This document shows positions 1 to 64,000 of a stretch of 64,000 nt of DNA, piece by piece. The stretch covers positions 62,001 through 126,000 of the forward strand of contig NZ_JAHCQH010000014.1 in assembly GCF_018449475.1 (NCBI RefSeq). The letters run 5' to 3'. The stretch's first letter is position 1. Each line of letters starts with the position of its first letter. Both the position numbers and the translations under genes were made by a program. The notes below the pieces were generated by a model. It searched no databases, was not told the DNA's origin, and was given only the letters and a program-made list of their open reading frames with translations. The DNA comes from Ancylobacter radicis. GTDB taxonomy: Bacteria; Pseudomonadota; Alphaproteobacteria; Rhizobiales; Xanthobacteraceae.

Positions 1-2
1 GC

Positions 3-41
3 GATGCCTGGATCGGCGTGCGCACGCCCGGCGGCCAGTGA
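3..41 (+). CDS. C-terminal end of upstream gene, probably TolC-family outer membrane protein (partial)
   Basis: The first bases encode 12 residues and a stop (DAWIGVRTPGGQ). The gene starts before the window. A TolC-type outer membrane efflux protein commonly sits just upstream of popZ-valS in Rhizobiales, and this short tail resembles the end of such proteins as I recall them. A strong terminator follows at 101-128, which fits the end of a transcription unit. The identification rests on context and a very short peptide. Confidence 0.45.
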   Translation, partial: DAWIGVRTPGGQ

Positions 42-100
42 GCCAGGGCTGACCAGCCCGAGCCGGCGGCCAGCGCCGCTATCTCATCTGATTTTTCGCG

Positions 101-128
101 CGGGCCGGCTCATGCCGGCCCGTTTTTT
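101..128 (+). terminator. Rho-independent terminator
   Basis: A perfect 9-bp GC stem (CGGGCCGGC / GCCGGCCCG) with a TCAT loop is followed by six T residues. It lies between the tail of the upstream gene and popZ, and so would end the upstream transcript. Confidence 0.9.
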
Positions 129-265
129 CATCCACAGAGACAACCCTGTCGTGCGTGGCGCGCCGCTTGATGCGGTGCCATATTCATGAAGCGTTAACGA
201 GTGATTCGTGCCGGTCGCACGCCCTCGCTCCCGCGCCAGTTGTGTCAAAGATCGGGATCCAGCGC

Positions 266-1519
266 ATGTCAGCGAGCGCGAGGGCGAGCGAGCCATCCAT
301 GGAAGAGATTCTCGCCTCCATCCGGCGCATCATCTCGGACGAAGTGGCGAGCGGCTCGCGTGACGCATCGTCGTCCGCCGTGCCGATGCGCGCCGTCGGC
401 GACGAGCATCCGGCTTCCAGCCGACTCGGGGCTGATGCGGCAGGTTCCGCGCTTTCGCTGACGGAAGCCGAGGCCTTCGACGACGTTGCCCCGGCTCCTG
501 AGGATCAGCGAACCGCTCCCGATCTGCCTCCCTTCGTCTCGCGCGGCGGCATGAATGCAGCGCGCGCCGAGTCCTTGCGTGTAGAGACCCCGCGCGCCGA
601 GACCCCACGCGCCGAGGCGTCCCGTCCCGCCTATTCGAGCTACGCCCCGCTCGGGCGGACCCCCTCCACCGATCCTTTCGCGGCCCGCCGCCGCCCGGCC
701 GGCTCTGCGGCACTGGCCGAGGAGGCCGCGCCTCCGCTCCGCTCCGCTCGGCCCGAGCCGCTATCCGCCCCGGCGCCGCGCCCCTCGCTTGCCCGGCAGG
801 CGGCGGCCACGGCTGCGGTGCGCGCGGTTGCCGCGGCGCCCGTCGCGGTGGAAGTGGTCGATCAGGACGAACGTCTGGCGGCGGCGCTGCTCGATCTCGA
901 TCTGGTCGAGCAGGCGGTGCAGGCCGAACTGGCGATCATGTCGAACGATGCCGTGCTGGAAGCCGCTACCGCCGATTCGGACGAGACTCGGCCGATGATG
1001 GACGCAGAGCCGGCGCCGGAGGAATTCGTCGCCGATGTTCCGCCGGCTGCCTTCGTGGCGCCGCCCGCCGAGACGCCACGGCAGGAGGCCGCAACGATGG
1101 AGGTCTCCCGCCCACACGAAATCCCGTCCGTTCCGGAGAACGCCGACATGCAAGCGAAGCCTGCCCCCGTTTCGCGCTCCGCCGCCTCCGAACTGGTGGA
1201 TGAGCGTCGCCCCGAGCCCCGCGCCGAACCGCGCTTCCTCCCCTCGGCGCGCCCCACCGAGCCTGCGCACATGTCCACGCCCGCGCCTGCGGCCGATGCT
1301 GCGCCGCAGCGGCTTGTGTCCGGCTCGACCACGACCGCCGTTTCCACCGCCTTCGGCACGCTGGCGCGGACCGTGGCGTCCAATTCGCGCACGGTGGACG
1401 ATCTCGTCACCGAGGCGATCCGGCCGATGCTGAAGGAATGGCTCGACGAGAACCTGCCGGCCCTGGTCGAGCGGCTGGTGCGGGCGGAGATCGAGCGCGT
1501 GTCCCGCCAGGGGCAGTGA
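266..1519 (+). CDS. popZ: PopZ-like polar organizing protein (DUF2497)
   Basis: The 417-residue protein has the two conserved ends of the PopZ/DUF2497 family: an N-terminal helix (MEEILASIRRIISDE, residues 12-26) and a C-terminal oligomerisation region (MLKEWLDENLPALVERLV, from about 388). Between them is a long acidic, Pro/Ala-rich, low-complexity linker that includes a short repeat of ETPRAE-type units. In Caulobacter and relatives PopZ forms a matrix at the cell pole that anchors the chromosome origin and signalling proteins. I chose the ATG at 266 because the conserved N-terminal helix begins soon after it; an upstream ATG at 155 would add an unconserved leader. valS follows, as usual in this order. 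Confidence 0.88.
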   Translation: MSASARASEPSMEEILASIRRIISDEVASGSRDASSSAVPMRAVGDEHPASSRLGADAAGSALSLTEAEAFDDVAPAPEDQRTAPDLPPFVSRGGMNAARAESLRVETPRAETPRAEASRPAYSSYAPLGRTPSTDPFAARRRPAGSAALAEEAAPPLRSARPEPLSAPAPRPSLARQAAATAAVRAVAAAPVAVEVVDQDERLAAALLDLDLVEQAVQAELAIMSNDAVLEAATADSDETRPMMDAEPAPEEFVADVPPAAFVAPPAETPRQEAATMEVSRPHEIPSVPENADMQAKPAPVSRSAASELVDERRPEPRAEPRFLPSARPTEPAHMSTPAPAADAAPQRLVSGSTTTAVSTAFGTLARTVASNSRTVDDLVTEAIRPMLKEWLDENLPALVERLVRAEIERVSRQGQ

Positions 1520-1650
1520 TCCCCTCAGGCTAGGTGGGTCCGAACCGGCCCACCGGGCCCGCCATCTGAGTGACTTGGCCGTCCTGTGTTGACTTGGCGG
1601 CCCGGCTCCGCTTTCTCTCGCACCCATCGAAACGAGGTGCCGGAGCCAAA

Positions 1651-4488
1651 ATGCTCGAAAACAGGTTCGATCCCGCCGCAGTCGAAGACCGCATCTACCA
1701 GAGCTGGGTGGATGGCGAGGCGTTCAAGGCCGGACGGGCGGATCGTGTAGGCGCCGAGCCCTACTGCATCGTCATCCCGCCGCCGAACGTGACCGGCTCG
1801 CTCCATATGGGGCACGCGCTCAACAACACGCTGCAGGACATTCTCTGCCGCTTCGAGCGGATGCGCGGCAAGGACGTGCTGTGGCAGGTCGGCACCGACC
1901 ATGCCGGCATCGCCACGCAGATGGTGGTCGAGCGCCAGCTTGCCGAGCGCCAGCTTCCCGGCCGCCGCGAGATGGGCCGCGAGGCCTTCGTCGAGCGTGT
2001 CTGGACGTGGAAGGACGAGTCCGGCGGCACCATCATCAACCAGCTGAAGAAGCTCGGCGCGTCCTGCGACTGGTCGCGCGAACGCTTCACCATGGATGAG
2101 GGGTTGTCGCGCGCCGTCCTCAAGGTGTTCGTCCGCCTCTACAAGCAGGGGCTGATCTACAAGGACAAGCGGCTGGTGAACTGGGACCCCAAGTTCCAGT
2201 CGGCCATTTCCGACCTTGAGGTGATTCAGGTCGAGGTGAAGGGCCATCTCTGGCACTTCCGCTACCCCTTGGCCGACGGCGTGACCTATGACCACCCGGT
2301 CGCCTTCGATGAGGACGGCCAGCCGACCGAGTTCGAGACCCGCGACTACATCGTCGTCGCCACCACGCGCCCGGAGACGATGCTGGGCGACACGGCGGTC
2401 GCCGTGCATCCCGAGGATCCCCGCTATATCGGCCTCGTCGCCGCCGGCGCCAAGGTGCGCCTGCCGCTGGTCGGCCGGCTGATTCCCATCGTGCCGGACG
2501 AGTATTCCGATCCGACCAAGGGCACCGGCGCGGTCAAGATCACCCCGGCGCATGACTTCAACGATTTCGAGGTCGGCCGCCGCCATTCGCTGGCGATGAT
2601 CAACATCCTCGATTCCGAGGCGCGGCTGACGCTCGCCGGCAATGAGGAGTTCCTCGCCGGGGCGCTGGCGGGTGGAGAACTCGACATCGTGCTCGGCCTC
2701 GACGGCCAGAGCCGCGAGGCGGCGCGCAAGGCGGTCGTCGCGCTGATGGAGGAGCGCGGTCTCGTCGACAAGATCGAGCCGCACCTCCACATGGTGCCGC
2801 ATGGCGACCGTTCCAATGTCGTCATCGAGCCCTGGCTGACCGACCAGTGGTATGTCGACGCCCACACGCTGGCGCAGCCGGCGCTCAAGGCGGTGCGCGA
2901 GGGGCGCACGAGCTTCATCCCGAAGAACTGGGAGAAGACCTATTTCGAGTGGCTGGAGAACATCCAGCCCTGGTGCGTCTCGCGCCAGCTCTGGTGGGGC
3001 CACCAGATTCCGGCCTGGTACGGGCCGGACGGCACGGTCTTCGTCGAGGAGACGGAAGAGGAGGCGGTCGCCGCCGCGCTCGCCCATTGCGTGCAGGCGG
3101 GCATCATCACCGATGTCGAGGCGCGCGAACTGGCCGACAACCCGGAGAAGCGGGCCGCGCTCATCACCCGTGACGAGGACGTGCTCGACACCTGGTTCTC
3201 CTCCGCTCTCTGGCCCTTCTCGACGCTCGGCTGGCCGGACGAGACGGCCGAGGTGGCGCGCTATTACCCGACCTCGGTGCTGATCACCGGCTTCGACATC
3301 ATCTTCTTCTGGGTCGCCCGGATGATGATGATGGGCCTGCACTTCATGGACGGCGAGATCCCGTTCAAGGACGTCTACATCCACGCCCTCGTCCGCGACG
3401 AGAAGGGCGCCAAGATGTCGAAGTCCAAGGGCAACGTCATCGACCCGCTCGACCTCATCAACCAGTACGGTGCGGACGCGCTGCGCTTCACGCTGGCGGC
3501 GATGGCGGCGCAGGGGCGCGACATCAAGCTCGCCACCTCCCGTGTCGAGGGCTATCGCAACTTCGCGACCAAGCTCTGGAACGCGGCGCGCTTTGCCGAG
3601 ATGAATGGCTGCGGGCGTGACCCGGCCTTCGACCCCGCCAAGGTCTCCACCACGCTGAACCGCTGGATTCTCGGCGAGACGCAGAAGGCGGGCGAGGAGA
3701 TCACCGCCGCCGTCAGTGCCTACCGGTTCAACGAGGCGGCGGGCGCGGCCTACCGCTTCGTGTGGAACATCTATTGCGACTGGTATCTGGAACTCGCCAA
3801 GCCCGTCTTCATGGGCGCGGACGAGGGCTGGAAGGCCGAGACCCGCGCCACCGCCGCCTTCGTGCTCGACGAAATCCTCAAGCTGCTGCACCCCTTCATG
3901 CCCTTCCTCACGGAGGAGCTGTGGACCCGCACGGCCGAGGGCGGGGCGCCGCGCGAGGGGCTGCTGGCGCTCGCGCCGTGGTCGGTGCTGAGCAATCTTG
4001 AGGCGCCGGAGGCGGAGGCCGAGATCGGCTGGCTGATCGACCTGGTGACGGAAATCCGCTCGGTGCGGGCCGAGATGAACGTTCCCGCCGGGGCGCAGCT
4101 TCCGCTCGTGCTGGTCGGCGCGGGCGACGAGGTGCGCCGGCGCGTCGGCATCTGGAGCGACGTGCTGATGCGTCTGGCGCGCGTCTCCGCCATCAGTTTC
4201 GAGGCGGAGGCGCCGGCCGGCGCCGTGCAGATTGTGGTGCGCGGCGAGACGGCGGCGCTGCCGCTGGCCGGCGTCATCGATCTGGATGCGGAGGCCGCGC
4301 GCCTCACCAAGGAGCTTGGCAAGGCCAGCGATGACATCGCCAAGGTCGACGCCAAGCTGAACAACCGCGATTTCCTCGCCCGCGCCAAGGAAGAGGTGAT
4401 CGAGGAGCAGCGCGAGCGGCGCGATGCCGCCGAGGCCCGCGCGGCGAAGATCCGCGAGGCGCTGGCGCGTCTCGGTCGGGTGGCCTGA
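1651..4488 (+). CDS. valS: valyl-tRNA synthetase
   Basis: This 945-residue class I aminoacyl-tRNA synthetase charges tRNA-Val in the cytoplasm. The HIGH signature appears as HMGH at residues 52-55 after PPPNVTG, and the KMSKS loop is at about 588-592. The length matches the bacterial ValRS family, and a C-terminal coiled coil (about residues 880-945, rich in Lys, Glu and Arg) is visible. The ATG at 1651 starts the conserved MLENRFDP segment; an in-frame start at 1570 would add 27 unconserved residues. It lies downstream of popZ. Confidence 0.97.
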
Positions 4489-4553
4489 AACCGGGGCAGG
4501 GCGGCGGCTGCGCGCGCCCTGCCATCACCACTATCGGGCGCGCCGGGGGGCTC

Positions 4554-5270
4554 ATGCCGTTCATCGAGAGTTTCGAGGCGGGAGATTTTCTCTCGACCTT
4601 CATCAGCCTTGCGGTGGCCTTCGCGCTCGGCACGGTGATCGGCGCCGAGCGGCAATACCGCCAGCGCACCGCCGGGCTGCGCACCAATGTGCTGGTCGCC
4701 ATCGGCGCCTGCCAGTTCGTCGACATGGCGATGCATCTGAGCGGGCCAGAAGGGGCGGTGCGTGTGGTCGCCTATGTGGTCTCCGGCATCGGCTTTCTCG
4801 GCGCCGGCGTGATCATGAAGGAGGGCGCGAATATTCGCGGCCTCAACACGGCGGCGACGCTGTGGTGCTCGGCGGCGGTCGGCGCCTGTGCCGGCGCGGA
4901 CCTGGTCGCACAGGCGATCCTGCTCACCTTGTTCGTGCTGGCCGGCAATACGATGCTGCGGCCGCTGGTGACGGTGCTGGAGCGGGCACCGCGCTCGGAG
5001 GAGGCGACAGAGGCCACCTATGGCGTCAGTGCCGTGGTGCGCGCCGACGCCGCCAGCGAATTGCAAGGCAAGCTGGCAGCCCTCCTGGAGGCCGCGCATT
5101 TCCCGATCGACGTCATAGAGCCGCAGGACCGGCCCGACGGAATGGTCGAACTCCGCGCCACGCTGGTGAATACCTCGGTTCGCATTGCCGAGCTGGACGC
5201 GATCATCATGCGCATCCGCCACATGCCGAACATCGTCTCGGCCACCTGGACCCGAAGCGCCGCCGATTGA
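4554..5270 (+). CDS. MgtC/SapB family membrane protein
   Basis: The 238-residue protein has the MgtC/SapB pattern: several hydrophobic segments over the first 150 residues, with ALGTVIGAERQ and GIGFLGAGVIM motifs, then a soluble ACT-like C-terminal domain (about 160-238). Family members are inner membrane proteins linked to growth in low magnesium and to virulence, but the molecular role of most homologues is unclear. It lies 65 bases after valS. The gap holds a GC-rich inverted repeat without a T run. Confidence 0.88.
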   Translation: MPFIESFEAGDFLSTFISLAVAFALGTVIGAERQYRQRTAGLRTNVLVAIGACQFVDMAMHLSGPEGAVRVVAYVVSGIGFLGAGVIMKEGANIRGLNTAATLWCSAAVGACAGADLVAQAILLTLFVLAGNTMLRPLVTVLERAPRSEEATEATYGVSAVVRADAASELQGKLAALLEAAHFPIDVIEPQDRPDGMVELRATLVNTSVRIAELDAIIMRIRHMPNIVSATWTRSAAD

Positions 5271-5282
5271 GGGCGCGGGCGT

Positions 5283-5693
5283 TTAGTTGGCGGGCGGCAC
5301 CGGACAGGATGTGTCGCCTTCCCGGCAGGCAAGCAGGGGGGCAAGCCCGGCGACCCGCTGCGTTGTCATCTCTGCCAGACACAATGCGAGGGCCATCGGA
5401 TAGAGGCTGCCGCCCACGGTCCCCGAGGCGCGAAACGCGCACTCGGCGTCGCGGAAGGCGATCCACGCCTTTTGCGCCTTGACGAGGCCCGCCCTGGTGG
5501 CCGCGTCCGGTCCGATGCGGGCGACGATCTTGCCATAGACGGCATTGAGTTCCGCATCCGCCTTTTTGTACGCGGCGCCGGCACATTCATCGAGCCCCAT
5601 CTGGGTCGCGTCGGTACAATCCTGCGCGAGCGCGACGGTAGGGGCGAGGCCGGACAGGCTGAGCAGGGCGGCGGCGAACCAGAAACGGCGCAT
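5283..5693 (-). CDS. LprI/DUF1311 family secreted protein
   Basis: The 136-residue product begins with a clear signal peptide (about residues 1-23, ending ALA-QD). The mature part has a conserved set of cysteines and the KAQKAWIAFRDAEC segment typical of DUF1311 (lysozyme-inhibitor LprI family). It is probably a small periplasmic protein stabilised by disulfides. It converges on the MgtC-like gene, only 12 bases away, and its upstream side faces ilvD. Inhibition of lysozyme is known only for some members, so the role here is not certain. Confidence 0.85.
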   Translation of the reverse strand: MRRFWFAAALLSLSGLAPTVALAQDCTDATQMGLDECAGAAYKKADAELNAVYGKIVARIGPDAATRAGLVKAQKAWIAFRDAECAFRASGTVGGSLYPMALALCLAEMTTQRVAGLAPLLACREGDTSCPVPPAN

Positions 5694-5938
5694 CTGGATA
5701 TATCCCTTATTTTTCCGTGTATTAAACGAGATTTTCGAAGTTCACGGCGCACCCGGTCGCGGGCCGGGACGGTTCTAAAGACGTGTCGCGACGGCAACAG
5801 TGTCACGCATTCGCAACCATAACCGGAACCGAAGCCGCCGATGCCGTGAAGCCGCCACAAACCGGCACGAAATCCGACGGATAGACGGGGGAGAGTAGTG
5901 TCCGATAAGCCCTCGTCTGCCGGGATGCGCATAAGAAA

Positions 5939-7666
5939 ATGGACGTCAGGACCATCATCGACAAGCGGAACCTGCCGAGCCGGCATGTGACGGAGGGCCC
6001 GTCCCGCGCTCCGCACCGGTCCTATCTCTACGCGATGGGCCTGACCCGCGAGCAGATTCACCAGCCGCTGGTCGGCGTGGCCTCCTGCTGGAACGAGGCG
6101 GCGCCCTGCAACATCTCGCTGATGCGCCAGGCGCAGGCGGTGAAGAAGGGCGTGTCTGCTGCCGCCGGCACGCCGCGCGAATTCTGCACCATCACCGTCA
6201 CCGACGGCATCGCCATGGGCCATGAGGGCATGAAGGCCTCGCTGGCCTCGCGCGAGGTGATCGCCGACAGTGTCGAGCTCACCATTCGCGGCCATGCCTA
6301 TGACGCGCTGGTCGGCCTCGCCGGCTGCGACAAGTCGCTGCCGGGCATGATGATGGCGATGCTGCGCCTCAACGTGCCGTCGATCTTCATCTATGGCGGT
6401 TCCATCCTGCCGGGCTCCTTCCGTGGCCAGCCGGTGACCGTGCAGGACATGTTCGAGGCCGTCGGCAAGCACTCGGTCGGGCTGATGTCCGACGATGATC
6501 TCGACGAACTGGAGCAGGTCGCCTGTCCCTCGGCCGGGGCCTGCGGCGCCCAATTCACCGCCAACACCATGGCGACCGTGTCCGAGGCGATCGGCCTCGC
6601 GCTGCCCTATTCGGCCGGTGCGCCGGCGCCGTATGAAATCCGCGACCGGTTCTGCATGGCGGCGGGCGAGCAGATCATGGATCTCATCGCCCGCAACATC
6701 CGCCCGCGCGACATCGTCACGCTGAAGGCGCTGGAGAATGCCGCGACCGTGGTCGCCGCCTCGGGCGGTTCGACCAATGCCGCTCTGCATCTGCCGGCCA
6801 TGGCGCATGAGGCCGGCATCAAGTTCGACCTGTTCGACGTCGCCGAGATCTTCAAGCGCACGCCCTACATCGCCGATCTCAAGCCCGGCGGGCGTTATGT
6901 CGCCAAGGACATGTTCGAGGCGGGCGGCATTCCGCTGCTGATGAAGACCCTGCTGGAGCATGGCTTCCTGCATGGCGACTGCCTGACCGTGACCGGCCGC
7001 ACCATTGCCGAGAACCTCGCCTCGGTGAAATGGAACCCGCATCAGGACGTGGTGCGCCCCGCCAATGATCCCATCACCGTCACCGGCGGCGTGGTCGGCC
7101 TCAAGGGCAACCTCGCCACCGACGGCGCCATCGTGAAGGTGGCGGGCCTCAAGAACCTGAAGTTTTCCGGCCCGGCCCGCTGCTTCGACGGCGAGGAAGC
7201 CTGTTTCGAGGCGGTGACCCAGCGCGCCTATCAGGATGGCGACGTGCTGGTTATCCGCTATGAGGGGCCGAAGGGCGGTCCCGGCATGCGGGAAATGCTG
7301 TCCACCACCGCCGCGCTCTATGGTCAGGGCGCCGGCGACAAGGTGGCGCTGATCACCGATGGTCGTTTCTCCGGCGCCACGCGCGGCTTCTGCATCGGCC
7401 ATGTCGGGCCGGAGGCGGCGGTCGGCGGGCCGATCGGGCTGATCCGCGACGGCGACATCATCACCATCGACGCTATCGAGGGCACGCTGGACGTGGCGCT
7501 CTCGGACGAGGAACTCACCGCCCGCAAGGCGCAGTGGAAGCCCCGTCCGTCGCCCGTCGGCTCGGGGGCCATCTGGAAGTTCGCGCAGGCCGTGGGCCCC
7601 GCCCGTGACGGGGCGGTCACCCATCCCGGCGGCGCGGCAGAGACATCGTGCTATGCAGATATCTGA
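5939..7666 (+). CDS. ilvD: dihydroxy-acid dehydratase
   Basis: This 575-residue iron-sulfur enzyme converts 2,3-dihydroxy-3-methylbutanoate and its pentanoate analogue to the keto acids that precede valine, leucine and isoleucine. The conserved cysteines are visible: C50 in [11 protein letters not shown], one in AGCDKSLPG near residue 128, and one in [16 protein letters not shown] near 200. The length matches the family. No good ribosome binding site precedes the ATG, but [20 protein letters not shown] is the usual N-terminus. The gene stands alone; the 245 bases upstream hold the divergent promoter region. Confidence 0.96.
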
Positions 7667-8516
7667 GCGCCCATCCCTTTTCGCCCTTGGGGGCCTTGTG
7701 CTGGCCGGCGCCCTGATGGCGCTTGCGCCCGCGCCCGCGCGCGCTTTTGATGGCTCTCCCGACACGGCCTCGGCCGCGCCGGCGCTGCCGAAAGGTGTGA
7801 CGCCCGGCGCCGGCGTCCGCCCGCTTGAGGAAGTCGTGCGCTTCGGGGCGCAGGCGCTGCGCTCGGGCGACATGGAGAAGGGCATCGATTCCCTGCGCTA
7901 CGCCGCCGATCAGGGCCATGCCGGCGCGCAGTGGAAGCTCGGGCGCATGTATGCCGAGGGCGAGGGCGTCGAGCGCAACGACATCAAGGCGTTCGAGTAT
8001 TTCACCCAGATCGCCAACATGCATGCCGACGACAATCCGTCGGCCCCGCAGGCGCGTTTCGTGGCTGACGCGTTCGTCGCGCTCGGCGGCTATTATCTGG
8101 TCGGCATCCCCAACAAGGTGCGTCGCGACGCCACCCGCGCGCGGGACATGTTCGCCTATGCGGCCTCCTATTTCGGCGATCCCGACGCGCAGTATCACCT
8201 CGCCCGGCTCTATATCGACGGCGACGGGGTCGACCGTGATCCGCGCTTTGCCGCGCGCTGGCTCGGCCTTGCCGCTCACAAGGGGCAGTATCAGGCGCAG
8301 GCGGCGCTGGGCGGCCTGCTGTTCCGGGGGGATGACGGCATTCCCCGGCAGGGCGCGCGCGGCCTGATGTGGCTGACGCTGGCCCGCGATGCGGCGGCGG
8401 GCCCCGAGGACAAATGGGTGGTCGACCTCTATGAGGAAGCGTTCACCACGGCGAGCTCGGACGAGCGGGCCATGGCGCTGGTCTATCTCGAACAATATAT
8501 GAAGACCAGCCGCTGA
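7653..8516 (+). CDS. exoR: ExoR-like periplasmic Sel1-repeat protein
   Basis: The 287-residue protein has a signal peptide (about 1-32, ending APARA) followed by Sel1-like tetratricopeptide repeats, for example HAGAQWKLGRMYAEGEGV and DAQYHLARLYIDGDGV. In Sinorhizobium, ExoR binds the sensor ExoS in the periplasm and holds back ExoS-ChvI signalling, which controls exopolysaccharide, motility and acid responses. The assignment rests on the repeats, the length (ExoR is about 270 residues) and the neighbouring xth, which is typical for exoR in Rhizobiales. No exoS or chvI is seen in the window. It converges on xth. Confidence 0.78.
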   Translation: MQISERPSLFALGGLVLAGALMALAPAPARAFDGSPDTASAAPALPKGVTPGAGVRPLEEVVRFGAQALRSGDMEKGIDSLRYAADQGHAGAQWKLGRMYAEGEGVERNDIKAFEYFTQIANMHADDNPSAPQARFVADAFVALGGYYLVGIPNKVRRDATRARDMFAYAASYFGDPDAQYHLARLYIDGDGVDRDPRFAARWLGLAAHKGQYQAQAALGGLLFRGDDGIPRQGARGLMWLTLARDAAAGPEDKWVVDLYEEAFTTASSDERAMALVYLEQYMKTSR

Positions 8517-8531
8517 GGCGGCATCGCTCTC

Positions 8532-8574
8532 CATCCCGGCAACGTCCCGGCTCGGCCTGCCGACGTCCGGGATG
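8532..8574. repeat. Imperfect palindrome between convergent exoR and xth
   Basis: The arms CATCCCGG and CCGGGATG, with inner ACGTC/GACGT pairing and a two-base bulge, form a long stem between two convergent genes. The sequence type (CATCCCGG...CCGGGATGACG) resembles the dispersed REP-like palindromes common in alphaproteobacteria. It may help end both transcripts, though it lacks a T run. Confidence 0.55.
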
Positions 8575-8594
8575 ACGCTATCGGCGCGCGGCTC

Positions 8595-9383
8595 CTACAC
8601 GCCGACGGCCAGATCCGCCCAGACCGGCACATGGTCGGAGGGCTTCTCCCAGCCGCGCACATGCTTGTCGATGCCCACCGCCTTCAGCCGGTCGGCCGCC
8701 TGCGGCGAAAGCAGGAGATGGTCGATCAGGATACCGTTGTTCCGCTGCCAGGCGCCGGCCTGATAATCCCAGAAGCTGTAGAGACCCGCCTCGTCGGTCG
8801 AGGCGCGCAGCGCGTTGGTCAGGCCGAGATTGAGCAGTTCGCGGAAGGCGGCGCGGGTCTGCGGCAGAAACAGCGCGTCATTCACCCAGGCCTGCGGGTT
8901 GGCCGCGTCCTCGGCTTCGGGGATGACATTGTAGTCGCCGCACACGACAAGCGGCTCCTCAAGGGTGAGGCGCGCGGCGACATGGTCCTTCAGCCGGGCC
9001 ATCCAGCCGAGCTTGTAGGGATATTTCTCCGTCCCGACCGGATTGCCATTGGGCAGATAGATTCCGCAAACCCGCACCGCGCCTTCGGGCGCCGAGACGA
9101 CCACCTCGATGAAACGGGACTGCACGTCCTCATCGTCTCCCGGAAGGCCGGTCGTCACCTCGTCGAAGGGCAGGCGGGAGAGCACGGCGACGCCGTTGAA
9201 CCCCTTCTGGCCGTGCACCGCGACATTGTAGCCGGCCGCCTCGAAGGCCTCGCGCGGAAACTGCTCGTCCTGGCACTTGATCTCCTGAAGACAGACAATG
9301 TCGGGCTGGCGTTCCTTCAGCCAGGCCAGCGTATTGTCCAGCCGCAGGCGGACGGAATTGACGTTCCAGGTGGCGATGCGCAT
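8595..9383 (-). CDS. xth: exodeoxyribonuclease III
   Basis: The 262-residue protein belongs to the EEP nuclease family and acts as an AP endonuclease / 3'-5' exonuclease in base excision repair. Motifs seen include MRIATWNVNSVR at the start, CLQEIKCQ (metal-binding Glu), GFNGVAVLSR, GDYNVIPEAEDAANP and the C-terminal SDHVPVWADL with the catalytic Asp-His. The length is typical for XthA. It converges on exoR, as in many Rhizobiales. Confidence 0.95.
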   Translation of the reverse strand: MRIATWNVNSVRLRLDNTLAWLKERQPDIVCLQEIKCQDEQFPREAFEAAGYNVAVHGQKGFNGVAVLSRLPFDEVTTGLPGDDEDVQSRFIEVVVSAPEGAVRVCGIYLPNGNPVGTEKYPYKLGWMARLKDHVAARLTLEEPLVVCGDYNVIPEAEDAANPQAWVNDALFLPQTRAAFRELLNLGLTNALRASTDEAGLYSFWDYQAGAWQRNNGILIDHLLLSPQAADRLKAVGIDKHVRGWEKPSDHVPVWADLAVGV

Positions 9384-9421
9384 CGGGAGCCTGCGGAAAT
9401 AAGGTGAATCGGAGCGCGAGC

Positions 9422-10174
9422 TTACAGCACCGGCAGCAGCCGGCGCACGATCAGCGCCGAGGACAGCGCCACCTCGTCGACGAACTGGCGGAAATCGAAA
9501 TGCGATTCATTGCCGGCAAGATCCGACAGGGCGCGGATAACCAGCCACGGCACGCCAAAGGCGGCGCAGGCCTGCGCCATGGCGGCGCCTTCCATTTCCA
9601 CCGCCAGCCCGCCCAGCTCCTCGTACAGGCGCCGGCGTAGGCTCTCGCTGTTGACGAACTGATCGCCGGTCAGCACCCGCCCGAAATGCAGGCGCGGCGG
9701 ACGGTCGGGATCGCCGGCGGAGAGCGGCGAGAGCGCCATGTCGGCCAGGACGGCGCGCACGCGTGCCATCAGCGCCTCATCCGCGCTGTGCCCGAGCCCT
9801 TCATATGCGCTGAAGAAGGGCAGGTATCCCGCCTGATAGACGGTGAAGCCCTGTTCCGACGTATAGCCGGCATCGTGCTGGATCACGTGGTCCGCGATCA
9901 CCACATCGCCAATCGCCAGCGCCGGGTCGAGGCCGCCGGCAATGCCGGAAAACATGACGAGCCGGCAGCCGAAACGCTCGATCAGCAGCGTCGCGGCGAT
10001 GGCGGCGTTGACCTTGCCCATGCCGGCCCGCGCCAGCACCACCGGCTGGCCGTCGAGCCGGCCGGCATGAAAGCGCATCCCCGCCGCCTCGGAGAGGGTG
10101 GCGGCGGTCAGATTATCGGCCAGATAAGCAAGTTCCTGCGGAATGGCGCAGAGCACGCCGACCGGACGCATCAC
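9422..10174 (-). CDS. mtnN: 5'-methylthioadenosine/S-adenosylhomocysteine nucleosidase
   Basis: The 250-residue protein is a PNP/UDP phosphorylase-family nucleosidase that removes adenine from methylthioadenosine and S-adenosylhomocysteine. Supporting segments are GVLCAIPQELAYL at the start, MGKVNAAIAATLL, MFSGIAGGLDPALAIGDVV and the C-terminal VEMEGAAMAQAC with ALSDLAGN, which contain the nucleoside-binding Met-Glu and catalytic Asp. Its start overlaps the stop of erpA by four bases, so the two are probably translated together. Confidence 0.9.
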   Translation of the reverse strand: MMRPVGVLCAIPQELAYLADNLTAATLSEAAGMRFHAGRLDGQPVVLARAGMGKVNAAIAATLLIERFGCRLVMFSGIAGGLDPALAIGDVVIADHVIQHDAGYTSEQGFTVYQAGYLPFFSAYEGLGHSADEALMARVRAVLADMALSPLSAGDPDRPPRLHFGRVLTGDQFVNSESLRRRLYEELGGLAVEMEGAAMAQACAAFGVPWLVIRALSDLAGNESHFDFRQFVDEVALSSALIVRRLLPVL

Positions 10175-10551
10175 AGGGCGAAGCTGGTGCCGCAGCCGCA
10201 GGAGGAGGTGGCGTGCGGATTGCTGATGCGGAAGGAGGCGCCGATCAGGTCATCGACAAAGTCGAGCTGGGAACCCGACATGTAGTCGAGCGAGACGGGG
10301 TCGATGACCACGCGGGCGTCGCCCTGCGCGATCAGTATGTCGTCCGCCTCGCGCTCGCGCGTCACGTCGAACTTGTACTGGAAGCCGGAGCAGCCGCCGC
10401 CCTCCACGCTCACGCGCAGCATGGCGTCGTCCGCCTCGCCCTTCAGGATCTCGCCGATGCGTCGCGCGGCACTGGCCGTGACGCCGAGGCTCGGGGCGGA
10501 AAGGGGGGCGGGCTCGGGAGAAGCTTCCGGCATCAGGGGGCTTGCGCTCAT
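10171..10551 (-). CDS. erpA: Iron-sulfur cluster insertion protein ErpA (HesB/IscA family)
   Basis: The 126-residue A-type iron-sulfur carrier has the three conserved cysteines: one in EGGGCSGFQY and two in the C-terminal SSCGCGTSF. It hands Fe-S clusters to target enzymes. The ATG at 10551 gives a normal family length; longer reading upstream runs into the divergent dgt gene. It overlaps mtnN by four bases and is divergent from dgt, with about 90 bases between them for both promoters. Confidence 0.93.
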   Translation of the reverse strand: MSASPLMPEASPEPAPLSAPSLGVTASAARRIGEILKGEADDAMLRVSVEGGGCSGFQYKFDVTREREADDILIAQGDARVVIDPVSLDYMSGSQLDFVDDLIGASFRISNPHATSSCGCGTSFAL

Positions 10552-10642
10552 CTCACGGCCTTCGGGTTGAATATGACTTGGCTGAATAGTTAAGTGCTGC
10601 CGCCCCCGAGTCAAAGGGGCTGGACGCAGGGGAGATACGCGC

Positions 10643-11815
10643 ATGGCGGTGGCCGGAGCACAGCCGCGCGTGGCGTGGGCCTCCTTTGCGGAGGAAAGTC
10701 GCGGCCGCATCCATCCCGAATCGGAAGGCGGCGGGCGCAGCGCGTTCCGCCGCGACGCGGACCGGATCATCCATTCCTCGGCCTTTCGCCGGCTCGCCTA
10801 CAAGACGCAGGTCTTTTCCTATCATGAAGGCGACCATTACCGAACCCGCCTGACCCACACGCTGGAAGTGGTGCAGGTGGCGCGCTCGCTCGCTCGCGCG
10901 CTCGGGCTCGACGAGGATCTCGCCGAGGCGCTGGCGCTGTCGCACGACCTTGGCCATCCGCCCTTTGCCCATGCCGGCGAGCGGGTGCTGGACGTCTGCA
11001 TGGCGGCCTATGGCGGCTTCGATCACAACGCCCAGTCACTGCGCGTGGTCACGCGGCTGGAGAATCGCTACCCGCTGTTCGATGGCCTGAACCTCTCCTG
11101 GGAGACCCATGAGGGAATCGTGAAGCACAACGGCCCGCTGGAAGGGCCGTTGCCGCACGCGATCGAGGTTCACGCCGAGAGGCAGGATCTGTGGCTGTGG
11201 AGCTGGGCTTCCGCCGAAGCGCAGGTCGCCGCCATTTCCGACGACATCGCCTATGACGTGCACGATCTCGATGACGGCTTGCGCGCCGGCCTGTTCGACC
11301 TCGATGAATTTTCCGGCCTGCCGTTGGTCGGCGACATCATCGCCGATATCCGCCGCGCCTTTCCGGCCATGGATCGGGCGCGCTTCACCCATGAGATCGG
11401 CCGCCGGATGATCACCGCGCTGATCGAGGACGTGGTCGCCGAGACGCGCCGCCGAGCCACCCTCGCCGCGCCGGCCAGCGCGGATGAGGTGCGCCGGCTG
11501 AACGGCGCGCTGGTGGGCTTTTCGGCGGCTCTCGCCGAGGCCGAACGGGCGATCAAGGCGTTCCTGTTTCCGCGCATGTACCGCCACCCGCGCGTCATGC
11601 AGGAGATGAACGCGGCGGGCGAGGTGGTGCGCGATCTCTTCCACCGCTACATGGAGGACACGGCCGCCCTGCCCGAGGAGTGGCGCGCCAGCGTCGCCAA
11701 CCGGACCGAGGCGGCACGGGCGCGGCGAATCGCCGACTTCATCGCGGGGCAAACCGACCGCTATGCGCTGGCCGAGCACGCCCGGCTCTTTGACAGCGTT
11801 CCGGAACTGCGGTAG
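10643..11815 (+). CDS. dgt: Deoxyguanosinetriphosphate triphosphohydrolase-like protein
   Basis: The 390-residue HD-domain protein shows RDADRIIHSSAFRRLAYKTQ near the start, H-x-R-TRLTHTLEV and the metal-binding HD pair in SHDLGHPPFAHAGE near residue 100. Family members cleave dNTPs to deoxynucleosides and triphosphate and help control nucleotide pools. It is the first gene of a rightward run (dgt, argS, SPOR protein, nagZ, scpAB), the usual order in Rhizobiales. Confidence 0.92.
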   Translation: MAVAGAQPRVAWASFAEESRGRIHPESEGGGRSAFRRDADRIIHSSAFRRLAYKTQVFSYHEGDHYRTRLTHTLEVVQVARSLARALGLDEDLAEALALSHDLGHPPFAHAGERVLDVCMAAYGGFDHNAQSLRVVTRLENRYPLFDGLNLSWETHEGIVKHNGPLEGPLPHAIEVHAERQDLWLWSWASAEAQVAAISDDIAYDVHDLDDGLRAGLFDLDEFSGLPLVGDIIADIRRAFPAMDRARFTHEIGRRMITALIEDVVAETRRRATLAAPASADEVRRLNGALVGFSAALAEAERAIKAFLFPRMYRHPRVMQEMNAAGEVVRDLFHRYMEDTAALPEEWRASVANRTEAARARRIADFIAGQTDRYALAEHARLFDSVPELR

Positions 11816-11875
11816 CGGCAGCGGCCGTCCCTTCCGGCCCTGCGGGCCGACGCGCCGAGCCGAGAGCGTCCTGCG

Positions 11876-13642
11876 ATGAACCTGTTCGCCATCTTCGCCG
11901 ACCATGTCCGTGACGCCGTGCGTCAGCTCGGCACGGAGGGCGTGCTGCCCGACGGGCTCGATGTCGCGCGCGTCGTGGTCGAGCCGCCGCGCGACGCTAG
12001 CCATGGCGACCTTGCCACCAATGCGGCGATGGTGCTGGCGAAGGACGCGCGGATGAAGCCGCGCGATCTTGCGGACAAGCTGGCCGAAAAGCTGGGCGCC
12101 GTCGCTGGCGTCGCCCGCGTCGATGTGGCCGGTCCCGGCTTTATCAACATTGCGCTGGACCTCGCCTATTGGCCGCGCGTGCTGGCCGCGACGCTGGCCT
12201 CCGGCGCCGATTTCGGCCGCTCGGCGCTCGGTACGGCGGCAAAAGTGAATGTCGAATATGTCTCGGCCAATCCGACCGGCCCGATGCATGTCGGCCATTG
12301 CCGCGGCGCGGTGTTCGGCGACGCGCTGGCCAATCTTCTGGCCTTCGCCGGCTATGACGTGACGCGCGAATATTACATCAACGATGCCGGCGCGCAGGTC
12401 GATGTGCTGGCCCGCTCCGCCTATCTGCGCTACCGCGAGGTGCTGGGCGAGGCCATCACCATTCCCGAGGGGCTTTATCCGGGCGATTATCTCGTGCCGG
12501 TCGGCAAGGCGCTGGTGGTCAAATACGCCAACACGCTGCTGGACAAGCCCGAGGCCGACTGGCTGCCGCTGGTGCGCGCCGTGGCCATCGACGCGATGAT
12601 GGGGATGATCCGCACCGATCTGGCGGCCCTCAACATTCGCTTCGACACTTATTTTTCCGAGCGCACGCTGCATGCCCGGAGCGGTGGCAACGCCTCGATC
12701 ATCGACCGCCTGCTCGACGATATGCGGGCCCGTGATCTGGTCTATCAGGGTAGCCTTCCCCCGCCCAAGGGCGCTCCGGTGGAGGACTGGGAAGACCGCG
12801 AGCAGACGCTGTTCCGCGCCACCGGGTTCGGTGACGAGATCGACCGCCCGCTTGTCAAGTCGGATGGCACCTATACCTACTTCGCCGCCGACATCGCCTA
12901 TCACAAGGACAAGTTCGATCGCGGCTTCAAGCAGATGATCGACGTCTGGGGCGCCGATCATGGCGGCTACATCAAGCGCATGCAGGCGGCGGTGAAGGCG
13001 GCCACGGCGGGCGAGGGGAGCCTCGACGTCGAAATCTGCCAGCTCGTGCGCCTGCTGCGCAATGGCGAGCCGGTCAAGATGTCGAAGCGTTCCGGCACCT
13101 TCGTCACGCTGCGTGACGTGGTCGACGAGGTCGGTGTCGATCCCGTGCGCTTCATGATGCTGTACCGCAAGAACGACGCGGTGCTCGACTTCGATCTCGC
13201 CAAGGTGATCGAGCAGTCGCGCGATAATCCAGTGTTCTATGTGCAATACGCCCATGCGCGGGCGTCCTCGATCCTGCGCAATGCGCAGGAGGCGTTCCCC
13301 GACATGCCGCAGGACCCGGCGGCCTTTGCCGCGGCCGATCTTGCGCGCCTTGATGACGAAGGGGAAATCGGCCTCGTCAAGCTGATCGCCGCCTATCCCC
13401 GCCTGATCGAGCAGGCGGCCGGCGCGCGCGAGCCGCACCGTGTTGCCTTTTACCTCTACGATCTTGCCAGCGCGCTGCATGGACAGTGGAGTCGCGGAAA
13501 AGATCGGCCACATTTACGCTTCATTATCGAAGATGATCGAAACTTGACCTACGCGCGGCTGGCCCTTGTGCATGCGGTCGCGCTGATCATCGCTTCAGGA
13601 CTTTCGATTCTTGGAGTCGATGCTCCAAAAGAAATGCGGTGA
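11876..13642 (+). CDS. argS: arginyl-tRNA synthetase
   Basis: The 588-residue class I synthetase charges tRNA-Arg. The HIGH-type motif is HVGH at residues 138-141 inside [16 protein letters not shown], and KMSK is at 401-404 followed by [10 protein letters not shown]. The N-terminal additional domain (about 1-110) and the C-terminal DALR anticodon-binding region are present. It lies 60 bases downstream of dgt. Confidence 0.97.
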
Positions 13643-13762
13643 GCGAGTCGCGTAGCGCGCGCTTCGTCCTGAGGCGTCTGGGTGTAACATCCGACCTGCC
13701 GCCGCCGATGTGCCGCCGTCCGGCGGGTGTGTAGCGAGACGCAGCGAACAGGTTCGGTGAAC

Positions 13763-15445
13763 ATGGCCAACGACACGACGCGTAATCGGCAGGGAAGCCC
13801 GGCCGAGGACCCGCTTGCCGAACTCGCTCGCCTGATGGGTCAGGAAGACGAATTCGCGGATCTGCTGCGTCAGACCCAGTCCGCGCGTCCCGCTCCGCGC
13901 CCGGCGGCTCCGGCCCCGGCATCGGCCGCTTCTGCCGCGCGCGCGCCCCTGCCGCCCCGTCCGGCGTCGACCCGTCCCTCCGCGCCGCCGAGCCCGAGCG
14001 CCGCTTCTCCTGCGCCGGCGCGTCCGGCGCCGCCAACCTCTTTCGCCGCGCTCGCCGCGGATGTGTTCGCCGAGACGCAGCGCCGCCCGGCGCCGTCCGC
14101 CCGGTCCTCGCTGGAGGAGACGGCGCGCGATCTCAACCGTGCCATGGTGCGGCCCGAGCGCGCCCCGGCGCCGCGTCCGACGGATGCGCGCATCGATCCC
14201 TATGCCAGCGCGCCGCGCGCGCCCGCGCCGCGCTCGTTCGACCGTGCCGTGGAAGACAGTGCGGCGGATGCTGTCTCGCGCGCGCTGTCGGAACCCTTCG
14301 ATCTGGCCGACGAGCCGGTTCGGAGCGAACCGCGTGCCGCCAGCCGGGCCACCCCGCGCACCGAGACGGAGCCACCGCCGGCCTGGATGGCGCGTGGCGC
14401 TGCTTCATCTGGCGCGGCTCCGTCTCCGGCCACCGCACGGGAAATCCCCGCCGGGGACGACGCCTATGATTATGGGCGTTCGGCCAGTGCGGAGGAGCCC
14501 TATGATGAGGACGAGTTCGTCGAGCAGAATTACGAACTCGACGGCGAGGAGGCACCGCGTCCCAACCGCCGCAAACTGATGATGGTCGCCGCTCTCCTGG
14601 CCGTGACGGTTACCGGCGTGGCCATCGGCTATGTCGTCATGTCCGGCTCGCGCGGGACGGTGACCACCTCCGGCGACGCGCCGGTGATCCATGCCGAGCA
14701 GGGCCCGAACAAGATCGTGCCGGCCCAGCCGGCACAGGAGCAGGGCAGCGACGGCCAGAAGCTGATCTATGACCGCGTCGGCGGCAGCACCCCGACAGGC
14801 AATGAGCGCGTCGTCTCCAGCGAGGAGCAGCCGGTCGATATGAGCCAGGCGGCCCAGCCGCAGCCGCGTGTCATCCAGCCCGCGCCGAGCCCGAGCGCCT
14901 CGTCCTCCGCCAATGCCACCGAGCCCAAGCGGGTGCGCACGCTCACCGTGCGGGCCGATGGCAGCATTGTCGAGGACGCGCCCGCCAGTCCCGTGCCTGC
15001 CGGTTCCGCCTCGGTGCAGTCCGGTGCCCAGCCGACCGCGTCGGCGCCGATTCCGCTCAGCAGCGGCTCGGGCGCGCCGGTCTCGACCAGCCCGACGCCG
15101 CTCGCCGCGACGCCCTCTATCGTGCCCAATGCGCCGAACACCCCCGCACGCGTGGCCGCGGCCCCCGCTCCGGCCGCTTCCGCTCCGGCAGCGGCGGGCG
15201 CCTATGTCGTGCAGATCGCCTCGGTACGCTCCGAGGCGGAGGCGCAGGCGACCTGGCGCTCCATGCAGGCGAAATATCCGGGCGTGCTGGGCGGCCAATC
15301 AATGGCCGTGCGCCGCGCCGATCTCGGTGACCGGGGCATCTATTACCGGGCGCAGGTCGGCTCCTTTGCCAATCGCGACGATGCCAACGCGCTCTGCCAG
15401 GCTCTGCGCTCGCAGGGTGGCGACTGCATGGTCCAGCGCAACTGA
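13763..15445 (+). CDS. SPOR-domain membrane protein
   Basis: The 560-residue protein has a long Pro/Ala-rich cytoplasmic part (1-268), one transmembrane helix at about 270-293 (KLMMVAALLAVTVTGVAIGY), a second low-complexity stretch, and a C-terminal SPOR domain (about 480-560, AYVVQIASVRSEAEAQATW and QVGSFANRDDANALC). SPOR domains bind denuded septal peptidoglycan, so a role at the division site is likely. I chose ATG 13763 (MANDTTRN), as an earlier ATG at 13727 has no conserved sequence. The gene sits between argS and nagZ as in other Rhizobiales. Confidence 0.88.
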   Translation: MANDTTRNRQGSPAEDPLAELARLMGQEDEFADLLRQTQSARPAPRPAAPAPASAASAARAPLPPRPASTRPSAPPSPSAASPAPARPAPPTSFAALAADVFAETQRRPAPSARSSLEETARDLNRAMVRPERAPAPRPTDARIDPYASAPRAPAPRSFDRAVEDSAADAVSRALSEPFDLADEPVRSEPRAASRATPRTETEPPPAWMARGAASSGAAPSPATAREIPAGDDAYDYGRSASAEEPYDEDEFVEQNYELDGEEAPRPNRRKLMMVAALLAVTVTGVAIGYVVMSGSRGTVTTSGDAPVIHAEQGPNKIVPAQPAQEQGSDGQKLIYDRVGGSTPTGNERVVSSEEQPVDMSQAAQPQPRVIQPAPSPSASSSANATEPKRVRTLTVRADGSIVEDAPASPVPAGSASVQSGAQPTASAPIPLSSGSGAPVSTSPTPLAATPSIVPNAPNTPARVAAAPAPAASAPAAAGAYVVQIASVRSEAEAQATWRSMQAKYPGVLGGQSMAVRRADLGDRGIYYRAQVGSFANRDDANALCQALRSQGGDCMVQRN

Positions 15446-15470
15446 CCTCTGAACCGAAGCAGACGCATCC

Positions 15471-16499
15471 ATGACCGCCCGTTCCGCGCCGCGCGCCTTC
15501 ATTACCGGCTGCGCCGGCACGCATCTCACCGCGGAGGAGGACGCCTTCCTCCGCGAGACCAATCCCTGGGGTCTCATCCTCTTCCGCCGCAACGTGGAGA
15601 CCCCGGAGCAGGTGGCCGCGCTGGTGGGCGCCTTCCGCGCGATCGTCGGGCGTCCCGATGCGCCGGTGCTGATCGACCAGGAGGGTGGGCGCGTGCAGCG
15701 GCTCGGCCCGCCGCATTGGCCGGTCTATCCGCCGGCGGATGTCTTCGCCCGCCTGACCGACGCGGCAGGCGAGGCGCGAGGCGCGGAAGCGGCCCGGCTC
15801 GGCGCGCGGCTGATGGCCGATGATCTGGCGGCGCTCGGAATCAATGTCGACTGTGTGCCCTGCGCCGATCTGCGCCTGCCGGAAGGCCATGGCATCATCG
15901 GCGACCGCGCCTATGGCGAGACGCCCGAGCGCGTCGCCCCGCTCGCCCGCGCCGCCGCCGCGGGGCTGATGGATGGCGGCGTGCTGCCGGTGCTCAAGCA
16001 CATTCCCGGCCATGGCCGCGCCCGCGCGGACAGCCATGAGAGCCTCCCGGTGGTCGAGACCGCGCGGGCCGAGCTGGAAGCCACCGATTTCGAGGCCTTC
16101 CGGCTGCTGGCCGACCTGCCGCTCGGCATGACCGCTCATGTCGTTTATGCCGCCATCGATGCGGATACGCCGGCGACCACCTCGAAGCGGGTGATCGACG
16201 AGGTCATTCGCGGTTTCATCGGCTTCGACGGCGCGCTGATGAGCGACGACCTCTCCATGGGGGCACTCGCCGGCACGCTGGCAAGCCGCGCGGAAGCCTC
16301 CTTCGCCGCCGGCTGCGATCTTGCGCTGCATTGCAATGGCCGGCTTGACGAGATGCGCGAGGTCGCGTCCGCTTCGCCGCTTCTGGCGGGCGAGGCGGCC
16401 CGGCGTTGTGCCGCGGCGCTGGAGCGGATCAAGATACCCTCCGCCCGCGAGCCGACGCAGGCGCGCGCTCGATTTTCGGATATGATCGCGGCGTCCTAA
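15471..16499 (+). CDS. nagZ: beta-N-acetylhexosaminidase
   Basis: The 342-residue glycoside hydrolase family 3 enzyme removes N-acetylglucosamine from anhydro-muropeptides in the cytoplasm during cell-wall recycling. Key segments are LIDQEGGRVQRLGPPHWP, the KHIPGHGRARADSH loop at about 176-189 with the catalytic Asp-His pair, and ALMSDDLSMGAL carrying the nucleophile Asp. It is 25 bases after the SPOR gene and 18 bases before scpA. Confidence 0.95.
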   Translation: MTARSAPRAFITGCAGTHLTAEEDAFLRETNPWGLILFRRNVETPEQVAALVGAFRAIVGRPDAPVLIDQEGGRVQRLGPPHWPVYPPADVFARLTDAAGEARGAEAARLGARLMADDLAALGINVDCVPCADLRLPEGHGIIGDRAYGETPERVAPLARAAAAGLMDGGVLPVLKHIPGHGRARADSHESLPVVETARAELEATDFEAFRLLADLPLGMTAHVVYAAIDADTPATTSKRVIDEVIRGFIGFDGALMSDDLSMGALAGTLASRAEASFAAGCDLALHCNGRLDEMREVASASPLLAGEAARRCAAALERIKIPSAREPTQARARFSDMIAAS

Positions 16500-16517
16500 C
16501 GCCAGCCGCGGTCTTTC

Positions 16518-17321
16518 ATGGAGCAGAAACAGCTCGATTTCGATGCCGATGACACCCGTCCGACGGGTGAGGTTGCGCTCGTCGTCGATGTGGACGGCTT
16601 CGAGGGGCCGCTCGATCTGCTGCTGGCGCTCGCCCGCACCCAGAAGGTGGATCTCGCGCGCATCTCCATTCTGGAGCTGGCCGAGCAATATCTCACCTTC
16701 GTCGACGAGGCCCGGCGCATCCGGCTTGAACTGGCGGCCGATTATCTGGTGATGGCGGCCTGGCTGGCCTATCTCAAATCGCGTCTTCTGCTGCCGGAAC
16801 CGCCGCGCGAGGAGGGCCCGAGTGCCGCCGATCTGGCGGCGGACCTCACCGAGCGCCTGCGCCGGCTGGAACAGATTCGCGCCGCTGCCGCTCATCTCGC
16901 CACGCGCGACCGGATCGACCATGAGGTGTTTCCTCGTGGCGCGCCGGAGCCGCTGAGCAGTGGCGGCGCCCAGATCTATGAGGCGACGCTGTTTGATCTG
17001 CTGGCCGCCTATGGCGCGCAGCGCCAGAAGATGGCGCTCTCGCAGGTGCGCTTTACCCCTCGCAGCGTCATTTCCCTCGCCGAGGCGCGCGAGCGGCTGG
17101 AGCGGCTGATCGGACGCCTTGCGCTCGGCGGCGAATGGGCGCGGCTCGACGGCTTCCTTCTCGGCTGGATGGCCGATCCCAAGATGCGCGCGACCGCGCT
17201 TGCTTCCAGCTTCTCGGCCAGCCTGGAAATGGTGCGCGAAGGCTTGATCGACGTGCAGCAGGATGGGGCTTTCGCCCCCATCTGGATTCGATCCCGCTCG
17301 ACCGGCGGGGAGGGGGCATGA
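16518..17321 (+). CDS. scpA: Segregation and condensation protein A
   Basis: The 267-residue kleisin subunit of the SMC-ScpAB complex shows DVDGFEGPLDLLLALARTQKVDL near the start, the conserved DYLVMAAWLAYLKSRLLLP segment and a C-terminal winged-helix region. It compacts and segregates the chromosome together with ScpB and SMC. Its stop overlaps the scpB start by four bases. Confidence 0.94.
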   Translation: MEQKQLDFDADDTRPTGEVALVVDVDGFEGPLDLLLALARTQKVDLARISILELAEQYLTFVDEARRIRLELAADYLVMAAWLAYLKSRLLLPEPPREEGPSAADLAADLTERLRRLEQIRAAAAHLATRDRIDHEVFPRGAPEPLSSGGAQIYEATLFDLLAAYGAQRQKMALSQVRFTPRSVISLAEARERLERLIGRLALGGEWARLDGFLLGWMADPKMRATALASSFSASLEMVREGLIDVQQDGAFAPIWIRSRSTGGEGA

Positions 17322-18025
17322 GCGCGGAAGCGGCGCGCGCGCCGCAGCCCGATCACGAGGCCACCCTGCCGGAGAGGGCGTTCGGCCTGCGTCTGCTTGA
17401 GGCCATGCTGTTCGCCGCCGGCGAGCCGCTCGACGAGGCAACGCTTGCCGCCCGGCTGCCAGAGGGGTCCGACCTGCGGTCGCTGCTGACTGAGCTCGCC
17501 GCCGATTACGCGCCGCGCGGGGTCAACCTCGTGCGCGTCGCCGGCAAATGGATGCTGCGCACCGCCCCCGACCTCGGCTTCCTGCTCGCCCGCGACAAGC
17601 CCGAGCCGCGCCGGCTCTCCCGCGCCGGGCTGGAGACGCTCGCCATCATCGCCTACCACCAGCCGGTGACGCGGGCGGAGATCGAGGAAATCCGCGGCGT
17701 CTCCACCAATAAGGGGACGCTGGACGTGCTGCTCGCCGCCGGCTGGGTGCGCATGCGCGGGCGTCGACGCAGCCCCGGGCGGCCGGTGACCTATGGCACG
17801 ACGGAGACCTTCCTCGTGCATTTCGGCCTCGACACCATCCAGGACCTGCCCGGTCTCGACGAGTTGCGCGGCACCGGGCTCATTGACGCGCGCGTCTCCG
17901 CCGGCTTAACCGTGCCCTTGCCCAGCGACGATGCCGGGCTGAAGGATGACGAGGATCCGCTCGAGCCGGAGTTCGATCTCTCCTTCGCTCCCGAGCCGGA
18001 GGCGGAGGGCGAGGACGAGGCCTGA
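17318..18025 (+). CDS. scpB: Segregation and condensation protein B
   Basis: The 235-residue winged-helix partner of ScpA shows LRLLEAMLFAAGEPLDE near the start and the conserved LETLAIIAYHQPVTRAEIEE, IRGVSTNKGTLDVLLAAGW and TTETFLVHFGL blocks. The C-terminal tail is acidic. The ATG at 17318 gives the four-base ATGA overlap with scpA, indicating translational coupling. Confidence 0.95.
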   Translation: MSAEAARAPQPDHEATLPERAFGLRLLEAMLFAAGEPLDEATLAARLPEGSDLRSLLTELAADYAPRGVNLVRVAGKWMLRTAPDLGFLLARDKPEPRRLSRAGLETLAIIAYHQPVTRAEIEEIRGVSTNKGTLDVLLAAGWVRMRGRRRSPGRPVTYGTTETFLVHFGLDTIQDLPGLDELRGTGLIDARVSAGLTVPLPSDDAGLKDDEDPLEPEFDLSFAPEPEAEGEDEA

Positions 18026-18056
18026 CCGGGATCGTCCTCGCACAGGAAAGGCGCGC

Positions 18057-19136
18057 ATGTCCCAGATGGCGGTTCGTACCCCGGTCTCGCTTGCCAACCG
18101 GCTGACGCTGGATCAGGTGCGCCACGCCTATGGGGAGGCGGAATCGGTGAGGGGCATCTCGCTCACCGTCGAGCCCGGGGAGATTCTGTGCCTGCTCGGC
18201 CAGTCCGGCTGCGGCAAGACCACGCTGCTGCGTCTCATCGCCGGGATCGAGGCCCCCAGTTCCGGGCGCATCCTGCTCGACACCAAGGTGGTGGCGGGGC
18301 CGGGTGTCTTCGTGCCGCCGGAAAAGCGCAGCATCGGCCTCGTCTTTCAGGATTATGCGCTGTTTCCCCATCTCACCAATGAGCAGAACGTCGCGTTCGG
18401 GCTGCGTGCGCTGAGCGCCGCGCAGGCGCGGGCGGAGGCGCTGCGGGCGCTGACGCGGGTGCGGCTGGAAGGTCAGGCGCAGAATTATCCCCATGCGCTT
18501 TCGGGCGGCGAACAGCAGCGCGTGGCGCTCGCCCGCGCGCTCGTGCCGCGCCCCGGCATTCTCCTTATGGACGAACCGTTTTCAGGGCTCGACAGTCGCC
18601 TGCGCGGCAGTGTGCGGGCGCAGACGCTGGGCGTGCTGCGCGAGGCGCGGGCCACCTGCATCATCGTCACCCACGATCCGGAAGAAGCCATGCGGCTGGG
18701 CGACCGCATCGCCCTGATGCGTCGTGGCGAGATCGTCCAGATCGGCACGCCGGAGGAGCTGTACCGCCGCCCGACCGACCTCGCCGTCGCCCGTTTCTTC
18801 AGCGAGATCAACGAGGTGGACGGTATCGTCAGGGATGGTCGGGTGCGGACGGCGCTCGGCGAATATCCCGCTCCCGGCCTCGCCGAGGGAGCCCAGGCGA
18901 CGGTTGCCATCCGCCCGCAGGGGGTGGAGCTTCGCGCGCCGGGATCGGGCGTGCGGGGCCGGGTTACCGCCCACCGTTTCCTTGGGGAACTTGATCTCTA
19001 TGAGATCGCCGTGGAGGGCCTGGACATGCCTTTGGTCGCCCGTCGCCGGCCGGTTGCGGGATTGCAGCGTGGTCATGACGTAGGCGTGCACATAGACCCG
19101 GCTGAAGTCCTTGTCTTCGCCGCAACCGGGCCCTAG
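18057..19136 (+). CDS. ABC transporter ATP-binding protein, FbpC/ferric-iron type
   Basis: The 359-residue ATPase has Walker A (GQSGCGKTT), the ABC signature (LSGGEQQRVALARAL), Walker B (LLMDEPFSGLD), the switch His (IVTHDPEEA) and a C-terminal TOBE-like domain. It is closest in layout to FbpC-type importer ATPases for ferric iron. No permease or binding protein gene lies next to it: scpB is upstream and tatA downstream, so its partners must be encoded elsewhere. The ATG at 18057 has an AGGAAAG ribosome binding site; the substrate is inferred only from overall type. Confidence 0.85.
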   Translation: MSQMAVRTPVSLANRLTLDQVRHAYGEAESVRGISLTVEPGEILCLLGQSGCGKTTLLRLIAGIEAPSSGRILLDTKVVAGPGVFVPPEKRSIGLVFQDYALFPHLTNEQNVAFGLRALSAAQARAEALRALTRVRLEGQAQNYPHALSGGEQQRVALARALVPRPGILLMDEPFSGLDSRLRGSVRAQTLGVLREARATCIIVTHDPEEAMRLGDRIALMRRGEIVQIGTPEELYRRPTDLAVARFFSEINEVDGIVRDGRVRTALGEYPAPGLAEGAQATVAIRPQGVELRAPGSGVRGRVTAHRFLGELDLYEIAVEGLDMPLVARRRPVAGLQRGHDVGVHIDPAEVLVFAATGP

Positions 19137-19202
19137 TGTCCGCTCACAATCGCGATGCGCCGCCGCTAGGGGCCGGCCGCGCCTCGGACAGGGAGTTGTA
19201 AA

Positions 19203-19427
19203 ATGGGTTCGCTGAGCATCTGGCATTGGATCATCGTGCTGGTCGTCGTGCTCCTCCTCTTCGGTCGCGGCAAGCTGTCCGAGCTGATGGGGGATGCGGC
19301 CAAGGGCATCAAGGCGTTCAAGAAGGGCATGGCGGACGACGACGACAAGTCCGACAAGCCGTCCGAGCCGGTGCGCTCGCTCGATCACCAGTCCACCGTG
19401 GAAGCCGAGCGGACCAAGGTCGGCTGA
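19203..19427 (+). CDS. tatA: Sec-independent protein translocase subunit TatA
   Basis: The 74-residue protein has one N-terminal transmembrane helix ([16 protein letters not shown]), the [12 protein letters not shown] hinge and amphipathic helix, and a charged tail. It forms the pore-like part of the Tat system, which exports folded proteins. GGGAGTTGTAAA precedes the ATG. tatB and tatC follow. Confidence 0.96.
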
Positions 19428-19486
19428 TTCCGTTTCTACGGGCTTCTTGATCGGGGAGGGCCGCCTCGCGCGGCCCGTCATAACCT

Positions 19487-20314
19487 ATGCTTGATATCGG
19501 CTGGTCCGAACTTCTGGTGATCGGCGTCGTGGCGCTGGTCGTGATCGGCCCCAAAGAGTTGCCGACCGTGCTGCGCAAGGTGGGGCAGGGCATCGGCAAG
19601 CTGCGGCGCATGGCCGGCGATTTCCAGGGACAGTTCAACGAGGCGCTGCGCGAGGCGGAGCTGTCCGACCTGAAGGACAGCGTCAGCGGTCTGCGCAGCG
19701 ATCTGTCGGGTCTGGCCGATAATGCGCGCTCGACGCTCGCCAATGCCTTTCCGACCAATCCGCTCCAGGATCTCGACGCCGAGATGAAGGCGACCTCGAC
19801 ACCGGTCGAGCGCAAGGATCTGCCGGCGGGCGAGATCGAGGCGCTGCTGCCCGAGCCGACGGAGCTGGAGAGCAACGCCTTCGAGACCATCGAGGACGAG
19901 GTCCGCGCCGCCACCGCGAAGCTGGATACGCCTTCGCCGGCACCGGCCGCGACTTCCGCCGCCGCGCCTTCTGCTTCGGCCGCGCCTGCAACGGCGGCAT
20001 CGCCGGCACCCGCTGCCACGTCCTCGGCTCCCGCGTCGAGCGAGGCGCCGAAGGCCCGGCGCTCTGCCGCCTCTGCGCCGTCTGAGGCTGCCGCGCCGGC
20101 CAAGCGCGCGCCGCGCCGCAAGCCGGCCGCGGAGACCGAGGTGACGCAAGCCGTCGCCGATCTCGACGCGACCGCTCCAACTGCTGCCGAATCCGCCGCC
20201 AAACCTGCCGCCAAGCCGCGCGTTCGGGCCAAGGCGCCGGCTTCTCCCTCCGCCCGGTCCCGTGCCGCGAAGGCGCCGGGCGGCACTACCGGCAATGAAG
20301 GGCCGGGCGCATGA
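19487..20314 (+). CDS. tatB: Sec-independent protein translocase subunit TatB
   Basis: The 275-residue protein has the TatB start ([26 protein letters not shown]), an amphipathic helix ([20 protein letters not shown]) and a very long Ala/Pro/Lys-rich tail, as is common in alphaproteobacteria. It receives twin-arginine substrates together with TatC. Its stop overlaps tatC by four bases. Confidence 0.95.
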
Positions 20315-21105
20315 GCCAGGACGATATCGACGCCTCCAAGGCCCCGCTCATCGAGCACCTGATCGAGCTGCGCTCGCGGCTCATCAAGTCGCTGATCGCC
20401 TTCTTCATTGCCTTCTTCGCCTGCTTCATGCTGGGCAAGTTCATCTACAATATCCTGCTCTGGCCCTATGAGTTCGCGGCCGGGGGAACCGAGCATGTGA
20501 AGCTGATCTACACGGCGCCGCAGGAATTCCTGTTCACCCAGATCAAGCTCGGCATGTTCGGCGCGGCGTTCATCTCCTTCCCGGTGGTGGCGACGCAGAT
20601 CTACATGTTCGTCGCGCCGGGCCTCTATAATCACGAGAAGAACGCCTTCCGCCCCTATTTGGTGGCGACGCCGGTGTGCTTCCTGATCGGCGCGGCCTTC
20701 GTCTATTTCGTCGCCATGCCGATGGCGATGACCTACTTCCTCTCCATGCAGCAGATGGCCGGTCCCGATACGCCGGAAATCTCCATGCTGCCGCAGGTGA
20801 GCGAATATCTCTCGCTCATCATGACGTTGATCTTCGCCTTCGGAATCTGTTTCCAGCTGCCGGTGATCCTGACGCTGCTGGCGCAGATCGGCGTCGTCTC
20901 CTCCGACCAGCTCAAGAAGTTCCGCCGCTACGCGATTGTCGGCGTGTTCGTGGTCGCGGCGGTGCTGACGCCGCCGGATGTGGTGAGCCAGCTCGGCCTC
21001 GCCATCCCGACGCTGCTGCTCTACGAGGTCTCGGTGGTGCTGGTGCGGATGATCGAGAAGCGGCGCGCCGCGCGCGAAGCGGCGACCGAGGGCTCGGTGG
21101 CGTAA
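20311..21105 (+). CDS. tatC: Sec-independent protein translocase subunit TatC
   Basis: The 264-residue polytopic membrane protein shows the TatC blocks [14 protein letters not shown], the [15 protein letters not shown] loop, [20 protein letters not shown] and several hydrophobic helices (six expected). It recognises the twin-arginine signal. It is the last gene of tatABC and starts within the tatB stop. Confidence 0.97.
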
Positions 21106-21246
21106 GGGGCGTCCCGCGCGTCGCGTTTGATCCGTGCCCGTGCGATCTCCGCCCAATTGATCGCTGCTCTTGTCGGCGGCGCCGTCATTGGGTAGTCCCC
21201 TGCGGCACGGGCCACAGGGCCGATCAGACGCGAAAGCGAGACGTCC

Positions 21247-22620
21247 ATGCACGACATCAAATGGATCCGCGAGGAGCCTCAGGGGCTCGTCCGCGCGCTC
21301 ACCCGCCGTGGCACGGCTGAGAGTGAGGCGCAGGCGCTGGTGGACGGGCTGATCGCGCTCGACGAGCGCCGCCGCGCCGGCATCGTCAAGCTGGAGGAGC
21401 TTCAGGCCCGCCGCAACGCCGCCTCCAAGGAGATCGGCGCCGCCAAGAAGGCCGGCGACAACGCCAAGGCCGACGCGCTGATGGCCGAGGTCGGCGCGCT
21501 GAAGACCGATATTCCCGCGCTGGAAGAGGATGTGAAGGCGGCCGAGGCGGAGCTTCACACCCAGCTCGCCGCCATCCCGAACGCGCCGCTCGATGTGGTG
21601 CCGGAGGGCGCCGACGAGCACGACAATGTCGAGATCGACCGCGTCGGTGCCCCGCGCACTTACGCCTTCACGCCGAAGCAGCATTTCGAGATCGGCGAGG
21701 CGCTCGGCCAGATGGATTTCGAGGCCGCCGCCAAGCTCTCCGGCGCGCGCTTCGTGGTGCTCAAGAGCCAGCTTGCCCGGCTGGAGCGCGCCATCGGCCA
21801 GTTCTTCATCAACACCCATGTCGACGAGCACGGACTCACCGAGGTCGCGCCGCCGGTGCTGGTGAAGGACGAGGCGATGTTCGGCACCGCGCAGTTGCCG
21901 AAGTTCAGGGACGATCAGTTCTCCACGGTCCGCCATTTGTCCGATGAAGAAATAGCGAAGCTCGAGGCAGAAGCGGGCAAACTCAGTGAATTGGCTCGCC
22001 TCTACGCTTATAACAACCTCTGGCTCATCCCCACTTCCGAAGTGCCGCTGACCAATCTCGTCGCGCAGTCCATCCTCTCCGAGGAAGAACTGCCGATGCG
22101 CCTTACCGCGCTGACGCCCTGCTTCCGCGCCGAGGCCGGTTCGGCGGGGCGCGATACGCGCGGCATGATCCGCCAGCACCAGTTCAACAAGGTGGAGATG
22201 GTCACCATCTGCACGCCCGAGACCTCGCTGGACGAGCAGGAGCGCATGCTCGCCTGCGCGCAGAACGTGCTGAAGAAGCTCGATCTGCCGCACCGCGTGG
22301 TGACGCTCTGCACCGGCGACATGGGCTTCGCCTCGGCGCGCACCTTCGACATCGAGGTGTGGCTGCCCGGCCAGAACGCCTATCGCGAGATTTCCTCGGT
22401 CTCGACCTGCACCGACTTCCAGGCCCGCCGGATGAATGCGCGCTACCGGGCGAAGGACGCCAAGGCGCCGCGCTATGTCCACACGCTCAACGGCTCGGGC
22501 GTCGCGGTCGGGCGTGCGCTGGTGGCGATCCTCGAGACCTACCAGAACGAGGACGGCTCGGTGACGGTGCCGGACGTGCTGGTGCCCTATATGGGCGGGC
22601 TGACGCGGATCGACGGGTGA
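21247..22620 (+). CDS. serS: seryl-tRNA synthetase
   Basis: The 457-residue class II synthetase has the N-terminal coiled-coil arm (about 30-110, [14 protein letters not shown]) that binds the long variable arm of tRNA-Ser. Class II motif 2 is seen as [20 protein letters not shown] and motif 3 as [16 protein letters not shown]. The length is slightly above the bacterial average, normal for this order. Confidence 0.97.
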
Positions 22621-22643
22621 GGCGGACCCGCTAGAAGGCCGTC

Positions 22644-22723
22644 ATCCCCGGGCTCGGCCCGGGGATCCACGCCTTCTGATCCGAGGTGCCCGTGAAAGAC
22701 GTGGAGGACCGGGACATGCCCGG
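22644..22723. repeat. REP-like palindromic pair
   Basis: Between serS and surE is a perfect 10-bp stem (ATCCCCGGGC / GCCCGGGGAT, 3-base loop, 22644-22666), then a second shorter stem (CCGGG / CCCGG, 22709-22723) in the phrase gccatgacg. Sequences of this kind are dispersed in many Rhizobiales genomes. Either stem may act on transcript ends. A copy count in the whole genome is needed to confirm it as a repeat family. Confidence 0.6.
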
Positions 22724-22752
22724 CCATGACGTTGAGAGGAGTTGGAGGACCG

Positions 22753-23517
22753 ATGCGCATTCTGGTGACGAACGATGACGGCATCCACGCGCCGGGGCTG
22801 GAGGCCTGCGCCAATATTGCGCGGGCGCTCTCGGACGATGTGTGGATCGTCGCGCCGGAGACCGACCAGTCGGGCGTGTCGCATTCGCTCTCGCTGTCCG
22901 ACCCGCTGCGGCTGCGGCAGGTGGAGGAAAAGCGTTTCGCCGTGAAGGGCACGCCGACCGACTGCGTCATCATGGCGGTCCGGCACATCCTCAAGGACCA
23001 CAAGCCCGACCTCGTGCTCTCCGGCGTCAATCGCGGCCAGAACGTCGCCGAGGATGTCGGCTATTCCGGCACGGTGGCGGGCGCCATGGAGGGCACGGTG
23101 CTCGGCATCCCCTCCGTCGCCCTGTCGCAGGCCTATGGCTTCGAGACCCGCCAGGCACCGCCTTATACGGTGGCCGAGCATTTCGGGCCGCAGGTGATCC
23201 GCACTTTGCTCGCGCAGGGCATCCCGCCGGGCGTCGTCATCAATGTGAACTTCCCCAACCGTCCGGTGGGCGAGGTGCGGGGCGTCGCGGTGACCGCGCA
23301 GGGCCGGCGCAATCAAGACCTGCTGCGCATCGACCAGCGGGCCGACGGGCGCGGCAATCCCTATTACTGGATCGCCTTCGAGAAGCGCATCTTCGAGACG
23401 GTGAACGGCTCCGACCTTCACGCGCTGGATGAGGGCTTCATCTCGGTGACGCCGCTGCGCTTCGACATGACCGACGAGCCGATGATGACGCAGCTCGCCC
23501 AGCTTTTCGCCCGCTGA
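22753..23517 (+). CDS. surE: 5'/3'-nucleotidase SurE
   Basis: The 254-residue metal-dependent nucleotidase has the metal-binding start MRILVTNDDGIHAPG, then APETDQSGVSHSL and LVLSGVNRGQNVAEDVGYSGTV. It removes phosphate from nucleoside monophosphates. The ATG at 22753 starts the conserved domain, with GGAGG upstream. pcm follows 33 bases later, the classical surE-pcm pair. Confidence 0.96.
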   Translation: MRILVTNDDGIHAPGLEACANIARALSDDVWIVAPETDQSGVSHSLSLSDPLRLRQVEEKRFAVKGTPTDCVIMAVRHILKDHKPDLVLSGVNRGQNVAEDVGYSGTVAGAMEGTVLGIPSVALSQAYGFETRQAPPYTVAEHFGPQVIRTLLAQGIPPGVVINVNFPNRPVGEVRGVAVTAQGRRNQDLLRIDQRADGRGNPYYWIAFEKRIFETVNGSDLHALDEGFISVTPLRFDMTDEPMMTQLAQLFAR

Positions 23518-23550
23518 CATGAGCGGGCAGGGGGCGGGAGCCGACGCGCG

Positions 23551-24201
23551 ATGACCGAACCCGATGACGCGCTGGAGCGCGCGCAATTGCTGCTGGCGCT
23601 GCGCCAGCGCGGCATACGCGACCGCGCGGTGATGAGCGCGCTGGAGCGGGTGCCGCGCGAGCGGTTCATCGAGCCCGCCTTCCGCCCGCTCGCCTGGGCC
23701 GATCAGGCGCTGCCGATCGATTGCGGCCAGACCATCAGCCAGCCCGCCGTGGTGGCGCTGATGGCGCAGGCGCTCGACCTCGCTCCCGCTCACCGGGTGC
23801 TGGAGATCGGCACCGGCAGCGGCTATGCCGCCGCCATTCTCGGCCATGTCGTGCGCGAGGTGGTGACCGTGGAGCGGTTCCGCACGCTGGCCGATGCCGC
23901 CGCGCGCCGGCTCGACGCGCTCGGCCTCGCCAATGTCGAGGTGGTGATCGCCGACGGGCGGCACGGCTATGGGGCCCGTGCGCCCTATGACCGTATCCTG
24001 CTCTCCGCGGCCGTCGAGGAGGTGCCGGCGGAGCTGTTCGAGCAGCTTGGCCCGGACGGCATCCTCGTCGCCCCCGTGGGGCCGGCGCATGAGACGCAGA
24101 TGCTGGTGCGTTTCGCCCGTGGCGCCACCGGGCTGGAGCGGCGCGAACTGGGTCCCGTCCGCTTCGTGCCGATGCTGCCGGGCATCGCGGCGGTGCTGTG
24201 A
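23551..24201 (+). CDS. pcm: Protein-L-isoaspartate O-methyltransferase
   Basis: The 216-residue SAM-dependent methyltransferase repairs isoaspartyl residues in damaged proteins. Seen are RVPRERFIEPAFRPLAWAD, the GQTISQPAVVALM block and the SAM-binding LEIGTGSGYAAAIL motif. It lies downstream of surE, the usual partner in stress survival. Confidence 0.94.
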   Translation: MTEPDDALERAQLLLALRQRGIRDRAVMSALERVPRERFIEPAFRPLAWADQALPIDCGQTISQPAVVALMAQALDLAPAHRVLEIGTGSGYAAAILGHVVREVVTVERFRTLADAAARRLDALGLANVEVVIADGRHGYGARAPYDRILLSAAVEEVPAELFEQLGPDGILVAPVGPAHETQMLVRFARGATGLERRELGPVRFVPMLPGIAAVL

Positions 24202-24313
24202 TAGTCTGCCGCGAAAACGCCGCGAAGATTGCCGGAGCCGCGCCGACTTAAGCCCACGTTTACCTATATCGGTCTTTAATCCGAACCGTATTCTAGCGTT
24301 CGGGTGTGGTGCG

Positions 24314-25573
24314 ATGCGTAATCTCCTGTCGGCGTCCGGTAGCAGGTCACTGATGCGTCTTTCCGTTGTCGCTCTTTTGGGCGGGACGGCGGCGGCATGC
24401 AGCTCGGACGCCGGTCGCTTCAACGACCCCAATGCCAGCCCCTTCTCCGGTGCCAGTGCGGCTCCGAGCTACACGGGCTCGGTCGCGGCGGCGCCTACCG
24501 GTGCGGTGCAGCGCGCGCCGATGGGTGGTCAGGCGGCCGGCGGGCAGGTCGCCGCTGCCCCGCTGAGCGCGCCGGGATACCCCGCTTATCCCGCTCCTTA
24601 CGGCACGCCCGCCGCCAGCCCCTATGGCGCGCCGCAGCAGCTTGCCAGCGCCAGCCCGAATTATCCCGTCAGCGCCGCTCCGTCGACCTCCTATCCCGCC
24701 GCCGCTCCCGTGCCGGCGACGCAGCCGCTGTATGGCTCGCAGCCCCAGCCGCTCGCGCCTCAGCCCTCCCGTGCCGCGACCCCGGCAGCGCCCCGCGCGC
24801 CGCAGATGGCGGCTGCCGGCGGCGGTAGCCATGTGGTGCGGCCGGGCGAGACGCTCAGCTCGATCGCCCGTAATTACGGCCTGCCGCGCGGCACGCTGGC
24901 CACGGCCAATGGCCTCGACATGAACGCGCAGGTGCAGATCGGCCGCACGCTGGTGATTCCGGGCGCGGGCGCCGCCGGCAATCCCGTTGCCAGTGCTCCC
25001 AAGCCCGTCACCGCCCCGGTTGTCGCCGCCGCTCCGCCGGTCGCGGCGCCCGTAGCTGCCGCCCCCGCGCCGGCCGCTGCCAAGCCCGCCACGGTTGCCA
25101 CGGCGCCCGCTCCGGCGGCCACGACCGAGAAGCCGCAGACCATCGCCGCGGTGAAGCCCTCGGAGACGCCGGACGAGATTCGCACCGCGTCCGGCCCGCA
25201 GTTCCGCTGGCCGGTGCGCGGCCGGGTGATTTCGAGCTTCGGCCCCAAGCCGGGCGGCCAGCAGAATGAGGGTATCAACGTCTCGGTGCCGGAAGGCACG
25301 GCGGTCAAGGCCGCCGAGGATGGCGTGGTCGCCTATGCCGGCAGCGAACTCAAGGGCTACGGCAATCTCGTGCTCATCAAGCACGCCGACGGCTATGTGA
25401 CCGCCTACGCGCATAATAGCGAGATCGACGTGAAGAAGGGCGAGGCGGTCCGGCGCGGTCAGGTGATCGCCAAGGCCGGCCAGACCGGCAACGTCACCTC
25501 GCCCCAGGTCCATTTCGAGATTCGCAAGGGCTCGCAGCCCGTCGATCCCTCCCAGTATCTCGCGGGCCTCTGA
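24314..25573 (+). CDS. LysM/M23 lipoprotein, NlpD/DipM-like, probably non-catalytic
   Basis: The 419-residue protein has a signal peptide with a lipobox-like cysteine (GGTAAAC, near residue 36), a low-complexity Pro/Ala region, one LysM domain (HVVRPGETLSSIARNYGLP, about 175-220) and a C-terminal M23/LytM domain. The LytM metal ligands are altered: the usual H-x-x-x-D block reads NEGIN, and the usual H-x-H near the end reads QVH. Such degenerate LytM proteins (EnvC, NlpD) activate amidases at the septum instead of cutting the wall. The ATG at 24314 is the first that yields the signal peptide. It follows surE-pcm, the classical nlpD position. Confidence 0.85.
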   Translation: MRNLLSASGSRSLMRLSVVALLGGTAAACSSDAGRFNDPNASPFSGASAAPSYTGSVAAAPTGAVQRAPMGGQAAGGQVAAAPLSAPGYPAYPAPYGTPAASPYGAPQQLASASPNYPVSAAPSTSYPAAAPVPATQPLYGSQPQPLAPQPSRAATPAAPRAPQMAAAGGGSHVVRPGETLSSIARNYGLPRGTLATANGLDMNAQVQIGRTLVIPGAGAAGNPVASAPKPVTAPVVAAAPPVAAPVAAAPAPAAAKPATVATAPAPAATTEKPQTIAAVKPSETPDEIRTASGPQFRWPVRGRVISSFGPKPGGQQNEGINVSVPEGTAVKAAEDGVVAYAGSELKGYGNLVLIKHADGYVTAYAHNSEIDVKKGEAVRRGQVIAKAGQTGNVTSPQVHFEIRKGSQPVDPSQYLAGL

Positions 25574-25648
25574 GCCGGGACACCGATCCGGCGGAGCCCT
25601 GCGCTCCGCCGATCCCCACCCGGCGTGACGTTTGGACCTCGGCGCCGG

Positions 25649-26572
25649 TCAGCGCGGGGCGGCCGGCGGTTCGGACAAGGACACGCCCAGCCGCCCCGCG
25701 ACATCTTGAACATATTGCCAGGCGGTCCGCCCCGAGCGGGCGCCGCGCGTGGTCGACCATTCCAGCGCCTCGCGCCGCATCGTGTCAGTGTCGAGCGGGA
25801 TGGCGAAATGGGCCGCATAGGCCACGACCATGGCGAGATAATCGTCCTGGCTGCATTTGTGGAAACCGAGCCACAGGCCGAAGCGGTCCGACAGCGAGAC
25901 CTTCTCCTCGACCGCCTCGCCGGGATTGATGGCGGTTGATCGCTCGTTCTCCACCATCTCCCGCGCCAGCAGGTGCCGCCGGTTCGAGGTGGCGTAGAAG
26001 ATCACATTGTCCGGGCGCCCCTCGATGCCGCCCTCCAGCACCGCCTTGAGCGATTTGTAGGAGGTGTCGTCGGCGTCGAAGGAGAGGTCGTCGCAGAACA
26101 CGACGAATCGGAACGGCGCCGGCCGCATCAGTCCCATCAGCGCCGGCAGCGTTTCGATATCCTCGCGATGGATCTCGACCAGCTTCAGCGGCGGCTTGCC
26201 CTCCGCCGCCATCGCCGTGTTGACGCTGGCATGGGCGGCCTTCACCAGCGAGCTCTTGCCCATGCCCCGCGCGCCCCACAGCAGCGCGTTATTGGCCGGC
26301 AGGCCGCGCGCGAAGCGCAGCGTGTTGTCGAGGAGCTGGTCGCGCGTGCGGTCGATTCCCTTGAGCAGGTCCATCTCGACCCGGCTCACGCGCGGCACGG
26401 GCTCCAGATATTGCCCGTCGGCGTGCCAGACAAAGGCGTCGGCGGCGATGAAATCGGCGCGGGCCGCCTGCGGCGGCGCCAGACGCTCCAGCGCATCGGC
26501 GATGCGCGCGAGAAGGGCACCGAGATCGGGGCCCTGCATGGCCTGGGAGAGATCTTCGCGTGAATGCGTCAT
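25649..26572 (-). CDS. DUF815 family AAA+ ATP-binding protein
   Basis: The 307-residue P-loop protein has Walker A (LLWGARGMGKSSLVKAAH) and a Walker B-like FVVFCDDLSFD, followed by DTSYKSLKAVLEGGIEGRPDN, which identifies DUF815. The function of the family is not known. It stands alone on the minus strand, convergent with the lipoprotein gene and divergent from yajC, a position typical for Rhizobiales. The ATG at 26572 was chosen because the sequence before it is not conserved in type. Confidence 0.88.
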   Translation of the reverse strand: MTHSREDLSQAMQGPDLGALLARIADALERLAPPQAARADFIAADAFVWHADGQYLEPVPRVSRVEMDLLKGIDRTRDQLLDNTLRFARGLPANNALLWGARGMGKSSLVKAAHASVNTAMAAEGKPPLKLVEIHREDIETLPALMGLMRPAPFRFVVFCDDLSFDADDTSYKSLKAVLEGGIEGRPDNVIFYATSNRRHLLAREMVENERSTAINPGEAVEEKVSLSDRFGLWLGFHKCSQDDYLAMVVAYAAHFAIPLDTDTMRREALEWSTTRGARSGRTAWQYVQDVAGRLGVSLSEPPAAPR

Positions 26573-26776
26573 GGCGGACTCCTTGTCCGTCCGGGAATAG
26601 CCAGCGCCCGGCAGAACGACAAGCGCCGTTCGAGCATGCCGATCCCGGTGGACGCTGTCCGATCCGTGACCCATCGGTGCGTGAGCGCCGTTTGCAATCG
26701 GCAGGCGCGTCAGTATAGTCCGCGCCGCTTCCGCCGGGCCTTTCGCCCGCCTCTGATCGACGGACAAGGAACCGAC

Positions 26777-27118
26777 ATGTTCATCACTCCCGCCTATGCT
26801 CAGGGCGCCCTGCCTGGTGGCGCCAGCGATATGCTGATGTCGCTGCTGCCCTTCGTGCTCATCTTCGTGATCATGTATTTCCTGATCCTGCGCCCGCAGC
26901 AGAAGAAGGTGAAGGCGCATCAGGAACTGGTGAAGAACATCCGTCGCGGCGACACGGTGGTCACCTCCGGTGGCCTGATCGGCAAGGTTGCCCGCGTGGT
27001 GGACGACACCGAGATCGAGCTGCAGCTCGCCGAAGGCGTGAAGATCCGCCAGCTGCGCGGCATGATCTCCGACGTGCGTGCCAAGGGCGAGCCGGCCAAG
27101 GAAGACGGCGCGGCCTGA
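26777..27118 (+). CDS. yajC: Preprotein translocase subunit YajC
   Basis: The 113-residue protein has one membrane helix (LLPFVLIFVIMYFLILRPQQ) and the conserved RPQQKKVKAHQELV and RGDTVVTSGGLIGKV blocks. It associates with SecDF and the Sec channel. AAGGA lies upstream of the ATG at 26777. secD and secF follow in the same direction. Confidence 0.96.
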   Translation: MFITPAYAQGALPGGASDMLMSLLPFVLIFVIMYFLILRPQQKKVKAHQELVKNIRRGDTVVTSGGLIGKVARVVDDTEIELQLAEGVKIRQLRGMISDVRAKGEPAKEDGAA

Positions 27119-27164
27119 CGCTTACCTCTTGCGGGCGCCTTAAGGGGCGGCCGGAAAGACTGAC

Positions 27165-28763
27165 ATGCTCTATTTCTCGAAGTGGAAGGCACTGGCGATC
27201 GCAGTATTCTCGGGGATCATCTGTCTGATGATCCTGCCGAGCGTGCTGCCGCCGGCGACCTATGACAGCCTGCCGAGCGTCCTCCAGCGCAAGATCGTGC
27301 TTGGCCTCGACCTGCAGGGCGGTTCCTACATCGTCCTTCAGGTGGAAGCCGGCGATCTGCGCAAGGCGCGGCTCGAACATTTGCGCGACGATGCGCGCCG
27401 CGTGCTGCGTGACGCCAAGGTCGGCTATAGCGGCCTCGCCATCCAGGGCGACAGCGTGCAGGTGCGGGTGCGCGAGGGGCAGGACGCGGATGCCGCGCTC
27501 ACCCAGCTGCGCACGCTCGCCATGCCGCTCGGTGGCGCGCTGGCCAGCACCGGCCAGCTCGACACCGACGTGTCGCGCTCCGGCGATGTCATCACCCTCA
27601 CCCCGACGGCCGCGGGCATCCAGTCCCGCACCATCCAGGCGGTGTCGCAGTCCATCGAGATCATCCGCAAGCGTATCGATCAGCTCGGCACCACCGAGCC
27701 TTCGATCCAGCGGCAGGGCTCGGACCGGATCCAGGTCCAGGTGCCGGGCCTGCAGGACCCCTCGCGTCTGAAGGCGCTGCTTGGCCAGACCGCCCAGCTC
27801 ACCTTCCGCCTCGTCGACACCACGATGAGCGCGCAGCAGGCGTTGCAGGGCCGCCCGCCGGCGGGCACGGATGTGCTCTATTCGGAAGACCAGCCGCCGG
27901 TGCCCTATCTGATCGAGCAGCGCGTGCTGGTGGCCGGCGAAGACCTCGTCGACGCGCAGCCGAGCTTCGATCCCACCACCCGCGAGCCGGTCGTCACCTT
28001 CCGCTTCAATACCAATGGCGCGCGGCGCTTCGCCGAGGCGACGCAGGCCAATGTCGGCCGGCCCTTCGCCATCATCCTCGACAACAAGGTGATTTCGGCG
28101 CCGGTCATCCGCGAGCCGATCCTTGGCGGCTCGGGCCAGATCAGCGGCAATTTCAGCGTCCAGCAGGCCAACGACCTCTCCATCCTGCTGCGCGCGGGCG
28201 CTCTGCCCGTGCCGCTTCAGGTGGTGGAGGAGCGGACCGTCGGTCCGGGTCTTGGCGCCGATTCGATCCGCGCGGGCATCATCGCCTCGCTGGTTGGCGC
28301 GGGCGCCGTGGCCCTGTTCATGGTCGCCACTTACGGGCTGTTCGGCGTCATCGCGGTGATTGCCGTGGCGATCAATGTCGGAATGATCTTCGGCGTGCTG
28401 GCCATGCTAGGGGCTACCCTGACTCTGCCGGGCATCGCCGGCGTGGTGCTCACCGTCGGCATCGCCGTCGATTCGAACGTGCTGATCTACGAGCGCATCC
28501 GTGAGGAGGCGCGCGCCGGTCGTTCGGCCATCTCGGCCATCGACGCCGGCTTCACCCGCGCCTTGGCGACCATCCTCGATTCGAACATCACCACCTTCAT
28601 CGCGGCGGCGGTGCTGTTCTACATCGGCTCGGGCCCGGTGCGTGGCTTCGCCATCACCTTCGGCATCGGCATCATGACCACCGTGTTCACGGCTTTCACG
28701 CTGACCCGCCTGATGGTGGCGATGTGGGTGCGCTGGCGCCGTCCCCAGCGCGTGCCGATCTGA
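27165..28763 (+). CDS. secD: Protein translocase subunit SecD
   Basis: The 532-residue membrane protein has the first helix at about 8-26, the LGLDLQGGSYIVLQV motif, a large periplasmic P1 domain and five more helices near the C-terminus with VLTVGIAVDSNVLIYERIREE. With SecF it uses the proton gradient to finish protein export. The order yajC-secD-secF is standard. Confidence 0.97.
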   Translation: MLYFSKWKALAIAVFSGIICLMILPSVLPPATYDSLPSVLQRKIVLGLDLQGGSYIVLQVEAGDLRKARLEHLRDDARRVLRDAKVGYSGLAIQGDSVQVRVREGQDADAALTQLRTLAMPLGGALASTGQLDTDVSRSGDVITLTPTAAGIQSRTIQAVSQSIEIIRKRIDQLGTTEPSIQRQGSDRIQVQVPGLQDPSRLKALLGQTAQLTFRLVDTTMSAQQALQGRPPAGTDVLYSEDQPPVPYLIEQRVLVAGEDLVDAQPSFDPTTREPVVTFRFNTNGARRFAEATQANVGRPFAIILDNKVISAPVIREPILGGSGQISGNFSVQQANDLSILLRAGALPVPLQVVEERTVGPGLGADSIRAGIIASLVGAGAVALFMVATYGLFGVIAVIAVAINVGMIFGVLAMLGATLTLPGIAGVVLTVGIAVDSNVLIYERIREEARAGRSAISAIDAGFTRALATILDSNITTFIAAAVLFYIGSGPVRGFAITFGIGIMTTVFTAFTLTRLMVAMWVRWRRPQRVPI

Positions 28764-28777
28764 GAAAGTCGAAAGCC

Positions 28778-29746
28778 ATGCGTCTGCTCCGCATCGTCCC
28801 TGACGATACCAATTTCGACTTCATGCGCTTCCGGCGCATCAGCTTCCCGATCTCGGCGATCCTGTCGATCGTCGCGCTGGTGGCGTTCATGACGGTCGGG
28901 CTGAATTTCGGCATCGACTTCAAGGGCGGCACGCTGCTCGAAGTGCGCTACCCGAACGCCACGCTGAACATTGCCGATGTGCGCTCGCGTCTTGAATCGC
29001 TCGATCTCGGCGAGGTGCAGATCCAGGAGATCGGCAGCGAGGGCGAGGTGCTGATCCGCGTCGCCCAGCAGCCGGGCGGCGAACAGGCGCAGCAGGCCGT
29101 GGTCGGCAAGGTGCGCGCCGCGCTCGGCGAGGGCGTCGAGTATCGCCGCGTCGAGGTGGTCGGGCCCCGCGTCTCGCAGGAACTGCTGAGCTACGGCATC
29201 GTCGGGCTCATGCTCGCGGTGTTCTGCATCCTGATCTATCTGTGGTTCCGCTTCGAGTGGCAGTTCGCGCTGGGCGCCTCGATCGCTAATTTCCACGACA
29301 TCGTGCTGACCATCGGCTTCATGGCGATCTTCCAGATCGATTTCGATCTGACCAGCGTCGCCGCGCTGCTGACCATTCTCGGCTACTCGTTGAACGACAC
29401 CATCGTCATCTATGACCGCATCCGTGAAATGCTGCGGCGCTACAAGAAGATGCCGACGGACGAACTGCTCAACCAGTCGATCAACTCGACCCTGTCGCGC
29501 TCGGTCATCACCCACGTCACGGTGACGCTGGCGCTGCTGGCTCTGGTGCTGTTCGGCGGGCGGGCGATCCACAGCTTCTCCATCACCATGATGTTCGGCG
29601 TGGTGCTGGTCGGCACCTACACCTCGATCTTCATCGCCTCGCCGCTGCTGATCTATCTGGGCGTCTCGACCCGCGCGCTGGCGGAGAAGGCCGAGAAGGA
29701 CGCGCAGAACGCGGCGAATTCGAAGGCGGAACGCCTCGCTCCCTGA
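28778..29746 (+). CDS. secF: Protein translocase subunit SecF
   Basis: The 322-residue partner of SecD shows the FGIDFKGGTLLEVRY motif after the first helix and the C-terminal helix bundle with LGYSLNDTIVIYDRIRE. The ATG at 28778 is 14 bases after the secD stop and preceded by GAAAG; an in-frame ATG further upstream lies inside secD. Confidence 0.97.
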   Translation: MRLLRIVPDDTNFDFMRFRRISFPISAILSIVALVAFMTVGLNFGIDFKGGTLLEVRYPNATLNIADVRSRLESLDLGEVQIQEIGSEGEVLIRVAQQPGGEQAQQAVVGKVRAALGEGVEYRRVEVVGPRVSQELLSYGIVGLMLAVFCILIYLWFRFEWQFALGASIANFHDIVLTIGFMAIFQIDFDLTSVAALLTILGYSLNDTIVIYDRIREMLRRYKKMPTDELLNQSINSTLSRSVITHVTVTLALLALVLFGGRAIHSFSITMMFGVVLVGTYTSIFIASPLLIYLGVSTRALAEKAEKDAQNAANSKAERLAP

Positions 29747-29797
29747 GGCGTCTTCCCCACGCCTTGATGGTCAGGGCGTGGCAGATGGAGGTCGATC

Positions 29798-30175
29798 ATG
29801 GCGAGTCCCGACGCCCATCTGCCGCGACAGGTGCCGATCGACGGCTATGGGCGGGGTGCCTTCCACTTCGCCGGCATGGCCTCCGCCGGCTCGATCCTGG
29901 CGCTGCCGTCCGGCATCCATGCCTGGGCGCCGGGCGCGCCGGCCGACATCGACGCCGCGTCCCTGCGGCTGGTTTTCGAGCAGGCCGGCGTGATCGAACT
30001 TCTGCTGATCGGAACGGGTCTCGATCCCTGGGCGGTGCCGGAGGCGCTGCGCTGGCAGCTGCGGGACGCCGGCATTGGCGTCGATGCCATGCCGACACGC
30101 GGGGCGGCCTCCACCTATAATGTGCTGCTGGCCGAGGGGCGGCCGGTAGCGGCGGCGCTCCTCGCGCTGCCCTGA
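29798..30175 (+). CDS. Mth938-like domain protein (DUF498)
   Basis: The 125-residue protein matches the Mth938/NDUFAF3-like family: INGYGxGxFxFxG-type start (IDGYGRGAFHFAGM), LLLIGTGLDPW and a C-terminal STYNVLLAEGRPVAAALLAL. Mitochondrial relatives help assemble complex I. It lies between secF and a phytoene/squalene-synthase-like gene, an arrangement conserved in Rhizobiales; the latter resembles another complex I assembly factor (NDUFAF6), so a joint role is possible but not shown. Confidence 0.85.
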   Translation: MASPDAHLPRQVPIDGYGRGAFHFAGMASAGSILALPSGIHAWAPGAPADIDAASLRLVFEQAGVIELLLIGTGLDPWAVPEALRWQLRDAGIGVDAMPTRGAASTYNVLLAEGRPVAAALLALP

Positions 30176-30192
30176 GCGGTGGCGGCGGGACG

Positions 30193-31044
30193 ATGGGCGA
30201 GGCCAATACGGATTACTGCATGGCGCTGGTGCGCGGTTTCGACCGGGATCGCTATATCGCCGACCTGTACGCGCCGGCCGATCTGCGCGGCGCACTGTTT
30301 GCCCTGCACGCCTTCAACATCGAGATCGCCCGTGTGCGCGAGGCGATCAGCAACCCGATGGCGGGCGAGGTACGCCTGCAATGGTGGAGCGACGCCCTGA
30401 TTGGCGAGGCGCGGGGCGATGTCCGCGCGAACCCCGTCGCGGACGCGCTGCTTGAGGCGGTCGAGCGTCACCGTCTTCCGCGCGAAACCTTCTTCGCGCT
30501 GCTCGATGCCCGCATCTTCGATCTCTATGACGACCCGATGCCGTCGGTGAATGATCTGGAAGGCTATGCCGGGGAAACCTCCTCCGCGCTGATCCAGCTC
30601 GCCGGCATCATCCTCACCGGCGCGGCGGATCGGCGCCTCGCCGATGCGGCGGGCCATGCCGGCGTCGCCTATGCGGTGACGGGCCTGCTGCGGTCATTTC
30701 CGATCCATGCGCGGCGTGGCCAGTGCTATGTGCCGCTCGACATCCTCGCCGCGCATGGGCTGAGCCGGGACGATGCCGTCTCCGGTCGGGTCAGTCCTGG
30801 CCTGCGGGCGGCGCTGGCGGATATGCGCAACCTTGCGCTCGAACATTATGAGCGGGCGCTGGCGAGCCTCTCCGGTGCCAATCCGGTGCTGTTGCCGGCC
30901 TTCCTGCCGCTCGTGCTCGTGCCGGGCGACCTGAAGCGCATGTCGCAAACGCATGACCCCTTCATCGAAGTGCCGGCAATGCCGCCTATAATACGTATCT
31001 GGCGCCTGTGGAGAGGGGCAGGCGCCCTGCGCCGGGCTTTCTGA
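30193..31044 (+). CDS. Phytoene/squalene synthase family protein (NDUFAF6-like)
   Basis: The 283-residue protein has the all-helical trans-isoprenyl synthase pattern: YCMALVRGFDRDRYIADLYAP, REAISNPMAGEVRLQWW and an Asp-rich FDLYDDPM motif. The second Asp-rich motif of true squalene/phytoene synthases is not obvious (AGVAYAVTGLLRSFP instead). It may thus be a non-catalytic relative like human NDUFAF6. No carotenoid genes are nearby. It lies 17 bases after the Mth938-like gene. Confidence 0.82.
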   Translation: MGEANTDYCMALVRGFDRDRYIADLYAPADLRGALFALHAFNIEIARVREAISNPMAGEVRLQWWSDALIGEARGDVRANPVADALLEAVERHRLPRETFFALLDARIFDLYDDPMPSVNDLEGYAGETSSALIQLAGIILTGAADRRLADAAGHAGVAYAVTGLLRSFPIHARRGQCYVPLDILAAHGLSRDDAVSGRVSPGLRAALADMRNLALEHYERALASLSGANPVLLPAFLPLVLVPGDLKRMSQTHDPFIEVPAMPPIIRIWRLWRGAGALRRAF

Positions 31045-31135
31045 TTCCGCTATGGCCCGACGTGGGTGGGCATGAATCATGCTAGCGAGCATGTGTTCGA
31101 ACCGCACCTTTTCCACCTCTGAGACAGGAGTGCCG

Positions 31136-32635
31136 ATGTTCCCGCTGCCCCAGGCTTCGATCCAGCCGAACACCTACGCCTATGAGACCGTCCCGCTCGT
31201 CAAGCCGACGGGCTTTCGCGAATATGACGCGCGCTGGCTGTTTGGCAGCGAAATCAATCTCATGGGCGTGCAGGCGCTCGGCCTCGGCCTCGGGACGCTG
31301 ATTCATGAGCTGGGCATTCGCCCGGAGATCGTCACCGGGCATGATTTCCGTGGCTACTCCTCCTCGATCAAGCAGGCGCTGACCCTCGGCCTGATGGCCG
31401 CCGGCATCAAGGTGCACGACATCGGCCTGGCCTTGTCGCCGATGGCCTATTTCGCGCAGTTCGCGCTCGACATTCCCTGCGTCGCGATGGTGACCGCCTC
31501 GCATAATGACAATGGCTGGACCGGCGTGAAGATGGGCGTCAACCGTCCCATGACCTTCGGTCCGGACGAGATGAGCCGGCTCAAGGAAATCGTGCTCAGC
31601 GGCGCCGGCACGCCGCGCGAGGGCGGCAGCTACGTCTATGTCGAGAATTTCCCGGAGGTCTATATCAAGGACCTCACGGATCGTCCCAAGCTGAAGAACA
31701 AGATCAAGGCCGTGGTCGCCTGCGGCAATGGCACGGCGGGCGCCTTCGCGCCGCGCATCCTGGAGGCGCTGGGCGTCGAGGTGGTGCCGCTCGATACCGA
31801 GCTGGACCACAGCTTCCCGAAATACAACCCGAACCCGGAAGACATGGAGATGCTGCACGCCATGCGCGATGCGGTGCTCGCCTCCGGTGCCGATGTCGGC
31901 CTCGGCTTCGACGGCGATGGCGACCGCTGCGGCGTGGTCGACGACCATGGCGAGGAGATCTTTGCCGACAAGGTCGGCGTGATGCTCGCCCGCGACCTCT
32001 CGGCCATTTACCCGGAAGCGCAGTTCGTGGTGGATGTGAAGTCCACCGGCCTGTTCGTCACCGATCCGGTGCTGATCGCCAATGGCGCCAAGACCGACTA
32101 CTGGAAGACCGGCCATTCCTATATGAAGCGCCGCGTCAATGAGAGTGGCGCGCTGGTCGGCTTCGAGAAGTCGGGCCACTACTTCTTCAACAAGCCGATC
32201 GGGCGCGGCTATGATGACGGCCTGGTCTCGGCCATCGCCATTCTCGACATGCTCGACCGCAACCCCGGCAAGAAGCTGTCCGAACTCAAGGACGCGCTGC
32301 CCAAGACCTGGTCGTCGCCGACCATGTCGCCGCATTGCGCCGATGAGAAGAAGTACGGCGTCGTCGCCGCCGTGGTGAAGCACTTCGAGGATCTGGCCGC
32401 CAGCGGCGGGAAGATCGACGGCCAGGCGATCCGTGACATCGTCACCGTGAACGGCGTGCGCGTGACGGCGGAGGACGGTTCCTGGGGTCTGGTGCGCGCC
32501 TCCTCGAACAAGCCGGAACTGGTCGTCGTCGTCGAGAGCCCGGTCTCCGAGGCCCGTATGTACGACATGTTCAAGCTGGTGGACGGCGTGCTGCGCACCC
32601 ACCCGGAAGTCGGCGCCTACAATCAGAGCCTCTGA
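31136..32635 (+). CDS. Phosphomannomutase/phosphoglucomutase
   Basis: The 499-residue enzyme moves phosphate between C6 and C1 of mannose or glucose. It shows the phosphoserine loop (MVTASHNDNGWTGVKMG, with Asn-Asp where Asn-Pro is usual), the metal-binding GFDGDGDRCGVVD loop and the sugar-binding GFEKSGHYFF. GACAGGAG lies upstream of the ATG at 31136. It probably supplies mannose-1-phosphate or glucose-1-phosphate for polysaccharide; manC is a few genes away. Confidence 0.93.
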   Translation: MFPLPQASIQPNTYAYETVPLVKPTGFREYDARWLFGSEINLMGVQALGLGLGTLIHELGIRPEIVTGHDFRGYSSSIKQALTLGLMAAGIKVHDIGLALSPMAYFAQFALDIPCVAMVTASHNDNGWTGVKMGVNRPMTFGPDEMSRLKEIVLSGAGTPREGGSYVYVENFPEVYIKDLTDRPKLKNKIKAVVACGNGTAGAFAPRILEALGVEVVPLDTELDHSFPKYNPNPEDMEMLHAMRDAVLASGADVGLGFDGDGDRCGVVDDHGEEIFADKVGVMLARDLSAIYPEAQFVVDVKSTGLFVTDPVLIANGAKTDYWKTGHSYMKRRVNESGALVGFEKSGHYFFNKPIGRGYDDGLVSAIAILDMLDRNPGKKLSELKDALPKTWSSPTMSPHCADEKKYGVVAAVVKHFEDLAASGGKIDGQAIRDIVTVNGVRVTAEDGSWGLVRASSNKPELVVVVESPVSEARMYDMFKLVDGVLRTHPEVGAYNQSL

Positions 32636-32664
32636 CGCATCGGGCCTTTCGCCTGTCGCATGAC

Positions 32665-32700
32665 AAACGCCGCGGAGCTTTCGGGCTGCCGCGGCGTTTT
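32665..32700 (+). terminator. Rho-independent terminator after phosphomannomutase gene
   Basis: An 11-base stem (AAACGCCGCGG region with CCGCGGCGTTT) is followed by a short T run (GTTTTCGT). It lies between the rightward mutase gene and the convergent VanZ-like gene. Confidence 0.8.
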
Positions 32701-32717
32701 CGTCTCTGGCCGGGGCT

Positions 32718-33113
32718 TCAGCGCACGGCCAGCAGGCGCCGGGCGAGCGAGCCGGCGATGAGCCCCAATGCGGCGCCAACGGCTCCAGCGGCGAATTGCG
32801 CCAGTTCCGCGTTGCGCGTGGGGGTAAAGCCCTGCGCGGTTTCCAATGCACCCGCGAGCGCGATCAGCAGCAGCGTAGCGATCAGCCTGTGACGCGGCGA
32901 GGCGATGCCGAGCGTCAGCAGGAGGCCCGTGCCGGCATAGGCGATGGCGTGTTCGAGATTCTTGCCGGCGCTCGTGCGTTCGACCACGTCGGCCGGCAGC
33001 AGCGAGAGCAGCGGCAGCGCGATAAGGCACGCGAGCGCGCTAAGGCGCGCCAGCGTTTCGATCCATCGCGGCAGGGCAGGGGAGCGGGGGAGCAACCGGT
33101 CCGCAGGCGCCAT
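32718..33113 (-). CDS. VanZ-like membrane protein
   Basis: The 131-residue protein has about four hydrophobic segments and the VanZ-like pattern KNLEHAIAYAGTG ... ALETAQGFTPTRNAELAQFAAGAVGAALG. Family members are small inner membrane proteins of uncertain role; VanZ itself gives low teicoplanin resistance. The ATG lies at the stop of kdsA, so it is the last gene of the leftward kpsF-kdsA unit. Confidence 0.85.
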   Translation of the reverse strand: MAPADRLLPRSPALPRWIETLARLSALACLIALPLLSLLPADVVERTSAGKNLEHAIAYAGTGLLLTLGIASPRHRLIATLLLIALAGALETAQGFTPTRNAELAQFAAGAVGAALGLIAGSLARRLLAVR

Positions 33114-33961
33114 CAGGCGCCCGGTGCCTTCGCCACGGCGTCAAACGCCTGAAGGCGGGCGATGAGTGCCTCGAACTGGTTCAGCGGCACCATGTTCGGC
33201 CCGTCGGAGGGCGCCTTGTCCGGGTCCGGGTGAGTCTCGATGAACAGGCCGGCGACGCCGACCGCCACCGCCGCCCGCGCCAGCACCGGCACGAATTCGC
33301 GCTGGCCGCCGGAGGAGGTGCCCTGTCCGCCCGGCTGCTGCACCGAATGGGTGGCGTCGAAGATCACCGGGGCGCCGGTCTGCTCGGCCATGATCGGCAG
33401 CGAGCGCATGTCGGTGACCAGCGTGTTGTAGCCGAAGGAGGCGCCGCGCTCGGTCACCAGCACGTTCGGGTTGCCGCTCTCGGTGAGCTTGGCGACGACG
33501 TTCTTCATGTCCCAAGGGGCGAGGAACTGGCCCTTCTTCACATTGACCACCTTGCCGGTCGCGGCGGCGGCGATCAGCAGGTCGGTCTGGCGGCACAGGA
33601 AGGCGGGGATCTGCAGCACGTCGACCACCTCAGCCAGCGGCGCGCACTGGTCGTCATCATGCACGTCGGTCAGCACCGGCATACCGTAGCGTTCGCGAAT
33701 CTCCGCGAAAATCGGCAGCGCCGCCTTCATCCCGATGCCGCGCGCGCCCTTGATCGAGGTGCGGTTGGCCTTGTCGAAGGAGGTCTTGAACACCACGCCG
33801 ATGCCGCGGCGCGTGGCTATCTCCTTGATGGCGGCGGCGCATTCGAGCGCGTGCTCGCGGCTCTCCATCTGGCACGGGCCGGCGATCAGCGCGATCGGCA
33901 GATCATTGCCGAAGCGCACCTCGCCGAGGGTGACGATGGCATTGGCGGAAACGCCGCTCAT
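33113..33961 (-). CDS. kdsA: 3-deoxy-8-phosphooctulonate (KDO-8-P) synthase
   Basis: The 282-residue aldolase-type enzyme joins phosphoenolpyruvate and arabinose-5-phosphate to make KDO-8-phosphate for lipopolysaccharide. Supporting blocks are [56 protein letters not shown] and [13 protein letters not shown]. It is just downstream of the arabinose-5-phosphate isomerase gene, which makes its substrate. Confidence 0.96.
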
Positions 33962-33990
33962 GGGAAGTCCTCGCGGAAGGGCGGGCGGGG

Positions 33991-35007
33991 TCAGATGACG
34001 CCGGCGCGCAGGAGATCGTGAATGTGCAGGATGCCGACGGGCACGCCCTCGCGCACCGCGAAGAGCACGGTGATCTGCGTGCGGCTCATGCGGCCCAGCG
34101 CGGCGCTGGCCAGTTCATCCGGCGCGACGGTGAGCGGGGATGCCGTCATCACCGTCTCGACCGGATGGCTCAGCAGGTCGCCGCTCATGTGGCGGCGCAG
34201 GTCGCCGTCGGTCACGATGCCGACGAGGCGGCCATTGACGTCGACAACGCCGCAGCAGCCGAAGCGCTTGCCGGTGATTTCGATCAGCGCGGCGCTCATC
34301 GGCGTGCCCAGCGTGACGAGCGGCACGCTGTCTTCGCCATGCATGAGGTCGGCGACCTTCAGCAGGCGCGCGCCGAGCTTGCCGCCGGGGTGGAAGACAC
34401 GGAAATCGGACGCCGAGAAGCCGCGCCGTTCCAGCAGCGTGACGGCCAGCGCGTCGCCCGCGGCGAGCTGGAGCAGGGTGGAGGTGGTGGGCGCGAGCCC
34501 GTTCGGGCAGGCTTCCTCGACCTTGGGAAGCGCCAGCACGACATCGGCGGCGCGCCCGAGCGTGCTCTCGGCGTTGCAGGTGATGGCGATCAGCGGCACT
34601 GCGAAGCGGCGCGCATAATGCACGATGTCGCTCAGCTCGGCCGTCTCGCCGGACCAGGAGAGGGCGAGCAGCACGTCGTCCGGGGTGACCATGCCGAGAT
34701 CGCCATGGCTCGCCTCGGCGGCGTGCATGAACAGGGAGGGCGTGCCGGTGGAGGCGAGCGTCGCGGCGAGCTTGCGGCCGATATGCCCGCTCTTGCCCAT
34801 GCCGGTGACGATGACGCGGCCGCGCGCGGCCTCGATGGTGCGGATGGCTCGTTCCATGCCATCGCCGAGCGCGCCATCAATGGCATCGACCAGGGCGGCA
34901 AGGCCCGTCGCCTCGATCACAAGGGTACGCCGGACGCTATCGCGCAGCGTTTCGTCCCGCAGGGACGTCGGAATGGCGGGGGTTGTCTCCGTCTGGGCCA
35001 TGCCCAC
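33991..35007 (-). CDS. kdsD: Arabinose-5-phosphate isomerase (KpsF/GutQ/KdsD family)
   Basis: The 338-residue protein has an N-terminal SIS domain ([32 protein letters not shown]) and two C-terminal CBS domains (about 210-330). It converts ribulose-5-phosphate to arabinose-5-phosphate, the first step to KDO. A second ATG six bases downstream (35001, MAQTETT) is equally possible. It lies 29 bases upstream of kdsA. Confidence 0.93.
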
Positions 35008-35146
35008 AGCGATACTCCCTTCATCGCGCGGCCGGCAATGCCGCCGGTCTGTGCCGGCGGCTCGACGCCACGGCAGGGCTGAATAAGCGCCCTTGCCCGT
35101 CGATGCAATGGAGGGGGCCAGCGGACGTGCCGCCGGCCGGGCCGCC

Positions 35147-36571
35147 TCAGCTGCGGTTATAGACGTCTTCGAGGCGGACGATATCGTCCTCGCCGAGATA
35201 GGAACCAGTCTGGACCTCGATCAGTTCGAGCGGGATCTTGCCGGGGTTGGCGAGGCGATGCACGCCGCCGAGCGGCAGATAGGTCGATTCGTTCTCGCGC
35301 ACCTCGAACACCCGGCCGTCCAGCGTGACCTCGGCGGTGCCCTTCACCACGATCCAGTGTTCGGCGCGGTGATAGTGCTTCTGCAGCGACAGCCGCCCGC
35401 CCGGCTCGACCACGATCTTCTTCACATGGAAGCGTTCGCCGCGGCAGATGGTCTGGTAGGTGCCCCAGGGACGGTGCGCCTTCAGATGTTCGCTGGCTGC
35501 GTTGTGGCGGTCGCTCTTGAGCTTGGCGACAAGCGCCTTGACGTCCTGCGAGCGCGACGCGGGCATCACCAGCACCGCGTCTTCCGTGGCCACCACGGCG
35601 AGGTTGTCGACACCCACCGTCGCCACCAGAGGGCCGTCGGTGTGGATGTAGTTGTTGGTCGAATCGAGCAGCGTCACCGGTCCGTGCGTCACGTTGCCGG
35701 CCGCATCGCCCGGCTCCAGCGCGCGCAGCGCATCCCAGCTGCCGATGTCGGACCAGCGGAACTTGCCCTCCACGACGGCGGCGCGGGTCGTCTTTTCCAT
35801 CACCGCATAGTCGATGGATTTGGCCGGCGAGTCGGCGAACGCCTTGGCGTCGAGCCGGATGAAGCCGAGATCCTCGACCGAGAGCTCAACCGCCTCGCGC
35901 ACCGCCGCGACGATGGCCGGCTCGAAACGCTCGGCCTCCTCGATCAGCAGGCTGGCCGGGAACAGGAAATTGCCGGAGTTCCAGAGGTAGCCTTCCGCGA
36001 GATAACGCGCGGCGGTCACCGTGTCCGGCTTCTCGACGAAGGCGTCGACCTTGCGGGCCTCGGACGTGCCGGCGGCGCTGCCGGGGCGGATATAGCCATA
36101 GGCCGTGCTCGGCTCGGTCGGGGTGATGCCGAAGGTGACGATGTGCCCATCGCTCGCGGCGCGTCCGGCCGCACGGCAGGCGTCGACGAACAGCGCCTCG
36201 TCCAGCACCACATGGTCGGCGGCGAGCGCCAGGACCAGACAGCCCTCGCCGGCGAGGCGCTGGGCGACCATGGCGGCGGCGAGCAGCGCCGGGCCCGAAT
36301 CGCGGCGCGTGGGCTCCAGCACGACGGTGGTGTCGATGCCGATATCCTGCGCCTGACGGCGGGCGAAGAAGCGGAAGTCCTCATGGGTCAGCACGATCGG
36401 CGCGCTGAACAGCGAGCGGTCGGAAACCCGCTTCAACGTATCCTGGTACAGCGTGTTTGTGCCGTGCAGCGACTGGAACTGCTTCGGCAGGCTATCTCGC
36501 GATACCGGCCAAAGTCGCGTCCCCGAACCGCCCGCCAGGATCACGGGAACGATAGAAGCAGGACTAAGCAT
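35147..36571 (-). CDS. manC: Mannose-1-phosphate guanylyltransferase / mannose-6-phosphate isomerase
   Basis: The 474-residue bifunctional enzyme makes GDP-mannose. The nucleotidyltransferase signature GGSGTRLWPVSRDSLPKQF is at about 13-31 and FVEKPD near 180-190; the C-terminal cupin-like isomerase domain shows KHYHRAEHWIVVKGTAEVT with metal-binding His. The ATG at 36571 has GAGGAG upstream; the open frame extends much further but without conserved sequence. Likely product use is capsule, LPS or exopolysaccharide. Confidence 0.93.
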   Translation of the reverse strand: MLSPASIVPVILAGGSGTRLWPVSRDSLPKQFQSLHGTNTLYQDTLKRVSDRSLFSAPIVLTHEDFRFFARRQAQDIGIDTTVVLEPTRRDSGPALLAAAMVAQRLAGEGCLVLALAADHVVLDEALFVDACRAAGRAASDGHIVTFGITPTEPSTAYGYIRPGSAAGTSEARKVDAFVEKPDTVTAARYLAEGYLWNSGNFLFPASLLIEEAERFEPAIVAAVREAVELSVEDLGFIRLDAKAFADSPAKSIDYAVMEKTTRAAVVEGKFRWSDIGSWDALRALEPGDAAGNVTHGPVTLLDSTNNYIHTDGPLVATVGVDNLAVVATEDAVLVMPASRSQDVKALVAKLKSDRHNAASEHLKAHRPWGTYQTICRGERFHVKKIVVEPGGRLSLQKHYHRAEHWIVVKGTAEVTLDGRVFEVRENESTYLPLGGVHRLANPGKIPLELIEVQTGSYLGEDDIVRLEDVYNRS

Positions 36572-36833
36572 CAAGAAATCTCCTCGCGGGGAGAATACGC
36601 GCACATGCCGCACATCCACAGGCGGGCCCCCCGACCCTTTGTGCGGTGCAGAATGCCTGAAACGCCAAAATTGTCCACGCCACACGCTTGGGTATCGACA
36701 CACCGTACGAGCATCTGGCCACGCGGCGTTGAGCCACGCCGCTTTGAGCCACGCGGCTTGCTGCACGGAACCGGCGGTGCCGCCGCACGTTTCACGCTGG
36801 CGGCACTGTGCCGTCAGGCGGGGCCAAGGAATT

Positions 36834-37952
36834 ATGCGGATGTTGCGGGGCAATGAAGAGGCCGGCGTGGTGCCGGTCGCGGTCGTCGGCACGCCGGCCG
36901 TCCTTGAGCGGAGCGAGCGTCTGTGGCGCCGCGCGACGCAGGTCGCCATCATCACCACCGCCGTCGTTGCTCTCGGTGTCACCATGGCGGTCGCGCGGCC
37001 GGTTCTGGTGCCCATCGTGGCGGCCGTCATCATCGGCAGCGTCATCGGGCCGGCGATCGAAGCGATAGCGCGACGCGGCATCCCCACGCCACTCGCCTCG
37101 ATTCTCATCGTGGCCATGCTGGTTGCGGGCATTTATGGCCTTGCCGTCATGCTCGCCGCGCCCTTGGCCGAGTGGACCGCGCGGGCGCCCGAGATCGGCG
37201 GCATTCTCCAGCAAAGATTCGCCAGCTTGCAGCCGATGCTGCGCAGCATCGCCTCTTTCGTCGAATCGATCGAATCCATGGGCAGGGTCGCCGCGCCGCC
37301 GATGAAGGTTGCCATTGCCGATTCGCGCATGCTGGAGAGCGCGCTCGGCCTGGTGACGCCGGTCATCGGCCAGTTCATCCTTTTCGTCGGATCCTTGCTG
37401 TTCTTTCTGGCGGGCCGGATTCAGATCAAACGACGTGTGGTGCAGGCCATGGGCCTGCGGACCACGCGCCTTGCCGCCCTGCGCGTGTTTCGCGAGATCG
37501 AGCAGCGGCTCGGCGCCTATCTGGTTACGGCGACCTTCATCAATATCGGCCTCGGCATCGCCACGGGTCTCACGACATGGGCCATCGGCCTGCCCAATCC
37601 GCCCCTCTGGGGGGCTCTGGCCTGCATGCTCAATTACATTCCCTATGTCGGGCCCGCGGTAATGACGCTCATCCTGGCCATGGCCGGGATCGTCACCTTC
37701 CCCACGATCGTGCATGGCCTGCTGCCGGCGGCGGCCTTTCTCACCATCACCAGTGTGGAAGGGCAGTTCTTGACGCCGTTCATCATCGGGCGTCGGGTCG
37801 CGCTCAACCCCTTCGCCGTGTTCCTTTCCATGGCGCTCTGGACCTGGCTGTGGGGACCGGCGGGGACCTTTCTCTCCGTGCCGTTGCTGATCGCCGGAAT
37901 GGCGCTGGCCGATAGCGCCTTCAGCAAGCGTCGCCCCCAATTGCCGGGGTAG
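36834..37952 (+). CDS. AI-2E family transporter (PerM-like)
   Basis: The 372-residue protein has seven or eight predicted membrane helices and the family pattern: N-terminal VLVPIVAAVIIGSVIGPAIE, a soluble loop with RIQIKRRVVQAMG, then LNYIPYVGPAVMTLILAMAG, EGQFLTPFIIGRRVALNPFAVFLSM and LWGPAGTFLSVPLL. The substrate cannot be deduced. The ATG at 36834 has AAGGA before it. It is the last host protein gene before the tRNA and the phage-like element. Confidence 0.88.
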   Translation: MRMLRGNEEAGVVPVAVVGTPAVLERSERLWRRATQVAIITTAVVALGVTMAVARPVLVPIVAAVIIGSVIGPAIEAIARRGIPTPLASILIVAMLVAGIYGLAVMLAAPLAEWTARAPEIGGILQQRFASLQPMLRSIASFVESIESMGRVAAPPMKVAIADSRMLESALGLVTPVIGQFILFVGSLLFFLAGRIQIKRRVVQAMGLRTTRLAALRVFREIEQRLGAYLVTATFINIGLGIATGLTTWAIGLPNPPLWGALACMLNYIPYVGPAVMTLILAMAGIVTFPTIVHGLLPAAAFLTITSVEGQFLTPFIIGRRVALNPFAVFLSMALWTWLWGPAGTFLSVPLLIAGMALADSAFSKRRPQLPG

Positions 37953-38020
37953 GCACATCCGACGCCGACAGAAGGGCGGAGGTTCTGCGCATATTGCCCT
38001 GTGGATGAATGCGGCCCTGC

Positions 38021-38049
38021 TTGACACCCGGCGGGGCCTGCCTTAACAC
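38021..38049 (+). promoter_or_regulatory. Likely promoter of tRNA-Asp
   Basis: A perfect -35 box TTGACA (38021-38026) is followed after 17 bases by TAACAC as a weak -10. It lies 41 bases upstream of the tRNA 5' end, in a GC-rich region where such a box stands out. Confidence 0.55.
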
Positions 38050-38089
38050 CCGCCCCACTCGACGCGAGGCCAACACCCGGCCGGTCGTT

Positions 38090-39461
<1,372 letters not shown>

Positions 39462-39695
39462 CGCGAGAGTCGCGCGCCGGCTGCGGCCCCGTCAAGCCGG
39501 ACCGGCTGTCCATCCAGGCGTCGATTGCCTTCAGGTCATACATGCCTGTAGTCGGATCCGGCCGCGGGAAGCCCCGCGCGTGGAGTTCCGTCAGCTTCCG
39601 CTCGAAATCGGCCATGGTGAGGTGCAGGCGACGCGCGGCTTTCTCGGCGGGCACGTCGCGGGGATCGACGCTATATCGAACAGACGGCGCTCGGA

Positions 39696-40160
39696 TCACA
39701 GGCCGGCCTCCCTGCGGCAGAAGTGGACTATGCCTGTCAGGACAGCCACGGCCTCGTGTTCGGCCGTCTGGGCCTCTCTCAGGCCAACTGACGCGGCATA
39801 AAGGCGGGAGGCGACCACCAGCGGGTCGATATTGTGATCGATCCACCAGCCCTCCTCGCCATGCTGGTGCTGCGCGCCTCGGCTCTGGGTATGGAACCAG
39901 GGGCTCAGCGGCACCGTCCATTTGTCGTCAGGCTTGATCCCGATGCCGGTGATCGGTTTGTGGAACTGTGCGTTGGCATAACGGATGTGGGCGGCCTCGC
40001 CAGACGGGTTGAGCCCGCCGATGATGCACGGCAGTTGCCGGATCAGGGCAAGGTGCGCCGGATCCTCGAGTCGAGCCCGGAGGTTGGCAGGCCGGCTCTG
40101 CTTGCTGGACTTGTCCTTCTTCAGGGCCGGGCGGATTCCCGTATCAATGCGAAAGCCCAT
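39696..40160 (-). CDS. DUF968-like HNH-type recombination nuclease
   Basis: The 154-residue protein has a central block that fits the phage DUF968/Ref-like HNH pattern: LPCIIGG, EAAHIRYAN, GIGIKPDDKWTVPLSPWFHTQSRGAQHQHG, WWIDHNIDPLVVASRLY. Such proteins act in phage recombination or single-strand cutting. I chose ATG 40160 (MGFRID), two bases after the previous stop; the frame before it overlaps the upstream gene. Confidence 0.7.
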   Translation of the reverse strand: MGFRIDTGIRPALKKDKSSKQSRPANLRARLEDPAHLALIRQLPCIIGGLNPSGEAAHIRYANAQFHKPITGIGIKPDDKWTVPLSPWFHTQSRGAQHQHGEEGWWIDHNIDPLVVASRLYAASVGLREAQTAEHEAVAVLTGIVHFCRREAGL

Positions 40161-40162
40161 GA

Positions 40163-40666
40163 TCACCGTCCCGCATAGAGGCTGAGGGCCGCGCCGCCGC
40201 GGCGATCCGAGCGAGGGCGACGTACCGGGATGAAATCGTCGGAGGGCGTGGGGTAGGGCGTTCCGTCGGGGGCTTGGTTGGCGAGAGACAGCAGCACGTC
40301 GCCGATGCACGGCCAGCCGATAGGTGGCCAGTCGGCCAGATCTCGCCCGGCCAGCTTCGTCTTGATCTCCACGATGCCGGGAGGGACATAGAGTTGGCGG
40401 CGGACCTCGACCGGCACCATGAAGTACCAGCTGACATCGTTGACCAACTCGCCAGTGATCCACCGGCGGTACATGTGCGCCAGCATCCACGACTTGTGCT
40501 TCCGATCATCGAGGTAAAGGGATCGAAGCAAGCCGATATAGGGGTGCGAGATGTCGAAAGGCGGCCACCATGGGCTCGCCTTGTCCACCCTGATGGCACG
40601 TTTCGGGATGATGGTCTCACCGGTGGCGGACCGTTTGATCTGGACGCGGCAGGGGCCCGTCGTCAT
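40163..40666 (-). CDS. Hypothetical phage protein
   Basis: The 167-residue protein has no family I recognise. It is rich in Trp and Pro (SPWWPPFDISHPYIG, WPPIGWPCIGDVLL) and has no membrane segment. Its ATG overlaps the preceding stop by four bases, which supports translation within the leftward operon. Confidence 0.65.
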   Translation of the reverse strand: MTTGPCRVQIKRSATGETIIPKRAIRVDKASPWWPPFDISHPYIGLLRSLYLDDRKHKSWMLAHMYRRWITGELVNDVSWYFMVPVEVRRQLYVPPGIVEIKTKLAGRDLADWPPIGWPCIGDVLLSLANQAPDGTPYPTPSDDFIPVRRPRSDRRGGAALSLYAGR

Positions 40667-41694
40667 TCCGCCGCCTCCCGAAACTCGGCCGGCTTTGCCC
40701 GCCGGCGCGGGGCCTCGTCGGCCATGATCGCGCCGACGCAGGCCTTCATCTTCGCCACGCTCACGGCATTGCCGATCTGCTTGATCTGCTCGGTCTTCGT
40801 GCCGGCGAATTCATAGGTGTACTCATCGGTGTTGAAGCCCATGGCGGCGGCGAGTTCGTGTGGCTCCAGCATGCGGAACAGGATGTCGTAGCGGCGCCCG
40901 TCCACCTCGCCCGAGACGAGGTTCACCCGGCCGCTGGCGCAGATGGTCGGCGCCGGCTCGGCGAGGTCGTGCACGCGCGGGGCCTGCCCCTCGCGCTCGC
41001 CGCCCTTGGCCGTAGTGAGCGTCGGAATCGGCTGCGCGACATCGCGCGCCGTGGCGCCGCCGCCCGATTGGGTGACCGGCACGACCAGCCCGAAACGGTC
41101 CTTCGTGGTGACGGTCGGCAGAGGTTCATCCTGCGAGCCCGCGACCACCGAGGCGCCGTAATAGGACATGACCAGCGCATGGGCGCCGCCGGCGCCGCCG
41201 GTTGTCTGGGTCGGCATCGGCTCATCGACCGAGCGCGGGGCGCCGCCCGAGGCCTGCGACAGGATGAAGGGCTCCACCAGCATCGGCCGCGCGCAGCCGG
41301 GGTGCTCGCTTGCCGCCGCGCCGCCGGTCGTGATGGTCGGCAAGGGTTGATCCGCCGAGCGGATGAAGCGAAGCGAGACGGCAAACTCCCCGTGGAATCG
41401 CTCACGGGCGTCGCGGAAGAACTCCTGCCGCACGCCGAGCGGCAGCACGATCAGGGCCCGCCCGCCGACCCGAGCCTTAAGCAAGCGGCAGAGCTCGATC
41501 TGCGTCGATGTCTTGTGCAGGCCGAAGCTGGCGAAGATCGCGCGGCAACCTCCGGCGGCGGCCCACTGGACGATGGCCCGGGTGAAGGGCTTCAGATCGG
41601 GGTTGATCTGATCGAGCGGCACCGAGATCCCGTTGGCCGGCGCCACCTTCATCTTGGATTCGAGGAACTGACGATAAGAGGAGGGCGCGTTCAT
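40663..41694 (-). CDS. Chimeric protein: helicase N-terminus joined to cytosine methyltransferase C-terminal region
   Basis: The 343-residue protein has two unrelated parts. Residues 1-100 look like the start of a phage SNF2/DEAD helicase (PFTRAIVQW, a Walker A-like FASFGLHKTSTQIE with His in place of the usual Gly, LIVLPLGVRQEF). Residues 110-325 look like the target-recognition and C-terminal part of a DNA cytosine-5 methyltransferase, ending with RMLEPHELAAAMGF and KQIGNAV (motif X-like). The catalytic PCQ and ENV motifs are absent. Between lie five repeats of the form D-(E/Q)-P-x-P-T-x-T-T at 114, 156, 188, 219 and 244. It may be a deletion fusion or a specialised phage protein. ATGA overlap with the gene before it fixes the start. 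Confidence 0.75.
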   Translation of the reverse strand: MNAPSSYRQFLESKMKVAPANGISVPLDQINPDLKPFTRAIVQWAAAGGCRAIFASFGLHKTSTQIELCRLLKARVGGRALIVLPLGVRQEFFRDARERFHGEFAVSLRFIRSADQPLPTITTGGAAASEHPGCARPMLVEPFILSQASGGAPRSVDEPMPTQTTGGAGGAHALVMSYYGASVVAGSQDEPLPTVTTKDRFGLVVPVTQSGGGATARDVAQPIPTLTTAKGGEREGQAPRVHDLAEPAPTICASGRVNLVSGEVDGRRYDILFRMLEPHELAAAMGFNTDEYTYEFAGTKTEQIKQIGNAVSVAKMKACVGAIMADEAPRRRAKPAEFREAAE

Positions 41695-42377
41695 GCTGCC
41701 TTCTCCATCGCGTCGATGTTCTGCTGATGGACGACGAATGTGTAGGCGGCGACCCACGGGTTGGCGTCCCAGGAGCCGGCGCCGTTGATGCTGTCCCAGA
41801 GCTCAAGCCACGCGTCGAAGCCGCGCTGAACAGGCTTGAAGTCGTAGATGCTTGATGCCAGCCCCTCGGCGCAGATGTCGCCGAGGGTGATGTCCCGCAC
41901 GCGCTGCACCCGCACGTCGGTGACGATCAGCGTCAGGCGGGAGGCGGCACGGGGCATGAATCGACCGAGGCGCTTGTGCCATGCGGGCGTGGCCAAATCG
42001 TCCGGGTGGCGCCCTTTCCGGTAGATCGGCGGGGCTTCGAACTGGATCACGTCATCGTCGGGAACGAAGCGCCACTTCTGTCGACCGCCCTTGCGGGTGA
42101 CCGCGCCGTGAACCGGCTCCCAACGGCCGCGCTGGAAATAGCTCTCCCGGACCCAGAGACGGTCGCCGGGCTGGATCGGCAGATAGTCCTTTGCGAGTTC
42201 ACCGACATCGGCCTCGTCACGGCAGAGCGTTCCGCCGGCCCGCCCCTTAACGTGCCACCAGCCAGTGGAGGTCTGCTCTATTGCGGGGACGCCATTGAGC
42301 CGCCGCGTCTGCGTCTTCGTGCCGGCTAGGAGGGCGCGCACCATCGGTGCACTGAACAGGATGGGGCGGTCAGCCAT
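41691..42377 (-). CDS. Phage protein, possible ASCH/PUA-like fold
   Basis: The 228-residue protein begins PILFSAPMVRALLAGTKTQTRR, a start common to a phage family often left hypothetical or linked to the ASCH (RNA-binding-like) fold. Further conserved-looking pieces are QPGDRLWVRESY and SRLTLIVTDVRVQRVRDI ... ICAEGL. Its start (ATGGCTGA) overlaps the preceding stop by eight bases. Confidence 0.68.
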   Translation of the reverse strand: MADRPILFSAPMVRALLAGTKTQTRRLNGVPAIEQTSTGWWHVKGRAGGTLCRDEADVGELAKDYLPIQPGDRLWVRESYFQRGRWEPVHGAVTRKGGRQKWRFVPDDDVIQFEAPPIYRKGRHPDDLATPAWHKRLGRFMPRAASRLTLIVTDVRVQRVRDITLGDICAEGLASSIYDFKPVQRGFDAWLELWDSINGAGSWDANPWVAAYTFVVHQQNIDAMEKAA

Positions 42378-42609
42378 GGGGAGGCAGCCTTGCTGCGCGG
42401 CGCTCTATCACCGACCAGATCTTCTCGGCGGTGGCGTCATTGGCGCGAATGAAAAAGCGAAATGGATCTTGGCTAAAGATGACCCATGCATTGCGGTCGC
42501 CATGCAGAATGACGCCGGCTGCTTCAAGCTCATGCATGTCGATGCCGAGCATGATCCTGAGCCGGTTGCGGAAGTCGTCCATCGCGGCCGCCGAGGTCGC
42601 TGCGCTCAT
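42370..42609 (-). CDS. Small hypothetical phage protein
   Basis: The 79-residue product (MSAATSAAAMDDFRNRLRIMLGID...) has no family I recognise. It is mixed alpha/beta with no membrane segment. The ATG at 42609 overlaps the stop of the gene before it by four bases and its own end overlaps the next gene by eight, which supports it as a real coupled gene. Confidence 0.65.
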   Translation of the reverse strand: MSAATSAAAMDDFRNRLRIMLGIDMHELEAAGVILHGDRNAWVIFSQDPFRFFIRANDATAEKIWSVIERRAARLPPHG

Positions 42610-42752
42610 GGCTTCGGCTCCCGCTTGGCGCGCAGGGCGGCGCGGTTGGTCTGATAGCTGTCGACCACCTTGGCGAGGTAGTCGCCGACCTCGCGCGGGG
42701 CCCACATCGCCCAAATGACGACGATGGTCAGCACTCCCCCGAGGGCGGTCAT
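42606..42752 (-). CDS. Very small single-pass membrane protein
   Basis: A 48-residue frame, ATG 42752 to TGA 42606, encodes a hydrophobic N-terminal helix (LGGVLTIVVIWAMW) and a basic tail (RAALRAKREPKP). Both ends overlap their neighbours by four bases (ATGA), so it fills exactly the space between the HNH gene and the next gene. The role is unknown; small phage membrane proteins often act in exclusion or lysis control. Confidence 0.6.
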   Translation of the reverse strand: MTALGGVLTIVVIWAMWAPREVGDYLAKVVDSYQTNRAALRAKREPKP

Positions 42753-43114
42753 GACCGCACCTCGGGCAGGGCATTGTGCTCGACACCGTCGAGCAGCCGG
42801 CCGGTTTCCGGGCAGCGAGGCCGATTCCGCAGGTGGAGCGCGTTGTGCTCCGACTTCGTCATGAGGTGCAGGTTCTCGATACGGTTGTCGGTCTTATCCT
42901 CATTGAGGTGGTGCAAAACTTCACCACGGCCCGGCCGTGGCCGCCCGGCGGCGCACCAGACGACAAGGTGCTCGTAGGCCCATCCATTTGGGTCAGCGAG
43001 CGGATGGCTACGGCCTACGCGGACCTTCACATGCCCTGTCGAGCCGACCCGGCTTCCGGGCTTCCAACGATGTTGGCGCGAGGCCGTCACATGATGCCCG
43101 TGCTTACCGCGCAT
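42749..43114 (-). CDS. HNH homing-type endonuclease
   Basis: The 121-residue protein has an HNH domain: GWAYEHLVVWCAAG, then EVLHHLNEDKTDNRIENLHL with paired His and the N-x-x-x-N-L pattern typical of phage HNH nucleases. It may be a free-standing homing or packaging-linked nuclease. It overlaps the DUF5131 gene by 11 bases. Confidence 0.82.
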   Translation of the reverse strand: MRGKHGHHVTASRQHRWKPGSRVGSTGHVKVRVGRSHPLADPNGWAYEHLVVWCAAGRPRPGRGEVLHHLNEDKTDNRIENLHLMTKSEHNALHLRNRPRCPETGRLLDGVEHNALPEVRS

Positions 43115-44171
43115 GGGGCATCTCCCTGATCATGAGATCGTCAGGGATTGCCGGCATGCTGGACTTCAGCCTGCCTTGGGTCTGCTTCATGAAAAAGGCG
43201 GTGCCAGCTGTCCTGCACTGGTCCCGTATTGATCGGGCGGCGGCGTAGAACCCTTCCCAAACTCGGGCGTTCGGGCCGCTCTCACCGCCCGCTATGACGA
43301 GGTTGAGTTTGCTACCCAGATCAGTGGGGCAAACCGCCATGTGCTGCGGTGTATGGACGATAAGCCCCCGGAGAGCGTCGATCTCGCTTTCGTCTCCATG
43401 GGCGATCCGGTCGAACCTGATCGCACCGAGCAGCGGCTCGGCAGAGACGAAGCGGATGGCGGCGGGGGTGGCGAGCAGATCCGGCACCCGCTCATCGGCG
43501 CGGCGCTGATCCTCCGTCGACACGCCGAGCCAGACATTCGGGAGGGGCCGGCGCGGCCATGCTGGGCGCCCAATCAGAGAGCCCTCTGGAGTCCAGAACC
43601 GCTCGTGATCGAACAAGGGGTTCATGGTCACGTCGTCGATGGCCAGATTGATCCGGTCCCAGCGGTCGCTTGGCCGCTTTTCGGCGGGGATGTCGATGGT
43701 CTTGTCGCCACCCAAGTGGATCGACCGCGCAGGCGCGGGTTGCCACGTCTCGGCAAAATACTCCCGCATCCGGCCGCTGCGCTTGGTCAGCACCTGGTAG
43801 GTGTGCTGCGGCGAGAGCGCCATGACGGCGAAGGCGATGTCGATCCATTCGTCGGGGATGCTCTCATGGAACAGGTCGCTCATGGAGTTGACGAAGATCC
43901 GGCGCGGGCGGCGCCAGCGCAGCGGCTGGGTCAGGATGTGCTCGGGCGCGAGCGCGACCTTGCCGCTCCACACGGCGCCAGCTTTCGAGCCCTGCGTCGT
44001 GCCGGCATAATGCGAGCCGGGCTGCATCCGCTCGATCCGCGCCGCCATGCCCATCGCATAGCAATTGGTGCAGCCGGGCGAGACGAGGCTGCACCCGACG
44101 ACCGGATTCCACGTCGCACCTGGAGAGCCGTCCGGCCCTCGCGTCCATTCGATGCCGGTGCGGTCAGCCAT
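43104..44171 (-). CDS. Gp37/Gp68-like phage protein (DUF5131)
   Basis: The 355-residue protein starts MADRTGIEWT and has the family's cysteine motif CSLVSPGCTNCYAM (about 28-41), then GKVALAPEH, RRIFVNSMSDLFHE, TYQVLTKRSGRM and LPNVWLGVSTEDQ ... RFVSAEPLLG. The Cys triad and overall fold suggest a radical-SAM-like origin, but the biochemical role is unknown. An in-frame ATG six bases upstream is possible. It overlaps the DUF1643 gene by eight bases. Confidence 0.88.
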   Translation of the reverse strand: MADRTGIEWTRGPDGSPGATWNPVVGCSLVSPGCTNCYAMGMAARIERMQPGSHYAGTTQGSKAGAVWSGKVALAPEHILTQPLRWRRPRRIFVNSMSDLFHESIPDEWIDIAFAVMALSPQHTYQVLTKRSGRMREYFAETWQPAPARSIHLGGDKTIDIPAEKRPSDRWDRINLAIDDVTMNPLFDHERFWTPEGSLIGRPAWPRRPLPNVWLGVSTEDQRRADERVPDLLATPAAIRFVSAEPLLGAIRFDRIAHGDESEIDALRGLIVHTPQHMAVCPTDLGSKLNLVIAGGESGPNARVWEGFYAAARSIRDQCRTAGTAFFMKQTQGRLKSSMPAIPDDLMIREMPHAR

Positions 44172-44787
44172 GCGCATACACTCCAATGTGCGGGCGGAAG
44201 AGGCTCGGCGCGGCGTCGCCTGCGACATAGAGGGGGTGGCGGGGGTGTCCGTCCTTCGTGAGGCCGAGGGCATGCCTCGCCCGCGCTCCGAGCCAACCCA
44301 GCGCCGTCTCGTCCTGGCCGAGATGGGCGCCGTGCGCGCCCCATGCGCAGATGATCGTGCCAACCGGATGCCCGCCGAACAGCACAGCATCGAATGCCTC
44401 CCGATTCCGGGGGCCGACGGGATCATCATTGTGCGTGAGGGCGAGCAGGGCCTGAGGATCGGTCGCCCGATGGGCGAACAGGTTGATTACCTCCAGCCGG
44501 TCATATCCCCATGCGCGGGCGAAGCCGACGCAGCGACGGATGGTCGGGTCATCATCATTCCCATCGGCCGTCGACGGGTTGAGCATGATGAAGATGCAGG
44601 CCTTCGGCTCCCCGATCTGCTGGCCCGCGCCATCGACGACCGGCGTGCCGTCGTCTTCGGCCCACATATCCCACTGAGCCGGAAGAGGGTGCAGGCGCCA
44701 CTCGCGCCACAGGCGGTAGCGGTAGCGCCCGCACGGAGAGATGTCGGCGCCCTTGGCGATGTAGGTGATGCCGGTGCGGTCAGCCAT
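44164..44787 (-). CDS. DUF1643 domain protein
   Basis: The 207-residue protein shows the DUF1643 pattern: IFIMLNPSTADGNDDDPTIRRC, FARAWGYDRLEVINLFAHRATDP, then GTIICAWGAHGA and a C-terminal LYVAGDAAP. The family is frequent in phages next to Gp37/Gp68 genes, as here, and its function is unknown. The start ATGGCTGACC overlaps the preceding stop. Confidence 0.85.
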   Translation of the reverse strand: MADRTGITYIAKGADISPCGRYRYRLWREWRLHPLPAQWDMWAEDDGTPVVDGAGQQIGEPKACIFIMLNPSTADGNDDDPTIRRCVGFARAWGYDRLEVINLFAHRATDPQALLALTHNDDPVGPRNREAFDAVLFGGHPVGTIICAWGAHGAHLGQDETALGWLGARARHALGLTKDGHPRHPLYVAGDAAPSLFRPHIGVYAHG

Positions 44788-45025
44788 GGTTGGCTCCCGA
44801 GCGACGATGCTCTCCGCACCAGCTCGACGGGAACACCTGCGGCCAGGTGGAGCCATGTGGCGGGTATCGGCGGCACGCGCCGAAATTGGAGTGCCGCTGC
44901 CAATAGAGGCAGTTCTCGCAGCGGGTCGGGTCCATCTTTTCCCGCTCGCGGAACGCAGCCATGTCCTGTTCCATGGGCGAGGGGCGTTTGACCCAGGCGA
45001 TGAGCTTGGTGAGGACGTCAGCCAT
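44780..45025 (-). CDS. Small zinc-ribbon-like protein
   Basis: The 81-residue protein has four cysteines spaced like a metal site (C36, C39, C51 and C70: CENCLYW, CRRYPP, WCGEHR). No named family is recognised. It is overlapped by eight bases at both ends, in the ATGGCTGA manner of this operon. Confidence 0.65.
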   Translation of the reverse strand: MADVLTKLIAWVKRPSPMEQDMAAFREREKMDPTRCENCLYWQRHSNFGACRRYPPHGSTWPQVFPSSWCGEHRRSGANHG

Positions 45026-45587
45026 TGAGCGCCTTCCGCATGAGACGGGCTTCGATGATGAGGTCGGGGGCGCAGGCTGTGTGCCGGCGGATGACGGCGG
45101 CCGAGGCCTTGCCGATGTCGAGGTGGCCGAGGAAGTCCCGGATGCGCGCCGCTTCGATGATGGGAGCGGCAAGGATCCGCTCGAAGGTCATCGGCAGGAC
45201 GGGACCAAGCCGGTCCACGATCTGGCGTGCCTTGACCGTGTCCGAGCGTATGCCCGATGCCAAGGCACGGACCTGGGCACGGGTGGCCTTTAGCCCGAGC
45301 AGCTTGAACTGTGAGCGGGCTTGCTCGATCGGATCGCGCTCAAGCCAGATCGTGCGGGCGCGCATCAACGGCGGCAGCTTCGCAAGCGTCGGGTCGATCC
45401 ATTTGATCGCAACGCCCCGGAAGGGCTCAAGGTCTGCCATCATCACCTTGCCGGGCCGAAGGGGTGTGCGGTCCTCATAGGCCGGCGGCACATCACCAAC
45501 CGGGAAGCCGCCACGGTCAAGCATGGTCATGACCATGGTGGTCCCGCAGCGACCCAGCCCCGCGACGAAGATGAAGGGCTTATCCAT
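45018..45587 (-). CDS. Sulfotransferase-like P-loop protein
   Basis: The 189-residue protein starts MDKPFIFVAGLGRCGTTMV; the loop G-L-G-R-C-G-T-T (10-17) matches the 5'-phosphosulfate loop of PAPS-dependent sulfotransferases. RARTIWLERDPIEQARSQF fits the 3'-phosphate-binding block and MTFERILAAPIIEAARIRDFL the C-terminal helix. The acceptor is unknown; the protein is shorter than most host enzymes. It is well embedded in the operon with eight-base overlaps. Confidence 0.78.
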   Translation of the reverse strand: MDKPFIFVAGLGRCGTTMVMTMLDRGGFPVGDVPPAYEDRTPLRPGKVMMADLEPFRGVAIKWIDPTLAKLPPLMRARTIWLERDPIEQARSQFKLLGLKATRAQVRALASGIRSDTVKARQIVDRLGPVLPMTFERILAAPIIEAARIRDFLGHLDIGKASAAVIRRHTACAPDLIIEARLMRKALNG

Positions 45588-45942
45588 GGCGGGCCTCCGC
45601 CAGGGAGATGAGGGCGTTCAGCACGGCAACCACCAGCGCCTTGCCGGGCGTCGGGGCTTGCCCGCCGGCTTCGTCGAGCCGATCGCAGTGATTGGCATCG
45701 AGCCGATTGATGAAGGCCCAACCGTCAAAAAGGGTGGTACGGCCACAGCGCCAGTACCAGCCCGGAAGCATGGCTTCCTTGAACGCGACGGCGGCATCGA
45801 CGCCCTCGCGGCCGAGTGTGGCGTTCTGGGCCAGCATGACGTGATCGCCGAAGGCTTCGATAGCGACAGCGTCCGCGCCGCCGATGTAGCCGCCGGCGGC
45901 AACGATGTCGCGGAAGTGGCGAAGGGTGACGGCATCAGCCAT
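45580..45942 (-). CDS. Phage ABA-sandwich-domain-like protein
   Basis: The 120-residue product has the features of the small phage ABA sandwich family: A-V-A-F-K-E-A-M-L-P-G-W near the middle and a closing helix VVAVLNALISLAEA. The same pattern occurs in the next gene (45935-46825), so the two are probably paralogues. The function is unknown. Confidence 0.6.
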   Translation of the reverse strand: MADAVTLRHFRDIVAAGGYIGGADAVAIEAFGDHVMLAQNATLGREGVDAAVAFKEAMLPGWYWRCGRTTLFDGWAFINRLDANHCDRLDEAGGQAPTPGKALVVAVLNALISLAEARHG

Positions 45943-46825
45943 GGGGCGCCTCCATCTTCCAGATCCGAAGGGAGGCGGCGACTATCAAGAGGTCGGCCAG
46001 ATCGTTCTCGTTGAGAGGAAGCCCAAATGCTTTAACGCCACAGACAATTCGTTCGATCCGGCATGGGTAGTCCTCAAACACCCGAGAAACATCAAGCGCA
46101 GGAAGATGGCGCAGAAGGTCGCCATAGAGGACTGCAGCTTCGTCCGTGGTGATCTCGGGGTGGTCTTTGATCATCCCCGCCATCACAGCCGCACTTCTCT
46201 GGCTGGACTTGTCGTCCGGCGTCGTTCCACGGGGATGGGCGCTGCCGAGGCGCTCGGCATAGGAGCGAACCGATTCGGCCAGTTGGCGGGAAAGAGCGGC
46301 AAGATCGACATAAGGTGCCGAGGGGATGGCGGCGTTGCCTTCGCGTGCCATGCGGGTGGCGTCTTCTAGGCCTTCGGCAATCTTGATGAACGCTGTCCCC
46401 TTGCCACTCTCAGCAGCCGGTTTTTGCAGCGGGGCGGATTGGCCTGCGCATGACCAGACGCCCGCCTCCGCAAGCGCAACAAGCGCGTTCAAACAGGCGA
46501 GGACAATGGCTTCGCCGCGAGAGGAGGCGTAGCCGCTTGCCGAGCTTTCGTCGGGCGCTTTGGAAGACAACGGAGACTGCGTCAAGTGAGCATAGCCACC
46601 CGCCGCCGTTTCTCCGGACGAGAGAACCCACCCAGAGAGTGCAGGCCTTATGAGCCGCACCGCCGCTCTGTACCCTTTGGGGCCGATGCGTGTGGTCGCA
46701 ATCTCGGCATCGCGGGCCCCAGCGACGCCGAACACGGCAACCGCATCCGGATCGTTGGCCGGGATGAAGCTGTCCATCGCCAGCCGGTCCCTGAGCCTGT
46801 GGAGAGGCGTCTTACCTACAAGCAT
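45935..46825 (-). CDS. Phage protein with ABA-sandwich-like N-terminal domain
   Basis: The 296-residue protein has an N-terminal part (about 1-122) resembling the neighbouring 120-residue protein (AVRLIRPALSGWVLSSG ... IVLACLNALVALAEA). The C-terminal half is helical (YVDLAALSRQLAESVRSYAERLG) and of no family I know. The ATG shares one base with the preceding stop (TGATG junction read on the minus strand). Confidence 0.6.
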   Translation of the reverse strand: MLVGKTPLHRLRDRLAMDSFIPANDPDAVAVFGVAGARDAEIATTRIGPKGYRAAVRLIRPALSGWVLSSGETAAGGYAHLTQSPLSSKAPDESSASGYASSRGEAIVLACLNALVALAEAGVWSCAGQSAPLQKPAAESGKGTAFIKIAEGLEDATRMAREGNAAIPSAPYVDLAALSRQLAESVRSYAERLGSAHPRGTTPDDKSSQRSAAVMAGMIKDHPEITTDEAAVLYGDLLRHLPALDVSRVFEDYPCRIERIVCGVKAFGLPLNENDLADLLIVAASLRIWKMEAPHG

Positions 46826-47367
46826 CACGCGGCCTCGTTGTTCTGGTAGAAGCGCGCCCGGATATTTTGCAGGTCGGCCTCGGTGAGGTGGCGGTCGACG
46901 ACCTGTTGCGGTTTGATCGCCCGGCCGACCGCTTCGAAGAACCCGCCGGCCTGCGCGCATTCGGCGCCCGTGGCATCACGCAGGGCCTTGCCGTTCGGCA
47001 GGACGAGGTTGAGCAGCACCACAGCGCGAAGGTCGGCCTTCATCCGCTCATAGGCGGCGGCGGTGCGCGCGGCCGATTCCTCGCGGGTGCGGCGGACAAG
47101 AGCGGCTGCCGGCGCAGTGCGTGGGCCGCTCATGCGCTCGATCTTGTCCTGTGCCGGGCCGGTGCGGACGAAGGCGGCAGTTGCCGGCGTCTCGGTGCGA
47201 ACGGTCCACGTCGCCGCCATGCGCTCGAAATAGTCGATGGCGAGCATGTCGAAATAGGCGGGATCGGTCTTCATGTGGGCGACGAAGGCGTCTTGCGCTT
47301 CCTTGCGCGAGCCTTCGGCCGTCTCCAGCATCGTCGAGCGGAACACGTCGAAAAGGGGCTTGGTCAC
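46825..47367 (-). CDS. Hypothetical helical phage protein
   Basis: The 180-residue protein is strongly helical with many Ala, Arg and Glu (RKEAQDAFVAHMKTD, RRTREESAARTAAAYERM). No family is recognised. Its start overlaps the preceding stop by four bases. Confidence 0.6.
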   Translation of the reverse strand: MTKPLFDVFRSTMLETAEGSRKEAQDAFVAHMKTDPAYFDMLAIDYFERMAATWTVRTETPATAAFVRTGPAQDKIERMSGPRTAPAAALVRRTREESAARTAAAYERMKADLRAVVLLNLVLPNGKALRDATGAECAQAGGFFEAVGRAIKPQQVVDRHLTEADLQNIRARFYQNNEAA

Positions 47368-47978
47368 AGCAGCGCCTCCAGTCCTTGGGCTTCCAGTTCC
47401 TGAAGAATCTTGATGGCGGCAGATCTGGCCGATGTGCGGTCGCGGCTCCGCTTACGATGCGTCTCTAGGTTCGCATCGCGCTTGATCTTCTGGAGCAGCA
47501 GAATTCTGGCGCGATTTGCTGCATAATTATTGCGCTTGCGCTGCCTGTGCGCCTCTGGGTCGCGATCACGCCGCCTTTTCTGTATAGAGCGACGATACGC
47601 GAGATACTCGGGATCAGTCTTGCGTATAGAATAGCGGTTTCGCTCAAGTTGCCGGCGGCGATCCGCGTATTCATGTTTTTTATGTAATTTATATTCAGAT
47701 TTGCAAGTTTCACTGCATGTCACTGCCAAACCATGGCAGTCAGCAAGGCTATTACCGCATATTTGGCACTTCTTATTTGCCTTGATGACGCCACTAGTAC
47801 GTCTCTTATAAATTCTGTCCCGCTCCTGATGCGCTGCTTTGTTTCTTGACCTATATCGTAAAACGCTTTCTTGCTGGCGTTTCCGCGCGCACGGGTCGCC
47901 ACAGACTATAGACCTCTTGGCTCTATGCCCAATATTTGCCCCGCAGATGACGCAGGTCCGTTCCGTAACTTCAGCCAT
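47364..47978 (-). CDS. Basic protein with two zinc-ribbon-like cysteine modules, AT-rich insert gene
   Basis: The 204-residue protein carries two Cys modules of the form C-x2-C ... C-x3-C (C9, C12, C26, C30 and C71, C74, C88, C92), followed by a very basic helical tail (KHEYADRRRQLERNRY, KRRRDRDPEAHRQRKRNNY). The DNA is clearly poorer in GC than its neighbours (about 42 per cent around 47641-47700 against well above 60), a sign of recent separate acquisition. Similar tails occur in phage proteins that carry HNH nucleases, but no HNH motif is seen. Confidence 0.65.
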   Translation of the reverse strand: MAEVTERTCVICGANIGHRAKRSIVCGDPCARKRQQESVLRYRSRNKAAHQERDRIYKRRTSGVIKANKKCQICGNSLADCHGLAVTCSETCKSEYKLHKKHEYADRRRQLERNRYSIRKTDPEYLAYRRSIQKRRRDRDPEAHRQRKRNNYAANRARILLLQKIKRDANLETHRKRSRDRTSARSAAIKILQELEAQGLEALL

Positions 47979-48186
47979 GACGAGCCTCGTGCCGTCCGGC
48001 GCACAGGGCTTCGACATTGCGCGCATTGGCGGCGAGGGCCACGGCTTCGTGCCGATGGTTGGCGACCTCGCGCTCGTCATAGCCGGCGCCCAGCAACAGC
48101 AGCGCCGTGTCGCGATCGTTGGTCAGGTCGACCGAGGATTGGGCGAGGGTGATCGCCATGGCCTTCACCAGGGGCGTTTCCATCAC
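47971..48186 (-). CDS. Small hypothetical phage protein
   Basis: The 71-residue product (MMETPLVKAMAITLAQSSVDLTNDRD...) is of unknown family. The first ATG lies across the stop of the preceding gene (ATGATG), and its own end has the recurrent HG-stop form that overlaps the next start by eight bases. Confidence 0.55.
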   Translation of the reverse strand: MMETPLVKAMAITLAQSSVDLTNDRDTALLLLGAGYDEREVANHRHEAVALAANARNVEALCAGRHEARHG

Positions 48187-48383
48187 TTGGGCCTCTTGCC
48201 GTCGACGATGACGCAGGTGACCTGCGGCTCACCAATGAGGGTGAAGCGAAAGCCGATGCCCTTGCGGATCGAGCAGACGGCGCTCTCCGCCGCCTGCGTC
48301 GTGACCTGCTCGAGGGTGTGCTCGGGGCCCCAGGTATCGTTGACCTCGACATCGAGGGTGAGCTTGACGCGTGCGGTGGCCAT
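48183..48383 (-). CDS. Small hypothetical phage protein
   Basis: The 66-residue protein (MATARVKLTLDVEVNDTWGPEHT...) appears to be a beta-strand then helix then strand fold. No family is recognised. It begins three bases after the preceding stop. Confidence 0.6.
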   Translation of the reverse strand: MATARVKLTLDVEVNDTWGPEHTLEQVTTQAAESAVCSIRKGIGFRFTLIGEPQVTCVIVDGKRPK

Positions 48384-48386
48384 GGC

Positions 48387-48695
48387 TCAGGCCTCCCGCG
48401 TCGCAAACTGGTGCAGAGTGTTGTCCTGCCGCTCGCCGTCGAGGGGGAAGCGGTACGGGTAGACCGCGTCCATGGCGATGGCCCGCAGGACATCCGGCCG
48501 CTCGCCGCGATCGATGCCGTCGATGATCTGGATCAGCGCCGTCGATTCCCGGCTCACGGCCTCGAAATAGCGGGAGGTCTGGAGCCGCGCCCGGCGATTG
48601 GCTCGCGCGTCGTAAGCGGCCAGGCCGATCGCGGTGACGGCCATGGCAACGACCAGCACGAGCAGCGCGAGGGCGAGGGTGTCGGTGTTCGACAT
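48387..48695 (-). CDS. Single-pass membrane protein
   Basis: The 102-residue protein has one strong N-terminal membrane helix (LALALLVLVVAMAVTAIGLA, about 7-27) and a cytoplasmic helical tail with basic patch RANRRARLQT. No family is recognised. It forms, with the next three genes, a group of short membrane or exported proteins. Confidence 0.62.
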   Translation of the reverse strand: MSNTDTLALALLVLVVAMAVTAIGLAAYDARANRRARLQTSRYFEAVSRESTALIQIIDGIDRGERPDVLRAIAMDAVYPYRFPLDGERQDNTLHQFATREA

Positions 48696-48696
48696 G

Positions 48697-48993
48697 TCAC
48701 ACCCCTCCCGGCACATAGATGCAGATGGTCGGCGCCGTGGTGACACCGCCATGCATGCAGCGATGCATGGCGCCATCGCCTGACGGCCGGACCTTCGGTG
48801 AGTTGAACGGCACCACCTCCCCGGTGGGCGCGACTTCGTAGCCATTGGGCGAGGCCGTGACCTCGCCGGGCTCGACCGGCCGGCAGTCCTGGCCGGAGCA
48901 GCAGGCCATGTCATAGGACCAACCACCGGGCGCCTGATGGGCGGCCGCCGGCAGGGAGGAGAGGCACGCGAGGGCCAGAAGCGCCTTACGCAT
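48697..48993 (-). CDS. Small exported cysteine-rich protein
   Basis: The 98-residue protein begins with a signal peptide (MRKALLALACLSSLPAAAH) and has several cysteines in the mature part (ACCSGQDC, HRC, TICIY). It is likely secreted to the periplasm and disulfide-bonded. Similar small proteins are encoded in Rhizobiales genomes and phages; the role is unknown. The ATG at 48993 lies inside the end of the following small membrane protein frame. Confidence 0.65.
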   Translation of the reverse strand: MRKALLALACLSSLPAAAHQAPGGWSYDMACCSGQDCRPVEPGEVTASPNGYEVAPTGEVVPFNSPKVRPSGDGAMHRCMHGGVTTAPTICIYVPGGV

Positions 48994-49153
48994 GGGGCAC
49001 CTTTCCGGGGTGATCGCCGTAGGGGGCGGCGTGGGGATCGGGGAAATCGTCCTGTGCGCATGAGCGCCGGCCACAGACGAAGCCGAGAACGAAGAAGGTG
49101 GCGCCGACGGCCAGCCAGATCAGCAGCGTCCAGACCGCGGAGGAGAGGGACAT
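48986..49153 (-). CDS. Small membrane protein
   Basis: A 55-residue frame from ATG 49153 to TAA 48986 has one hydrophobic helix (VWTLLIWLAVGATFFVLGF) with a Cys-rich exit (CGRRSC) and a hydrophilic tail. The start overlaps the preceding stop by one base and its end overlaps the exported protein start by eight bases. The size and overlaps support it; the role is unknown. Confidence 0.58.
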   Translation of the reverse strand: MSLSSAVWTLLIWLAVGATFFVLGFVCGRRSCAQDDFPDPHAAPYGDHPGKVPHA

Positions 49154-49254
49154 CACAGCGCCCCCGTGAACACACCGGACCAGACGCCGACGGCGGCCAG
49201 GAACAGCCCGAGCGCGCCAAGGGCGGCGGATTCCTCAAGCAACGCTTGCAGCAT
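49153..49254 (-). CDS. Tiny membrane protein
   Basis: A 33-residue frame, ATG 49254 to TGA 49153, is almost entirely a hydrophobic helix (ALGALGLFLAAVGVWSGVF). It starts inside the end of the ProQ-like gene and shares a base with the next start. A real gene is likely from this packing, but such a short frame cannot be proven by sequence alone. Confidence 0.45.
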   Translation of the reverse strand: MLQALLEESAALGALGLFLAAVGVWSGVFTGAL

Positions 49255-49624
49255 GGGGAGCCTCCCTCGGGGAGTTGCGGGCGTCGATGTCGCGCAGGGT
49301 CTGCGCGGCGATCACGGCTTCCTCGGTAGTGACGACACCTTCGGGCCATCCATCGAGGTCGATGCGGTGGGCGCCGGCGACGAGGGCGCGCAGATAGGTG
49401 CGGCCCGTGGTGTAATCGTGCAGCGCATCGGCCATCTTGCGGGCCGATAGATCGGGCGCGGCGATGCGCAAGTCCTGATAGATGCCTACCTTGAGCGGGA
49501 TCTTTCGTTCGCCCTTGGGCATGAAGGTGCGAGGGAAGCGTTCCACCAGCACTTCGCGGGTGGCTTCCGCGCGCAGCCAGCGATTGCGCCGGGCCACACG
49601 GCCTTTCTTCGACCTAGCCGACAT
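49235..49624 (-). CDS. ProQ/FinO-family RNA chaperone
   Basis: The 129-residue protein has a basic N-terminus (SARSKKGRVARRNRWLRA) and the ProQ/FinO domain: LVERFPRTFMPKGERKIPLKVGI, then ALHDYTTGRTYLRAL and GAHRIDLDGWPEG, matching the usual FP-x-F ... PLK-x-GI ... Y-L-x-x-L-x-x-G-A-x-R-x-D-L-x-G pattern. Such proteins bind structured RNAs and small RNAs. The ATG at 49624 overlaps the previous gene by 11 bases. It is the only clear RNA-binding regulator in the leftward operon. Confidence 0.8.
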   Translation of the reverse strand: MSARSKKGRVARRNRWLRAEATREVLVERFPRTFMPKGERKIPLKVGIYQDLRIAAPDLSARKMADALHDYTTGRTYLRALVAGAHRIDLDGWPEGVVTTEEAVIAAQTLRDIDARNSPREAPHAASVA

Positions 49625-49847
49625 GGGACGCCTCCGAGGGAGGCGCATGGTGATCAAAGCCGCGGCGCCGGAAGGCGTTTGCCTCGTTGCGCAAGCGAGC
49701 CACGAGAGCGCGCAGCTTCTCGAGGTTGTCCTCCTGCGGCTTGATCAGCCGCGCATAGGTGTCGGCCAGGGCATCGAGTTCGCCAGCCACCTGATATTCA
49801 TGCGTATCGGCGAGCGAGGCCGGCGCGAGATTGAGGGCGGTGTTCAC
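49614..49847 (-). CDS. Small helical hypothetical protein
   Basis: The 77-residue product starts at GTG 49847 within the stop of the ribbon-helix-helix gene (GTGA overlap). It is one long helix rich in Leu, Ala, Glu and Arg (LDALADTYARLIKPQEDNLE), probably a coiled coil. No family is recognised. Confidence 0.6.
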   Translation of the reverse strand: MNTALNLAPASLADTHEYQVAGELDALADTYARLIKPQEDNLEKLRALVARLRNEANAFRRRGFDHHAPPSEASHVG

Positions 49848-50101
49848 CGGGCACCTCCGTTCTGCAGGTGCCGCAGCACATGAAGGCGGAGCGCCGAGGA
49901 GAGATTGGCGTTGGCCCGCATGTTGTCGATCTGGGCGACCAGGTCGGAGACCGTCCGCTTCTCGGCAGTGGCGATGCTCTTGAGCGCGGCCCAGAATTCG
50001 TCTTCCAGCGACACGCTGGTCTTGTGCCCGGCGATGACGACGGACCGTTTGACCACGGCGTGACACAGGGCGGGCGCGGCTAGGGACGTGGTGGACGACA
50101 T
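49844..50101 (-). CDS. Ribbon-helix-helix DNA-binding protein
   Basis: The 85-residue protein fits the RHH_4 family: VVKRSVVIAGHKTSVSLEDEFW followed by LKSIATAEKRTVSDLVAQID and NLSSALRLHVLRHL. Such proteins bind DNA as dimers and usually repress. It is an early gene near the left operator region, so it may regulate later genes of the element. Confidence 0.82.
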   Translation of the reverse strand: MSSTTSLAAPALCHAVVKRSVVIAGHKTSVSLEDEFWAALKSIATAEKRTVSDLVAQIDNMRANANLSSALRLHVLRHLQNGGAR

Positions 50102-50110
50102 GGTGCGCTC

Positions 50111-50467
50111 CTAGATGAAGGCTCGGGACACGCTCTCGACGGCGCGGACCGCGCCAATGCGAGGGGCTCCCGGGGGCATCTGCTGAATGATGGCGGCCGC
50201 GCGCTGGGCGTGGACGTCGACGATCGCGGGGGAGGGCATCTTCCCGGTAAGCATCCAGTCGGTTGAGACGCCCAGGACCTCGGCGAAGACCATCATCACG
50301 CCGGCGGAGAGGCGGTTCTCGCCCAGCTCGTAGCGACGGACCTGATCTTTGGTCAGGCCAGCACAGGCGCCGAGCTTGCGCTGGCTCAGCTTTGCGGCTG
50401 TCCGCGCCTGACGAAGGCGGGAGCCAATCTGCACGTCCAGTGCTCGCAGGATCTCGTCGATGGACAT
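50111..50467 (-). CDS. XRE-family helix-turn-helix regulator
   Basis: The 118-residue protein has a clear HTH: RLRQARTAAKLSQRKLGACA and LTKDQVRRYELGENRLSAG (about 18-56), then a short dimerisation tail without the Ser/Lys peptidase domain of the main repressor. The ATG at 50467 (MSIDEILRAL) was chosen because the upstream frame is unconserved. It may be a second, non-cleavable regulator. Confidence 0.82.
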   Translation of the reverse strand: MSIDEILRALDVQIGSRLRQARTAAKLSQRKLGACAGLTKDQVRRYELGENRLSAGVMMVFAEVLGVSTDWMLTGKMPSPAIVDVHAQRAAAIIQQMPPGAPRIGAVRAVESVSRAFI

Positions 50468-50558
50468 GGAACGGGCCTCGAAAGAGAAGACGGCCGGGTC
50501 GACTTGGGATTGGGGAGGAGCGACCCGGCCGGGCGCGCAGTACGCAGCGGCCAGAGTT

Positions 50559-51071
50559 TCAGGAGGCGAGGGCCGGCTCGGTCGCCAGGCGCGCACGCTC
50601 AAACGCGATGACCCAACCGCCCTTGTCGCCGAAGTGGTGTTCGATGGCTTCTTCGGGCTTCAGCGGCTGGATGATGATCTGCGCCGTCCCGGGATAGACA
50701 TCGACGATGCGGCCGGTCTTCTCGCCCTCGGCGCACTGATAGGTGACCACATCGCCGGCCGAGAAGGGCACGGTGATGCCGTAAGCCGCGACCCATTTGA
50801 TAACAGCCGCGCGGGTGGCGCTGTATTCGTCATAGCCGCTGAGGATTTCGACCAGGTCGGCATCCGCGTCCCAGAACCGGGACTCGAGATTGCGGGCAAA
50901 CCGGTAGGCATCATCATCTGCGCAAAGGATCAGCAGCTTGCGGACGCCTTCGGCCTCTGCCTGGTCCGCCTTCAGCCATTCCATCACATCCTTCAGGATG
51001 TCATCGACCGCAGCTTCCTTGATCTCGGGAGAGCGGCACGGGCGGGGCGGGACGCCGTTGGGAAGGGCCAT
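50559..51071 (-). CDS. Hypothetical phage protein, first gene of the leftward operon
   Basis: The 170-residue protein has an acidic helical N-terminal half (VDDILKDVMEWLKADQAEAEGV) and a beta-rich C-terminal part with FSAGDVVTYQCAEGEKTGRIVDVYPGTAQIIIQP, which looks like a small SH3-like barrel. I chose ATG 51071 because GGAG lies at the right distance; an ATG at 51083 is the alternative. It is the first gene after the left promoter and operators at 51174-51223. Confidence 0.62.
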   Translation of the reverse strand: MALPNGVPPRPCRSPEIKEAAVDDILKDVMEWLKADQAEAEGVRKLLILCADDDAYRFARNLESRFWDADADLVEILSGYDEYSATRAAVIKWVAAYGITVPFSAGDVVTYQCAEGEKTGRIVDVYPGTAQIIIQPLKPEEAIEHHFGDKGGWVIAFERARLATEPALAS

Positions 51072-51169
51072 GGCAAGCTCCATCAGAATTGGCGCGCCCG
51101 GCAGGCCTTGGGGGCTGGGGGGGGGCAGGAGACCCGCCGGGCGCATCAGCAGGAGCGCTGATGGGATGA

Positions 51170-51198
51170 AGCATTTCGGAAAATCAGAAACGTGTCAA
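51170..51198 (-). promoter_or_regulatory. Likely leftward early promoter (pL-like)
   Basis: On the minus strand a perfect TTGACA (51198-51193) is followed by 17 bases and AATGCT as a weak -10 (51175-51170). The operator O1 lies in the spacer, so repressor binding there would block RNA polymerase. It faces the whole leftward operon. Confidence 0.6.
51174..51190. promoter_or_regulatory. Repressor operator O1
   Basis: TTTCGG-AAAAT-CAGAAA, a 6-5-6 imperfect inverted repeat, the form closest to the consensus of the five sites seen. It overlaps the leftward promoter spacer. Confidence 0.75.
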
Positions 51199-51206
51199 CA
51201 CATGAA

Positions 51207-51223
51207 ATTCGGAAAAACAGAAA
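51207..51223. promoter_or_regulatory. Repressor operator O2
   Basis: ATTCGG-AAAAA-CAGAAA, 15 of 17 bases equal to O1. It begins 33 bases from O1, which is three helical turns and would place two repressor dimers on the same DNA face. Confidence 0.72.
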
Positions 51224-51315
51224 TTTGTGACTGTTAACCGATTCGACTCGACAATAGGGCTACCTCGCCTCACGATAAGAACAGAACAAGAACATTCTAG
51301 TCAGGGTGTCTGGTC

Positions 51316-51564
51316 ATGCAGTCCAACGGAAGTGGCGTCGTCGCCGCGCGGTTCCGCCTTCATCTGCGCTGCGAGCAGTGTGTCACGGAGTGCAAGAGGA
51401 TCCTCGACGTGCCGCGGGCAGACGATGCCCCGACCGACATCGAGGAACTGCTGGAGAGTGCATTTCTGCGGCGCCAGAACTTCATCTGCGGGGTTTGCGA
51501 GAGCCCCATTGGCGTGATCGCGGCCGTGGCAAAGCTGCGGGTGCCTGATCTGGCACAGACGTAG
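51316..51564 (+). CDS. Small zinc-ribbon-like protein
   Basis: The 82-residue protein has two C-x2-C pairs (C19/C22 and C58/C61, with C26 extra), a probable zinc site, and a helix between. No family is recognised. It is the first rightward gene beyond the left operators, divergent from the leftward operon. An in-frame start is not obvious further upstream; a weak AGGG lies before the ATG. Confidence 0.6.
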   Translation: MQSNGSGVVAARFRLHLRCEQCVTECKRILDVPRADDAPTDIEELLESAFLRRQNFICGVCESPIGVIAAVAKLRVPDLAQT

Positions 51565-51592
51565 CGGCAGCCATCAACGACAGGAGACAGAG

Positions 51593-51841
51593 ATGCCGAA
51601 GAAGACGTTCTTCGTGGTGCAGCCCTTTGAGGCTGGCAAGCGCGGCGCGCTAAAGCCGGGCCAGGCGATGGAGGTGCGGACGGCCGAGGATGCCGACCGT
51701 GTGGCGAGGCGCATGAGCCTGATCAAGAAGGGCGCTATCGCGTTCTCCCGCGAGGTCGACCCGGAATCCGATGATGCCGATGCGCCGGTGCTGATCGCCA
51801 GCTATGGGGAGGTGCCGGACGGGGTGCTGGAGGCTACATAG
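51593..51841 (+). CDS. Small hypothetical phage protein
   Basis: The 82-residue product (MPKKTFFVVQPFEAGKRGALKPGQ...) has a good ribosome binding site (GGAGACAGAG) and looks like a small alpha/beta fold. No family is recognised. It lies between the zinc-ribbon gene and the HipA-like kinase gene. Confidence 0.65.
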   Translation: MPKKTFFVVQPFEAGKRGALKPGQAMEVRTAEDADRVARRMSLIKKGAIAFSREVDPESDDADAPVLIASYGEVPDGVLEAT

Positions 51842-51883
51842 TTTCAGACGTGGCCGCCTCAAGACTCGACTCTTGGCAACCTG

Positions 51884-52717
51884 TTGTTACCTTTCGCTGG
51901 GGAATTAGTAGCGAAGGGCCGGGGCGTGCTAAGACGGATTATTCCTGTTCAGTTCGATCTAGCAGCTAAGAATGGGCGAACAAAGCCGTCGTTTGTAACT
52001 TGTGAAGCAGATGACGATGAACGAATTGAAGTTGTAGCAAAGTTTTCCGCGGGATGCGACCAAGGGAATATAAACTTGGCGCGCGAAGTGCTGGGCGCCT
52101 GCCTAGCAGGCGACCTAGGGCTTCCCGTGCCCGAGCCATTTCTGATCGATGTGGACAGGGAGTGGGCCCTGACTATTCAGGATGAGGCTCGCCAGTCCGC
52201 CATTTTACGCAGTTCGCCTGTGGCATTTGGATCGCGGACGCTGGTCGGTCAGTTCGGCATATGGGGGCCGGGAAGCTGGATCACCGACATAATGCTGCCT
52301 GTGGCTGCGGGCATCTTTGTTTTTGACGCCGTTATCCAGAACCCAGATAGGCGAACGGAGAACCCGAATTGCCTGGTGCGCGGAGATCAGGTGAGGATCT
52401 TCGATCACGAACTCGCTTTTTCACACCAGTTGGTGATCGGCTGGCGGCCGCCGTGGCAGCCTGGGAGCCTCAGAACGTTGGAACACAACGGGAATCATAT
52501 TTTCCGCGATGGCCTTCGGCGGAGAGAGATTGATTTTGAGGGCATCCGCGATGCGTGGGGGCGCTTGTCTGACGCGCAGATCGCGGACTATGAGGCTGCC
52601 ATCCCCGCAGAGTGGCACGATGCGAAGGAGTCTGTTGCGGCCTCCATTGAACTGATAAAGGGCGCGCGCGACAACATCGATGCGGTTCTCGAGGAAGTCA
52701 GGCGGGTGCTGGCATGA
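51884..52717 (+). CDS. HipA-like kinase domain protein (HipA_2 family)
   Basis: The 277-residue protein has a protein-kinase-like fold of the HipA type: a Lys in VVAKF (about K53), the helix REVLGACLAGDLGLPVPEPF, the catalytic block FDAVIQNPDRRTENPNCLV (N153, D155, N160, N162) and a DFG-like FDHE (173-176). Members phosphorylate proteins or act as toxins in other settings; the substrate here is unknown. The frame opens with TTG at 51884; a GTG at 51926 with AAGGG upstream may be the true start. DNA near the start is about 52 per cent GC, below the host. It overlaps the DUF3037 gene by four bases. Confidence 0.85.
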   Translation: MLPFAGELVAKGRGVLRRIIPVQFDLAAKNGRTKPSFVTCEADDDERIEVVAKFSAGCDQGNINLAREVLGACLAGDLGLPVPEPFLIDVDREWALTIQDEARQSAILRSSPVAFGSRTLVGQFGIWGPGSWITDIMLPVAAGIFVFDAVIQNPDRRTENPNCLVRGDQVRIFDHELAFSHQLVIGWRPPWQPGSLRTLEHNGNHIFRDGLRRREIDFEGIRDAWGRLSDAQIADYEAAIPAEWHDAKESVAASIELIKGARDNIDAVLEEVRRVLA

Positions 52718-53568
52718 CAGACAAGTTGCCATATAGCTACACGCTGCTTCGCTACGTCCATGACGTACTGACGGGCGAGTTCGTAAATGTCGGGGTTGTC
52801 GTTTTCGCCCCCTCGGGTGGCCAGGTCCGTTTCAAAGTGCGCCGAACGATGGGGCGCCTAAAGGGGGTTTTCCCCGACCTGGACAGAGCTGCGTTCATGT
52901 CGGCCATGGCCTCGACCCGCCGAGCGTTGCAGCAGATTGCGAAGCGCGAGCAGGATGCCGGCATGTTCAGCAGCTTGGTGAATGCTGGTGACATAGCTCG
53001 GCGGGCCCTACCTTTGGACAGCAGCTCCCTGCAGTGGTCGGACTGCGGAACGGGGGTGACGAAGGATCTCGACGCTACCCTAGACCGCATCTTCGAACGA
53101 TTTGTCGCCCGCTATGACACGCATGCTCGTGATCGGAAGACGGATGAGGACGTTTGGCGACCTGTTCGTCAGAGGCTGGAGGAGCGCGATCTCGCCCAAT
53201 GCCTCCAAGAGAAGTCGATTCAAGGTGGTCTGGATGCCATTTTCTTCAAGCACGCTTGGAAGAATGGCAAATGGCACGTCTATGAGCCGCTGTCCTTCGA
53301 TCTGGTGGATGCCGACGGCATAAAGAGTAAGGCCCGTGAATGGTTGGGGCACCTATCAGCTGTCGTCGCCGACGGCCGGGCGGAAGACTTCAAGCCGCAC
53401 TTCATCGTAGGCGCGCCGAGTGACCCCTCTCTGCATGATGCTTATCGAACTGCCATTGCAATTCTTGAGAGGGCCCCGAATGGACCAGAAGTGTTCGAGG
53501 AAGGGGAGCTTGACGCTCTTGTGACCCAGATCGAGGACGAGGTGAGGGCCCACCGCCAGAGCCATTAG
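52714..53568 (+). CDS. DUF3037 domain protein
   Basis: The 284-residue protein starts MTDKLPYSYTLLRYVHDVLTGEFVNVGVVVF, the DUF3037 signature. The rest is helical and of unknown function. The ATGA overlap with the kinase gene, and the frequent pairing of these two families in other genomes, suggest that the two proteins act together, perhaps as toxin and partner or as a defence pair. It converges on the repressor gene with 35 bases between. Confidence 0.85.
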   Translation: MTDKLPYSYTLLRYVHDVLTGEFVNVGVVVFAPSGGQVRFKVRRTMGRLKGVFPDLDRAAFMSAMASTRRALQQIAKREQDAGMFSSLVNAGDIARRALPLDSSSLQWSDCGTGVTKDLDATLDRIFERFVARYDTHARDRKTDEDVWRPVRQRLEERDLAQCLQEKSIQGGLDAIFFKHAWKNGKWHVYEPLSFDLVDADGIKSKAREWLGHLSAVVADGRAEDFKPHFIVGAPSDPSLHDAYRTAIAILERAPNGPEVFEEGELDALVTQIEDEVRAHRQSH

Positions 53569-53603
53569 AGGCTGCGGTAGGCCGCCGCCGTTCGTTTGGG
53601 CTC

Positions 53604-54293
53604 TCACGATATCGGAATGGTGTTCATCACTTTCCGGACAAGGCCGATCACCTCTACCGTCCGCCCGTCGTCGGCCGTGAAGTCCCGGTCGACGACGATC
53701 GGCTTGTGCTTCGCATTCGTTGAGCGCGGGTGGAACTCGTAGTGGTCCTCGAAAAGCTCCAGCTGCTTGATTGACCGTTCGCGCATGTCCCCGCCAGCCG
53801 TGCGCTGTTCGATGATCAGCACCATGCCGTCGCGTAGTGGCACGCGCCCCCGCAGATCTTCGAAGACGACGCTGATGACCCGGTCGCCCGGCAGGATGGG
53901 GCGGGGCTTGAGGTCGTTCATGGAATCGCCGGCAATATCATTCGCCATGAGGCGGGCGTGCGGGAATTCCAAATCCCGCGTGTCATAGGTCATCTCATCC
54001 TGGACGTCGTCGAACGCGTCGACCTCGCGCCACGATCCCGCTTCGACCGCCCCCTGTACCCTCACCGGCACCAGGCTCTGAGAAGGCACCTTGATCAGGT
54101 CGCCCTGAGCACCAGGTGGATCGACCTCAAGATAGGCCGCGATGACCGGGATCTCCCGCGCCTTCAGTTGCCGCTGGCCTGCCAGCATCGCTGTGACCGC
54201 TGACGCGCTTCGCCCAAGGGCCGCCGCAAGGCCGCCCTTGGTTTTGCCCGGCTTGGCGAGGCCGGCAACGATCCAGTCGAGGTCAATGCTCAT
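53604..54293 (-). CDS. CI/LexA-type phage repressor (S24 peptidase)
   Basis: The 229-residue protein has an N-terminal HTH (GGLAAALGRSASAVTAMLAG, about 20-39) and a C-terminal S24 self-cleavage domain. The cleavage bond is probably A85-G86 (VEAGSW), with catalytic S124 (AGDSM) and K176 (RSIKQLEL). It should keep the prophage silent and be inactivated by RecA-stimulated cleavage after DNA damage. It is divergent from the Cro-like gene, and operators O3 to O4 lie between them. No strong ribosome binding site precedes the ATG, which may limit its level. Confidence 0.92.
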   Translation of the reverse strand: MSIDLDWIVAGLAKPGKTKGGLAAALGRSASAVTAMLAGQRQLKAREIPVIAAYLEVDPPGAQGDLIKVPSQSLVPVRVQGAVEAGSWREVDAFDDVQDEMTYDTRDLEFPHARLMANDIAGDSMNDLKPRPILPGDRVISVVFEDLRGRVPLRDGMVLIIEQRTAGGDMRERSIKQLELFEDHYEFHPRSTNAKHKPIVVDRDFTADDGRTVEVIGLVRKVMNTIPIS

Positions 54294-54301
54294 GTCGCTA
54301 T

Positions 54302-54318
54302 TTTCTGGAAAACAGAAA
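54302..54318. promoter_or_regulatory. Repressor operator O3
   Basis: TTTCTG-GAAAA-CAGAAA is a fully symmetric 6-bp inverted repeat with a 5-base spacer. It ends close to the repressor start, so it is suited to autoregulation. Confidence 0.75.
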
Positions 54319-54326
54319 GGAAGGCT

Positions 54327-54343
54327 ATTGCGAATTTCCGAAA
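54327..54343. promoter_or_regulatory. Weak repressor operator between O3 and O4
   Basis: Read on the minus strand sense of the consensus, 13 of 17 bases match, including a perfect TTTCCGAAA half. It lies 25 bases from O3 and 33 from O4, giving a three-site cluster of lambda type. Confidence 0.5.
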
Positions 54344-54349
54344 TCGCAC

Positions 54350-54378
54350 TTGACAGAAATTTCGGAAAATCAGAAGTT
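54350..54378 (+). promoter_or_regulatory. Likely rightward early promoter (pR-like)
   Basis: A perfect TTGACA (54350-54355) precedes operator O4, which fills most of the spacer. The -10 is poor (GAAGTT at 17 bases), so only the -35 is firm. The frame that begins at this TTG is not the true start of the Cro-like gene. Confidence 0.55.
54360..54376. promoter_or_regulatory. Repressor operator O4
   Basis: TTTCGG-AAAAT-CAGAAG matches O1 at 16 of 17 bases. It sits just downstream of the rightward TTGACA, mirroring O1 at the leftward promoter. Confidence 0.75.
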
Positions 54379-54385
54379 CGAGGCT

Positions 54386-54664
54386 ATGGAACCTGCTAGC
54401 TCTGTCATCGAACTGCTTGGCGGCGAAAAGGTCGTCAGCAAGATCACCGGCACCGCCTACACCGCTCCCTACCGCTGGCAGCAGCCGCGGGAAAAGGGCG
54501 GTACGGGTGGCACGATCCCCCAGCGCCATCACAACGCGCTGCTGGCCTATGCTCGTGAAAACCGCTTGCCGCTCACGGCGGAGGCGTTGCTGCCTCGCGC
54601 CAGCGACCAGGAGCGTCGTGATGACTGGGCGAACAATTTCAGCGCGGTAGGGGAGCCGGCATGA
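54386..54664 (+). CDS. Cro/YdaS-like DNA-binding protein
   Basis: The 92-residue protein (MEPASSVIELLGGEKVVSKI...) has the Cro/YdaS-type helical pattern: a short HTH with KITGTAYTAPYRWQQPR as recognition region and IPQRHHNALLAYARENRLPL after it. As the first gene right of the operators it likely opposes the repressor. I chose the ATG at 54386. The end overlaps the next gene by four bases. Confidence 0.78.
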   Translation: MEPASSVIELLGGEKVVSKITGTAYTAPYRWQQPREKGGTGGTIPQRHHNALLAYARENRLPLTAEALLPRASDQERRDDWANNFSAVGEPA

Positions 54665-54924
54665 GCCAGGCGAGCCTGATCCGCGCGCTGATGCGCAGAC
54701 ATTTCATTGGGCCGCTTACCTTGGTTGAGCGGCGCACATTATTGGATGGGGGTGGATGGGTTGAGCTGACGGCCGTTGAGAAAGACGGCCGCAGCCCGCA
54801 CAAATCTCGCTCGTCAGCCGTGCTGGTCGACTTCATCCTTTCGCTTGCGCTTGCCGAGGCTGAGCGCCAAGAGGCGCAAGACGCTCTTGCTGCTTGCGAC
54901 ACCGCACAGGGAGACGCCGCATGA
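54661..54924 (+). CDS. Small hypothetical phage protein
   Basis: The 87-residue product (MSQASLIRALMRRHFIGPLTLVERR...) ends in a long helix (LVDFILSLALAEAERQEAQDAL). No family is recognised. ATGA overlaps at both ends support coupling with the Cro-like gene and the next small gene. Confidence 0.62.
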   Translation: MSQASLIRALMRRHFIGPLTLVERRTLLDGGGWVELTAVEKDGRSPHKSRSSAVLVDFILSLALAEAERQEAQDALAACDTAQGDAA

Positions 54925-55082
54925 CGGCTACCCTCCCATCTCTCCCCCCCCTCTTGCAGCAGATTGCTGCCCAGATCGTGAAGCGCGCCCGGCCGGACGC
55001 CGACGCGGTGCGCGGGGCTGTTGATGCGCTCAAGCCTGGGCATCGCCAGCATTTCGGATTGATTGAGAGACGGCCGAAATGA
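54921..55082 (+). CDS. Very small hypothetical protein
   Basis: A 53-residue frame from ATG 54921 has an ATGA overlap with the gene before it. It is helical and basic (LLQQIAAQIVKRARPDADAV). Its last 53 bases overlap, in antisense, the end of the leftward gene at 55030-55314, so one of the two tails must have evolved within the other. The existence is plausible but not certain. Confidence 0.45.
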   Translation: MTATLPSLPPLLQQIAAQIVKRARPDADAVRGAVDALKPGHRQHFGLIERRPK

Positions 55083-55314
55083 TGTCGCTTACACGGATCA
55101 TCGCATGCTCTCGCACGACCGTAAGATCGGTTGCGCTGATGCCCGGTATCGGCAGCATGCGAACGGCCTCATACCCGGCTTCTTCCAGCTTTCTGAGCAC
55201 ATCGTCGCGCTGCTCGGCTGGGACGCAGGCCTGCGCGAAAAGCTGCAACGTCATTACCAGCACGGCCGACTGCGCGGCATGCTCGCCGAGCAAGGCGGTT
55301 TCGATAGGGCTCAT
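55030..55314 (-). CDS. Small hypothetical protein, counter-oriented in the rightward operon
   Basis: The 94-residue product (MSPIETALLGEHAAQSAVLVM...) has an excellent ribosome binding site (GAGGAG, about seven bases from ATG on the minus strand) and a helix-rich composition with VPAEQRDDVLRKLEEAGYEAV. It is the only leftward gene between the Cro-like gene and the window end. It shares the intergenic region at 55315-55488 with the HTH gene, so the two may be controlled by the palindrome there. Confidence 0.62.
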   Translation of the reverse strand: MSPIETALLGEHAAQSAVLVMTLQLFAQACVPAEQRDDVLRKLEEAGYEAVRMLPIPGISATDLTVVREHAMIRVSDIISAVSQSIRNAGDAQA

Positions 55315-55433
55315 CTGGGCTCTCCTCAAGCTGTGGCGTTCTGTTGGACTTGGACAGTGCCGTTTCCCGTTGACCCGGCCTCCGCCGTGATCTGACGGGA
55401 AGACTATCGCACCTGACTGACCTTTCCCCCTCC

Positions 55434-55456
55434 GGGAAAACGCACGTCGTTTTCCC
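55434..55456. promoter_or_regulatory. Perfect palindromic operator between divergent genes
   Basis: The arms GGGAAAACG and CGTTTTCCC are perfect over 9 bases with a 5-base centre (CACGT). It lies 33 bases upstream of the rightward HTH gene and 120 bases upstream of the leftward gene start. A shorter related half site (CGTTTCCC) is at 55361. It differs from the CI operators, so another regulator is expected. Confidence 0.7.
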
Positions 55457-55488
55457 GCGTGAGAACTCTTGACTTTTGCGAGGATGAC

Positions 55489-55971
55489 ATGAGCGAGCGT
55501 GCTGTTTCCGATGTCTGGTTCCACCGGATCAAGGCGGCGACGCGTGATCTTGTGAAGGCCTGCGGCGGGGTGGAGCGCGCCGCCGACATGGCCCGCGTGA
55601 GCAGCTCGACCATTCAGCGCTGGTACAGCCCGAAGGACAATGACGTGATCCCGATCACGGCCGTGCTGTCGCTCGAGGCCGACTGCGAGATGCCGTTCGT
55701 CACCCAGGTGATGGCGGAACTGAACGGGCGCACGTTGGCGGACAGCGACCCTTCGCCCGACTGCACGAGCAGCATCGCGAGCGGCCATAACAAGCTGATG
55801 GGCAAGCTGGTTGAGCTGACCAAGGAAGTGATCGCCGCCAAGGCCGATGGCGTGGTGACTCCCACCGAAGCCGAGGTGATCGACCGCAAGACCGCCGAGA
55901 TGGTGCAGGTCGCCGGCGAACTCCGTCAGACGTGCGCCGCCAAGAAGGCGGGCGTGCGCCTGGTCCGGTAG
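55489..55971 (+). CDS. Phage HTH regulator, CII/YdaT-like
   Basis: The 160-residue protein has an HTH-like core (KACGGVERAADMARVSSST, about 25-43, then IQRWYSPKDNDVIPITAV) and a helical C-terminal tail (LVELTKEVIAAKADGVVTPTE). It resembles phage activators of the CII/YdaT kind. The ATG at 55489 has GAGGATG before it and was preferred over 55459. It may bind the palindrome 33 bases upstream. Confidence 0.72.
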   Translation: MSERAVSDVWFHRIKAATRDLVKACGGVERAADMARVSSSTIQRWYSPKDNDVIPITAVLSLEADCEMPFVTQVMAELNGRTLADSDPSPDCTSSIASGHNKLMGKLVELTKEVIAAKADGVVTPTEAEVIDRKTAEMVQVAGELRQTCAAKKAGVRLVR

Positions 55972-55977
55972 GCGACC

Positions 55978-56226
55978 ATGCCTCGGCTCTACCGCCGCAC
56001 GGCTGATCCTGTTCCCCCGCCGACCGAGGTGCGTCGGCGGAAGCTGGCGAAGCAGCGGAGGGACATGATCGCCGAGTACGAGCGCCTGAAGCAGGCGCAT
56101 GGCGTGCGCGCCGATGTGGCGCGCGACCTGGTGAAGCTGACCGCCGCCCTGCTGGCGACGGAGCTGAAGCCGCACAAGCCCGCCGAGAAGCCGGCCAAGC
56201 CGGTGGCGGACCTCTTCGCCGACTAA
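55978..56226 (+). CDS. Small basic phage protein
   Basis: The 82-residue product has a very basic N-terminus ([21 protein letters not shown]) and a helix with [20 protein letters not shown]. The end is Lys/Pro-rich. No family is recognised; it may bind nucleic acid. It lies 6 bases after the HTH gene. Confidence 0.62.
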
Positions 56227-56248
56227 TCCTCACAACCGGAAACCAACC

Positions 56249-56536
56249 ATGTCCGACGCGAACGACATTCCCAACGACCAGCCGCTGTCCGATGCCGCCG
56301 CCGGCTTCGCCAAGGAGCAACTCCAATCCTTCATCGAGCGCATCGAGCGTCTTGAGGAGGAGAAGAAGACCGTCGCCGAGGACATCAAGGATGTCTTCGC
56401 CGAGGCCAAGGGCACCGGCTTCGACGTGAATGCGCTGAAGGAGATCCTGAAGCTGCGCCGGCAGGACGCCGACCAGCGCGCCGAGCATGAGGCCATCGTG
56501 GACCTCTACATGCAGGCATTGGGCATGCTGAGCTGA
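56249..56536 (+). CDS. GapR-family nucleoid protein (DUF2312)
   Basis: The 95-residue protein has the GapR pattern: [45 protein letters not shown] and a closing helix. In Caulobacter GapR binds overtwisted DNA ahead of moving polymerases and aids gyrase. A phage copy could help the replication of the element, or mark its DNA. It follows the basic protein in the rightward operon. Confidence 0.88.
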
Positions 56537-56542
56537 CGCCCG

Positions 56543-56848
56543 ATGGACTGGCGCGCACAGGCCTTGGCGATGCACGCCTCAGGGGACCCGGTCGGCAGGA
56601 TCGCCCGGGTTCTCGGCGTTTCGCGTGACCGCGTGTCCCGGCTGCTCGACCCGACCTATGCCGCCAAGCGCGCCGCGCAGGTGAAGGCGCGTCGCGCCAT
56701 CCATGGCCGCCCCATTGACCGCGCCCGCCGCCCGGAGATTTCGGAAGGCGAGGGGACCATCGTCAAGGAGCGCGGTGACGGCAGCCGCATCTCTCTGCCG
56801 CGCGTGCGCTGGCTCGAGCGGCCGATGCCGGAGGGGCGTTCCGCATGA
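56543..56848 (+). CDS. Small HTH protein
   Basis: The 101-residue protein starts with a resolvase-like HTH (AQALAMHASGDPVGRIARVLGVSRDRV, about 5-31) and has a basic middle (AAKRAAQVKARRAIHGRP). No family is named. Its end overlaps the gp88-type gene by four bases, whose N-terminus carries another HTH of the same kind. Confidence 0.68.
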   Translation: MDWRAQALAMHASGDPVGRIARVLGVSRDRVSRLLDPTYAAKRAAQVKARRAIHGRPIDRARRPEISEGEGTIVKERGDGSRISLPRVRWLERPMPEGRSA

Positions 56849-57807
56849 CTGGCCGCGTTCTCCCCAACCTGCTGAACCCTCTGGACCGATCGGGTGACGT
56901 GCTGGCGTTTCCGCGCGGGCGCCAGCCCAAGCTGACGGAAGCCGAACTGCGCGCGGCCGTGGCGGCGCAGATGAAGGATGCGGAGATCGCCGAGAGGTTC
57001 GGCCTCTCCAAGCAGCGTGTCTACCAGCTGCGCCAGAAGCACGGCCTTGTCCGCAAGCGGCAGCCGCGAGGTGCCCGTGCGCGCTTTGAGCCGAAGATCG
57101 CGACCGAGCGCCCGGCCACCATGCCACCGGTGGATCACCCCGCCTTGACCGAGGCGCGCACCATCTACCCGGCGACGGTTGTGCCGGTTGATGGCCTGCT
57201 GAACGTTCTGGTCTCCGGCGCGAACCACTGGAAGATCGGCAGCAGGATTCAGAAGGGGAGATGGGCCGGCTTCCCGGTCTACACGCTCACCCTCGAGGAG
57301 CGGGCGACATGTCCCGATAGCTGCCGGCATTGGCGCTCCTGCTACGGCAACGCCATGCACCTCGCCAAGCGAGTAAGGGTGGGGCAGGGGCTTGAAGATC
57401 GGCTGGGCCACGAGCTGGCCATCCTTCAGTCCCGCCACCCGGCGGGCTTTGCTGTGCGCCTTCATGTGCTCGGGGACTTCTATTCGGTCGGGTATGTCGA
57501 CCTGTGGGCATCGTTCCTCGCCCGGTTCCCTGCGCTGCATGTGTTTGGCTTCACCGCGCGCATTGATGGCCGGAATGATCCGATTGCCGCGGCGCTGGTG
57601 CACCTGGTGCTGGCGCAGTGGTCCCGCTTCGCCATCCGCTTTTCCAACGCGCCGATCGATGAGTGCTCGACCGTCACTGTCGAGCATCCCCGACAGGTCC
57701 CGGCCAATGCGGTGCTGTGCCCGCAGCAGGTCGGCAAGACCGATTCCTGTTCCACCTGCGCGCTGTGCTGGCAGAGCCGCCGCCGCGTGGCCTTTCTCCA
57801 GCATTGA
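56845..57807 (+). CDS. HTH plus GP88-type phage protein
   Basis: The 320-residue protein has an HTH at about 32-65 (EAELRAAVAAQMKDAEIAER, FGLSKQRVYQLRQKHGL) and a C-terminal domain of the gp88 type: TCPDSCRHWRSCYGNAMHLA, RLHVLGDFYSVGYVDLWASF, ALHVFGFTAR and a Cys-rich end (CPQQVGKTDSCSTCALCWQS). The Cys motifs suggest a metal or Fe-S cluster. The function of the gp88 family is unknown, as is the value of the attached HTH. Confidence 0.8.
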   Translation: MTGRVLPNLLNPLDRSGDVLAFPRGRQPKLTEAELRAAVAAQMKDAEIAERFGLSKQRVYQLRQKHGLVRKRQPRGARARFEPKIATERPATMPPVDHPALTEARTIYPATVVPVDGLLNVLVSGANHWKIGSRIQKGRWAGFPVYTLTLEERATCPDSCRHWRSCYGNAMHLAKRVRVGQGLEDRLGHELAILQSRHPAGFAVRLHVLGDFYSVGYVDLWASFLARFPALHVFGFTARIDGRNDPIAAALVHLVLAQWSRFAIRFSNAPIDECSTVTVEHPRQVPANAVLCPQQVGKTDSCSTCALCWQSRRRVAFLQH

Positions 57808-57818
57808 GGTGCCGTGTG

Positions 57819-59213
57819 ATGATTGACGAGAGCGCATGGACCGGTCTACGCGAGCAACTGAAAGCTCTTGTCGGCGCGGACATCTATGAGAGCTGGTTCC
57901 CTCGCCTGCGGTTCCATTCCGTCCATGGCCGCATCGTGCGGCTGTCCGTGCCAACCCGGTTCCTCCGGGCATGGATCACCCAGCACTATCTGGACCGCCT
58001 GACGGAGCTTTGGAGCACGGTGGCGCCGGATGCCGAGGTGCAGATCGTCGTCCGGTCGGCGATGGTTGAGCGGCGTGCGGATGCGCCAGTGGTTCACGTT
58101 GCCTCTCCGGTCGCGCCCTCGCTTCCGCGCGCGGCTGAGCCCGTTGCCCAGACATTGCCGATCGAGGCCGCGGCGCTGGGCAGCCCGGTGGACCCGGCAT
58201 GGACATTCGCGACCTGCTGTGTGGGTGATTCCAATCGACTTGCGTTCGCGGCTGCGCAGCAGGTGGCCAATTCCTATCGGGCGCCGGTGTTCAACCCGCT
58301 GTTCATCCATGGCCGTCCTGGCCTGGGCAAGAGCCGGCTGTTGCAGGCGATCGCCAATGCGGCCGGCGGGCAGCGCGTCCTGCATCTCACCGGGGGGCGT
58401 TTCGTGCACGGCTATCTGGCGTCGTTGAAAGACGGCTCCACCAACCAATTCCGCCGGGCCTTGCGTGAGGTGGACCTGCTTCTGGTCGATGATGTGCAGG
58501 AGGTGCGCGGCAAGCTCGTATTGGCTGATTTCAGCTATCTGCTCACGGCGCTGATGGAGTTCGGCCGGCAGGTCGTTATCAGCGCGGACAGGCCCCCCGC
58601 CGACCTCGAAGGCTTTGACAGCCGGACGCTCTCGCGCCTTGGCGGCGGGCTGGTGGCCGAAATCGACGTGTTCGATGCGGCTCTCGCGCGCGACATCCTC
58701 GCGGCGAGGGTTGACGCTCTCAAGGTGCAGGATCCTGCTTTCGCGATAGAGGGCGCCATTGTCGAGCTGGTTGCCCAGCGTTGTGGTCGCAGCGGCCGGG
58801 ACATTGAAGCGGCGGTCAACCGGCTGTTTGCTCATGCGCAGCTGGGATGCCCCCTGACGCTGGAAGAAGCCGAGCGGGTGCTGCACGACAACCTGCAAAA
58901 CAACACCCCGCGACGGGTGAGGATCGATGAGGTGCAGCGCGCCGTCGCGCACCATTTCCATGTGTCGCGGGATGACATCCTCTCCCAGCGCCGGACCGCC
59001 AATGTGGTGAAGCCGCGGCAGATCGCGATGTATCTGGCGAAGACGCTCACGCTGCATTCCCTCCCGGAAATCGGCCGGCGCTTTGGTGGGCGCGACCACA
59101 CCACAGTTCTGCACGCCGTGCGCAAGATCGAGGGGCTTCAGGCGCGCGATGACGACCTCGCCGGTCAGTTGAGCGCCCTGAAAGCCACTATCACCAGCGA
59201 GGAGCGGCGATGA
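57819..59213 (+). CDS. Phage-encoded DnaA-like replication initiator
   Basis: The 464-residue protein has the full DnaA plan. Domain I (about 1-80, ADIYESWFPRLRF) is followed by a linker and an AAA+ domain with Walker A GRPGLGKS (165-172), Walker B LLVDD (221-225), a box VII Arg (R273) and a sensor II Arg (R327). Domain IV ends with the DnaA signature HSLPEIGRRFGGRDHTTVLH (about 413-432) and should read DnaA boxes. Walker A has GRPGLGKS instead of the host-type GGVGLGKT, a sign that it is a divergent copy. It probably starts replication of the element. It is embedded in an operon with four-base overlaps, so it is not the host dnaA. Confidence 0.9.
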   Translation: MIDESAWTGLREQLKALVGADIYESWFPRLRFHSVHGRIVRLSVPTRFLRAWITQHYLDRLTELWSTVAPDAEVQIVVRSAMVERRADAPVVHVASPVAPSLPRAAEPVAQTLPIEAAALGSPVDPAWTFATCCVGDSNRLAFAAAQQVANSYRAPVFNPLFIHGRPGLGKSRLLQAIANAAGGQRVLHLTGGRFVHGYLASLKDGSTNQFRRALREVDLLLVDDVQEVRGKLVLADFSYLLTALMEFGRQVVISADRPPADLEGFDSRTLSRLGGGLVAEIDVFDAALARDILAARVDALKVQDPAFAIEGAIVELVAQRCGRSGRDIEAAVNRLFAHAQLGCPLTLEEAERVLHDNLQNNTPRRVRIDEVQRAVAHHFHVSRDDILSQRRTANVVKPRQIAMYLAKTLTLHSLPEIGRRFGGRDHTTVLHAVRKIEGLQARDDDLAGQLSALKATITSEERR

Positions 59214-59809
59214 ACTGGCCGTTTTCTCCGCTCGCCATGTTCGGCTACGACCTCGCCGAGATCGACCCGCCCTGGAACTTCGACCTGTATTCGGCCAAGG
59301 GGGCCGAGAAGTCGGCACAGGCGCAGTACATCACCATGTCGCTGGCCGACATCGCGGCCCTGCCGGTGGGCAATTTGTTGGCGCCGGGCGGCGTGTGCAT
59401 CATGTGGTGCACCTGGCCGTTGGTGGCGACGGGCGCCCATGTCGAGGTGATCCGCGGCTGGGGCTTGCAGCCGGTCACCGGCGGCGGCTGGGCGAAGCGC
59501 ACGGCCAGCGGCAAGCTGCGCTGGGGCACGGGCTATTCCGCCCGCTCGGTGCACGAGCCCTACATCATTGCCCGGCTTCCCGGTTCACGCTGGAAAGGTG
59601 CGGGCTTCCCGAACCTCGTTGAGACGCTCGAGGCTGATTCTCTCGACGGGCTGGCGCGCGAGCACTCCCGCAAGCCGGATGAGTTCTACGCCCGCTGCGA
59701 GGCCGCGTGGCCGGAAGCGCGGCGCGTGTCGGTGTTCTCGCGGGAGAGCCGGCCCGGCTGGGCTGTCTGGGGCAATGAGGTTGCAAAGTTCGACGGAGTG
59801 CCGGCGTGA
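59210..59809 (+). CDS. MT-A70 family adenine methyltransferase
   Basis: The 199-residue protein has the DPPW motif (residues 19-22) after an early hydrophobic strand, then AQYITMSLADIAALPVG, VCIMWCTWPL and the closing PGWAVWGNEV. Such enzymes make N6-methyladenine in DNA. In a phage this may protect against host restriction or mark replicated DNA. ATGA overlaps join it to the dnaA-like gene and the next gene. Confidence 0.86.
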   Translation: MNWPFSPLAMFGYDLAEIDPPWNFDLYSAKGAEKSAQAQYITMSLADIAALPVGNLLAPGGVCIMWCTWPLVATGAHVEVIRGWGLQPVTGGGWAKRTASGKLRWGTGYSARSVHEPYIIARLPGSRWKGAGFPNLVETLEADSLDGLAREHSRKPDEFYARCEAAWPEARRVSVFSRESRPGWAVWGNEVAKFDGVPA

Positions 59810-60723
59810 CTGATTTCACACTTACTCCTCCGCCGTCTCCCAAAGCACCGCGCGTCCGTCGCGGCGGCTGGTCGTGGGGTCCTGTCGAGGGGGCGAAGCT
59901 GCGCGTGCTGTCGCTCGGCGCGGGCATCCAGTCCACGACGCTGCTTCTCATGGTTGCCCATGGCGAACTTCCAGCGCCGGACCTCGTGATCTTTGCCGAT
60001 ACCGGCGCGGAGCCGGTGGCGGTCTATGAACATGTGAAATGGCTGTCGCTGCCGCAGGTCCAGCACCTGCCGATCATCATCGTCACGGCGGGAAATATCA
60101 TCCACGATATGCGCGAGCAGATTGCCGGGAGCTCGTCGGGCCCCGGTGGTCGATCGCCCACGGCTCCCTTCTTCGCCGTGGGCCGCGATGGCGCCGCCGC
60201 CCCTATTCGCCGGCAATGCACCGGGCATTACAAGATTGACCCTATCAACCGGGAGGTTCGCAGCCGGTTAGGCTTCAAACCCCGCCAACGCATCCCCGCC
60301 GCTTCTGTTGAAATGTGGATCGGCATCAGCACAGATGAAGTTGTGCGCGCCGGTCCCTCGTTTGAGGCGTGGATCGTCAATCGCTACCCATTGCTCGAAG
60401 CGCGGATGTCGCGCGGCGACTGTGAAGAATGGCTGCGGCGACGCGATTATCCTGTCCCCCCCAAGAGCGCGTGCATGTTCTGTCCCTATCGGACGAACGG
60501 CGAGTGGCGGCGCCTGCGCGAAGCGGATCCCGAGGCCTTTCAGGCAGCTGTCCAGATCGACGCCCTGATCCGCGGCGGCTTCATCCGCAATGAACGCGGA
60601 ACCTCCACCGGTGCCCTGTTCGTCCACCGCTCTCTCAAGCCGCTCGATGAGGTCGACCTCCGCACCGACGAAGAAGCCGGCCAGGGCATGCTCATGGTCT
60701 GTGAAGCGGGGTGCGGCCTGTGA
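59806..60723 (+). CDS. PAPS-reductase-like (adenine nucleotide alpha hydrolase) phage protein
   Basis: The 305-residue protein has a PP-loop-like motif LGAGIQSTT (37-45), DLVIFADTGAEPVAVYEHV and a C-terminal Cys pair CMFCPY (223-228) with DCEEWLRRRDYPVPPKSAC. It is related to PAPS reductases and the DndC-type enzymes, which handle activated sulfur or ATP. The classical S-G-G-K-D-S loop is altered (S-L-G-A-G-I-Q-S). Phage members of this family have no firm role. Confidence 0.82.
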   Translation: MTDFTLTPPPSPKAPRVRRGGWSWGPVEGAKLRVLSLGAGIQSTTLLLMVAHGELPAPDLVIFADTGAEPVAVYEHVKWLSLPQVQHLPIIIVTAGNIIHDMREQIAGSSSGPGGRSPTAPFFAVGRDGAAAPIRRQCTGHYKIDPINREVRSRLGFKPRQRIPAASVEMWIGISTDEVVRAGPSFEAWIVNRYPLLEARMSRGDCEEWLRRRDYPVPPKSACMFCPYRTNGEWRRLREADPEAFQAAVQIDALIRGGFIRNERGTSTGALFVHRSLKPLDEVDLRTDEEAGQGMLMVCEAGCGL

Positions 60724-61034
60724 CGCGCGAGCTTCTCCCCACCCGCCGCGCCTGTGAGAGCTTCGATTTCGAGGCGCGCGGCGTGACCTATACGGCCTCC
60801 CTTGGCTTCTACGACGACGGCCGGCTGGGAGAGGTGTTCATCTGCGGGCCGAAGGCGGGCACTGACGTCGAACTGAACGCCCGCGACGCCGCGGTGGTCA
60901 CTTCCATCGCTCTGCAGCATGGGGCGGCCCCTGACGTGCTGCGGCATGGCCTTTCACGCGATGAAGAGGGCAGGCCGCTTACTCCCATCGGCACGGTGCT
61001 GGACCTGCTGGCGAGCGGGGAGGGCGAGGCGTGA
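60720..61034 (+). CDS. TSCPD-like domain protein
   Basis: The 104-residue protein, starting at GTG 60720 (GTGA overlap), has the TSCPD pattern: CESFDFEARGVTYTASLGFY, LGEVFICGPKAGTDVEL, AAVVTSIALQHGAAPDVL and PIGTVLDLL. TSCPD domains occur at the ends of B12-dependent ribonucleotide reductases; free phage copies may help nucleotide supply. No reductase is visible in the window. Confidence 0.75.
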   Translation: MTRELLPTRRACESFDFEARGVTYTASLGFYDDGRLGEVFICGPKAGTDVELNARDAAVVTSIALQHGAAPDVLRHGLSRDEEGRPLTPIGTVLDLLASGEGEA

Positions 61035-61393
61035 CCGGTGCCACCCAGAAACTGGCGGAGCTGAAGCAGTTCTTCGGCATGGTTCGCTTCCCGCTCAATG
61101 ACGAGAAGAAGCTGCAGGCCGCGATGCAGGAGCATCTTGACGGCGGTGGGCGGGCATTCACGCGCGAGCACGTTCTAGGTCCCGGTGACGTCGTCGACTT
61201 CATGGTCGACGGGATCGCGGTCGAGGTGAAGATCAAGGGCCAGCGCCGGGCGATCTATCGCCAGTGCAAGCGGTACGCGGCGCATGAGGCCGTCGAAGGT
61301 CTCCTGCTGATTACCAATGTCGCCATGGGCTTTCCCGAGGATATGGAAGGCAAGCCGACCGCCGTGCTCAACCTCGGGAGGGCGTGGCTGTGA
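61031..61393 (+). CDS. PD-(D/E)XK nuclease-like protein
   Basis: The 120-residue protein starts at GTG 61031 in a GTGA overlap. It has a nuclease-like core: ERVLGPGDVV-type region with D in GDVVDFMVDG and the E-V-K of GIAVEVKIKG (about 60-72), then IYRQCKRYAAHEAV. The D ... E-x-K spacing fits VRR-NUC or related phage nucleases paired with SNF2 helicases, and the next gene is such a helicase. Confidence 0.72.
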   Translation: MTGATQKLAELKQFFGMVRFPLNDEKKLQAAMQEHLDGGGRAFTREHVLGPGDVVDFMVDGIAVEVKIKGQRRAIYRQCKRYAAHEAVEGLLLITNVAMGFPEDMEGKPTAVLNLGRAWL

Positions 61394-63039
61394 AGATGTA
61401 CGGCACCCTTCACCATGACGGCAGCCGCTGGGTGATGAGCGGCCTCGACCCGCATGTCGCCATCAAGCTCAAGGCGATGTTCCCGGCCGTTCCGAAATGG
61501 AGCGCGGGGCCCTTCACCTTTCCCGATTCGGTGAGCATCGCGACGGATCTGGAGTGGTTCCTGCATCGCTACCCCATGGAGATGCGGGAGGACGATCGCC
61601 GACGCTTGGCCATGGGCAGTGAGGCGTTCACGCGCCAGCGTAGTGAGGTCGAGGCGATTTTCGTTCCCGACTGGCAGCCGCCGTCCAATGTCGGTTTCCG
61701 TCCGGGCCGAGAGATGTATCGCTATCAGGCCGAAGCGGTGGAAGTGATCCGCAAGCTCGACCGACTGCTCCTCCTGGACGATGTCGGCCTCGGCAAGACG
61801 GTCACGGCGCTAGGTGCACTGACGGACGGCCTGAACCTGCCGGCCGCCATCGTGGTGCAGCCCCATCTACGTACCCAGTGGCAGAAGGAGTACGTCGAAA
61901 AGTTTACGACGCTCCGCTCCCACATCATCAAGAGCACCGCGCCGTATGAACTGCCGGTGGCGGACCTCTACATCTTCGCCTATTCCAACATCGCCGGATG
62001 GGTCGATGTCGCCGCCCAAGGGAAGTTCAAGGCTGTCGTCTATGACGAGGTCCAGGAGCTGCGCACCGGCCCGACCACGGCCAAGGGGCATGCGGCCGAG
62101 GTCTTCACGGCGAACGCCAAGGTGCGCATCGGCCTGACGGCGACGCCCGTCTACAACTACGGAACCGAGATGTTCCATGTCGTCGAGGCGATCGAGCCCG
62201 GCGCGCTGGGGACATTCGAGGACTTCGACCGCGAGTGGTGCAGCCACGGCACCGGGAAGGCCATCGTCAAGGATCCTGACGCGCTAGGAACCTACCTGCG
62301 CGAAATCCAGCTCGTGCTGCGGCGGGAGCGTGCCGGGGGCAACGTGAATACGCTGCCCATCGAGGTCGACTATGACCTTGAGGTTGAGGCCGATTCCCTC
62401 TCGCTGATGCGTATGCTGGCGGGCACGGTCATCAGCGGGTCCTTCTCCGAACGAGGGCAAGCGGCGCGCGAGCTCGACATCATGGCGCGCATGGTCACCG
62501 GGCTCTCAAAGGCCAAGGCGGTGGCGGCCTATGTGCGGCTGCTTCTGGAGGCGGGCCATCCTGTCCTTCTCGCCGGCTGGCATCGGGAGGTTTACGACAT
62601 CTGGGGCCAAGAGCTCGGGTCGTTCAACCCGGTCCTCTACACCGGAACCGAGACGCCTGCGCAGAAGGATCGCGCCAAGGCCGCGTTCATCAACGGCGAC
62701 ACCAACCTGATGATGATCTCTCTGCGCTCAGGCGCAGGGCTGGATGGCTTGCAGCGCCGGTGCAGCCATGTGGTGTTCGGCGAGCTCGACTGGTCGCCTA
62801 AGGTCCACGAACAGGTCATAGGGCGGCTCGACCGTCCCGGTCAGGAAGATCAGGTCACCGCGATCTTCCTCCATGCCAACGGCGGTTCCGATCCCCTGAT
62901 TGTCAGCATGCTCGGCCTCAAGGCCAGCCAGGCACAGGGCATCGTCGACCCGGGCAAGAGCGTCGTCCCGGTTATTTCGGACGGCAGCCGCATACGGGCG
63001 CTGGCCGAGCGGTATCTCCAAGGGAGTGCCGCAGCATGA
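61390..63039 (+). CDS. SNF2-family helicase
   Basis: The 549-residue protein has helicase motifs: Walker A DVGLGKT (131-137), a DEAH-like DEVQ (219-222), GLTATPVYNYG (motif III) and C-terminal FINGDTNLMMISLRSGAGLDG with VIGRLDRPGQEDQ (motifs V and VI). GTG 61390 gives the GTGA overlap with the nuclease-like gene; other starts (GTG 61384, ATG 61396) are possible. With the nuclease it may unwind and process replicating phage DNA. Confidence 0.9.
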   Translation: MKMYGTLHHDGSRWVMSGLDPHVAIKLKAMFPAVPKWSAGPFTFPDSVSIATDLEWFLHRYPMEMREDDRRRLAMGSEAFTRQRSEVEAIFVPDWQPPSNVGFRPGREMYRYQAEAVEVIRKLDRLLLLDDVGLGKTVTALGALTDGLNLPAAIVVQPHLRTQWQKEYVEKFTTLRSHIIKSTAPYELPVADLYIFAYSNIAGWVDVAAQGKFKAVVYDEVQELRTGPTTAKGHAAEVFTANAKVRIGLTATPVYNYGTEMFHVVEAIEPGALGTFEDFDREWCSHGTGKAIVKDPDALGTYLREIQLVLRRERAGGNVNTLPIEVDYDLEVEADSLSLMRMLAGTVISGSFSERGQAARELDIMARMVTGLSKAKAVAAYVRLLLEAGHPVLLAGWHREVYDIWGQELGSFNPVLYTGTETPAQKDRAKAAFINGDTNLMMISLRSGAGLDGLQRRCSHVVFGELDWSPKVHEQVIGRLDRPGQEDQVTAIFLHANGGSDPLIVSMLGLKASQAQGIVDPGKSVVPVISDGSRIRALAERYLQGSAAA

Positions 63040-63368
63040 GCGGGAGCATCATCATCCGGCACGGCTACACAATCGACGATGCCGGGCGCATCCATTACCA
63101 CGAGGCGCCGGCGTCGTGGGAGCAAGCCGACGCCTTGGCGGGCCGCCGCGTCGACCGTCGCCGCTCCTATGCCATCATCGATGGCTCGCTCACCGAGCTG
63201 GTGCACTGGTCACAGCCATGCACGGGCTGCTTTGAGGCGCCCGAATACACCTCCTACGACATGGAGACGACGAAGGGCCACGGGTGCCGTGAGTGCGGCT
63301 TCACCGGCCGGGTGCGCTGTGGTGCCTTCATAGAATGCGAAATAATTGAAGCGGGGCGGCAGTCGTGA
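63036..63368 (+). CDS. Small zinc-binding-like protein
   Basis: The 110-residue protein has cysteine pairs typical of a zinc ribbon (C62, C65, C84, C87, C95: CTGC, CRECG, RC). Its first half is a small beta domain (SIIIRHGYTIDDAGRIHY). No family is recognised. Four-base overlaps link it to the helicase and the next gene. Confidence 0.65.
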   Translation: MSGSIIIRHGYTIDDAGRIHYHEAPASWEQADALAGRRVDRRRSYAIIDGSLTELVHWSQPCTGCFEAPEYTSYDMETTKGHGCRECGFTGRVRCGAFIECEIIEAGRQS

Positions 63369-64000
63369 TCATCCGCCGCCGCTACAACCGCAACTTCACA
63401 GTGCTCCCTAACACCGTGTTGGACGATGACCGCCTGTCCGCCGAGGCGATGGGCGTGTTGTGCTATCTGCGCTCCCGGCCGGCCGACTGGAACGTGGAGC
63501 TTTCACACCTCTCCGAGCGCTTCCGCATCGGTCGCGACAAGACCCAGCGGGTGGTCGCCGAGCTGGTTGATGCCGGGTGGATAAAACGAGAACGGACGCG
63601 TGATCCCGTTACCCGGGCGTTCAACGGCATCGACTATGTGGTGTACGACGAGCCTGCCGACACAAGCGATAGCGTGTCTGAGGCCGACCAGCCGAGCGAG
63701 CCACAGCCTGAAAATCCGGTTGTGGCTCATCCCGCACTTAAACACCACCCACAACCGGCTTTGCCGCGCGCGGCTTTTCAGGCTGTGCATATAGAAGAAC
63801 CAAATACGGAAAAGAGAACAAATACCCCCATAGCCCCCAAGGGGGCGGTTGGTGAAGAATCCGAGAAGCTGGGAAAGGACGACCCGCAGTACCAGAAGTT
63901 CATCCGGGAATACGCTCCCCCACCGACGGCCAGCCTGACCACGCCATTGCGCCATTGGGCAAAGCTCTCCGAGGCGCAGAGGGTGGCCGCAATCTCCTCC
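63365..64000 (+). CDS. Phage replication-type helix-turn-helix protein (partial)
   Basis: The gene starts with GTG 63365 in a GTGA overlap and runs off the window after 212 codons. Its N-terminal part (AEAMGVLCYLRSRPADWNVE, SHLSERFRIGRDKTQRVVAEL, VDAGWIKRER) is a winged helix found in phage replication proteins. A Pro/Glu-rich linker with an AT-rich stretch follows, then another helical part (SLTTPLRHWAKLSEAQRVAA). It may load a helicase or bind the phage origin. Confidence 0.75.
   Translation, partial: MIIRRRYNRNFTVLPNTVLDDDRLSAEAMGVLCYLRSRPADWNVELSHLSERFRIGRDKTQRVVAELVDAGWIKRERTRDPVTRAFNGIDYVVYDEPADTSDSVSEADQPSEPQPENPVVAHPALKHHPQPALPRAAFQAVHIEEPNTEKRTNTPIAPKGAVGEESEKLGKDDPQYQKFIREYAPPPTASLTTPLRHWAKLSEAQRVAAISS

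Follow-up and report, generated by a model that had tools for sequence, protein, structure and literature searches.

In this study, we analyzed a 64,000-nucleotide stretch of the Ancylobacter radicis genome (G000:C6:62001-126000; hereafter, the window, whose numbering is used unless a contig or locus is named) and found that a prophage of ~57 kb carries a full-length paralogue of DnaA. Nearly all bacteria start replication with DnaA, and the timing is set by the amount of this protein and by the occupancy of its boxes. The phage gene shares an early run of genes with a lambda-O-like initiator that contains origin-type repeats of its own. Based on comparisons of sequences across the genus, we tentatively propose, with a probability of about 0.4, that the phage DnaA competes for host DnaA boxes and disturbs host initiation, which is the best fit among the explanations weighed here.

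A full-length DnaA paralogue among phage genes

A 49-bp repeat matching the 3' part of tRNA-Asp bounds the element in two perfect copies (Table 1), and between them lie genes for CI- and CII-like regulators, an MT-A70 methylase, the O-like initiator, an HNH protein, terminase, portal, protease, major head protein, connectors, tape measure, fibre, and endolysin. This set of head, tail, and packaging genes between attachment repeats identifies a prophage and agrees with the initial annotation, which had placed the gene within a phage operon; the phage genes on both sides, together with the tRNA-Asp repeats, rule out that the flanks are host genes. Within the element, dnaA sits in a tightly packed plus-strand early run, where a paralogue of the nucleoid protein GapR ends 1.3 kb upstream and the stop of dnaA overlaps the start of the MT-A70 gene by 4 bases. 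A 450-aa ORF beside tRNA-Asp (38109-39461) looks tyrosine-integrase-like by eye and has no PHROG family; PF00589 has no match on contig C6, and the 10 matches of the genome all lie elsewhere. The left arm also encodes a ProQ/FinO-family protein (49235-49657).

Table 1. Features of the prophage around the phage-borne dnaA (window coordinates)
Feature	Position	Strand	Remarks
Left attachment repeat	38118..38166	+	3' part of tRNA-Asp
CI-like repressor	53604..54293	-	phrog_4; divergent from early run
CII-like regulator	55459..55971	+	phrog_101; Phage_CP76 under its Pfam cut-off; upstream in early run
GapR paralogue (nucleoid protein)	56249..56536	+	PF10073, E 1.3e-33
GP88-like phage protein	56845..57807	+	PF17338, phrog_2554; directly upstream of dnaA
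Phage-borne dnaA	57819..59213	+	ATG start, 464 aa
Domains of the phage DnaA (residues)			I ~5-66, linker ~67-123, AAA+ ~124-345, IV ~366-437
MT-A70 methyltransferase	59210..59809	+	PF05063, phrog_359
PAPS-reductase-like phage protein	59806..60723	+	phrog_424
SNF2-type helicase	61384..63039	+	PF00176, phrog_62
Lambda-O-like replication initiator	63365..64399	+	phrog_270 and others; runs past window end at 64000
Candidate phage origin	63695..63830	+	within O-like gene; inverted CCACARCC half-sites, then A-rich tract
Right attachment repeat	95064..95112		perfect 49-bp copy; C6:157064-157112

The product of the phage gene scores over the Pfam cut-offs for DnaA_N (residues 5-66), Bac_DnaA (125-280), and Bac_DnaA_C (369-437). 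With TIGR00362, the NCBIfam equivalog model of DnaA, it reaches 379.3 bits against a cut-off of 343.9, and the match spans the entire model (profile positions 1-437 of 437). Aligned with E. coli DnaA, with domain IV numbered by 1j1v_A (374-467), it has the Walker A Lys, the Walker B Asp-Asp, the Arg finger, the sensor II Arg, and the box-contact residues of domain IV, with Ser in place of the Walker A Thr. The earlier description of a full-length paralogue with Walker A, Walker B, sensor II Arg, and an intact domain IV is thereby confirmed. These features extend to relatives: R399, P423, D433, H434, and T436 are shared, without substitution, by the window DnaA and the 20 further phage-type rows compared; L009 and L010 have Lys at position 435, L106-L109 have Ile at position 437, and positions 439 and 440 vary in some rows. 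The Walker A Lys, the Walker B Asp-Asp, and the sensor II Arg are present in all 10 full-length rows (the window and nine relatives); L097 alone has His in place of the Arg finger. Phe46 of domain I is kept in the full-length phage copies. A structure prediction from a 7-row alignment gave a mean pLDDT of 66.6, with pLDDT values of 40-56 for the blocks of domain IV.

A search and alignment across the whole genome (4.2 Mb, 25 contigs) ruled out that the prophage copy is the sole dnaA. A second full-length gene, the host copy, lies on the minus strand at C14:81716-83116; its product is 53% identical to the prophage copy (83% in domain IV) and 77-82% identical to DnaA of seven Ancylobacter records among the 15 of 80 loci compared. 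The host also has another GapR gene (C16:43165-43380).

DnaA-derived genes accompany O-like initiators across the genus

We surveyed 30 genomes of the genus with two queries, domain IV of the window copy and the C-terminal part of the O-like protein. The domain IV query recovered 49 ORFs, comprising a host-type dnaA in each genome plus 19 additional ORFs spread over 14 genomes, and the O-like query recovered 14 loci in 13 genomes. In 13 of the 14 O-like loci, a DnaA-derived ORF with domain IV lies upstream of the O-like gene on the same strand; the sole exception, G401, has an integrase ORF followed 1.3 kb on by the O-like gene. The 13 ORFs differ in extent: seven are full length—G000, G412, G419, G422 (1859848), G077 (C13), G405, and G410—three lack domain I—G407, G413, and G422 (1448419)—one has a decayed AAA+ ATPase domain (G409), and two frames of 241 aa (G420) and 254 aa (G416) contain domain IV without AAA+. 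What all 13 share is domain IV, in which five box-contact residues are unchanged. Of the 19 additional ORFs, the other 6 lack an adjoining match in the O-like C-terminal search; one of them, in G408 (L122), lies in a prophage with a window-like repressor, GapR, HNH, and terminase.

Twelve of the 13 loci have a GapR paralogue near DnaA, the 13th being G407, where the sequence covered starts 0.5 kb before dnaA. It lies upstream on the DnaA strand in six loci (the window, L095, L096, L097, L098, and L100, with 44-83% identity for the five relatives) and on the opposite strand, several kilobases off, in six others (L101-L105 and L108). This pairing of phage GapR and DnaA may be of interest by itself. 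The one-contig, 4.77-Mb record of G407 starts ~0.5 kb before the phage dnaA (L099, G407:C1:1-11000) and has its host dnaA at 610 kb, so the wrong dnaA may have been used to set the start point of this record. An annotation that relies solely on DnaA can end up with a phage copy. Two further peculiarities were seen among relatives. The recognition helix of domain IV reads DHKTVHHAVHKI instead of DHTTVLHAVRKI in L009:8001-9383 and L010:2382-3758, a change by which box preference has possibly been altered, and the domain-I-less copies L013, L099, L102, L103, and L104 have in common a new N-terminal sequence, HYxxxRxR, that perhaps serves as a substitute interaction motif.

Across the order, 393 of 397 genomes matched and 13 had two or more matches, some of which are pieces of one gene; with at most 4 candidates scored per genome, second copies are undercounted. 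Eight IMG/VR loci matched, with duplicates among them (L014 repeats L013, L011 is the same as L095 of G419, and L015 is the same as L102 of G413). In the "phages" collection, 44 of 50,697 records matched, 20 covering 80% or more of the query, the best of which has 37% identity, and several matches carry names of bacteria or unrelated hosts. A scan of a collection of genome contigs with domains I-III found no relative, though near genomes may be absent from this set.

Descent, selection, and possible exchange of domain IV

The phage copies are most similar to host DnaA in domain IV. Their mean identity to genus hosts is 0.52 for domain I, 0.56 for domain III, and 0.84 for domain IV (nine full-length phage copies, L010 omitted, and 20 of the 30 genus hosts). 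The same trend holds for DnaA in general, 47 hosts of the order having 0.65, 0.75, and 0.88 among themselves, so that conservation of domain IV alone is little proof of selection, and we rejected it as such.

In a tree of 60 of the 68 rows, from which L010, being a near copy, was dropped along with seven ORFs that are short or decayed, the 20 genus hosts form one side of a branch with a support of 58, and the phage copies are long-branched and require at least two label changes. A single capture may still be their history, as joins between long branches are unsafe. Such branches, with ends of 0.76 to 1.89 in five phage copies, are what a captured host gene drifting without function could produce. 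Yet dN/dS in close phage pairs is 0.16 (L011/L012), 0.22 (L009/L010), 0.24 (L009/L011), 0.21 (L096/L097), 0.34 (L013/L103), and 0.51 (L102/L103), the frames are open, and the DnaA ORF is retained next to nearly every O-like gene, all of which makes such drift hardly credible.

We further compared 13 phage copies with host dnaA genes at four-fold sites, using the own host for eight and, for L009, L012, L100, L101, and L013, the host nearest in domain IV, a choice that biases these five toward an excess in domain IV. L011 matches its own host at 35 of 39 sites in domain IV and 53 of 99 in domain III (P = 5.7e-5, which holds after correction for 13 tests), and along 30-codon windows its DNA identity to that host climbs from 0.68 to 0.99. 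Three copies point in the same direction but are lost on correction: L012 (P = 0.003; a near copy of L011 with a chosen host), L098 (P = 0.0045), and L102 (P = 0.04), the latter two against their own hosts. The excess is 0.22 to 0.25 in L011, L012, and L098, compared to a mean of 0.07 in host pairs (standard deviation, 0.08; maximum, 0.28). The other nine copies give no such signal in this test, including the window copy, which at 21 of 39 sites in domain IV compared to 30 of 72 (P = 0.24) bears no sign of recent exchange. The near identity in DNA between domain IV of L011 and that of its own host dnaA suggests recombination, the direction of which we infer, and is expected if matching the host boxes is selected.

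A candidate origin within the O-like gene

In phage lambda, the gene of the initiator O itself contains repeats, next to an A-rich tract. The O-like gene of the window resembles this layout, with half-sites CCACAGCC, GGTTGTGG, CCACAACC, and GGCTGTG at 63702-63788 followed by an A-rich tract; it differs from lambda in that a P gene was not recognized in the window and in that DnaA and GapR paralogues occur in the same run. Slightly changed half-sites of the window type are found in L009, L011, L096, and L098, and the same part of the gene carries other repeats, often palindromic and spaced at 22-24 bp, in L010 and L100; in L097; in L101 and L103; in L102; in L099; and in L104, L105, and L108 (15 O-like genes, with repeats identified visually and with a pair search that had no random control). 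Across these relatives, the repeat type goes with the N-terminal domain of the O-like protein, as in a lambda-O-type replicon. DnaA does not follow this pattern: the dnaA genes of L009/L010 and L096/L097 are 89% and 80% identical in DNA, respectively, and in both pairs the O N termini and the origin repeats differ. Since the repeats change with the O N terminus while DnaA stays, we infer that the O-like protein, and not DnaA, is the likely reader of the origin.

The initial annotation had suggested that DnaA may start the replication of the element, possibly from an origin beyond the window. Its initiator domains are indeed intact, and a loose group of weak boxes lies at the right end of the prophage (see below), but the element owns an O-like initiator with repeats within its gene, the candidate origin lies inside the window, and a significant cluster of DnaA boxes was not found in the element. 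A role of DnaA as origin-recognizing initiator is thus not favored, and we consider it very unlikely. A helper role, in which DnaA would recruit host DnaB to an origin opened by the O-like protein and so replace a loader of the lambda P type, deserves more weight, even if it remains doubtful. It would account for the shared run of dnaA and the O-like gene, for the retention, in full-length copies, of domain I including Phe46 and of the AAA+ motifs, for a weak PHROG match to DnaC-like loaders, for the gene adjoining O, which at the window locus has no recognized loader domain, and for the resemblance of the window-type half-sites to weak DnaA boxes. The main point against it is that domain I or a complete AAA+ domain is missing in 6 of the 13 family copies; DnaA also stays while the origin repeats change.

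DnaA boxes in the host origin and in the prophage

As stated in the initial annotation, the element contains no perfect TTATCCACA: none occurs in the 97 kb examined (C6:62001-159000), and a single copy exists in the entire 4.2-Mb genome. Upstream of hemE, the host oriC holds TCATCCACA, TTATGCACA, and CCATCCACA inside 93 bp; these boxes are partly conserved in the genus, as judged loosely from an alignment in which some rows were on the opposite strand. Weaker boxes were scored with weights hand-set from a consensus after the first oriC hits; the score recovers the oriC cluster, which 0 of 60 random sequences match, a control that is not independent because the weights were set after those hits were viewed.

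With this score, the best cluster is no better than chance in 14 of 15 phage loci, the exception being L096, where the cluster corresponds to the O repeats. A surplus of boxes was found in L096 (29 compared to 20.2 expected) and in L105 (27 compared to 15.7 expected). A first scan of the prophage covered 46-93 kb of its 38.1-95.1 kb and a later one all of it. The whole prophage has 70 boxes compared to 66.4 in randomized sequences, 17 of 60 of which reach 70, and its best cluster score is equaled by 13 of 60 (150 bp) and 19 of 60 (400 bp). The repeated boxes that might have been expected within the element or outside the window thus do not appear as an excess; what does appear is a loose group at the right end (93928-94313; L006:15928-16313), where an intergenic stretch richer in AT holds five weak boxes in 400 bp. 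This number was reached by 4 of 60 randomized prophages, and by 2 of 500 when that stretch alone was randomized, for a stretch picked after the fact and lying beyond the ends of the relatives' loci. It is a borderline lead for a DnaA site on the phage.

These weak boxes would also suit a transcription factor that, like GafA or GafY of gene transfer agents, switches phage or host promoters. GafA is described in PMC9638019 as having a DnaA-like N-terminal region and binding upstream of terS, GafY as acting with RpoD (PMC11150451), and DnaA itself as able to regulate transcription (PMC8203912). The same genome has a locus of the GafA/GafY layout: a third DnaA_C ORF at C14:162363 lies between MucR-like and SufE-like genes (by eye), and the region (L008:4335-6610; G000:C14:161335-163610) reads as a MucR-like gene, the small DnaA-domain-IV-like ORF, a further ORF, and a SufE-like gene. 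This order fits the gene transfer agent regulator locus whose layout PMC9638019 describes for the GafA type of Hyphomicrobiales. However, no box scoring at least 14 was found at a common position upstream of terS (7 loci), the repressor (8 loci), or dnaA (13 loci), other than one that precedes terS in L011 and L012, which are near copies, and the contact residues, which are changed in GafA as described in PMC9638019, are mostly unchanged in the phage copies. We therefore regard such a switch as unlikely, though not as remote as a role in reading the origin.

Proposed competition for host DnaA boxes

We return to the reading that we prefer, in which the phage DnaA acts on the host by competing for boxes, as the initial annotation had also considered possible. 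Upon induction, the phage DnaA would be made together with the O-like initiator and would occupy host DnaA boxes, at oriC upstream of hemE and elsewhere. By competing or co-polymerizing with host DnaA, it would block or disturb new rounds of host initiation, which would leave host helicase and polymerase free for the O-type phage origin. The full-length form may act as an ATP-dependent oligomer and the short forms by plain box occupancy, and the GapR paralogue may serve phage forks. Several lines of evidence argue for this reading, namely, that 13 of 14 O-like loci keep a DnaA-derived ORF upstream on the same strand, that the contact residues are unchanged, that boxes in the prophage occur at about chance level, and that origin repeats differ between loci with similar dnaA genes (L009/L010 and L096/L097). 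That a DnaA ORF is kept so widely, though the relatives seem to own a separate start site, hints at a use on the host. There is also precedent for host initiation as a target, which we counted in favor: lambda P acts on DnaA according to Datta et al., as cited in PMC3640518, which itself leans to DnaB, and the prophage protein YfdR inhibits initiation when oversupplied, its deletion having no effect, as reported in PMC4776307.

The main point against a pure decoy is that the ATPase is kept in ~10 of the 13 copies; moreover, 7 of 13 keep both domain I and the ATPase, and the pairs tested are under purifying selection. Against the host-directed reading as a whole, we counted the generality of domain IV conservation, the lack of exchange in the window copy, the boxes at the right end, the surplus in L096 and L105, and Lys435. 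A more elaborate scenario, in which the phage would make a working look-alike of the host initiator whose domain IV recombines with host dnaA to match its boxes, would use an O-type origin of its own, and would have copied GapR as a second replication factor, is possible, but we hold it with some reserve.

Relation to known systems

The phage protein resembles bacterial DnaA (TIGR00362 and the host copy) in its four domains, ATPase motifs, and domain IV contacts and differs in its place in a prophage early run and its far longer tree branch. GafA and GafY likewise belong to phage-derived systems, the gene transfer agents, that use a DnaA-like DNA-binding region; as described in PMC9638019, only that region is DnaA-like there and its contacts are changed, whereas the phage domain IV studied here is a near copy of that of DnaA, is usually joined to the remaining DnaA, and in the window belongs to a complete protein with its contacts intact. 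YfdR and lambda P are reported to interfere with host initiation by binding DnaA, and the window phage encodes a DnaA instead.

Our literature searches, which reached few subscription journals, found no report of a phage-borne full-length DnaA, and the phrases "phage-encoded DnaA," "phage DnaA," and "prophage-encoded DnaA" are absent from the DnaA literature searched. The present copies perhaps represent a new way for phages to take over host replication, and the genus set of virus-borne copies, ranging from full length to domain IV, offers ready test proteins for each domain. GapR has been met in phages before: PMC12185513 calls the GapR of Erythrobacter phage R34L1 the first in a phage genome, and PMC7824862 had earlier linked T4 DsbA as a GapR homologue; DnaA has 0 occurrences in the main text of these two papers. 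Finally, the Bradyrhizobium phages ppBjS10J-1 and ppBeUSDA76-2 contain domain-IV-only ORFs that share 50 and 53% identity with this domain of the window DnaA, with a match confined to it (~20% of the query).
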